In this document: in pieces, positions 1 to 32,832 of the stretch
Numbering within the stretch: the first letter of the stretch is position 1
How the letters are laid out: each line of letters begins with the position of its first letter
Assembly (NCBI GenBank): GCA_030917925.1
Contig: JAUPTV010000272.1
Coordinates: forward strand, 1-32,832
Direction: 5' to 3'
Length of the DNA: 32,832 nucleotides
From: Pseudomonadota bacterium
GTDB lineage: Bacteria > Pseudomonadota > Gammaproteobacteria > Competibacterales > Competibacteraceae
Notes under the pieces: model-generated
Told to the model about the DNA's origin: nothing
What the model saw: the letters and a program-made list of their open reading frames with translations, nothing else
Databases searched by the model: none
Translations under genes and position numbers: made by a program

Positions 1-374
1 TCATCTGGACGCGCGCGTACCACGAAGAAGGTGACGATTAAAGCAAAACCCATCTGGCGCACCGATGACGGGTCGTTATCCCAAGAAAATTTACCCGAGG
101 AATCTATGGGGTAACCCGTGATGATTGTGAATACGGGATGTTGGGTAACGCTCCTTATAGTCTTTCCGGCTGATCAGCGTACCTCCCGAACCACCCCGGC
201 GCTTCGCGCCACCCCTCCTTTGCCAAGGAGGGGAATTCAGAAATTCGGCTTTCACCGGGAAAGGCGATAACCGCTACGATGACCTTCAACAACCGGCGGG
301 CGGTGGATGAGCCGTAACCTTGGTCAACCTTGAGAGTAACCTGCTGAAGGCGGCGGTCTCTCGCGGAAAATCTG
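1..374. other. No supported gene; debris upstream of racemase remnant
   Basis: I see no convincing gene in this stretch. The first 114 bases are open on the plus strand up to a TAA at 112-114 and could be the last 37 codons of a gene cut by the window edge, but the peptide resembles nothing I recognise and the minus strand is also partly open there. The only clear structure is the double hairpin at 198-233, listed separately. The region ends at the truncated racemase start (375). Confidence 0.4.
198..233. repeat. Double-hairpin intergenic repeat
   Basis: Two adjacent perfect hairpins are visible: GGCGC-TTC-GCGCC at 198-210 and CCCCTCCTT-TGCC-AAGGAGGGG at 212-233. No T-tract follows, so this is not a standard intrinsic terminator. 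Its C-rich and G-rich arms resemble the other intergenic hairpins in this window (8925-8936, 10724-10747, 20346-20362, 20878-20903), which suggests a dispersed REP/MITE-like family. The family assignment is inference. Confidence 0.6.
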
Positions 375-542
375 ATGAAAACCCTGGGCCTGATCGGCGG
401 CATGAGTTGGGAATCGACCGCCCTCTATTACCAGATCATCAACGAAACGGTCCGGGACCGTCTCGGTGGACTGCATTCGGCCCGCCTGCTGCTGTACAGC
501 GTTGATTTTCACGACATCGAGCGCCAACCGGGTTGCCGGTGA
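375..542 (+). pseudogene. Truncated aspartate/glutamate racemase, N-terminal remnant
   Basis: The 55-codon frame starts MKTLGLIGGMSWEST and continues with the YYQIIN and SVDF segments typical of the first 50 residues of aspartate/glutamate racemase family proteins (YgeA/RacX-like, usually about 230 residues). After the DIERQ segment at about 528 the similarity stops, and the frame ends at a TGA at 540-542. The two catalytic cysteines of the family lie beyond the break, so this remnant cannot be an active racemase. It is a decayed gene whose 3' part has been replaced by unrelated DNA, including the leuS fragment just downstream. Confidence 0.75.
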
Positions 543-559
543 TTTGCCGACTCACCACA

Positions 560-631
560 AAGGCCGAAGGCGTCCCAGCCCATCGGTTGCAGCACATTTT
601 TCCCGAGCATCCGCTGATAGCGGGCGATGAC
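560..631 (-). pseudogene. 24-codon fragment of leucyl-tRNA synthetase
   Basis: Read on the minus strand, 631 to 560 encodes [12 protein letters not shown] followed by [12 protein letters not shown], which matches the conserved class I synthetase segment of bacterial LeuS just after its HIGH-type motif. Similarity starts and ends abruptly: neither the preceding HMGHVRNYTIGD segment nor the following PAENAAI segment is present. It is therefore a gene shard, not a functional gene, and lies antisense to the racemase remnant. The rest of 543-912 holds no gene I can support. Confidence 0.7.
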
Positions 632-912
632 ACTCATACATCCGTTCGGGATCGAACCCGGCCCGGTGGAAATGTTTCTGGGCGAGCGATCTCGGCAAAA
701 GAGCGACCATGGTACGCCGGATAAGCCTTCCAAAAGCTGGTATCCCCGCGAAACCTGCGAAAGGACGGCAGGCCGGAAGGCGATGCCGATCTACGGTGTG
801 GATTATGGCGCTTGACGCGCCTTCCCGATTTCTTGCGCTATACTTACAAAGGAAATGGGACACCATAGCCAAGAATAGGAGATTTTTGAAAGTTACCAGG
901 AATAACAAGTTC

Positions 913-1110
913 ATGAATTTACCCTCAGAAGACCAGAAAATCCTTGAAGAACTCTGCCAGCAGTACGGTGTCAGCGCCCCCAAAGTGCTGCAACTATTGA
1001 AAACAGAGCAGGAGTACCAATTCAAGGATCGCCGCACTGGCATCTATCCGGCGCTGCGGGACGTTCTCAACGCTCGCTATCCTCAATCCAACCCTGATTC
1101 AGAGAGTTAA
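913..1110 (+). CDS. Small protein associated with Dnd-type DNA modification operon
   Basis: This 65-residue soluble protein (MNLPSEDQKILEELCQQYG...) has no cysteine pair, signal peptide or membrane segment apart from a single Cys in the ELCQQYG helix. It resembles the short proteins annotated as DNA-modification-system-associated that sit inside dnd clusters; this is from memory of the family pattern. ATG 913 was chosen because AGGAA lies 10 bases upstream. A longer frame reaches back to 709 and includes a TTG at 886 behind AGGAG, but those extra residues look non-coding. The stop is 3 bases before the next ATG, so it is the first gene of a tight four-gene operon ending at 5328. Its biochemical role is unknown to me. 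Confidence 0.7.
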   Translation: MNLPSEDQKILEELCQQYGVSAPKVLQLLKTEQEYQFKDRRTGIYPALRDVLNARYPQSNPDSES

Positions 1111-1113
1111 CCC

Positions 1114-1779
1114 ATGGACGAACAGGAACTGATCCAGAATCCCGAAGCCCTGCTGGCGCTGGTTCAACAGGCGGTACAGCATCTGATCGAACAACGCCCG
1201 GATACGGCAGCACAGGAAGCGCAATTGCGGGCGGTCGCCAAAGCCATCACGGAGTTGGAGAAACTGAATGTACCGATTCCCAACAGCCTGCGACAAACGA
1301 AAATGACATTAATAGCCGAAATTGGCCAACAGGATCAGTTTGTTGAGCAGATTAAGATACTCGGTGAAGGTCTGACTGATGTGCTGGAAATCATAGAAAC
1401 CTGCCTCGGTCATCCCCCAAATGAGGACAAAAATGACAAGGCTTCAACAAAACCGATTCGCCGTCGTAGAAGTAATGGTTTAAGAACACCCCATGCAATA
1501 CTCAAGGACTACGTTTTTGCTGCGCTCACTGATTTAGGAGGTTCCGCAAAATCTTCTGAAGTGCTTGACCGTGTTGAAGAGTCATTTAAAGACAAGTTGC
1601 TTCCTGGAGATATAGACCCACATAAGTCTTATGCAGCTATTTGGCGATACAACGCTCATTGGGCGTATCAAAAATTGATCCATGAAGGCATCGCTAATCG
1701 CAGCCCTCGACGTGGCTATTGGGAACTGAACCCAGACTATGATTCTGATAATAAAAAACAAGCCTACTCAAGCATATAA
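1114..1779 (+). CDS. Winged-helix protein (Mrr N-terminal-like) in the Dnd-type operon
   Basis: The product has 221 residues. Residues 1-105 form a Gln/Glu-rich helical region; residues 106-125 are a basic linker with RRRR; residues 125-210 match the winged-helix pattern found at the N-terminus of Mrr-type restriction proteins (YVFAAL, GGSAKSSEVLDRVEE, WAYQKLIHEGI, SPRRGYWEL). It probably binds DNA. No nuclease motif is visible, so it is more likely a specificity or regulatory subunit than an enzyme. It begins 3 bases after the small protein and ends 15 bases before dndD. The first half has the GC-rich codon use of its neighbours, but from about 1430 the DNA becomes AT-rich, suggesting that the C-terminal domain came from another source. 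Confidence 0.7.
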   Translation: MDEQELIQNPEALLALVQQAVQHLIEQRPDTAAQEAQLRAVAKAITELEKLNVPIPNSLRQTKMTLIAEIGQQDQFVEQIKILGEGLTDVLEIIETCLGHPPNEDKNDKASTKPIRRRRSNGLRTPHAILKDYVFAALTDLGGSAKSSEVLDRVEESFKDKLLPGDIDPHKSYAAIWRYNAHWAYQKLIHEGIANRSPRRGYWELNPDYDSDNKKQAYSSI

Positions 1780-1794
1780 CTCCAAGAATCCCCT

Positions 1795-3789
1795 ATGAAA
1801 TTCAAGCGCCTGACCATTGAAGGCTACAAATCCTTCCGCCATTTAACTGAAATTACCTTCCCCACCAGCCAAGACCGCAAAACCATCTTCCTCATTGGCG
1901 GCATGAATGGCGCGGGCAAAACTTCATTCATGGAAGCCATCAACCTGTGTCTGTATGGCGCGAAGCCTGATCTGATTTTCAACGCCATCAACCGCCAGGA
2001 AAAAGCTGACGGGAACTACAGCGTCGCCTTTGAACTGACTCTGGACAATGACGATGGCGCTGAAATCATCGTCAAACGCTCCTGGTCTGCCGGTACAACA
2101 CCCAATCATCCCAAACCCAAAGACCTCGAAGAACGCCTCGTAGTTATCCGCAACGGCAAGCGGGTCTCCGTCCAGAATAAGCAAATGTGGCAGGACTTTA
2201 TCCGCGCCCTGATCCCGCCCGGCATCACTCCATTCTTCTTTTTCGACGGTGAAAAAATCCAGGAAATCGCCGCTGACGACCATTCCGAAGTGCGCCTGCA
2301 AGCCTCCCTGGAAGCGGCGTTGGGCATCGAATTTATCAAACGCCTGGCCGATGACCTCGCCTATATCAAAAATCAGGAACGTCAGAGCTATGTCGAAATT
2401 TCCGACGCTGATCTCGAATTCAAACAGAGCGAACTGAAAAAGGAACGGAGCAAACTGGAGCGCCGCAAGAAAGAACGTCTGGAAGCGCAGGAAGACCTCG
2501 ACGCCTTCCGCCAGCAACATGAAGACGCCAAACAACGCTTTCAGGCCACCTTCCACACCGAACCGGAAGCCCGCGAAACTCTGCGGGAAAACGAGAAAAA
2601 GCGCATTCACGCCTCCACCCGCCTCGGCCAGGTCGATAACGAAATCAAGACCCTCTGCGAAAAAGCCCTGCCGCTGGCCGTCGCTGGGAAACTGTTCAAC
2701 AGCCTGAAACGGAGGATTGAAGCCGAACGCGGCTCCATCCAGCAGGACGTCATCCGCGACAATGCCGCCGCCCTGACCCAAACATTGATTCAGGCCGTAC
2801 AAGAGCCGGAACCGCTCTACCACCCGCCCCTGAATCCCGAACAGCGGGCCGAACTTGAACAACGCATTTTCAACCTGCTGAGTCAGGGCCTGAACGCCCA
2901 GGAAATCCCCACCGTTCTCAACCTGTCCGAACGGGACGCCGCCCGAATTTTGCACCGCATTGAAGAAATCGAAACCAGCGACCTCTTTCGTCTCACCGCC
3001 CTGCTCGATGAAAAACCCAGACTGGACGCCGAAATTCAACAACTGGACTATGCCTTGCAACCCAGCGCCAGCAGCTCCAGTGAACGCGAACTGTTTGACC
3101 AACTACAAACCGACATGGAAGGTTGCTCCACTCAGATCGGGCGTAAATCCGAACAAATCCGGGTCTTCAACGACGACCTGCTGACCCTGGAAAAACGCAC
3201 CCGCGACCTCGAAGCGGAAATCTCCCGGCTCTACGAACGCCATCAAGGCTCGCGGGAAAAAGCCGAGTTCATCGCCGAATGTGACGCCATTACCACTCTG
3301 CTGGGCCAGTTCACCCTCCGCCTGCGGGAAAACAAGGTGCATCTGTTGCAGGAAAAAACCTTCGAGATGTACCGTCAACTCTCCAGCAAGAGCGACCTGA
3401 TCAAGGATCTGCTGATCGACCCGAAAACCTACGAAGTTTCATTGCATGACCGGCACGGTTCCGCCATTCGCAAATCCGGCCTGTCCGCCGGCGAAAAGGA
3501 AATTTTTGCCATCGCCCTGCTGTGGGGACTGGCGCAAACCAGCCAGTTGCGGCTACCGATCATCATCGACACCCCACTCTCCCGCCTCGACAGCAGTCAT
3601 CGCCAACACATTGTCCACGACTATTTCCCGAACGCTGGCGACCAAGTGGTCATCCTCTCCACCGACACCGAAGTCGATGAAACCTACTACACGCAACTCA
3701 CGCCCTATCTGTCCGGGGCGGGCCGCCTGCACTTTGACCCGCGCCAGGAACTGACCACGTTCCAGCCCGGCTACTTCTGGGAGCGTTGA
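1795..3789 (+). CDS. dndD: DNA sulfur modification protein DndD (SMC/Rad50-like ATPase)
   Basis: DndD is an ATPase of the DNA phosphorothioation complex that acts with DndC and DndE, probably to open or scan DNA. This 664-residue protein has the usual DndD length. Visible motifs are Walker A GGMNGAGKT (residues 35-43), the DndD-typical FFFFDGEKI segment (about 147-155), long Glu/Lys/Arg-rich coiled coils in the middle, the ABC signature LSAGEKE (about 563-569), and Walker B with D-loop in IIIDTPLSRLD (about 588-598). It starts 15 bases after the winged-helix gene and ends 3 bases before the DndE-ATPase gene. Oddity: no dndC or dndB lies upstream, where they would be expected. A generic Rad50-like ATPase is the alternative, but the FFFDGEKI motif and the neighbouring DndE domain argue for DndD. 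Confidence 0.88.
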   Translation: MKFKRLTIEGYKSFRHLTEITFPTSQDRKTIFLIGGMNGAGKTSFMEAINLCLYGAKPDLIFNAINRQEKADGNYSVAFELTLDNDDGAEIIVKRSWSAGTTPNHPKPKDLEERLVVIRNGKRVSVQNKQMWQDFIRALIPPGITPFFFFDGEKIQEIAADDHSEVRLQASLEAALGIEFIKRLADDLAYIKNQERQSYVEISDADLEFKQSELKKERSKLERRKKERLEAQEDLDAFRQQHEDAKQRFQATFHTEPEARETLRENEKKRIHASTRLGQVDNEIKTLCEKALPLAVAGKLFNSLKRRIEAERGSIQQDVIRDNAAALTQTLIQAVQEPEPLYHPPLNPEQRAELEQRIFNLLSQGLNAQEIPTVLNLSERDAARILHRIEEIETSDLFRLTALLDEKPRLDAEIQQLDYALQPSASSSSERELFDQLQTDMEGCSTQIGRKSEQIRVFNDDLLTLEKRTRDLEAEISRLYERHQGSREKAEFIAECDAITTLLGQFTLRLRENKVHLLQEKTFEMYRQLSSKSDLIKDLLIDPKTYEVSLHDRHGSAIRKSGLSAGEKEIFAIALLWGLAQTSQLRLPIIIDTPLSRLDSSHRQHIVHDYFPNAGDQVVILSTDTEVDETYYTQLTPYLSGAGRLHFDPRQELTTFQPGYFWER

Positions 3790-3792
3790 ACC

Positions 3793-5328
3793 ATGGCCGA
3801 CCGTCTCCATCCTTCAATGGCCGCTGATGAATTACTCAGCACCCTCCGGCGGGAAACCCGCATCGACAAAGCGGTGCTGGCGCGACTGGCCTGCTGCTTA
3901 TCGCTGACGCTGGATGGCCGAGAAGTCCCGCCCAGCCTGAATTTCAGCGGTGGTGAAATTCGCCGGTCGAGCCTGATGGGTATAGGTACGGATGCGCTAC
4001 TCATGCAAACCCTGATCGCCCACGTCTACGAACGCGCTGACATCACCGACGACGAGTTCTATTCCAACCGCTCCATCATCAAAAACCACATCGACCGGGG
4101 CTGCGCCCACCTCGAACAGTGGTTCAACGACGGTGAACGCGACGCCAGCCGACTGATCCAGCGCCTGCTGGAAGTCGTCGAATTCGAGGGCCAGCGTGAA
4201 ACCATGGGTTACGGCCTGGACCTGCTGATTGGTCGGACCTTGCTGGATCAGCGCCCGGTCATCGCCGAACTCAACCACACCGCCAAACACGCCAACTCCC
4301 ATCTGGCGATCATGGGCAAGCCGGGCGTCGGCAAAACGCAATTTCTGCTGAAACTGCTGACCGATATCCGCCTGCAATCCAACTTACAAACCCACTTCAT
4401 CTACTTCGATTACAAGGGCGATGTTGCCAGTCAAACCCGGTTTCTCGAACTCACCAAAGCGCAGTCCTACCGACTGTTGCAAAGCGGCCAGAACCTGCCG
4501 ATCAACCCGTTCATCCTGCCGACTTACGACGAGCAGACCATCAACATCTCCGCCCGCGAGAAAGCCGAAAGCTTCACCTCCATCAACGCCAAGCTTGGCG
4601 TAGTGCAGAAAGGCGCTTTGACGGAAGCTATTCGCGCCGGTTACGCCCAACGCACCGGAACCGCCACGCCCTACCCGGATTTCCAGGACATTCTCAGCAT
4701 CGCCACGCAGATGTACGAAGATCAGGGCCGCAACGCCGACAGCCTGATCGAGATTCTGCGCGACTTGGCCACCTTCAACCTGTTCTGGAAACACGGCGAC
4801 ACGACACCCCCGCTGGAACGCCTGACCAACCGCACCCTGCTGATCGACGTTCACGCCATGCCGGTTCTCAAGGAATTGGCCGCATATCTGGTCATCGAGC
4901 GGCTGTACAAGGAAATGGCGCTGTTACCCGACAGTCCTGTGGAAGACGACCGGAGGACAATCCGCACGATTCTGGTCATCGACGAAGCCCACAACTATCT
5001 GAATCAGCGCAATCTCTTTCTCCAGCGCATCATCCGCGAAGGCCGCTCCAAAGGCATCGTCGTGTTCTTCGCCTCGCAATCGCCCAATGACTACCAGCAA
5101 AAGTTCTTCAACTTTCAGGAACTACTGGAATTTACCTACCTGTTCCAATGCGACGGCGTATCCGCCAGCGCCTTGCAGGACATTCTCGGGTGCAGCAGCA
5201 AGACCGCCAAGGATTTACAAGTGGAAGTCGCCCGACTGGAACCCGGACAGGTTATTAGCCGCAGTCCGAATCCCACCGAAGACTTTATGAAATTCACGGC
5301 AGAAGCGTTTTACCGAAGCTACGGCTGA
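3793..5328 (+). CDS. DndE domain fused to HerA/FtsK-like ATPase (DndEi type)
   Basis: The 511-residue protein combines two parts. Residues 10-115 match the small DndE protein (RIDKAVLARLACCLSLTLDG, then the GTDALLMQTLIAHVYE helix). Residues 140-511 form a HerA/FtsK-like ATPase with Walker A GKPGVGKT (175-182), Walker B ILVIDEAHNY (about 392-401) and the FFASQSPND segment. Ordinary DndE is only about 110-130 residues and has no ATPase. Fused forms with ATP-dependent helicase activity have been described as DndEi. Its likely role is DNA unwinding during phosphorothioate modification together with DndD. It ends the operon. About 158 bases without a gene separate it from the next gene, and I see no clear intrinsic terminator there. 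Confidence 0.82.
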   Translation: MADRLHPSMAADELLSTLRRETRIDKAVLARLACCLSLTLDGREVPPSLNFSGGEIRRSSLMGIGTDALLMQTLIAHVYERADITDDEFYSNRSIIKNHIDRGCAHLEQWFNDGERDASRLIQRLLEVVEFEGQRETMGYGLDLLIGRTLLDQRPVIAELNHTAKHANSHLAIMGKPGVGKTQFLLKLLTDIRLQSNLQTHFIYFDYKGDVASQTRFLELTKAQSYRLLQSGQNLPINPFILPTYDEQTINISAREKAESFTSINAKLGVVQKGALTEAIRAGYAQRTGTATPYPDFQDILSIATQMYEDQGRNADSLIEILRDLATFNLFWKHGDTTPPLERLTNRTLLIDVHAMPVLKELAAYLVIERLYKEMALLPDSPVEDDRRTIRTILVIDEAHNYLNQRNLFLQRIIREGRSKGIVVFFASQSPNDYQQKFFNFQELLEFTYLFQCDGVSASALQDILGCSSKTAKDLQVEVARLEPGQVISRSPNPTEDFMKFTAEAFYRSYG

Positions 5329-5486
5329 CTGCAAGCTTGGCAAAAATCGGCCTACCGCCCTACCAAAGGACTTGACCACGATCACCCCGGCTGAACATTT
5401 TCTCGACTACAATTTGTCCAGGGAAATGAACAGCAGAAATCCAGCGCAATCCTGCACACACTGGAAAGCGGAAACAGGTGATCACC

Positions 5487-7442
5487 ATGCGGCGCGTCAT
5501 GCGCGACCTGAAGATTCGTAGCAAACTCATGGCAGTGGTGCTGCCGCTCGTCTTGCTGCCCGTACTCAGCATCGGCGTCATTGTGGGCTACCTGTCGAAA
5601 CAGCAAGCTTATCAGGGCATTGCCCAAGCCATCAGCGCCGATCTCGACCATATCACCGGATTTACCCTGGATTTGCTGAACGCCCATCACCAGCAGTTTG
5701 GCCTGTACCAGGCCGACAAACGCCGCATGGTCTACAAGGATTTGGCGACCCTGGTTCAGTTTGCCCACAATCTGGTCACAGTCCAGCAGGAACAAGTCGC
5801 CAGCGGGCAACGCACCCTGGCCGCTGCCCAGCAGGAAGCCCGCAACGCCTTCAAAAACGTCAGCGTGGGCAAAACCGGCTATCTCTACGCCTTCACCACA
5901 AAAGGCGACTTGGCCATCCATATTGCCCAGGAAGGCGAAAACATCCTGAACGCCCAGGATGAACAGGGTCGTCTCTTCATCCGCGAGATGATCGACAAGG
6001 CGCTTGCCGCACCGACTGATGAAATCCTTTATATCGTCTACCCTTGGCGCAATGCGCTGCTGGGCGAAACCCGCCCCCGCAACAAAGTCGCTGCTTATCA
6101 GTACTTTCCGGCCTGGGACTGGATCATCGGTGCCGGCGGTTATCTGGAGGAAACCTACGAAGACGTCGCGTTTGAACAACAGGCTCTTGAGGAACTCAAG
6201 CGGAAGATTCTCAGTAAGCCGGTGGGCGCGACCGGCTACATTTACGCCATGACCCGCCAGGGCGAACTGACCCTCCATCCCTTTGAAGAAGGGCAAAATA
6301 TCCTTGAGCGACGCGATCAGAACGGCTATGCCTTTATCCGCGAGATGTGCGAGCGTCAAAACGGCTGGATTCGCTATCTCTGGCAAAATCCAACGGATGC
6401 CGCGCCCCGGATGAAAATCGCCCGCTATGCCTACTTCGCGCCCTGGGACTGGATCATCGCGGTTGGTTCCTATGAAGACGAGTTCTACGCCGCCGCCAAC
6501 GCCATTGAACGCCGCCTCTTGCTCAGTGTTGGCCTGCTGACCTTCCTGATCGGACTGGTCGCGGTGATCCTGGTATTTTTTGCCGCGCAGCGCCTGACCG
6601 ACCCCATCCAGCGCCTGATCGATGGCGTCCGCGAAGTGAAACAGGGGCGACTGGATACCCGGCTCACTATCACGACTAATGACGAGTTAGGCGAACTGGC
6701 AGCCAATTTTAACCAGATGGCGGAAACCCTGCGCCGGAACAAGGAACTGGAAGCCCATCTGGCTCAACAAAACAAAATGGCGGCGCTCGGCGTCCTGTCC
6801 TCCGGGGTCGCCCATGAGATCAATAACCCGCTCGGCGTCATCCTGGGCTACGCTGCTCACCTGGAACACAAAATGGACCCCGACGATCCCCATTTCAAAT
6901 ACATTCAGGAAATCCGGCAGGAAAGCAAACGCTGCAAGACCATTGTCCAGGATCTGCTGAGTTACGCCCGGGTGCCCAGGCCCACGCTCGAAGACACCGA
7001 TCTGAACGCGCTGCTGACCCAGATTATCGACTTCGCCACCCACCACACTGACCTGGACGCCGTTAATATTTCCACCGCCTTCGACCCCCAACTCCCCCGC
7101 GTGCCGCTGGATGGCGACCAAATTCGCCAAGTCGCTATGAATCTGATGCTCAACGCCGGCGGTGCCATGCCCGAAGGCGGTCGCCTGGACATCGGCACCG
7201 CCCTGGGCGAAGACGCCTGCGTCCAGATCACCTTCCAGGATTCGGGTTCCGGCATTCCCCCGGAACATCTGGAAAAAATCTTTGAACCGTTCTTCACCAC
7301 CAAGGCGCGTGGCACCGGCCTCGGTCTGGCTATTACCAAAACCATTATCGAACGCCACGGCGGACGCATCACCGTCGCCAGCGAAGTCGGCCAGGGTACG
7401 CGCATCACCATCAGCCTGCCTCAGCATCAGGAGTTCGCCTGA
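5487..7442 (+). CDS. Membrane sensor histidine kinase with tandem Cache domains (NtrB/DctB-like)
   Basis: This 651-residue kinase probably senses a small organic ligand outside the membrane and phosphorylates the activator encoded next. In order: TM1 (about 13-36), periplasmic region to about 340, TM2 (about 345-368), HAMP, a dimerisation/phosphoacceptor domain with His443 in GVAHEINNP, and a HATPase domain with the GSGIPPEH and GTGLGLAI boxes. The periplasmic part holds two similar Cache repeats, each with TGY-Y, an EGxNIL segment and a WDWIIxxGxY end. ATG 5487 is preferred because AGGTGATC just upstream matches the 16S rRNA tail with good spacing; GTG 5478 and ATG 5499 are alternatives. Its stop overlaps the next start (TGATG), so the two genes are translationally coupled. 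Confidence 0.88.
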   Translation: MRRVMRDLKIRSKLMAVVLPLVLLPVLSIGVIVGYLSKQQAYQGIAQAISADLDHITGFTLDLLNAHHQQFGLYQADKRRMVYKDLATLVQFAHNLVTVQQEQVASGQRTLAAAQQEARNAFKNVSVGKTGYLYAFTTKGDLAIHIAQEGENILNAQDEQGRLFIREMIDKALAAPTDEILYIVYPWRNALLGETRPRNKVAAYQYFPAWDWIIGAGGYLEETYEDVAFEQQALEELKRKILSKPVGATGYIYAMTRQGELTLHPFEEGQNILERRDQNGYAFIREMCERQNGWIRYLWQNPTDAAPRMKIARYAYFAPWDWIIAVGSYEDEFYAAANAIERRLLLSVGLLTFLIGLVAVILVFFAAQRLTDPIQRLIDGVREVKQGRLDTRLTITTNDELGELAANFNQMAETLRRNKELEAHLAQQNKMAALGVLSSGVAHEINNPLGVILGYAAHLEHKMDPDDPHFKYIQEIRQESKRCKTIVQDLLSYARVPRPTLEDTDLNALLTQIIDFATHHTDLDAVNISTAFDPQLPRVPLDGDQIRQVAMNLMLNAGGAMPEGGRLDIGTALGEDACVQITFQDSGSGIPPEHLEKIFEPFFTTKARGTGLGLAITKTIIERHGGRITVASEVGQGTRITISLPQHQEFA

Positions 7443-8851
7443 TGACCCGCCCGCAACCTCATATCCTGGTCATTGACGACGATGAACCGGTTTCCCGGAT
7501 GATCGGGATGATTCTCGCTGACCAGGACTACGCCGTTTCGGTCTACACCCATTCGCCGACCGCAATGACCGCCTTTGCGCCCGGCCGTTATGATCTGGTG
7601 ATTACCGACGTCAAAATGCCCATCCTCGGTGGGCTGGAGGTTCTGCAACAGATTAAGGCCCAGGAAGCGGCGATTCCGGTCATCATGATCACCGCCCATG
7701 CCACGGTCGATCTGTCCATCGCCGCGCTACGCAAGGGCGCTTACGACCTGCTGATCAAACCTTTTGAACCGGAAGAACTGCTGTCGCGGGTTCGTAATGC
7801 GCTGCGGCAAACCGCGCTGGTGCGAGAAAATCGCGAACTCAAGGAGGAACTGGCTGCCTGGCAGGGATCCATCGTTGGCCAGGCACCGGTGCTGCTGAAT
7901 ATGCTGGAAACGGCGCGAAAAGTGGCTGCTCGCGACATCCCGGTACTAATCAGCGGCGAGTCCGGCTCCGGCAAGGAACTGGTCGCCCGGGCGATTCGCG
8001 ACGCTTCGCCGCGTAAGGAAGCGCCCTTTGTCGCCATCAACTGCGGGGCCATTCCCGAGACGCTGCTGGAAAGCGAACTGTTCGGTCACCGCAAGGGCGC
8101 TTTCACCGGTGCGGACCGCGATCACAAGGGCCTGCTGGAAACTGCAAATGGCGGCACATTGTTCCTCGATGAGGTCGGCACCCTGCCGCTGAACGTGCAG
8201 AAAACCCTGTTGCGGTTTTTGCAGGAACAGGAGTTCTACCGGGTCGGCGATACGTCGCCCATCAAGGTCGATGTGCGGATACTGTCCGCGACCAACCTGG
8301 ATTTACCCACTGCCGTGCAAAGCGGCGTCTTCCGCGAGGACTTGTACTACCGTCTGAATGTGGTTCATCTCCGGCTTCCATCACTGCGCCAGCGCCGTTC
8401 GGATATTCCGCTGCTCATCGCCCATTTCATCAAGCAGCAAAATCAGCGCTTTGGCACCCAGATCAAGGGATTTACCCGCACGGCGATGGAAGCGCTGATG
8501 CAATATGACTGGCCGGGCAACATCCGCCAGCTCAGTAATGTGATTCAGGCCGCGATGGCGATTGAGAACAGCGACTACCTCAGCGTCGAGGTGCTGGATC
8601 AACTCATCGAACTGCCGAAAAAGATCGCCCTGCCCACCGGAGCGATCAGCGAACTCGATTATGCAACGGCGCTCACCACCTTTGAAGCTGACTATTTCGG
8701 CCAGTTGCTGGAAATCAGCAACGGCCATATCGAGGATGTCGCGCATCGAGCCGGCATGAATGTCGCGACGGTTTACCGCAAGATCAAAAAATACGGGCTA
8801 CACCGAACCCTGCCTGAAAGCGGTTCCAAATCCCGGTTTCAGGATGAATGA
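7442..8851 (+). CDS. Sigma-54-dependent response regulator (NtrC family)
   Basis: This 469-residue activator has the full NtrC architecture. The receiver domain has the acidic pocket DDD at 12-14, phosphoacceptor Asp56 in ITDVKMP and Lys106 in IKPF. The AAA+ domain carries Walker A GESGSGKE, the sigma-54 contact loop GAFTGA, Walker B LFLDEVG and the YDWPGNIRQL segment. The C-terminal Fis-type helix-turn-helix ends in VATVYRKIKKYGL. Phosphorylated protein should remodel sigma-54 polymerase at a -24/-12 promoter. The nearest is at 9052-9067, 200 bases downstream, so the transporter operon is the obvious target. The start overlaps the kinase stop by one base. Confidence 0.92.
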   Translation: MTRPQPHILVIDDDEPVSRMIGMILADQDYAVSVYTHSPTAMTAFAPGRYDLVITDVKMPILGGLEVLQQIKAQEAAIPVIMITAHATVDLSIAALRKGAYDLLIKPFEPEELLSRVRNALRQTALVRENRELKEELAAWQGSIVGQAPVLLNMLETARKVAARDIPVLISGESGSGKELVARAIRDASPRKEAPFVAINCGAIPETLLESELFGHRKGAFTGADRDHKGLLETANGGTLFLDEVGTLPLNVQKTLLRFLQEQEFYRVGDTSPIKVDVRILSATNLDLPTAVQSGVFREDLYYRLNVVHLRLPSLRQRRSDIPLLIAHFIKQQNQRFGTQIKGFTRTAMEALMQYDWPGNIRQLSNVIQAAMAIENSDYLSVEVLDQLIELPKKIALPTGAISELDYATALTTFEADYFGQLLEISNGHIEDVAHRAGMNVATVYRKIKKYGLHRTLPESGSKSRFQDE

Positions 8852-8908
8852 CTGACTGCCACGGAAGGTTTTTGGCGTTTCGACGAATCCGGTTTCGCAA
8901 AACTGCAA

Positions 8909-8937
8909 TCCCCTCCCACCCGCCCCCCGCAAGGGGT
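8909..8937. repeat. GC-rich intergenic repeat remnant
   Basis: A C-rich stretch is followed by a CCCC-GCAA-GGGG hairpin (8925-8936). It resembles the hairpin at 10724-10747 and others in the window. It lies between the response regulator and the sigma-54 promoter. No T-tract follows, so terminator function is doubtful. The rest of 8852-9051 holds no gene; it is AT-rich from 8998 onward, as expected just upstream of a sigma-54 promoter. Confidence 0.4.
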
Positions 8938-9051
8938 GAGCGCGTTCATCGCATATCCCCTTCGCAGCACCGCGATTCTTCCCCGGTGAATTGCTCAAAA
9001 ATATTCAAATAACAGACTGTAAATCAACATATTTTTAACAGTTTGACTATC

Positions 9052-9067
9052 TGGCACGAGGGTTGCT
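9052..9067 (+). promoter_or_regulatory. Sigma-54 (-24/-12) promoter
   Basis: The sequence TGGCAC-N5-TTGCT is an excellent match to the RpoN consensus, with GG at 9053-9054 and GC at 9065-9066 separated by exactly 10 bases. Transcription should start near 9077, about 30 bases before the ATG at 9108. The NtrC-type activator gene lies immediately upstream. The AT-rich DNA at 9001-9050 contains TAACAG at 9010-9015 and 9036-9041; whether this is an activator site is unclear. Confidence 0.88.
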
Positions 9068-9107
9068 TTATCCAGCGCAGGTTAATCACCGAAATTTTGG
9101 AGTGAAT

Positions 9108-9320
9108 ATGAACGGCCAACGCGTTTGCCCCTTTTACGGGCAGAACCGGGATCGTTGTGAAATCGGGTCTGGCTACATTTCGCCCCATCAAGTGGAAGTT
9201 ATCGTCCGGCATTGCGCCTCACGTTATGAGGACTGCGCCAGATACCAGGAATTGAACGGACGCCATCTCCACGCAGAGGGAGAAGTCTCCGTTATGTCCT
9301 TAATGTCATCAATGTATTGA
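9108..9320 (+). CDS. Small cysteine-rich protein ahead of OFA transporter
   Basis: This 70-residue cytoplasmic protein has four cysteines at residues 7, 17, 36 and 43 and histidines at 27 and 35, in the pattern C-x9-C-x18-C-x6-C. That spacing could hold a metal or iron-sulfur cluster, but I know no characterised family for it. ATG 9108 has GGAG five bases upstream and is the first start after the sigma-54 promoter. The gene ends 23 bases before the transporter ATG, so the two are surely co-transcribed. It may be a regulatory or accessory partner of the transporter; that is inference. Confidence 0.72.
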   Translation: MNGQRVCPFYGQNRDRCEIGSGYISPHQVEVIVRHCASRYEDCARYQELNGRHLHAEGEVSVMSLMSSMY

Positions 9321-9343
9321 AACACCATAAGGAAAATCAACCC

Positions 9344-10690
9344 ATGGCCGTATCGAATAGTAAGGGCTGGTCCGTTGTTTTAGCGGGAACTGGCATCAAT
9401 CTGGCGCTCGGCGTCCTGTATACCTGGAGTATCTTCAAGGGCGCGATCAGCGACTCGATCAAACAAGGTGGGCCGGATGCGTTCCAGTGGGACCTGGCCT
9501 CAATCAATGATCCCTACGCGGTGTGCTGTCTGATGTTCGCCTTTTCCATGATCATGGCTGGCAAGTGCCAGGATCGGATTGGACCCCGCATGACGGCCAT
9601 GATCGGCGGTTTGCTGGTTGGCGCAGGCTTTATCCTGATGTCCCAGACTACCAATTACTGGCTCTGGGTGGTCGGCTTTGGTGTACTGGCCGGCATGGGT
9701 TTCGGGTTTGGCTATTCTTCAGCGACCCCGCCCGCCTTGAAGTGGTTTCCATCATCAAAAACCGGATTGATCGCCGGTATCGTCGTCTCCGGCTTTGGCC
9801 TGGCGTCAGTTTATATTGCGCCACTGAGCACCTATTTGTTGAAAACCGGCGGCATCTCTTGGGCGATGATGATCCTGGGCGTCGCGTTTATCATCATCGT
9901 TACGCTCTTCTCGATGTTACTGACCAATCCCCCAGTCGGTTATACGCCCAGCAGTCCAGCTCCCGCGCCAGGGTCAGCGGTGAAACCTGCAGCTCCCAAG
10001 GTGCCGGATCTCACCCCTTTGCAGGTACTGAAAACGCCCACTTTCTATGTCATGTGGCTGGCGTTCTTCATCGGCTCCGGCGCGGGTCTGATGGTCATTG
10101 GCAGCATCGCCGGCATGGCCAAGCAGAGTATGGGCGAACTGGCGTTCCTGGCGGTCGTCATTCTGGCCGTGGGCAATGCGTCTGGCCGTATTATTGCGGG
10201 CGTCTTGTCTGACCGCATCGGTCGCACACTGACCTTGGCGCTGATGACCGGCTTCCAGGCGATTCTCATGTTTATCGCTATTCCCATCATCGGCGCGGAG
10301 CATCCCAGCGCGGTGCTGCTGGTGTTGATTGCGACCCTGATTGGCTTTAACTACGGTGCCAACCTGTCGCTGTTTCCGGCCATTACCAAGGATTTCTGGG
10401 GCATCAAGAGCTTTGGAGCCAATTACGGCGTGCTGTTCACCGCATGGGGCATTGGTGGCTTTGTCCTGGGGCGCGCCTCCGAAATGATGAAAGCGGCGAC
10501 CGGCGACTTCACCCTGTCGTTTGGCGTCGCGGGTATGCTGTTGACGGCGGCAGCCCTGGCGCTGGTGCTCAGGGATTTGTTCAACCAGATGGTGCAGACG
10601 CAAGTCACTAAGGAACTCCAACGGCGTGAGGTAGCGCAGGCGTCGATCCAGGAACCGGTACTGAAGCCGACTCTCGAACCTGCGACTTGA
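9344..10690 (+). CDS. OFA-family MFS transporter (oxalate/formate antiporter type)
   Basis: The 448-residue protein is a 12-helix major facilitator of the oxalate:formate antiporter family, recognisable from the N-terminal GINLALGVLYTWSIFK segment, the loop-2 KCQDRIGPR motif, the GMGFGFGYSSATPPALKWFP segment and the second-half LSDRIGR motif. It lies in the inner membrane and should move a small mono- or dicarboxylate; the substrate cannot be read from sequence. ATG 9344 has AAGGAAA eight bases upstream; an earlier TTG at 9317 is less likely. It is the second gene of the sigma-54 operon, and the upstream Cache-domain kinase fits carboxylate-responsive control. Confidence 0.88.
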   Translation: MAVSNSKGWSVVLAGTGINLALGVLYTWSIFKGAISDSIKQGGPDAFQWDLASINDPYAVCCLMFAFSMIMAGKCQDRIGPRMTAMIGGLLVGAGFILMSQTTNYWLWVVGFGVLAGMGFGFGYSSATPPALKWFPSSKTGLIAGIVVSGFGLASVYIAPLSTYLLKTGGISWAMMILGVAFIIIVTLFSMLLTNPPVGYTPSSPAPAPGSAVKPAAPKVPDLTPLQVLKTPTFYVMWLAFFIGSGAGLMVIGSIAGMAKQSMGELAFLAVVILAVGNASGRIIAGVLSDRIGRTLTLALMTGFQAILMFIAIPIIGAEHPSAVLLVLIATLIGFNYGANLSLFPAITKDFWGIKSFGANYGVLFTAWGIGGFVLGRASEMMKAATGDFTLSFGVAGMLLTAAALALVLRDLFNQMVQTQVTKELQRREVAQASIQEPVLKPTLEPAT

Positions 10691-10723
10691 TTCACCAAAG
10701 CAGCGATTACTCCCCTCCCCCCA

Positions 10724-10747
10724 GCCTTCCCCTGCAAAGGGGAAGGC
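10724..10747. repeat. Perfect 10-bp hairpin downstream of the transporter
   Basis: GCCTTCCCCT-GCAA-AGGGGAAGGC is a perfect inverted repeat with a stable GCAA loop, 33 bases after the transporter stop. No T-run follows, so it could stabilise the mRNA 3' end or be one of the dispersed intergenic repeats; intrinsic termination is less likely. The rest of 10748-10940 holds no gene I can support. Confidence 0.6.
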
Positions 10748-10940
10748 GTCTGATGAAACGTTAAGCAGTGTTCATTTCATAAGGAAGTGTTCGGGTTGCG
10801 CTGACCGGAAAACCTGGCATTGGCGCGTTTGCGAGTCTATCATTAAAAAATGACAGGCAAGACACAAGCGCTAGTCGGCATAACAGGATTTGAAGGTGTT
10901 TAGCACGATAACCCATTGATGAATCAGGGAACCTCTATTC

Positions 10941-12575
10941 ATGAACAGTCTGCGGCACGACCTGCTGGAAACCGCTCAACAATTCAACATTGACCTCCCA
11001 CCCATGCAGGGCGAGTTGGCCTGCGCGTTTGTGGGGGAATGGAATTCTGGCAAGAGTAGTCTCCAGAATAGTCTGTTGGGCTTACCCCTGTTACCGGAAC
11101 AGCCCATTCCGACTACGAAAACGGTGGTCTCCCTCGGTCAGGGCCAAGTGGCTGAACCGGTCGCCATCATCCAGACCGAGACGGGTGCCTATCAGGAGTA
11201 TCGGGGACCAGCCGCTATTACCGCATTACAAAATTCGACGCAGAATTTGCCGCGCATCGACTACCGGGCACCGCAACTGGATCTGCCGCCGCATACACTG
11301 TTCATCGACACGCCCGGCTTTAATGACACTGACCAAATCGCCAGCGCCAAAGCGGAAACCGTGCAAGCGGATCTGGTGGTTTTCGTGATGAATGCCGACG
11401 TGTCGGCGCTGAATCAGACGCAAATCAACTTCATTCAGCAAGTCGCGCTGAGCAAAGCGAATTTGCAGGATTTGTTCTTTGTCATTACCCATAGCGATCT
11501 TTTGGACAACCCCGTAGATCGGGAAATCCTGTGTCAGCGTGTTGGTGCCCATATTGGCAGTGACCGGATTTTCCTGCTGTCGAACAAGAGTCAGGAAGGC
11601 GTCCAGGCGTTCAAAACCGTGTTGTACGGCTATATTCGTGAACGCCAGACCGTGTTGCTGGAGCAGCGCAGCCAGCGACATGAACGACAACTGGTCGAGG
11701 CGCTCCGTCATCAGGTCGCGCTGGAACGCGCCGCTCTGGCGCAACTGAAAACCCAAACGGCAGAACAGCGTGAAGCGTTGCGAGTGAAGATTCAGGAAGC
11801 GCGGCGTAAGGAGATGGCCAAGAAGAGCGAATTGCGCAACCGGAGTCGGCAACAGTTGCAGGAAACCGTGCAAGCCTTGCGCGATTTGATCGATCACAGT
11901 GAGGAACGGCTGGAGGTTTTCATTGAGGGTTGCCCGGTGGAACAGCTACAAAAGAAAGGGCATGTCCAGCAACAAATTGAGGAGGAGCTGACCAAGACCC
12001 TGCAACCGGCGGTACAGGTTCTGCTGGAACGTCTGCTGCGGGCAATTCAGGGCGAGGTCCGCGCGGGTCAGAGTTACTCGACGCAACTGCTGGCTGATCT
12101 GGATATTCAGTTACCGCCCTACGCCTCGCCGCTGACGCGGGTCACGGCGGAACACATTATGCCGCTGGCGTTTATCGGGAGTGTGCTGACCATGGGCTGG
12201 TTCAGTGTGCCGACGCTGCTGCTGGGTTATTTGACGGTGAAAGCGCGGGAATTTGGCCTGACGCGCTATGCTGATCAAACCGGTTTGCTCGACCGGGCGC
12301 TGGATGGCATCAAGAACGTCGCGGCGGTCGGTTACAAAAAGACGCTGAAAATGACACTGGCTAAAACGTTGATCGACTATATGAACCAGGTTGCTGATTA
12401 TTTCCGGGAGGTTTTGGAGAAAGTAACCGAGCAGGCGCTGGCACAAATTAATCTGGTGGAGGATCTGGAAAAGGCGATGCAACGGCTGCGCGATGAGAAA
12501 GGGATGATTGATCAGGAACTGCGCTTGGAAAAGGCTGAGGCGCTGTTGAACGCGGTGCCCGTCGTGGCGAACTGA
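10941..12575 (+). CDS. Bacterial dynamin-like GTPase
   Basis: The 544-residue protein begins with a dynamin-type GTPase domain: P-loop GEWNSGKS at 32-39, switch I Thr in IPTTKTV, G3 motif DTPGFND, and G4 in VITHSD. It continues with a long Gln/Glu/Arg-rich coiled-coil stalk (about 240-330), then a hydrophobic stretch LAFIGSVLTMGWFSVPTLLLGYL (about 408-430) that could be a membrane paddle or hairpin, and a second helical tail. Proteins of this type act on membranes in fission, repair or phage defence; which applies here is unknown. The start has AGGGAA upstream. It ends 6 bases before the next gene, forming a two-gene unit. Confidence 0.82.
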   Translation: MNSLRHDLLETAQQFNIDLPPMQGELACAFVGEWNSGKSSLQNSLLGLPLLPEQPIPTTKTVVSLGQGQVAEPVAIIQTETGAYQEYRGPAAITALQNSTQNLPRIDYRAPQLDLPPHTLFIDTPGFNDTDQIASAKAETVQADLVVFVMNADVSALNQTQINFIQQVALSKANLQDLFFVITHSDLLDNPVDREILCQRVGAHIGSDRIFLLSNKSQEGVQAFKTVLYGYIRERQTVLLEQRSQRHERQLVEALRHQVALERAALAQLKTQTAEQREALRVKIQEARRKEMAKKSELRNRSRQQLQETVQALRDLIDHSEERLEVFIEGCPVEQLQKKGHVQQQIEEELTKTLQPAVQVLLERLLRAIQGEVRAGQSYSTQLLADLDIQLPPYASPLTRVTAEHIMPLAFIGSVLTMGWFSVPTLLLGYLTVKAREFGLTRYADQTGLLDRALDGIKNVAAVGYKKTLKMTLAKTLIDYMNQVADYFREVLEKVTEQALAQINLVEDLEKAMQRLRDEKGMIDQELRLEKAEALLNAVPVVAN

Positions 12576-12581
12576 CAGGTT

Positions 12582-13562
12582 ATGCCCATGAGTCACGAAA
12601 ATGACGACCCCTCGTACAAGACGCTGTTCAGCGCCCCGGAAGTGGTGCGGGATTTGATTCTGGGCTTTATTCCGGATGAATGGCTGCACAGCCTGGATTA
12701 CCATACGCTCGAACGGGTATCGGGGAGCTACATCACCGATGATCTGCGCGACCGGGCCGATGATATTGTGTGGCGGGTCAAGGTCAAAGAGAAGTGGGTT
12801 TACCTCTACATCCTGATCGAGTTCCAGAGCACGGTCGACGCTTGGATGGCGGTGCGCGTGATGACCTATGTCGGTCTCTTGTATCAGGATTTGATCAAGC
12901 AGAAGCAGGTTTTGGAAGAGCACCAATTGCCGCCAGTGCTGCCCATTGTGCTGTATAACGGCGACGGGAAGTGGACGGCCAAGACGAACATCGCCGATCT
13001 AATTCCCAAAACGCCGGGATTATTGGCGAAGTACACGCCGCACCTGGAATATCTGCTGATCAATGAGAATCAATACGATGTCGCTAAACTGGCGACCATG
13101 AAGAATCTGGTGGCGGCGGCGATCCGGTTTGAGCGCCCGGACAGCGTCGAGTCGCTGATGGAGCTGATTGATGTGCTGAATGGGTGGCTGGCGGGCAAAC
13201 CGGAACTCAAGCAGATTTTCGCTATCTGGATTCGGGCGATGGTGCTGCAACATAGCCAAAATCGCTTGGTATTACCTAAGGTTCATACTTTGAAGGAGTT
13301 GAAAATGACACTGGCTGAACGGTTTGAGACCTGGGCTTTCCAGCATGAGCAACGGGGCATCGAGAAAGGCATCGAGAAGGGCGTCGAGAAGGGCGTCGAG
13401 AAGGGAGAGGCCCTATTACTACAGCGTTTGCTGGTTCGGCATTTTGGCGTGTTGCCGAATGAGGTAGTAGCGCAGATTGGCTCCGCTAATAAGGAGCAAA
13501 TTGAGTCCTGGTTTGATCGCGCTTTGGATGCCGACAGCCTGGATGATGTGTTCCGCCCTTAA
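12582..13562 (+). CDS. Rpn-family (PD-(D/E)XK) nuclease/transposase-like protein
   Basis: The 326-residue product matches the Rpn/recombination-promoting nuclease family (transposase_31-like): the N-terminal HDPSYK-like segment (here NDDPSYKTLFS), then D in RADDIVWRVK and the ILIEFQS motif, which together give the PD-(D/E)XK active-site pattern, followed by PVVLYNG-like PIVLYNGDGKW. Near the C-terminus four GIEK/GVEK repeats form a flexible charged stretch, common in this family. Starts at 12582 and 12588 are both possible. Members cut DNA and promote recombination, and are often multi-copy. It follows the dynamin gene by 6 bases; no functional link between the two is known to me. Confidence 0.82.
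   Translation: MPMSHENDDPSYKTLFSAPEVVRDLILGFIPDEWLHSLDYHTLERVSGSYITDDLRDRADDIVWRVKVKEKWVYLYILIEFQSTVDAWMAVRVMTYVGLLYQDLIKQKQVLEEHQLPPVLPIVLYNGDGKWTAKTNIADLIPKTPGLLAKYTPHLEYLLINENQYDVAKLATMKNLVAAAIRFERPDSVESLMELIDVLNGWLAGKPELKQIFAIWIRAMVLQHSQNRLVLPKVHTLKELKMTLAERFETWAFQHEQRGIEKGIEKGVEKGVEKGEALLLQRLLVRHFGVLPNEVVAQIGSANKEQIESWFDRALDADSLDDVFRP
13356..13403 (+). repeat. Four 12-bp tandem repeats inside the Rpn gene
   Basis: Four consecutive 12-base units of the type GGC-RTC-GAG-AAR encode GIEK, GIEK, GVEK, GVEK. The unit is a multiple of three, so copy-number change by slippage would keep the frame and only lengthen or shorten the charged linker. Confidence 0.85.
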
Positions 13563-13594
13563 CTGTGCATTGCCAACCATCAACAACCCAGTGG

Positions 13595-15265
13595 CTACCC
13601 CCCCTCAATCCGGTAACTGTACCCCTGCTCGGTGAGAAACAGTTGCCGATGCCGGGCGAAATCCTCCTCACAGGTGCGCAGACTGACCAGGGTATAAAAC
13701 CGCGCCCGCCGCCCATCCTGCTTGGGCCGCAACACCCGCCCTAACCGCTGCGCTTCCTCCTGCCGCGAACCATACTTGCCCGACACCTGAATCAACACAT
13801 CCGCATCCGGCAAATCCACCGCGAAATTCCCCACCCGCGACAGCACCAGCCCTGGAATGGTCCGCTCGCGGAATCCCTGATACAGCCGCTCCCGCTCACT
13901 CTGCGGCGTCTTGCCGGTCAGCAGCGGAAACCCGGTATCTGCCGCCAGTTCTTCCAACTGGCTGATGTACTCTCCAATCACCAGAATCCGATGCCCGGCT
14001 TCCCGTTCCAGCAAGTCCAGCACCACCGCCCGCTTGCGGGGATTCTCGGCGGCGACGCGAAACTGATTCCGGCGTGGGGCCAAGGCGTATTCCATATCCC
14101 GCTCGGAACCCTGGGCCACGCGAATTTCCATACAATCGGCAGCGGCGATCCAGCCCTGCCCTTCCAACTCCCGCCACGGCGCGTCATAGCGCTTCGGCCC
14201 GATCAGCGCGAAGACATCCTTCTCCAGCCCATCCTCGCGAATCAGCGTCGCGGTCAGGCCCAACCGCCGCCGTGACTGCAATTCAGCAGTAATGCGGAAC
14301 ACCGGCGCAGGCAACAAATGCACTTCGTCATAGATGATCAGCCCCCAGGACCGGGCATGGAACAGCCCGAAATGGACAAACTCCCCATCCCGACTGGGCC
14401 GCCAGGTCAACATCTGATAGGTCGCCAGGGTCACCGGCCCGGTGTCCTTGCGCTGGCTGTTGTATTGGGCAACCGCATCCGGGGGCAGATCGGTCTTGTC
14501 CAGCAGTTCCCGCCGCCATTGCTCCATCGAGGTCTGGCTGGTGGTCAGAATCAGCGTGTTCTCCTGCACCAGCGCCATGATCGCCAAACCGACTATCGTC
14601 TTACCCGCGCCGCAGGGCAGCACAATCACCCCACTGCCACCCTGCGCCCGACCTTCCCGGTAGAACGCCGCCGCCGCCGCCCGCTGATAGTCGCGGATCA
14701 GCAACGGTTCGCCACCGCATGTCAGGGCGCGCAACGTCACCGGCAATTCCTGACCGGCGTTGTAACCCGCCAGATCGTCGGCGGGATAACCGGTAGCGAC
14801 CAGCGCCTGTTTGAGCAGGCCGCGCACACCTAGCGGGACGCGAAACGCCAAGTCGCCCAGCCGTTCCCCCAGTAACGGGGAAACCTGCCGGTCGCGAGCC
14901 AGCAATTCCGCCAGCGGCGCATCGGCTACCCGCAGAAGTAGTCCGGCCTCATCGCGATCAATCACTGCCAGCCCATAACGCCGACCCAGCCCCTCGATCT
15001 CCTGCGCGACGCCCTCCGGCACCGGATACTTGGCGTACTCGCGCAAGGTCGCAATCATCCGCCCGGTGCTCAACCCGCTGGCCCGGGCGTTCCAGATGCT
15101 CAGGGGCGTAATGCGGTAGGTATGGATATGCTCGGGACTTTTGACCAGTTCCGCGAAAGACACCAAAGCATCGCGCGCGGCGTCGGCGCGCGGCGAATGC
15201 ACTTCCAGCAGGACGGTTTGATCGCTCTGCACGATCAGGGGATTTTCCGGAATGTAATCACTCAT
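13595..15265 (-). CDS. XPB/Ssl2-type superfamily 2 DNA helicase
   Basis: This 556-residue protein is a bacterial XPB-like 3'-5' helicase. The N-terminal 180 residues hold the helicase-associated domain (NPLIVQSDQTVLLEV, KSPEHIHTYRITPLS). Two RecA-like domains follow with Walker A PCGAGKT, DEVH box IIYDEVHLLP, motif III GLTATL, the XPB-specific RED motif in IREDG, and motif VI QRLGRVLRP. Its role is probably DNA opening in repair or transcription-coupled processes. The start overlaps the stop of the upstream gene by four bases (ATGA at 15262-15265), so the two are coupled and probably form a complex. No archaeal-type Bax1 nuclease is seen; the partner differs. Confidence 0.88.
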   Translation of the reverse strand: MSDYIPENPLIVQSDQTVLLEVHSPRADAARDALVSFAELVKSPEHIHTYRITPLSIWNARASGLSTGRMIATLREYAKYPVPEGVAQEIEGLGRRYGLAVIDRDEAGLLLRVADAPLAELLARDRQVSPLLGERLGDLAFRVPLGVRGLLKQALVATGYPADDLAGYNAGQELPVTLRALTCGGEPLLIRDYQRAAAAAFYREGRAQGGSGVIVLPCGAGKTIVGLAIMALVQENTLILTTSQTSMEQWRRELLDKTDLPPDAVAQYNSQRKDTGPVTLATYQMLTWRPSRDGEFVHFGLFHARSWGLIIYDEVHLLPAPVFRITAELQSRRRLGLTATLIREDGLEKDVFALIGPKRYDAPWRELEGQGWIAAADCMEIRVAQGSERDMEYALAPRRNQFRVAAENPRKRAVVLDLLEREAGHRILVIGEYISQLEELAADTGFPLLTGKTPQSERERLYQGFRERTIPGLVLSRVGNFAVDLPDADVLIQVSGKYGSRQEEAQRLGRVLRPKQDGRRARFYTLVSLRTCEEDFARHRQLFLTEQGYSYRIEGG

Positions 15266-17133
15266 TTCGGCAAACTGTAGCCTAATTTACGCAAGGCGCT
15301 GCGGAACCGGGCTTCGCATTCAGCAAAGACCGCCAGATGGCGCTCGCCGGCCAACAGGCAAAACGGTTTGGTCCGGCTGTCGTTGGCGATCAGCGTCGCG
15401 AGTACGGTATCCTCACACTGAACTAGCAAAGCCGGTCCCTGCACTTTCAGACTGCGAGCGCGGGCCGTCATATCCGCCAGAAACCGCTCCACCGTCTCCG
15501 GCAACGGCTGACCGCTCAATGACGCCAGCAATTCGCCCAGCACCGTAAGGTCGTGCCCCTCCTCCAGCGCCTCCAGCAACCGCGCCTGATCCAGCTTCCA
15601 CACCTTATCGGCAGTCTGGCTGGCGTAACTGTTCAACAGCATCACATCCGCCGGTTCCAACGGCTCACCGATGGCCGTGATTTCCAGATTCGGCAAGACG
15701 CGCACCCGCGGCGCAACAGCGACCGAAAACTCCAGGATAGCCGGTTCATAACGGTCAGCCCGCCCCAGACAATACGCCCCCAGGGCATTAACACGGATGA
15801 ACAACAAGCCGTCATAGCGGCTAATCAACGGCAGATCGCTAATGCCATACATCTCCCGGTGATCCTGCCGGGCGCCATGGGGCGGAATGTAGGCCACATC
15901 GATCAACCCCAGCGTTGCTGCATATTCAAACAGCAGACAGAGCGTATAGCGGGCCTGGAAAATCTTCCAGGGATCATGGTAATCGCCCACCGTGTAATTG
16001 GGATAATAAATCGACAGCGTGTCGGGATCGCGGGTGACTTCAAAATCGGCCCGGTTGGCTCGCATCTGCCGAAACAGATCGTCAATCCCTACCCACTGTT
16101 CCAGCGGACAACGGGTCAGCGCCTGATCAATCGCGGCGCGGCGCGGTGCCACCGAGGTCAGGCCCCGCTTACCCTTGCCGGTTTGCCCCTTGATGACATC
16201 CACCCGCCGCAATTCGTCCAGAACCGTCGTTTTGAGCCAGCGCCGCCACAGGTGCGCAATCGTATTTTCCGCCGGATCTGTCAGGGCTTTCTGCCCGGCT
16301 TTACTCAGTTGCAGCGTTTTGCCGCTCAGCGCCGTCAATCCCCCCGCCTGCACCAGCATCGGCCAGGCAAACGGCTTGATCGCTCCGATCTTCTCGTCTT
16401 CGCTATAGTCGCTATCGTCATAGAAATCCCCGCCCAGCAGCAGACCGTCCAGAGTGCGCAACATTGCCGATCCCGGCTGATGAGTCTTGTCGCTGACGAC
16501 CAATTTGCCAGCGTCAATCAGTCGCAACAGGACCTTCAAATCATGGAGCGCCTCCCGGTCAGTCCGGCGCTGGACGATGGCGGCGGTCTGCTTGACCTTC
16601 TGCCGCCGCCGGGTCGTTTCATCCTGAACAAAGCGCTCTACCGGCCACTCGCCAGGAATTTCGCGATGGCTGGGTAACTCCACCGGGGACGGCTTCGGGA
16701 CGAAAGCGCGGAAACGCCGCCGCAGGTCTTCCGGCATGACTTTTTCGTGGAAAAACAAGGACAGTAGTGAAGGGGGATCGCCAGAACCGAAGCGACTGTC
16801 CCCGCCCCAATCCGGCAACTGACCATACTTCGCCGCAAACCAATAGGCGTCGAAGTACGGAACGGGACCGTGAGCAATTTCGGCGACCGCCGCCTGCTGA
16901 AGAGGATCCAGCCTGCGCCAGAAGCCTGGCAATGGATCGTTCTCAACCTTGCCTGACTGGTCGGGAGGGCCGTTGAGGCACCTCTGAATAAAGGCGATCA
17001 AGTTGGCCTCGCGTTCGAGTTTATCGGGGACCTCGCCGGCCAGCGCCGCGAGAGTTTTCAGTCTCCCGATCCACTGCCCCCGCAACGCATCGCCGAGCGT
17101 CTTAATCGATTCGGGTTGATTGGAATACGCCAT
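15262..17133 (-). CDS. Helicase-associated domain protein, partner of XPB
   Basis: The 623-residue protein lacks Walker motifs. Its C-terminal part (about 420-600) resembles the XPB/Ssl2 N-terminal helicase-associated domain, with GLLFIRVNALGAYCLG, LEFSVAVAPRVRVLPNLEITA and a run ending in ALLVQCEDTVLATLIANDSRTKPFCLLAGERHLAVF. The N-terminal half is mainly helical with basic patches (TRRRQKVKQTAAIVQRR) and may bind DNA. It is the first gene of a two-gene minus-strand operon, with ATGA overlap to the helicase. It probably loads or regulates XPB; this is inferred from adjacency and domain content. No clear ribosome-binding site was found for the ATG at 17133. Confidence 0.72.
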   Translation of the reverse strand: MAYSNQPESIKTLGDALRGQWIGRLKTLAALAGEVPDKLEREANLIAFIQRCLNGPPDQSGKVENDPLPGFWRRLDPLQQAAVAEIAHGPVPYFDAYWFAAKYGQLPDWGGDSRFGSGDPPSLLSLFFHEKVMPEDLRRRFRAFVPKPSPVELPSHREIPGEWPVERFVQDETTRRRQKVKQTAAIVQRRTDREALHDLKVLLRLIDAGKLVVSDKTHQPGSAMLRTLDGLLLGGDFYDDSDYSEDEKIGAIKPFAWPMLVQAGGLTALSGKTLQLSKAGQKALTDPAENTIAHLWRRWLKTTVLDELRRVDVIKGQTGKGKRGLTSVAPRRAAIDQALTRCPLEQWVGIDDLFRQMRANRADFEVTRDPDTLSIYYPNYTVGDYHDPWKIFQARYTLCLLFEYAATLGLIDVAYIPPHGARQDHREMYGISDLPLISRYDGLLFIRVNALGAYCLGRADRYEPAILEFSVAVAPRVRVLPNLEITAIGEPLEPADVMLLNSYASQTADKVWKLDQARLLEALEEGHDLTVLGELLASLSGQPLPETVERFLADMTARARSLKVQGPALLVQCEDTVLATLIANDSRTKPFCLLAGERHLAVFAECEARFRSALRKLGYSLPK

Positions 17134-17261
17134 GGAATGTAACTGGAAGTTGGAAAATGCGGCAAAATTACCCGATTTGCCCGGATACTGCTAATAAAAG
17201 CGCTATCCTTACCCCATTCAATTTAATCCGGCTTCCACATTCAGCAGAGGGAAATTCAGCC

Positions 17262-19469
17262 ATGAGCCGCCCAATCAGCATTGGCGTCATGACCAGCGGC
17301 GGCGACGCCCAAGGCATGAACGCTGCCGTTCGCGCCGTCGTGCGCACTGCTATCCACCAGGGCGTCGCTGTTCACGCCATTTACGAAGGTTATCAAGGCA
17401 TGGTGGACGGCGGCGACCGCATCCGCCTGCTGGCCTGGGACGATGTAGGCAGCATCCTGCATCGGGGCGGTACGGTGATCGGCACTGCCCGTTGCCCGGC
17501 GTTCCGCGAACGGGAAGGCCGTCGCCGCGCTGCCCGCAACCTGCTCCAGTCCGGCATTGACCGTCTGGTGATTATCGGCGGCGATGGCAGCCTGACCGGG
17601 GCGAACACCTTCCGCCAGGAATGGCCGGAGTTATTGGCCGAACTGGTGCAAGCCGGTGAAATTGATGAAGCCACCGCCCGCGATCATGCGGCTCTGATGA
17701 TCGTCGGCCTGGTCGGTTCCATCGATAACGACATGGTTGGCACCGACATGACCATCGGCGCGGATTCCGCCCTGCACCGAATCACCGAGGCCATTGACGC
17801 CCTGACCAGCACTGCCGCCAGTCATCAGCGCAGCTTTGTCGTCGAAGTCATGGGGCGACATTGCGGCTATCTGGCCCTGACCAGCGCCATCGCCGGCGGC
17901 ACTGACTATGTACTGATTCCCGAAAATCCGCCGCCGGTCGGCTGGGAAGACCGGATGTGCGAAATGCTGCGCCATGGCCGCGCCGCCGGACGCCGGGACA
18001 GTATCGTGGTCGTTGCCGAGGGCGCTACGGATCAGGAAGGTCATCCGATCAGCGGCGACTATGTGCGGCAGGTGCTGGAGGAGCGATTGGGTGAAGACAC
18101 CCGCGTGACGATTCTCGGCCATGTCCAGCGTGGCGGAACGCCCAGCGTTTACGACCGCTGGATGAGCACCCTGGTCGGCCATGCTGCCGTTGAGGAATTA
18201 TTAGCGGCGACCCCGGACAGCGAACCGCAACTGATTGGTGTGCGTTTTAACCGTATCCATCGCGCCCCGCTGATGCAGTGTGTGGAAAAGACCCGGGCGG
18301 TCGCAGCCACCATCGCCGAAAAGAATTACGCCAAAGCCATGGACATCCGGGGCGGCAGCTTCACCGCAATGTTCGACATTTTCAAAAAAATGGCCGAGGC
18401 GCTGCCCAGCGTCACGCCAACGACACAACCGCGCCGGATTGCGGTTCTGCATGGCGCCGGGCTGGCACCGGGCATGAACACCGCTGCTCGCGCTGCTGTG
18501 CGTCTGGGGCGGGATCGCGGTCACGTTATGCTGGGAGTGCGCGGCAGCTTTGAGGGGCTGATCAACGGGAAGATTGAGGAACTGAACTGGGGCGATGTGG
18601 AAGGCTGGACGGCTCTGGGCGGCGCAGAACTGGGTTCAACCCGGTACGTTCCCACGACTGAACAACTTTACACCGTCGCCCGCACACTGGAGACCCACCA
18701 AGTGGATGGGTTACTGGTGATTGGCGGCTGGAAAGCCTATCAAGCGATCTACAAAATCCATAGCGAGCGTGACCGTTATCCAGCCTTCAAAATCCCGATG
18801 ATCTGCCTGCCGGCCACCATCGACAACAATCTGCCCGGTTCGGAACTCAGTATCGGCGCAGACACGGCGCTCAACGTGATTGTGGAAGCGCTGGATCGCA
18901 TCAAACAGTCTGCGACGGCAGCCCGACGCTGCTTTGTTGTCGAAGTGATGGGGCGACACTGCGGCTATCTGGCGCTGATGAGCGGTCTGGCGGGCGGCGC
19001 GGAACGCATCTATCTGCCCGAAGAAGGGATTACGCTCAAAGACTTGCAGGCGGATGTGGAGCGAATGCTCACCAGTTTCCGCACCGGGCGGCGGTTCTAT
19101 CTGACCATTCGCAATGAACAGGCGAATCCGCAATACACCACCGACTTTTTGGCGCGGTTGTTTGATCAGGAAAGTAACCGTCTGTTTGACGTGCGGCAAG
19201 CGATCCTCGGCCACATTCAACAAGGCGGCAATCCCTCGCCCTTTGACCGGATTCTCGCCACCCGGCTGGCGGCGCATGGCATCGACTTCCTGACTGAAGA
19301 ACTGGAGCGCGGCTCCGCTGGGGGGGTATTCGCCGGACTGGTGGAAGGGAAGGTGAGCAATTTCCCGATCAAGCTCATGCCGGACATGGTGGATCTGCCC
19401 AACCGCCGCCCGCTGGAACAATGGTGGCTGAGCTTGCGGTCGGTGTTACAAGCGCTGGCGCAACCCTGA
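17262..19469 (+). CDS. Double-length, eukaryotic-type ATP 6-phosphofructokinase
   Basis: The enzyme phosphorylates fructose 6-phosphate in glycolysis. At 735 residues it is twice the bacterial PfkA size and consists of two homologous halves like eukaryotic PFK-1. N-half: MTSGGDAQGMNAAVRA (eukaryote-style GGDAQ), GGDGSLTGA, catalytic Asp in SIDNDMVGTD, EVMGRHCGYLAL, GHVQRGGTPS. C-half: GAGLAPGMNTAAR, VIGGWKAYQ in place of GGDGS, TIDNNLPGSE with Asn in place of the catalytic Asp, EVMGRHCGYLAL, GHIQQGGNPS. The second half thus looks like an allosteric, non-catalytic copy. ATG 17262 was chosen over an upstream frame start at 17157 because AGAGGGA lies 9 bases before it. It stands alone, divergent from the helicase pair. 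Confidence 0.88.
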   Translation: MSRPISIGVMTSGGDAQGMNAAVRAVVRTAIHQGVAVHAIYEGYQGMVDGGDRIRLLAWDDVGSILHRGGTVIGTARCPAFREREGRRRAARNLLQSGIDRLVIIGGDGSLTGANTFRQEWPELLAELVQAGEIDEATARDHAALMIVGLVGSIDNDMVGTDMTIGADSALHRITEAIDALTSTAASHQRSFVVEVMGRHCGYLALTSAIAGGTDYVLIPENPPPVGWEDRMCEMLRHGRAAGRRDSIVVVAEGATDQEGHPISGDYVRQVLEERLGEDTRVTILGHVQRGGTPSVYDRWMSTLVGHAAVEELLAATPDSEPQLIGVRFNRIHRAPLMQCVEKTRAVAATIAEKNYAKAMDIRGGSFTAMFDIFKKMAEALPSVTPTTQPRRIAVLHGAGLAPGMNTAARAAVRLGRDRGHVMLGVRGSFEGLINGKIEELNWGDVEGWTALGGAELGSTRYVPTTEQLYTVARTLETHQVDGLLVIGGWKAYQAIYKIHSERDRYPAFKIPMICLPATIDNNLPGSELSIGADTALNVIVEALDRIKQSATAARRCFVVEVMGRHCGYLALMSGLAGGAERIYLPEEGITLKDLQADVERMLTSFRTGRRFYLTIRNEQANPQYTTDFLARLFDQESNRLFDVRQAILGHIQQGGNPSPFDRILATRLAAHGIDFLTEELERGSAGGVFAGLVEGKVSNFPIKLMPDMVDLPNRRPLEQWWLSLRSVLQALAQP

Positions 19470-19671
19470 TCACGCTGCCCTGGAAGCGTCTTGACGATGG
19501 CGGTTGGACACCGCGAATCGCCAAGGCGATAGCCAGGACCTGCGATTTTCTGGCTAAGCCGGTGCGTAACGGGGTTGCCAGATTGCCAATGAATTGGGCC
19601 GTCTGCAATCGCTTGACCGCCGCTATCTGGCGCTGCTAAAGATCAGCATTGACTGCTCTGCCGGAACCTCT

Positions 19672-20388
19672 TCACGACCGAAACAACCGCGAATACTGCG
19701 TCTCATGCAACGCCCCGGCCAGCGCCAACCCTGGCGCGGTCGCGCCAATCTCTCCATCCGGTAGCGCCAATCCTTCCTGCACCGCATCGACCAACGCTGG
19801 ACCGGCGGCAACCAGTAACCGCTGGCTGGCGGTCTGCCCCAGTGGAATTAGCCGGGTCGCCGCCGCGACCTGATTTTCCACCCACGCCCAGGCGTAACCG
19901 GCTGCGGCTTCCGGCAACGTAATTTCCCACCGCGCCGCTGCCAGACTGAATAGCGTTGCGAAGCACGCCCGAGGAGCCTTCTGCCACGGCGCAGCCTCCG
20001 CGAGGCCCAGATCCGTCAGCAATCGAGCCAGTGCTGCACCGAGATGCTGATCCTCCCGCTGCAATTCCGCCGCCTCGCGTGAGGCGTATAACCGGGCGTT
20101 CCAACGGCGAATGTCCACGTCATCCCCGGCCTGCCATGCGGCATACAACCGGGCGAATACCGGCACATCCAGCCGCCGCAGACTGTGGTTGAGCAGGCCG
20201 AGAATCCAGTCACCAGCGCTGGCTTCATCCCGCACCCAGCCACGCTCGACCGCATATTCCAGCCCTTGCGAATAGGCGTAAGCGCCCACTGGCAAGGCCG
20301 GACTACAAAGTTGTAACAAACGCGGCAAGGCCAGAGAGATGCCCCTCTCCCCTTGCGGGAGAAGATTCGGGGGTGCGGGATGCGACAC
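19672..20388 (-). CDS. ureF: Urease accessory protein UreF
   Basis: UreF binds UreD on apo-urease and recruits UreG for nickel insertion. The 238-residue frame has the expected LLQLCSPALPVGAYAYSQGLEYAVERG start of the family and the HETQYSRLFRS end, so it is complete. The start is a GTG at 20388, four bases after the ureE stop. The first 17 residues (SHPAPPNLLPQGERGI) are encoded by a GC-rich repeat element and have no counterpart in the family, so true initiation may be at a TTG a little further in. It is the last gene of the ure operon; ureG, which normally follows, is absent. Confidence 0.9.
   Translation of the reverse strand: MSHPAPPNLLPQGERGISLALPRLLQLCSPALPVGAYAYSQGLEYAVERGWVRDEASAGDWILGLLNHSLRRLDVPVFARLYAAWQAGDDVDIRRWNARLYASREAAELQREDQHLGAALARLLTDLGLAEAAPWQKAPRACFATLFSLAAARWEITLPEAAAGYAWAWVENQVAAATRLIPLGQTASQRLLVAAGPALVDAVQEGLALPDGEIGATAPGLALAGALHETQYSRLFRS
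20342..20380. repeat. Hairpin repeat forming the 5' end of ureF
   Basis: A C-rich/G-rich element with the stem TCTCCC (20346-20351)/GGGAGA (20357-20362) and a GGGGGTGCGGG flank lies at the ureE-ureF junction. It resembles the element at 20878-20903 between ureC and ureE. Here it is read in frame as the N-terminal codons of ureF. Confidence 0.5.
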
Positions 20389-20389
20389 G

Positions 20390-20863
20390 TTAGGCCGGAT
20401 GGTCGTGGTGATGGTGATGGACGTTCACCTCGCCCTGTGCACCCGCTTCCGGTTCAAACGGTGCCTGCTCGCTAATGACCGCCAATCCCAGTTCCTGAAC
20501 CATCCGGTCCAGCACATGATCATGGAGATAACGCAACCAGCCGGGACCGACTTGCAACGGGACATGGCGATTGCCGAGATGGTAAGCGGCCCGCGCCAGC
20601 AACAGCGGATCATCCGTCTGAGCAGTGGACACACTCTCCAGCGCTGCCTGAACTTCAACCACCAGCCCGGAAGTTGTGCGCAGCAAGTCCCCGTGGCGCA
20701 ACACCGTGCCACGCGGCAGGAACAGGCCGACATCCACGCCATTATCCAACCGGGTTCGCAACCGGCTTTTTTGCCGCTGTTCAAACGGCAAGGTCAACGT
20801 CATTTCCACCGGCAACGACTCGCACAGACGTTCAACAATCGTTAATTCCACAACTTCACCCAC
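20390..20863 (-). CDS. ureE: Urease accessory protein UreE (nickel chaperone)
   Basis: UreE delivers nickel to the UreDFG-urease complex. The 157-residue protein shows the UreE peptide-binding N-terminal domain ([30 protein letters not shown]) and metal-binding C-terminal domain ([16 protein letters not shown] with the conserved His in the LGNRH segment). A His-rich tail [10 protein letters not shown] should bind extra nickel. The frame opens with GTG 20863; GTG 20851 is an alternative. It follows ureC with a 44-base gap that contains a perfect hairpin repeat. Confidence 0.92.
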
Positions 20864-20877
20864 GTCCTCACCCCCAA

Positions 20878-20903
20878 CCCCTCTCCCGCTTACGGGAGAG
20901 GGG
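20878..20903. repeat. Perfect 11-bp hairpin between ureC and ureE
   Basis: CCCCTCTCCCG-CTTA-CGGGAGAGGGG is a perfect inverted repeat, 5 bases after the ureC stop. No T-run follows on the minus strand. It could attenuate or stabilise the message between the structural genes and the accessory genes, or simply be an inserted repeat; the adjoining CCTCACCCCCAACCC flank is typical of dispersed elements. Confidence 0.65.
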
Positions 20904-20907
20904 CGCT

Positions 20908-22641
20908 TTAAAACAAAAAGTACCGTTGCGCCAGCGGCAACACCGAGGCCGGTTCACAGGTCAGCAAGACCCCATCCGCCCGCACTTCATAGGTTTGTGG
21001 ATCGACGTCAATCACCGGCTGGTAATCGTTGTGGATCAAGTCGCGCTTGCCGATGGAGCGCGTTTGGCAAGTCGCCGCCAGCATCCGGCGCAAACCTAGC
21101 GCGTCCAGCGATCCACTGTTCAGCGCCGCCTTGGATACAAAGGTCAGGCAGGTCGCCGCCAACGCTCCGCCGAATGCGCCGAACATGGGCCGATAATGCA
21201 CCGGCTGCGGCGTGGGAATCGACGCATTAGCATCGCCCATCGGCGCGGCGACGATAAAGCCGCCCTTGATAATCAGCGACGGTTTGGCCCCGAAAAAGGC
21301 TGGCCGCCACAGCACAATGTCGGCCAGCTTGCCCACTTCCAGCGAACCCACCAGATGGCTGATGCCATGCGTGATCGCGGGATTGATGGTGTACTTGGCG
21401 ATATAGCGCTTGACCCGGAAGTTATCGGCGCGGTCATCGACCAGGAGGGTGGGCGTTTTGAGTACTGGGGACGGGAGGTGTCCCCGCTGGACCTTCATCT
21501 TGTGCGCGGTTTGCCAGGTGCGGGTAATCACCTCGCCCACCCGCCCCATCGCCTGGGAATCGGAGGAGATCATCGAAAACGCCCCCAAATCGTGCAGGAT
21601 GTCCTCGGCGGCAATGGTTTCCCGGCGAATACGCGAATCCGCAAAAGCCACATCTTCGGGAATGCCGGGATCGAGATGGTGGCAAACCATCAGCATATCC
21701 AGATGCTCATCCACGGTATTGACCGTGTACGGCCGGGTGGGATTGGTGGAAGACGGCAGCACGTTCGGTTCGCCGCAAGCTCGAATGATGTCCGGGGCAT
21801 GGCCACCGCCCGCGCCTTCGGTGTGGTAGGTGTGAATCGCCCGGCCTTTGAACGCCGCCAGCGTATCCTCGACAAAGCCGGACTCGTTCAGCGTGTCGGT
21901 ATGAATCGCCACCTGCACGTCATACCGTTCCGCCACCGCCAGACAGTTATCAATCGCCGCCGGGGTCGTTCCCCAATCCTCATGCAGCTTCAACCCCATC
22001 GCCCCGGCGTTCAACTGTTCCTCCAGCGCCCCCGGATGGCTGGCGTTGCCTTTGCCGAGGAAACCGAGATTGACCGGCAACCCTTCCGCCGCCTGCAACA
22101 TGCGCCGCAAATGCCACGGGCCGGGCGTACAGGTCGTCGCATTCGTGCCGGTCGCGGGTCCGGTGCCGCCGCCGAGCATCGTGGTCACGCCGGACATCAG
22201 CGCTTCCTCGACTTGTTGCGGACAGATGAAATGAATATGGCTGTCGATGCCGCCTGCCGTGGCAATCAAGCCTTCACCGGCAATCGCCTCGGTGCCGGGA
22301 CCGATAATAATGGTGACTCCTGGTTGCACATCGGGATTACCGGCTTTGCCAATCCCGCAGATACGCCCATCCCGGATGCCAATATCGGCCTTGACGATGC
22401 CCCAATGGTCCACAATCAGCGCATTGGTAATCACCGTATCCACCGCGCCGCCCGCCTGGGAGCGCTGCGACTGGCCCATGCCATCGCGGATGACTTTGCC
22501 GCCGCCAAACTTGACCTCTTCGCCATAAATGGCATGGTCGCGCTCGACTTCAATCCACAATTCGGTATCGCCCAATCGCACCCGGTCGCCGACCGTAGGG
22601 CCGTACATCTCCGCATAAGCGCGGTGGTCAATGCGGCTCAT
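20908..22641 (-). CDS. ureC: Urease subunit alpha UreC
   Basis: UreC carries the dinuclear nickel active site that hydrolyses urea to ammonia and carbamate. All ligands are visible: the His pair in GGIDSHIHF, the carbamylated Lys in GLKLHEDWG, His in [12 protein letters not shown] and [15 protein letters not shown], the flap Cys-His in MVCHHLDP, and Asp in [14 protein letters not shown]. At 577 residues it is about 10 longer than usual. The extra residues lie in the loop after QRGHLP (about 388-402, [14 protein letters not shown]) before [16 protein letters not shown]. It overlaps ureB by four bases (ATGA). Confidence 0.97.
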
Positions 22642-22955
22642 AACGGCTTCTCCAGTGGTCCCATGACTTCGGCGCGGAAGCCGTAAACGTGCCGGGCACC
22701 GGCATAGTCCACCAGTTCGATCTCGCGTTCCTGGCCCGGCTCGAAGCGGACTGCGGTACCGGCGGGAATGTCCAGCCGGGTTCCTCGCGCCAATACCCGG
22801 TCAAAGCGCAGCGCGGGATTGGTTTCGGCAAAGTGGTAATGCGAACCCACCTGAATCGGCCGGTCGCCGGTATTCGCCACGGTCAGTCGGGTGAGGCGAC
22901 GACCGACGTTCAGTTCAAGCTCGCCATCGGCGGCAATGATTTCACCGGGAATCAT
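22638..22955 (-). CDS. ureB: Urease subunit beta UreB
   Basis: This 105-residue structural subunit of the urease trimer is recognised by its MIPGEI start, [19 protein letters not shown] and [12 protein letters not shown] segments, all family hallmarks. GAGGAG is well placed before the ATG. It overlaps ureC by four bases and follows ureA by ten, so the structural subunits are made in equal amounts. Confidence 0.96.
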
Positions 22956-22965
22956 GGGGTTCTCC

Positions 22966-23268
22966 TCAGGGAATCGGGTGATGCACCGTGACCAGCTTGG
23001 TGCCGTCCGGGAAAGTGGCTTCGATCTGCACCTCGGGAATCATCTCCGGGATACCGTCCATCACGTCATCGCGGGTCAGCAGGGTACGACCATGACCCAT
23101 CAGGTCGGCGACGCTCCGCCCTTCCCGCGCCCCTTCCAGCAAGGCGCAGGACAGATAGGCGACGGCTTCGGGATAGTTGAGTTTCAATCCCCTGGCCTTG
23201 CGCCGTTCGGCCAGCAGGCCAGCAGTGAACAACAATAGCTTGTCTTTTTCGCGGGGCATCAATTCCAT
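22966..23268 (-). CDS. ureA: Urease subunit gamma UreA
   Basis: The 100-residue gamma subunit matches the family from the first residues ([27 protein letters not shown]) through [27 protein letters not shown] and the TVHHPI end. GAGGAA precedes the ATG. It lies 18 bases after ureD. Confidence 0.97.
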
Positions 23269-23286
23269 GGGGTTCCTCGCAGGATG

Positions 23287-24150
23287 TCAGGTATTCCAGA
23301 AACGGGAAGGACAGGGCGGGCGGTTGAGCAGCAAGGGTCTCAGCAAACTCCACGCCAGAATAAACCAGTGGCGGGCGTGGGCCGCTGAAGGACCGAGGTA
23401 ACGCCCGATCAGCACACCATCAATGGCCGTCACCGTGACCATTTCATCGCCACCGACCGTCAGCGCGTGCCACTGTTCGCGCAGGGCGTCAACCATACCC
23501 GGCAGTACCGGCGCTCCTAATAATGTAGCGGTCACCGGTTGACCCTGCAAACCCCAGGCGGCATTGAATACCGGATCGCCGCCGATCAAGCGACTGGTTT
23601 CCAGATAGAGCGGCTCGTCATCGCGCCAGAGTTCCAGGGTTTGCCGACATTCGCCGACCGTAAACTTTTCCCCGGCCGCCGGTCGCCCCAGACAAAGAAT
23701 TTCCCAACCCAGCAAACGAGCGTCGCCCTGTAGATCAATGCGCGTCAGGGTCTGAAGACGTGCGCCGTTATAGACAATATTCTCCTGCGGCAACCATTCC
23801 AGCACCGCGCCGGGAGCCACGGTCAGGCGCTGGGTTTGAAGCGCCATCGGACCAGCGCTGCGGTAGAATTTGCCGGCGGCCGGCGTGGTCACCAAGGCAT
23901 GAGCGCCGGCGTCAAGTTGGGCGTCGAGGCGCAATTCATCGCCACCGACCACCCCGCCGGGCGGATGGAGAATAGCGACATGGCAGACCGCTTCGCCCTC
24001 GGGATAGAACGGTCGCTGCACCTGTAGCGGGCCTTGATGCGTACATTGCCTCAGAATGGTGCGCTGATCGCGACGTTGAAAGCCCAGTTGCAGCCGCGCC
24101 TGCCAACCCGTTGATGGAATCGCGTTATCGACGGTCATCGCCGCCGCCAT
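23287..24150 (-). CDS. ureD: Urease accessory protein UreD (UreH)
   Basis: UreD is the scaffold that binds apo-urease and recruits UreF and UreG for nickel activation. The product (287 residues, usual length) shows GWQARLQLGFQRRDQRT, GPLQVQRPFYPEG, HPPGGVVGGDEL, TTPAAGKFYRS and LPQENIVYNGA, all typical. The frame opens at ATG 24150; ATG 24138 is equally plausible and would overlap the ovoA stop as ATGA. In either case it begins inside the 3' end of ovoA, so its translation is coupled to that gene. Confidence 0.93.
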   Translation of the reverse strand: MAAAMTVDNAIPSTGWQARLQLGFQRRDQRTILRQCTHQGPLQVQRPFYPEGEAVCHVAILHPPGGVVGGDELRLDAQLDAGAHALVTTPAAGKFYRSAGPMALQTQRLTVAPGAVLEWLPQENIVYNGARLQTLTRIDLQGDARLLGWEILCLGRPAAGEKFTVGECRQTLELWRDDEPLYLETSRLIGGDPVFNAAWGLQGQPVTATLLGAPVLPGMVDALREQWHALTVGGDEMVTVTAIDGVLIGRYLGPSAAHARHWFILAWSLLRPLLLNRPPCPSRFWNT

Positions 24151-26555
24151 AACAGCGCATGAGTCACGATGTACTGATATTTCCGGGCATGTTCGCGGAT
24201 GACCAATGGCACGTCGGCTTCGCGCAACAACTCGAATCCCTCCGCCTGCAGGAATTCACGCAGCGCCGCCGCACTGGTGACTGGTTGACTGTCTTGTTCG
24301 TAACCGCCGAGCCAGGCTTCCGGTGGGGTAAATGTTTCCAGCCAACTGTAGGGAGAGAAAATCGCCAGCAGACCGCCCGGTTTGACCAGTCCCCGTGGGC
24401 CGCCAAGTCGCCCGAGCAGCGCTTTGGGACTGGGCAAACGACAGAGCAGATTGGCCAGCAACACCGCGTCGAGGTCCATCAGTTCGGCAGGCAGCGAACA
24501 GGCATCGGCCTGCCGGAAACTCACCCGGCTCCGGTCGATGGCGGGATCGACCGTCGCATTCCGCATAGTCCCCAATTGGCCCTCATCCTTGCGGAAATAG
24601 CGCAGCTCGCCATCCCGGCGCAGCGTATCCGCCGCATCGATGAAAGCGCGGCTCAGATCCACACCCAGCACCTCCCGGTATTCACGCGCCAGTTCAAAAC
24701 TGGCTCGACCTACCGCGCAACCCACGTCCAACGCCTTGCCGGTCGGCACCCCATAGTCGCGGGCGGCATCAAGCAGCCAATGGGCGCAACGCACCGGGAA
24801 TTCAACGGCGTCATGCGGCCCGAAGGCATAAGGCATTTGCTCCTGGGGCGAACCGTAATGCAGCAGCAGATAGTCGTTCAGAATTTGCGGATCTTCATAC
24901 ACCTGACCCGCCGAACCGGCCCCATCCAACCGCACCGCGCTGCCGTCACCGTCGCTCTGCACCAGCCGGAACCCGACATGCTGGAAAAAGTGCGGGCGGA
25001 AATGGAAGCGCGCCCATCGACTGGCTTCATCGCCGGTAGATGCCCAGGAACCGCCCAAGATCATCTGGTGCTGGCCGTCGTAACAGGGAGTGCTGAAATC
25101 GTCGTAATAGGGATGGACTTTTGCACCGGGCAGCGGGTTGAAAAGATCTTCCTGCCACTGCCAGACATTGCCGAACACATTGTAAAAGCCCGCCTCGGTC
25201 GGTTGTCCGGCAGCGACCGGCCAGGAAGAACTCCAGGCCAGATTGAGATTCGCACTGCCTTCCTGCGCCAGGGCCGCGCCGTCGTAATTCATCACGGGGT
25301 CTGATTCGACGCTGGAGGTAGTCGCTGGCGATGACCGGGCGAAACGTAGCGCCTGATGTTCGGCCTCACTGGACAGCCGGTAGGCAACTCCATCCTGTTC
25401 GGTACGCCAGGCGCAGTAGGCTTTAGCCTCGTGGTGATTGACCTCGACCGGCCAGTCCCAAGGCATGTCAATCAACTCAAACAGGGTGCGTAACCGGTAG
25501 CGGTGCAGACCGGCGGGACCGTCCGGCACCCAGAACGTCGGCGCTTTGACGTTGCGAAAGGAGCGCCACGCCCAGCCGGTTGCCGACCAATAGCGGGACT
25601 CGCGATAGCCGCCAGCCGTGACGAAGGCGTGGAATTCACCGTTGCTGACCAGATAACGGCTGGCCCGGAACACGGGGATCGTGGTTTCGCGCCGACCGTA
25701 CTCGTTATCCCAACCGTAGGAAGGCCAATCGAGCGGTTTGCCAAGAATGACGGTTTGACCGGGTACGTCAATCAGGTCATTGGCCGGAAATTCGCGACCT
25801 GCCTGGGGCGGAAAACCTGCCGTTGTCTGTTCAGCGGTTGGATGCAGGCGTGGCCATTCAGCGGGACGTTGAATCAGCGTCAGTGGCAATTCGCGGATCA
25901 GCACCGAAGAGGTTTCCAGGTGAATCCGCTCATGCTCAAAGCCCATGAACAGCGCCCACAGGGGATGATTCTGCTGGATAGGCGGATGGCCGGGCGCCAG
26001 GCCAGGATGGGTTTCGATCACCTCCCGCACCGTGCGATAGACCTGCTGGCGGTAGGCGTGGACCTCCTGGATACGCGGCCAGAGCATTTCGTTTTTGGAC
26101 AGATCATCCCAGCGCATCTCATCCACGCCGGTTTCAAACAACTGCTCGAAGTACGGATTCAGGGGCTTTTCGATCAAACCGGCCACCCGCAGCTTGTTGA
26201 TGTACAGCGCTGGGGGATGCCCGTAGTAGAAGATCATCGGATGACGCAGGTGATGGCAGGGCGGGCGAAAGAAGGCTTCCTCACCCTGAAGCCCGGAAAA
26301 CAGCACCTCGGTCAATGTCCAGGTATTGTCGAAGTAATCCAGCGTCTGCTGGCGGGTGCAGGTCGCCAGATTCGGCAACGGCAGCGAAGTCAGCGTACCG
26401 TCCGGTTGCCGTCCGGGATTATCTTGCGGCGTCTGCCCCGTCCACCACCCTACAAGGCGGGTACCCGTGAGTTCAGCATCCAGTTCGTGGCGCAGGTTGT
26501 TACGCCAGGGTTCAGTGGTGGGGTCCGGAGTCGCGTTTGCTAGTGGCAGGGTCAT
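24135..26555 (-). CDS. ovoA: OvoA: 5-histidylcysteine sulfoxide synthase with methyltransferase domain
   Basis: OvoA makes the thiol antioxidant precursor of ovothiol: it joins cysteine to histidine with O2, and its C-terminal domain methylates 5-thiohistidine. Domains of this 806-residue protein: a DinB-like iron-binding helical domain (about 50-230) with HHLRHPMIFYYGHPPALYINKLRVAGL and the FEHERIHLETS His ligands; an FGE-sulfatase-like middle (about 260-560) with SNGEFHAFV, VFGNVWQWQED and GGSWASTGDEASRWARFHFRPHFFQHVGFRLV; and a SAM methyltransferase end with ALDVGCAVGRASFELAREY. ATG 26555 is supported by AGGA six bases upstream; an in-frame ATG 57 bases earlier is less likely. The 3' end overlaps ureD. 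The lyase OvoB is not in the window. Confidence 0.93.
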   Translation of the reverse strand: MTLPLANATPDPTTEPWRNNLRHELDAELTGTRLVGWWTGQTPQDNPGRQPDGTLTSLPLPNLATCTRQQTLDYFDNTWTLTEVLFSGLQGEEAFFRPPCHHLRHPMIFYYGHPPALYINKLRVAGLIEKPLNPYFEQLFETGVDEMRWDDLSKNEMLWPRIQEVHAYRQQVYRTVREVIETHPGLAPGHPPIQQNHPLWALFMGFEHERIHLETSSVLIRELPLTLIQRPAEWPRLHPTAEQTTAGFPPQAGREFPANDLIDVPGQTVILGKPLDWPSYGWDNEYGRRETTIPVFRASRYLVSNGEFHAFVTAGGYRESRYWSATGWAWRSFRNVKAPTFWVPDGPAGLHRYRLRTLFELIDMPWDWPVEVNHHEAKAYCAWRTEQDGVAYRLSSEAEHQALRFARSSPATTSSVESDPVMNYDGAALAQEGSANLNLAWSSSWPVAAGQPTEAGFYNVFGNVWQWQEDLFNPLPGAKVHPYYDDFSTPCYDGQHQMILGGSWASTGDEASRWARFHFRPHFFQHVGFRLVQSDGDGSAVRLDGAGSAGQVYEDPQILNDYLLLHYGSPQEQMPYAFGPHDAVEFPVRCAHWLLDAARDYGVPTGKALDVGCAVGRASFELAREYREVLGVDLSRAFIDAADTLRRDGELRYFRKDEGQLGTMRNATVDPAIDRSRVSFRQADACSLPAELMDLDAVLLANLLCRLPSPKALLGRLGGPRGLVKPGGLLAIFSPYSWLETFTPPEAWLGGYEQDSQPVTSAAALREFLQAEGFELLREADVPLVIREHARKYQYIVTHALLWRRR

Positions 26556-26664
26556 ATTCGTTCCTGTTTGATTTGGCGCAGAGGGGGGTAAGCTGACGCC
26601 AAACTTAGTCAATACTTGTACAACAATAGTTCGCGCAGTTTTTGAAGGACACGGCGGTAGGGTA

Positions 26665-26702
26665 GCAGCGACGGGTCGTACTGCTAAAGTACTCCGCGCT
26701 GC
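26665..26702 (-). repeat. Two-tier hairpin after the nuclease-RuvB fusion gene
   Basis: An outer stem GCAGCG/CGCTGC (26665-26670 and 26697-26702) encloses an inner stem GTACT/AGTAC (26678-26682 and 26688-26692). It lies 8 bases after the stop of the minus-strand gene at 26711 and could end or stabilise its transcript. No T-tract is visible, so intrinsic termination is uncertain. Confidence 0.4.
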
Positions 26703-26710
26703 CCGCGAGG

Positions 26711-29338
26711 CTACATCGCCCGTGAAATGCGCTTACGCAGATCGGGCGGCGGATTGGCATTGAGATAGCGCCGCCCCTCCCGGGTCAAGCTCCGGCCCGC
26801 CGACGAGGTTTCAATCAGCCCCAGTCGGGTCAGATATTCCGCCGTTTCGACGAAATCCTGCTGATGAGGCAGGGCCAGCGTCTGGCGCAAGGTCGATTCC
26901 GACACTGAACCATGCTGTTGCAGATAACGCAGAAAGCGGCGCGCTACATCGTCAAGACCGTTGTAGTCAATGCCCTGGATTTCATAGAAGTCTGCGATAT
27001 TCTCAGCCGTCATCAGCGCGGCGATCTGATGCAAAGACGGGGTATCGGCTGATTGCTGCATGGCGCATTCGAAGTAATGCGGACTCAACGTCTCGCCCAG
27101 GGCGCGGACGCCACGGCGAGGATTGCACCGGGTGCGAGCGGCGATTTCATAGCAGGATTCGCGTGATAATTCCGCACCCTCCAGACATTCCTTGCCGTGC
27201 AGCCAGATGATCCCGGCCATTTCATGCAGGGTATAGGGGCGGAGTGCGGTTTTGCTGGGGCGACTTTGAAACGCTTCCGACAGCTTGCCGGGATCGGTGG
27301 TCGCCAGCAGAAATACGGCACGGTTAAAATCGTAAAGACCGCCTTCTATCGAGGTGACGCGCCGGTCGTCCAAGGCGCTTAACAGGGCAGTAGCCACCGG
27401 AGGTGAAATGCCATGCGCTTCATCAATGAAGATCAGGCACGGTTCAATTGGTGCAGTTCCCGTGGCCAGTGGCTTAGGCACCAAGCCCTCCTGAACCAAC
27501 CGTTCCAGCAAATCACCGGGGCGACGCAGACCGGAACCGCTGAAAAATAAAGGATCGCGGTTCAACAACAAGGCGCTGATTTTCCAAACCAGGGTGCTTT
27601 TGCCCACGCCAGCGGGACCGACCAGCAAGGTATCAGGGAAACGCCTCCCCAACGCTTTGCACATCTGGGCCTGCTTGACCAACTGATCGACCGCCTGATA
27701 TTGGCCGATTAGACCCAGGGCGTTCACCGGTGGCGGCCAGGTCAGATCGGCGTCGGGCGCAGGAGCCGGTGATGCGGGTTTCACCACGGGCGGAATGTGG
27801 TCTACGGCAGGGCTTGGGGACGTTGGAGGAATGGGTATGGCGACTGGTGGCGCAACCGGTTTTGGAGCGCTTTTCACCACTGGACTGGGTGAATTTACGC
27901 CAACGTCAGTCGGCGCTGACGGTTCCCAGTTCAACAGTTCATCAATCTCCGGCAACCCGAGAATGCGCTGCATAACCGGCCATTGAATCGCCGGTCTGAG
28001 TGGTTCCAGGGTTCCCACTGTTTCCCGGCGCAGTAACACGCTCACGATCAGGCCGCTGGTTTGGAGGGTCGGGGCGGGTTTCCCGGCATCCGGTGTGAAC
28101 AGTTCGACCAGCCAGCCGCCCCAGCACAACCGGTTGGCGCGATCCAGCGCCGCATCGCCGGAGTGCGTCTGCGCGGCGCGGGCCAGGGTCTGTTTCAGCA
28201 TTTCGCAACGGGGAATGGAAAGCGGCGACCGGGGCTGCAACATAGCAGCGGCCAGACCATCATCAACCGCTTCCAGAGTATTTTGCAGTTGTTCGACGGC
28301 GTGAGTCAGGTGGGTCGTTTCAATCTGATTGCTGTCCGACGCCTTGACCTCGACTGCGATTAGGTGAAAAACCGCCGCCGTTTCGTCTTTCCACAACGCC
28401 AACAAATCGCAACGATCCGCCAGGGTCCGGGTTCCGGTACGCAGCCACAGCCGCGCCAGCGGGTGATCGACTGACAACACCAGCGCCCCCGGATAGCGGC
28501 GTTGCACATCGCGGGCCGCGAACAGCAGACCGGCGAAACCGACCACCTTTTTCTGATCAGGCAACCCGTCTTGGGTTTTGATAATGTCCAGCACACCGCT
28601 ACCCAACAGCCGCGCCCCTTGATGCAGCAGGCGGCTCATGTGGTCCGGGGTCACGTTCAGATTGCACCCGGCAAATACCGGGCGGATCAGCCGGGCCAGC
28701 GGGCGAAAATCCCGCGCCGCCAGGAACGTATCGCGCATTCCCTCGCGCCGCTCCCAAATCCGCACTGATTTCATTCCGGCTTCCGACGGCAGCGCCCGGT
28801 CGGCCAGAAACAGCCAGCGGGCAGCCGGATGATCGCCTTGCAGGATTTCATCGGCGGTTTTGGCCAGCATCTCGGCGTCGGCATAGGCTTGGGGGGTGAC
28901 CGCCCGCTGGGTGCCTTCCAGCTCGTTCATCAACAGCAGAAATTCGCTGAACGGTGATTCACCCGGTTGCGGACGCAGTTCAATCCGCCCGGACAGGCGA
29001 TCCAGTTTCACCTCATAGCGAAGGCAGAACGGACTCATCGGCAAATTCCGCCCGGCATCACGCTGGCGCAGGCGGATAGTGGATTCGTCGAAAATCGCTG
29101 CAACATGGCAGGGCAGGGCCTGAATCCGGCTAACGATCTCGCTCAAATGCGGTTCGCCGGTCAGGCAGGTTTGGTCGAGATGCAAGTTCAGACGGTCGGC
29201 GGCGATTTTCTCCTGCACCGCATCTTCCTTTTGGGTGTCGCTGAAACTGAGCGCGGCCCGCAGCCGATCCGCATGTACCTTGGCGGCGAGTTTGCCGTTG
29301 GGAAAAACTTGAATTTTTGCCTTGGTATTGACTATCAT
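26711..29338 (-). CDS. PD-(D/E)XK-like nuclease region fused to RuvB-like AAA+ ATPase
   Basis: I know no named protein with this layout (875 residues). Residues 1-290 have no motif I recognise. Residues 300-360 read VLSVDHPLARLWL, then RCDLLALW and HLIAVEVKAS, and later QLQNTL: an Asp...Glu-x-Lys arrangement typical of PD-(D/E)XK nucleases. Residues about 485-550 are a Pro/Ala-rich linker. From about 555 the protein is RuvB-like: LIGQYQAV, Walker A GPAGVGKST (about 573-581), Walker B IFIDEAHGIS, LLATTDPGKLSEAFQSR, the helical lid with RCNPRRGVRALGE, and a C-terminal winged helix with TRLGLIETSSAGRSLTREGRRYL. A DNA-processing, probably defence-related ATPase-nuclease is the best guess. It stands alone and is transcribed away from the AT-rich block. 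Confidence 0.7.
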   Translation of the reverse strand: MIVNTKAKIQVFPNGKLAAKVHADRLRAALSFSDTQKEDAVQEKIAADRLNLHLDQTCLTGEPHLSEIVSRIQALPCHVAAIFDESTIRLRQRDAGRNLPMSPFCLRYEVKLDRLSGRIELRPQPGESPFSEFLLLMNELEGTQRAVTPQAYADAEMLAKTADEILQGDHPAARWLFLADRALPSEAGMKSVRIWERREGMRDTFLAARDFRPLARLIRPVFAGCNLNVTPDHMSRLLHQGARLLGSGVLDIIKTQDGLPDQKKVVGFAGLLFAARDVQRRYPGALVLSVDHPLARLWLRTGTRTLADRCDLLALWKDETAAVFHLIAVEVKASDSNQIETTHLTHAVEQLQNTLEAVDDGLAAAMLQPRSPLSIPRCEMLKQTLARAAQTHSGDAALDRANRLCWGGWLVELFTPDAGKPAPTLQTSGLIVSVLLRRETVGTLEPLRPAIQWPVMQRILGLPEIDELLNWEPSAPTDVGVNSPSPVVKSAPKPVAPPVAIPIPPTSPSPAVDHIPPVVKPASPAPAPDADLTWPPPVNALGLIGQYQAVDQLVKQAQMCKALGRRFPDTLLVGPAGVGKSTLVWKISALLLNRDPLFFSGSGLRRPGDLLERLVQEGLVPKPLATGTAPIEPCLIFIDEAHGISPPVATALLSALDDRRVTSIEGGLYDFNRAVFLLATTDPGKLSEAFQSRPSKTALRPYTLHEMAGIIWLHGKECLEGAELSRESCYEIAARTRCNPRRGVRALGETLSPHYFECAMQQSADTPSLHQIAALMTAENIADFYEIQGIDYNGLDDVARRFLRYLQQHGSVSESTLRQTLALPHQQDFVETAEYLTRLGLIETSSAGRSLTREGRRYLNANPPPDLRKRISRAM

Positions 29339-29427
29339 GGGTCGTTTGAATCAGCTTTATTAATTACACTCACAGAATCAATTGTGGGTTTTAATTACGG
29401 CTTAACAGAATTACTGGAGCATGAGTT

Positions 29428-29625
29428 ATGAATTTAACATACTATTTTAATTCGCTTTTTCCAAAGCCGCCTACCGAAGAAAGCGTAAAAAATCGTCAAA
29501 ATAAAGCCCGGCAGCTTTTAGCGGTACTTTACAGTAGGGGCAATATTAGTTTGCAAAATGGGCGTTTCATTACTTCTGATGAAATCGCTAAAAGAAGGGC
29601 CGCTATTATGCGCTATAATTTTTGA
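29428..29625 (+). CDS. Small AT-rich hypothetical protein
   Basis: A 65-residue basic protein without recognisable domain, signal or membrane segment. GGAG lies nine bases before the ATG. Its AT-rich codons differ sharply from the GC-rich neighbours, marking it as part of a transferred block. The next gene begins 18 bases after its stop behind a strong AGGAGG, so the two probably form an operon. Function unknown. Confidence 0.6.
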   Translation: MNLTYYFNSLFPKPPTEESVKNRQNKARQLLAVLYSRGNISLQNGRFITSDEIAKRRAAIMRYNF

Positions 29626-29643
29626 CAGGAGGCTAGAACACTA

Positions 29644-30240
29644 ATGAATGCAGAAGAATTAGACAAGGTTTCAGTACTTTTTAATCATGCGGAAGCTAAA
29701 TTAAAACTTATTGAGCGTCTTCATAGCCAAGAACTTGTAGTTCCTTCTGTCAATGAGTTGCGTTACGCAGGGTTTCACATTATTCAAGCGCTCTCAGCGC
29801 CATCGCCAGAGACTGAAAAAGAGAACTGGCAACGTGCCGCAAATCATTGTAAACGTGCAATCTATGATGCTTTAGAAGTCGGTGTTCTTGATCGTTTAGA
29901 GGCATTTAAACAATTTGAAATTGACTACCGCCTTGTTGAAATTCCCTTGATTATCCCAAGTTATATTGACTTGCGGACAGTTGCCAGAAAAGCTCAACAA
30001 CTGATTGCTGATTTGGAAAATATAGAAGCATATAAAGATCGAGACAGGTATTACCAAGATATTGAAAATCACTTTAATGAATTGAATGATGCAGTTGATA
30101 AAATTACGGATGCCAGACCTGAGTTGAATAAAATTTTAAATAATCGAAGAAAGCAATTTTATCTTATACTAGTGGGGATAGCTGCTACTATATTTGCTGG
30201 TTTGCTGAGTGTCATACTCCCCCTCTACTTGCTCGGCTAG
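29644..30240 (+). CDS. Hypothetical tail-anchored membrane protein
   Basis: The 198-residue protein is mostly helical and charged for its first 170 residues and ends in one hydrophobic segment, FYLILVGIAATIFAGLLSVILPLYLLG, giving a C-terminal membrane anchor with the body in the cytoplasm. No catalytic motif is visible. AGGAGG eleven bases upstream supports the ATG. It is AT-rich like the small gene before it and converges on the HNH gene, with only 12 bases between the stops. A soluble sensor with a membrane anchor is common in defence islands; the role here is not known. Confidence 0.65.
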   Translation: MNAEELDKVSVLFNHAEAKLKLIERLHSQELVVPSVNELRYAGFHIIQALSAPSPETEKENWQRAANHCKRAIYDALEVGVLDRLEAFKQFEIDYRLVEIPLIIPSYIDLRTVARKAQQLIADLENIEAYKDRDRYYQDIENHFNELNDAVDKITDARPELNKILNNRRKQFYLILVGIAATIFAGLLSVILPLYLLG

Positions 30241-30252
30241 GATTATTTTAAT

Positions 30253-31158
30253 CTACATCTTAGCCTGATTAAGTTCCCTCGCTTGTAAATGCTTATTTAA
30301 AATAAGCGGCTCAACTCGTCCATTTGAGAAAGTAAAAGATAACGTGTTGTAGTCAAAGTGAGCTTCTGCGGCATGAATGGCTCGATGCAGGTTAGGGGAT
30401 AATAACACCATGTTTTCTATTACATCATCCCCACCCCGAGAGCGATAAACAATATGATGCGCTTCTGCCGTCGGTACACCATAAAGTAACGGGCTATCAT
30501 GGCCAGTGACTTGGCACCTCCCGGAATAAATGCTATGCAAATCTTGAACTAATTGGCGATTTCGATCATAGGATTGCCGCAGTTGGTTTTTGTGCGGCTC
30601 AGTATAAGCAATAGTCGGTGATTCAAGAATAAAATCCAGTTGTGATGGCTCATTTGCATAAATTGCCTGCTCAAGTTTCTCTTCATCTGGAACGGCTTTT
30701 GCTCGTGGTTCATTTTGAAGTGATTCTGAAAACAACTCCAGCAAGTTACTTGCTAATGGCTTTAGCCCCCGAATAGTCTGGCAGGCTTGAGCAAGAGATG
30801 TACGGTCTTTATTAGCTAAACTTACACCATCAAAATCCAACAATCGAAACAACTCAAAAACATCGTCTTTTGAATCTTGAGTAACCTTAAAGTAGCGGGA
30901 AGATGTCGTATCACCCCAAACACGATAAGGCCCATATCGGTAATCCGGCGCATTGATTGTTTTAGCAACTACGTTCAATCTTGCCAGTAACCGATATTCG
31001 CTTCGTCCCGCATTAACAACCCGTGTAAATAACCAGAGACGCTCACCAACGTCAATTGCGGTATGCAATCTTGATTGATTGGAATTAAAATGAAAGCCCG
31101 CACCTTTATCAAGGTCTCGAAGATAGTTATCGTAGCGCCAATAAGCGAGCAGATCCAT
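30253..31158 (-). CDS. HNH endonuclease with N-terminal PUA/EVE-like region
   Basis: The 301-residue protein ends in an HNH nuclease domain (about 205-265): CQVTG, then AEAHHIVYRSRGGDDVIENMVLLSPNLHRAIHAA, giving the expected His-His, Asn and His ligands. The first 110 residues (LAYWRYDNYLRDLDKGAGFHFN, GERLWLFTRVV, RYGPYRVWGD, SRYF) look like a compact beta-rich domain of the PUA/EVE type that in other enzymes reads modified bases; this assignment is inference. Such an architecture would suit a modification-dependent restriction enzyme. The DNA is AT-rich. No clear ribosome-binding site is seen; an inverted repeat lies just upstream of the ATG. Confidence 0.75.
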   Translation of the reverse strand: MDLLAYWRYDNYLRDLDKGAGFHFNSNQSRLHTAIDVGERLWLFTRVVNAGRSEYRLLARLNVVAKTINAPDYRYGPYRVWGDTTSSRYFKVTQDSKDDVFELFRLLDFDGVSLANKDRTSLAQACQTIRGLKPLASNLLELFSESLQNEPRAKAVPDEEKLEQAIYANEPSQLDFILESPTIAYTEPHKNQLRQSYDRNRQLVQDLHSIYSGRCQVTGHDSPLLYGVPTAEAHHIVYRSRGGDDVIENMVLLSPNLHRAIHAAEAHFDYNTLSFTFSNGRVEPLILNKHLQARELNQAKM

Positions 31159-31162
31159 TATT

Positions 31163-31188
31163 GTTAATCAGTAGTTTAAAAGATTAAC
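31163..31188. promoter_or_regulatory. Inverted repeat upstream of the HNH gene
   Basis: GTTAATC (31163-31169) and GATTAAC (31182-31188) form a perfect 7-bp inverted repeat with a 12-base AT-rich spacer, directly before the HNH start codon at 31158 on the minus strand. It could be an operator or a hairpin ending the upstream ORF, whose stop codon lies inside it. Confidence 0.4.
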
Positions 31189-31475
31189 CCACTAAGGCGC
31201 GGACGTTCCGCGACCAGTTCAAGACCGTAGCCTTCCTCCCGAACCTGCCAGCCCAACCGCACCAAATCCACCAGCACCCGCGCTGCCGCCTCATAGGCAA
31301 TAACAGCGGTGGTTTCCGGATCCAGATGAGCGTGTGCCCAAGCTACGTCTTCAACCAACAGAGTTTGCAGATCGCCCTCGTGGTTGCGTTGGTGGGCGTT
31401 AGTCAGAGCCTTGGCCAAGGCATGGAACCGGTCAATGGCTATGCCTTGTAACGGTGGTTCAATGGGAACAATCAT
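31176..31475 (-). CDS. Hypothetical protein, probably truncated at its C-terminus
   Basis: The 99-residue product (MIVPIEPPLQGIAIDRFHALAKAL...) is helical and acidic, with GDLQTLLVEDVAWAHAHLDPETTAVIAYEAAARVLVDLVRLGW, and I recognise no domain. The coding is GC-rich and ends abruptly in LSGLIF exactly where the AT-rich block begins, so it may be the N-terminal piece of a longer protein cut by that insertion. Other in-frame ATGs lie at 31535 (behind AAAGG) and 31610; I chose 31475 because the coding-like sequence starts there. Confidence 0.45.
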   Translation of the reverse strand: MIVPIEPPLQGIAIDRFHALAKALTNAHQRNHEGDLQTLLVEDVAWAHAHLDPETTAVIAYEAAARVLVDLVRLGWQVREEGYGLELVAERPRLSGLIF

Positions 31476-31654
31476 AGTGGTCGGTAAAAGTAGTTGGACT
31501 TTGGTTAGACGGATTAAGCATGAGGTAACTAACATAGTGCCTTTATATAGCTTGTGGAACGCCGAAATACTACGATCCTGTAAATTTTCCGTTTCTTTCC
31601 AAGTCTCCATTTGTAGTTGTCATCAGCATCCTCGCAAGACTCCGCACCATTAGC

Positions 31655-31678
31655 TATACTTGTTGAACTCTTCAACAA
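31655..31678 (+). promoter_or_regulatory. Toxin-antitoxin promoter with palindromic operator
   Basis: TATACT (31655-31660) is a good -10 box. It overlaps a perfect palindrome TTGTTGAA-CTC-TTCAACAA (31660-31678) that would cover the start of transcription. It ends 16 bases before the antitoxin ATG. Such an operator is what a ribbon-helix-helix antitoxin would need to repress its own operon. No convincing -35 box is seen. Confidence 0.7.
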
Positions 31679-31694
31679 ATCAGGAGTACCTCAC

Positions 31695-31928
31695 ATGGCT
31701 ACCGTCAACTTCAGCGTCCCCGAAGACGTCAAGCACGCCTTCAATGAAGCCTTCCAGGGCAAGAACAAGAGCGCGATTATTGCCGATCTGATGCGCGAGG
31801 CGGTGGAACGCGCCCAGCGTCAGCAACTGCAAAGCGAAGCCATTGATCGGATTTTGGCGTTACGCGCCCAAACCGAACCCGTGACTGCTGAAGCACTCCG
31901 TGCTGCCCGTGAGGAAGGTCGGCCATGA
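31695..31928 (+). CDS. Ribbon-helix-helix antitoxin
   Basis: The 77-residue protein starts with a beta strand and two helices of the ribbon-helix-helix type (MATVNFSVPEDVKHAFNEAF, then KSAIIADLMREAVERA), which dimerises and binds DNA. The C-terminal RAQTEPVTAEALRAAREEGR tail should wrap the toxin. AGGAG lies eight bases before the ATG. It overlaps the PIN toxin gene by four bases (ATGA), and the upstream palindrome is its likely binding site. Confidence 0.88.
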   Translation: MATVNFSVPEDVKHAFNEAFQGKNKSAIIADLMREAVERAQRQQLQSEAIDRILALRAQTEPVTAEALRAAREEGRP

Positions 31929-32362
31929 TTCGCTATGTCATTGACGCCAGCGTTGCTATCAAATGGTTCGTTCCTGAAAACCCTGAAGAACCGGATGTTC
32001 CCCAAGCACTGGCTCTGCTGGATGCCTTGAAGAATGGGGATATCGCCCTCTACCAACCTGCCCACTGGGAGGCGGAAATCGCTGGCGTCCTGGCGCGCAT
32101 TAGCCCGGCGAACGCTATCAAAAAAATGGTCGCGCTCCGGGCGCTGGCGTTCACCCGTGTCAACGACACCACGGTTTACGCGACGGCCTGTAACCTCGCC
32201 ATCCGCCTGAATCACCACTTGTTTGACACGCTCTACCACGCCGTCGCCCTGCATACGACAGAGACCACCTTGATTACCGCTGACTACCGGTACTTCGACA
32301 AAGCCCAATCCATCGGCCAGATTATCCGGTTGTGTGATCTGCATCTGCACCGCCCCACTTGA
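31925..32362 (+). CDS. PIN-domain toxin (VapC-like ribonuclease)
   Basis: This 145-residue protein is a PIN-domain RNase of VapC type. The acidic catalytic residues are visible: Asp7 in YVIDASVAIKWF, Glu in AHWEAEIAGVLAR, Asp in HHLFDTLYHAVAL and Asp in LITADYRYF. It should cut RNA, commonly tRNA, when free of its antitoxin. Its start overlaps the antitoxin stop, as is usual for such pairs. Confidence 0.9.
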   Translation: MIRYVIDASVAIKWFVPENPEEPDVPQALALLDALKNGDIALYQPAHWEAEIAGVLARISPANAIKKMVALRALAFTRVNDTTVYATACNLAIRLNHHLFDTLYHAVALHTTETTLITADYRYFDKAQSIGQIIRLCDLHLHRPT

Positions 32363-32403
32363 ACCATCCCTGTTTACTCCACTAAATATTTTTAAGACAA
32401 TAC

Positions 32404-32432
32404 TTTACATTATAAATAAGAATAAATATCAT
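32404..32432 (+). promoter_or_regulatory. Sigma-70 promoter with possible Fur box
   Basis: TTTACA (32404-32409) and TATCAT (32427-32432) are each one base off consensus, with a 17-base spacer, about 70 bases before the iron-binding protein start. The AT-rich DNA between and just after them (roughly 32413-32436, with AATAAG, AATAAA and TATCAT hexamers) loosely resembles a Fur-binding site, which would fit iron repression. The Fur part is weak; the promoter part is better supported. Confidence 0.5.
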
Positions 32433-32500
32433 TTAAAAAGCATTCACCACTGAATTCTGTCCGGTGGAATGTCCCTACCCCACTATATCCGGAGTCCCGT

Positions 32501-32832
32501 ATGTTCAAATTATCCAACCCCCGTATTTTCTTACCCGTCATCGGTTTGCTGACCAGCCTGCTCGCGCCGCCGGTGTTGGCCAACGGTGAAGTCAATATCT
32601 ACTCCGCCCGCAAGGAAGACCTGATCAAGCCCTTGCTGGATGACTTCAGTCAGCAGACCGGCATCAAGGTCAATCTGGTCACCGGCAAGGAAGAAGCCCT
32701 GTTGCAGCGCCTGCAAAGCGAGGGCATCAATACTCCTGCCGATGTACTGCTGACCTCGGATGCGGGACGGCTGGCGGCGGCGCAGAAAGCCGGCATCCTG
32801 CAAGCCGTCAAATCGGCAGCGCTTGACGAGAA
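32501..32832 (+). CDS. Periplasmic Fe(3+)-binding protein of an ABC importer (5' part)
   Basis: The reading frame starts at ATG 32501 with GGAG six bases upstream and runs open to the window end (110 codons seen of about 340 expected). A signal peptide is present (hydrophobic core FLPVIGLLTSLLAPPVLA, cleavage likely after VLA). The mature start GEVNIYSARKEDLIKPLLDDF, followed by GIKVNLVTGKEEALLQRL and PADVLLTSDAGRL, is the hallmark of FbpA/FutA/IdiA-type ferric iron-binding proteins, which hand Fe(3+) to an inner-membrane permease. The upstream promoter may be Fur-controlled. Confidence 0.9.
   Translation, partial: MFKLSNPRIFLPVIGLLTSLLAPPVLANGEVNIYSARKEDLIKPLLDDFSQQTGIKVNLVTGKEEALLQRLQSEGINTPADVLLTSDAGRLAAAQKAGILQAVKSAALDE

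Follow-up and report, generated by a model that had tools for sequence, protein, structure and literature searches.

Restriction by the SspABCD-SspFGH system is phosphorothioate-based, and the carboxy-terminus of SspH is FtsK-like, as published (PMC8092258). In DndFGH, nicking is coupled to translocation (excerpts of PMC11662687), and DndH carries a restriction endonuclease together with a HerA or FtsK motor, such motors having been captured repeatedly, from six clades (excerpts of PMC10853773). Motor exchange among HerA and FtsK clades has already been published for DndH. The systems in these two sources resemble the family described here in several respects: in DndFGH/DptFGH, the H protein has an exchangeable motor behind its nuclease domain, DUF4338 (DruA) is reported to be fused to some DndF proteins, and the module is reported to occur without modification genes. 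They differ in that the reported DndH motors are HerA or FtsK, with RuvB unmentioned in PMC10853773. In its main text, a YprA-helicase preprint on Druantia mentions neither RuvB, FtsK nor SspF (PMC12458937), and no report of a RuvB motor in an SspH- or DndH-type protein was found in the open-access literature.

The DNA analysed, called the window, is a stretch of 32,832 nucleotides from a Competibacteraceae genome. Its minus strand contains, at positions 26,711–29,338, a single reading frame of 875 amino acids running from ATG to stop. We interpret this frame, with a probability of about 80%, as the 3′ remnant of H, the last gene of a three-gene DruA-F/G/H restriction operon related to SspFGH and DndFGH. 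An earlier, sequence-only reading had described the frame, its strand unstated; the frame is real, but the gene is a fragment. That reading had also suggested an undescribed system. The window copy is no complete system, being a truncated remnant. Sequence comparisons place the family among restriction modules of the SspFGH/DndFGH kind, as a motor variant in which a predicted RuvB-type motor takes the place of FtsK. It is not filed as SspH or DndH because its motor is RuvB-like, not HerA or FtsK.

Domains of the 875-residue frame

The H remnant is made up of an SspH/DndH-like amino-terminal part with a nuclease motif, a linker and a RuvB-like motor, all on the minus strand; homology to its relatives spans approximately positions 26,711–29,276. 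The nuclease-motif core (residues 267–385, positions 28,184–28,540) contains the motifs SxD291, R296xWL, R309xD311, E330-V-K332, Q350 and R377xE379, of which D311 (28,406–28,408) is the putative PD-(D/E)XK aspartate and E330-V331-K332 (28,343–28,351) the putative catalytic ExK. Five lineages were aligned over this core, namely the window, genome G433, one haloarchaeon and two Hymenobacter proteins, with pairwise identities of 20–28% save for two close pairs (64% and 50%). Residues D291, D311, E330, K332 and Q350 are invariant in this alignment, in which 20 of the 163 ungapped columns are invariant; by our own arithmetic, which assumes random placement, the chance that three named columns are all invariant is about 0.002. 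The D...ExK signature previously noticed at about residues 311–330 is thus present in the frame and conserved in all five lineages.

Structure prediction of this region was less informative. The AlphaFold2 model of residues 22–480, built with five close sequences, has a mean pLDDT of 39 and is not used as support; its secondary structure elements are ordered as in an alpha-beta-beta-beta-alpha core, but at that low pLDDT. Foldseek returned no match at E 0.001 for the model of the nuclease part, a PDB profile search with the amino-terminal part yielded nothing at E 10, and Pfam found no nuclease family in the five cores at E 10. The structural checks for the PD-(D/E)XK fold that had been proposed along with the signature were consequently negative or uninformative. 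From the conserved motifs, we infer that the core is probably a nuclease of the PD-(D/E)XK type, in fold as well as in activity.

The linker (about residues 476–533, positions 27,740–27,913) is rich in proline and alanine, as the sequence-only reading had stated, these two residues making up 45% of the stretch 476–541, and it evolves fast. It is followed by the RuvB-like motor (residues 534–875, positions 26,714–27,739). Named after the anatomy of RuvB, its motifs are a Walker A motif (residues 574–582), a Walker B motif (634–642), sensor-1 (675–682), an arginine-finger region (687–696), sensor-2 (737–745) and a winged helix (793–859). The NCBIfam RuvB model matches residues 543–862 with 71.7 bits against a cut-off of 282, a second score being 52.4 bits against a cut-off of 299, and Pfam RuvB_C matches residues 793–859 with a score slightly below its cut-off. 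In the PDB profile search, RuvB chains come out on top for the motor part, with an E-value of 2e-13 over the whole length. The AlphaFold model of residues 528–875 has a pLDDT of 53 and is counted merely as agreement with the sequence match; RuvB structures are its top Foldseek matches (E 1.4e-8), with low TM-scores. The proposed RuvB-style AAA+ motor with lid and winged helix is therefore supported over the whole carboxy-terminus by sequence, with the structural check in agreement, and a nuclease motif and a RuvB-like motor do occur within one chain.

Like the RuvB Holliday-junction motor, the window motor has Walker and sensor motifs, and its AAA+ core is followed by a lid and then a winged helix. 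It differs in having approximately 25–31% identity to it, a shorter hairpin and a fusion to the part with the nuclease motif. In RuvB, the hairpin contacts RuvA. No profile fits the carboxy-terminus better than RuvB, as would be expected if the frame encoded a RuvB-family repair protein with a housekeeping role and an extended amino-terminus. The probability that the frame encodes such a protein is nevertheless negligible and we rejected this candidate: the genome has its own RuvB, a 348-residue frame on another contig (C111), to which the motor is 26% identical and compared with which its hairpin is 7 residues shorter; the NCBIfam score is far below the cut-off; the spread is sporadic (two of 369 genomes in a class sample and three of 398 in a phylum sample, the own genome counted); and the complete copy belongs to a DruA-F/G/H operon, a context like that of SspFGH and DndFGH and not a housekeeping one.

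The complete-looking operon and its FtsK-bearing counterparts

One complete RuvB-type operon was found, in genome G433. This operon of 9.8 kb is open and complete-looking, and encodes a DruA-F fusion (about 1241 residues from its methionine), an SspG-like G protein and an H protein of about 1581 residues with a RuvB motor. The F and G genes overlap by 26 bp and the ATG of H is located 2 bp after the stop codon of G. Searched with PADLOC, the F protein matches DruA (1.9e-110), SspF (4e-12) and DndF (1e-3), while G matches SspG weakly (6.5e-05) and additionally has one BLAST match of 115 residues to an archaeal G protein (4e-14). The H protein matches no PADLOC family at E 0.01, which its RuvB motor would explain; PADLOC likewise gives no SspH for the H protein of genome G009. 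The G433 protein is 67% identical to the window frame in the motor and 65% in the amino-terminal part, which suggests that both were inherited jointly.

When SspFGH, as described in the parts of PMC8092258 used here, is compared with the G433 operon, the order F-G-H is the same, F and G match the PADLOC families SspF and SspG (the latter weakly), and H is in both a single large protein with a carboxy-terminal DNA motor. The differences are that the SspFGH motor is FtsK/SpoIIIE-like, whereas here it is RuvB-like, and that here DruA is fused to F. Druantia type I has the DruA (DUF4338) part in common with the G433 operon, which differs from it in its F-G-H layout and in that none of its three genes matches DruB, DruC or DruE at E 0.01.

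Two haloarchaeal plasmid regions (L027 and L028) contain DruA, F, G and H, and so agree with the family in all four modules and in their order. The G433 modules match those of L028 with E-values of 1e-68 (DruA), 4e-45 (F), 4e-14 (G) and 9e-31 (H), and PADLOC identifies SspF (2e-15), SspG (2.5e-12) and SspH (1.6e-67) in L028. The amino-terminal part of H is 22% identical between these loci and the window family over about 790 residues. The haloarchaeal loci differ from the latter in that DruA is separate from F, in that a divergent DEAD/DEAH helicase gene is located nearby, and in the motor: the carboxy-terminus of the L028 H protein consists of FtsK_alpha and FtsK_SpoIIIE. Matches of the SspH profile to the archaeal H protein fall mostly within this FtsK part, so that the designation SspH-like for the amino-terminal part is drawn from synteny and from the bridge that the archaeal protein provides. 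Two Hymenobacter plasmids also carry DruA/F genes, together with genes for H-like proteins whose motors are of the FtsK type. In Hymenobacter sp. HDW8, a separate FtsK coding sequence follows H; as the tail of H looks frameshifted, we do not claim a natural split between H and FtsK there. By sequence similarity, the amino-terminal part of H is joined to a predicted FtsK motor in archaea and Bacteroidota, and to a predicted RuvB motor in the relatives of the window. Related nuclease and partner genes would thus have been subjected to a natural swap experiment, with FtsK in haloarchaea and Hymenobacter and RuvB in the phylum of the window.

The operon anatomy, the homology of the modules, the conservation of the catalytic motifs and the purifying selection are established, and a mechanism can be proposed to go with them. 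An intact H protein (around 1580 residues) would be composed of an amino-terminal part common to haloarchaeal SspH-like proteins, the nuclease core, a flexible linker and the RuvB-like motor. F, a P-loop NTPase, and G would recognise invading DNA, the DNA-reading role of G being borrowed from DndG. The RuvB-like motor would form an AAA+ ring, probably a hexamer, around duplex DNA and move this DNA, and during translocation the nuclease core would nick or cut unprotected DNA, an activity proposed by analogy with DndFGH. The presumed outcome is restriction of phages, with a putative role for DruA. A search for dndC (TIGR03183) alone, with weak controls (matches in 4 and 5 of 14, none above the cut-off), found it in none of eight and none of two carrier genomes, and this absence fits a form without phosphorothioation. 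A tentative extension, possible but doubtful, is a phosphorothioate-independent system in which a RuvB-type ring replaces the FtsK-type translocase, so that DNA that is branched or being replicated drives the nuclease and may also be where it is directed. The targets would in that case be phage forks and recombination intermediates, rather than simple linear tracks. If the complete operon works, the motor of SspH/DndH-type proteins would be exchangeable for a RuvB-type AAA+ ring, beyond the HerA and FtsK clades.

Remnants of the operon in the window

The long H proteins of relatives align with the window frame from about residue 18–22. Six long matches in other genomes begin at residue 18, in open frames of up to 1593 residues, a full H protein having about 1580–1590. 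At the DNA level, homology to relatives starts at position 29,276, which corresponds to position 2207 of L016. After a lone base (29,277) follows a scrap of H of 25 bp (29,278–29,302, minus strand), an exact match to L016 positions 1713–1737. From the distance between these two points in L016, 469 bp are missing from the window copy, an internal deletion that, together with the one intervening base, keeps the reading frame. Nothing homologous to H was detected beyond 29,302 on the upstream side, and the first 609 residues of the H protein of a relative have no match in the window's own genome at E 0.001.

Where the middle of the operon should be, there is AT-rich DNA (29,303–31,185, 1883 bp) with a GC content of 39.6%, versus 60% for the H remnant. 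It contains the gene for an HNH endonuclease (30,253–31,158, minus strand) and a plus-strand reading frame (29,644–30,240). A tblastn search of the window (E 0.001) detected no G. Directly beyond the AT-rich DNA lies the start of a DruA-F gene (31,186–31,475, minus strand), comprising about the first 97 codons from the ATG, which belong to the DruA portion, and falling inside a reading frame at 31,176–31,610. Its DNA is 87.2% identical to contig C66 of G009, where the matching DruA-SspF fusion gene is a frame of 1244 residues. The start of F and the end of H are on one strand and in operon order, so the window holds both ends of one operon; the HNH gene, located between these ends, is an insert or replacement within a dead operon. 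We therefore rejected the HNH endonuclease as a partner of the system; the sequence-only reading had named it among the neighbours that suggest a defence island. The defence context suggested by that reading is supported by the DruA-F/G/H operon of G433. With its ends surviving, its middle replaced and a deletion of 469 bp in H, the operon in the window is dead or nearly so, and the window captures the overwriting of one defence operon by a segment with another nuclease gene.

A point against a relic is that the frame is open across the deletion, as nothing would oblige a dead gene to stay open. The truncated protein could still be made and act, alone or with the HNH endonuclease, as a shortened nuclease-motor effector. 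The frame is open over 2.6 kb, the deletion plus one base preserves it, the catalytic motifs are intact, and dN/dS between the window and its relatives is about 0.1, the same as among the other copies, although recent decay would also leave this ratio low. We consider such an effector unlikely: about 700 amino-terminal residues are absent, the window has no G and lacks nearly all of F, promoter-like sites between 29,200 and 31,700 are at chance level (4 found, 4.6 expected), and the segment around the HNH gene differs in GC content. It is less likely still, indeed highly improbable, that the arrangement is a chimera of metagenome or draft assembly in which an intact H gene was joined to unrelated DNA. 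In favour of a chimera, the assembly comprises 299 contigs, one of them being the window in its entirety, with the junctions 1.3–3.6 kb from its end; in addition, contigs of four relatives terminate in the 5′ part of H or close to it, one of these ends being a repeat common to three G009 contigs. However, the two remnants share their strand and stand in operon order, the internal deletion and the replaced middle would need several independent errors, and truncated or interrupted copies are found away from contig ends in two relatives (truncated in G032, split in G035). Decay of one operon remains our preferred explanation.

Two further observations were made next to the remnants. A small reading frame (31,617–31,928, plus strand) is followed by a PIN protein gene (31,925–32,362, plus strand; Pfam PIN 5.5e-07), likely a toxin-antitoxin pair; the two are oriented away from the F remnant and lie beyond the footprint of the operon. 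A word of 17–19 bases is common to the window at 26,615 (minus strand), downstream of the H remnant, and to L040 at 118 (plus strand), downstream of the G009 F gene; it is possibly a dispersed repeat.

Relatives, selection and other features of the window

With residues 1–519 as query, matches were found in 8 genomes, the own one among them, out of 190 related ones; the three matching genomes of the phylum sample are the own genome, G406 and G433, and in the order of G433 two of 48 genomes match. None of the other seven copies in the family is whole in the data, which draft assembly, the state of the carrier genomes, may explain in part. H begins at about residue 568 in G032, with type II restriction-modification genes upstream, is split into two frames in G035, contains an internal stop in G023 and runs into contig ends in G020, G023 and G029. 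The start of the G009 copy lies in a repeat (about 126 bp) that two other contigs also contain, and G038 has just a short piece of 46 residues, with stops. In G406, H does not extend past the linker, and whatever in this genome matches the motor does so weakly (33–34% identity, best E 9e-12), so that the motor seems to have been lost, as far as sequence matches indicate. Among the eight family carriers, the archaeal F query found F in one, G009, on a different contig whose end is 178 bp past F, and the archaeal SspG query, a weak one, found G in none. In G032 (L018/L025, 175–3274), a MamI-like type II restriction enzyme and a methyltransferase take the place of the absent upstream part of H, possibly a second defence operon overwritten by another nuclease system. 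One sequence, L017 (JAAUTD010000327.1), is titled as cyanobacterial; contig C406 of G035, in the family of the window, has an equal size (4410 bp) and the same match, and the title looks wrong.

In 15 pairwise comparisons, dN/dS is 0.063–0.151 for the nuclease part, 0.059–0.127 for the motor and 0.22–0.55 for the linker, six pairs with G433 having been left out because dS is saturated in both catalytic parts. The nuclease and motor parts were thus under purifying selection. The nearest copy to that of the window is G009 in the upstream part (dS 0.30) but G035 in the motor (dS 0.42), which shows that recombination took place near the linker. A viral origin was considered and rejected: two scans of viral contigs revealed no relative, and 14 phage records with a match have it to the motor part alone.

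Elsewhere in the window, a bacterial XPB repair helicase is encoded at 13,595–15,265 (minus strand; NCBIfam 820 bits), which also matches PADLOC PbeA models (best 9e-17), beside a reading frame of 623 residues (15,262–17,133, minus strand) with a marginal Helicase_C_3 match. A match of 111 bits to Rfam 5_ureB_sRNA (22,203–22,492, plus strand) is antisense to a urease alpha gene and may reflect conserved urease coding sequence, not an RNA. Directly downstream of the H remnant, at 24,135–26,612 on the minus strand, lies the gene for OvoA, a two-part 5-histidylcysteine sulfoxide synthase/methyltransferase.
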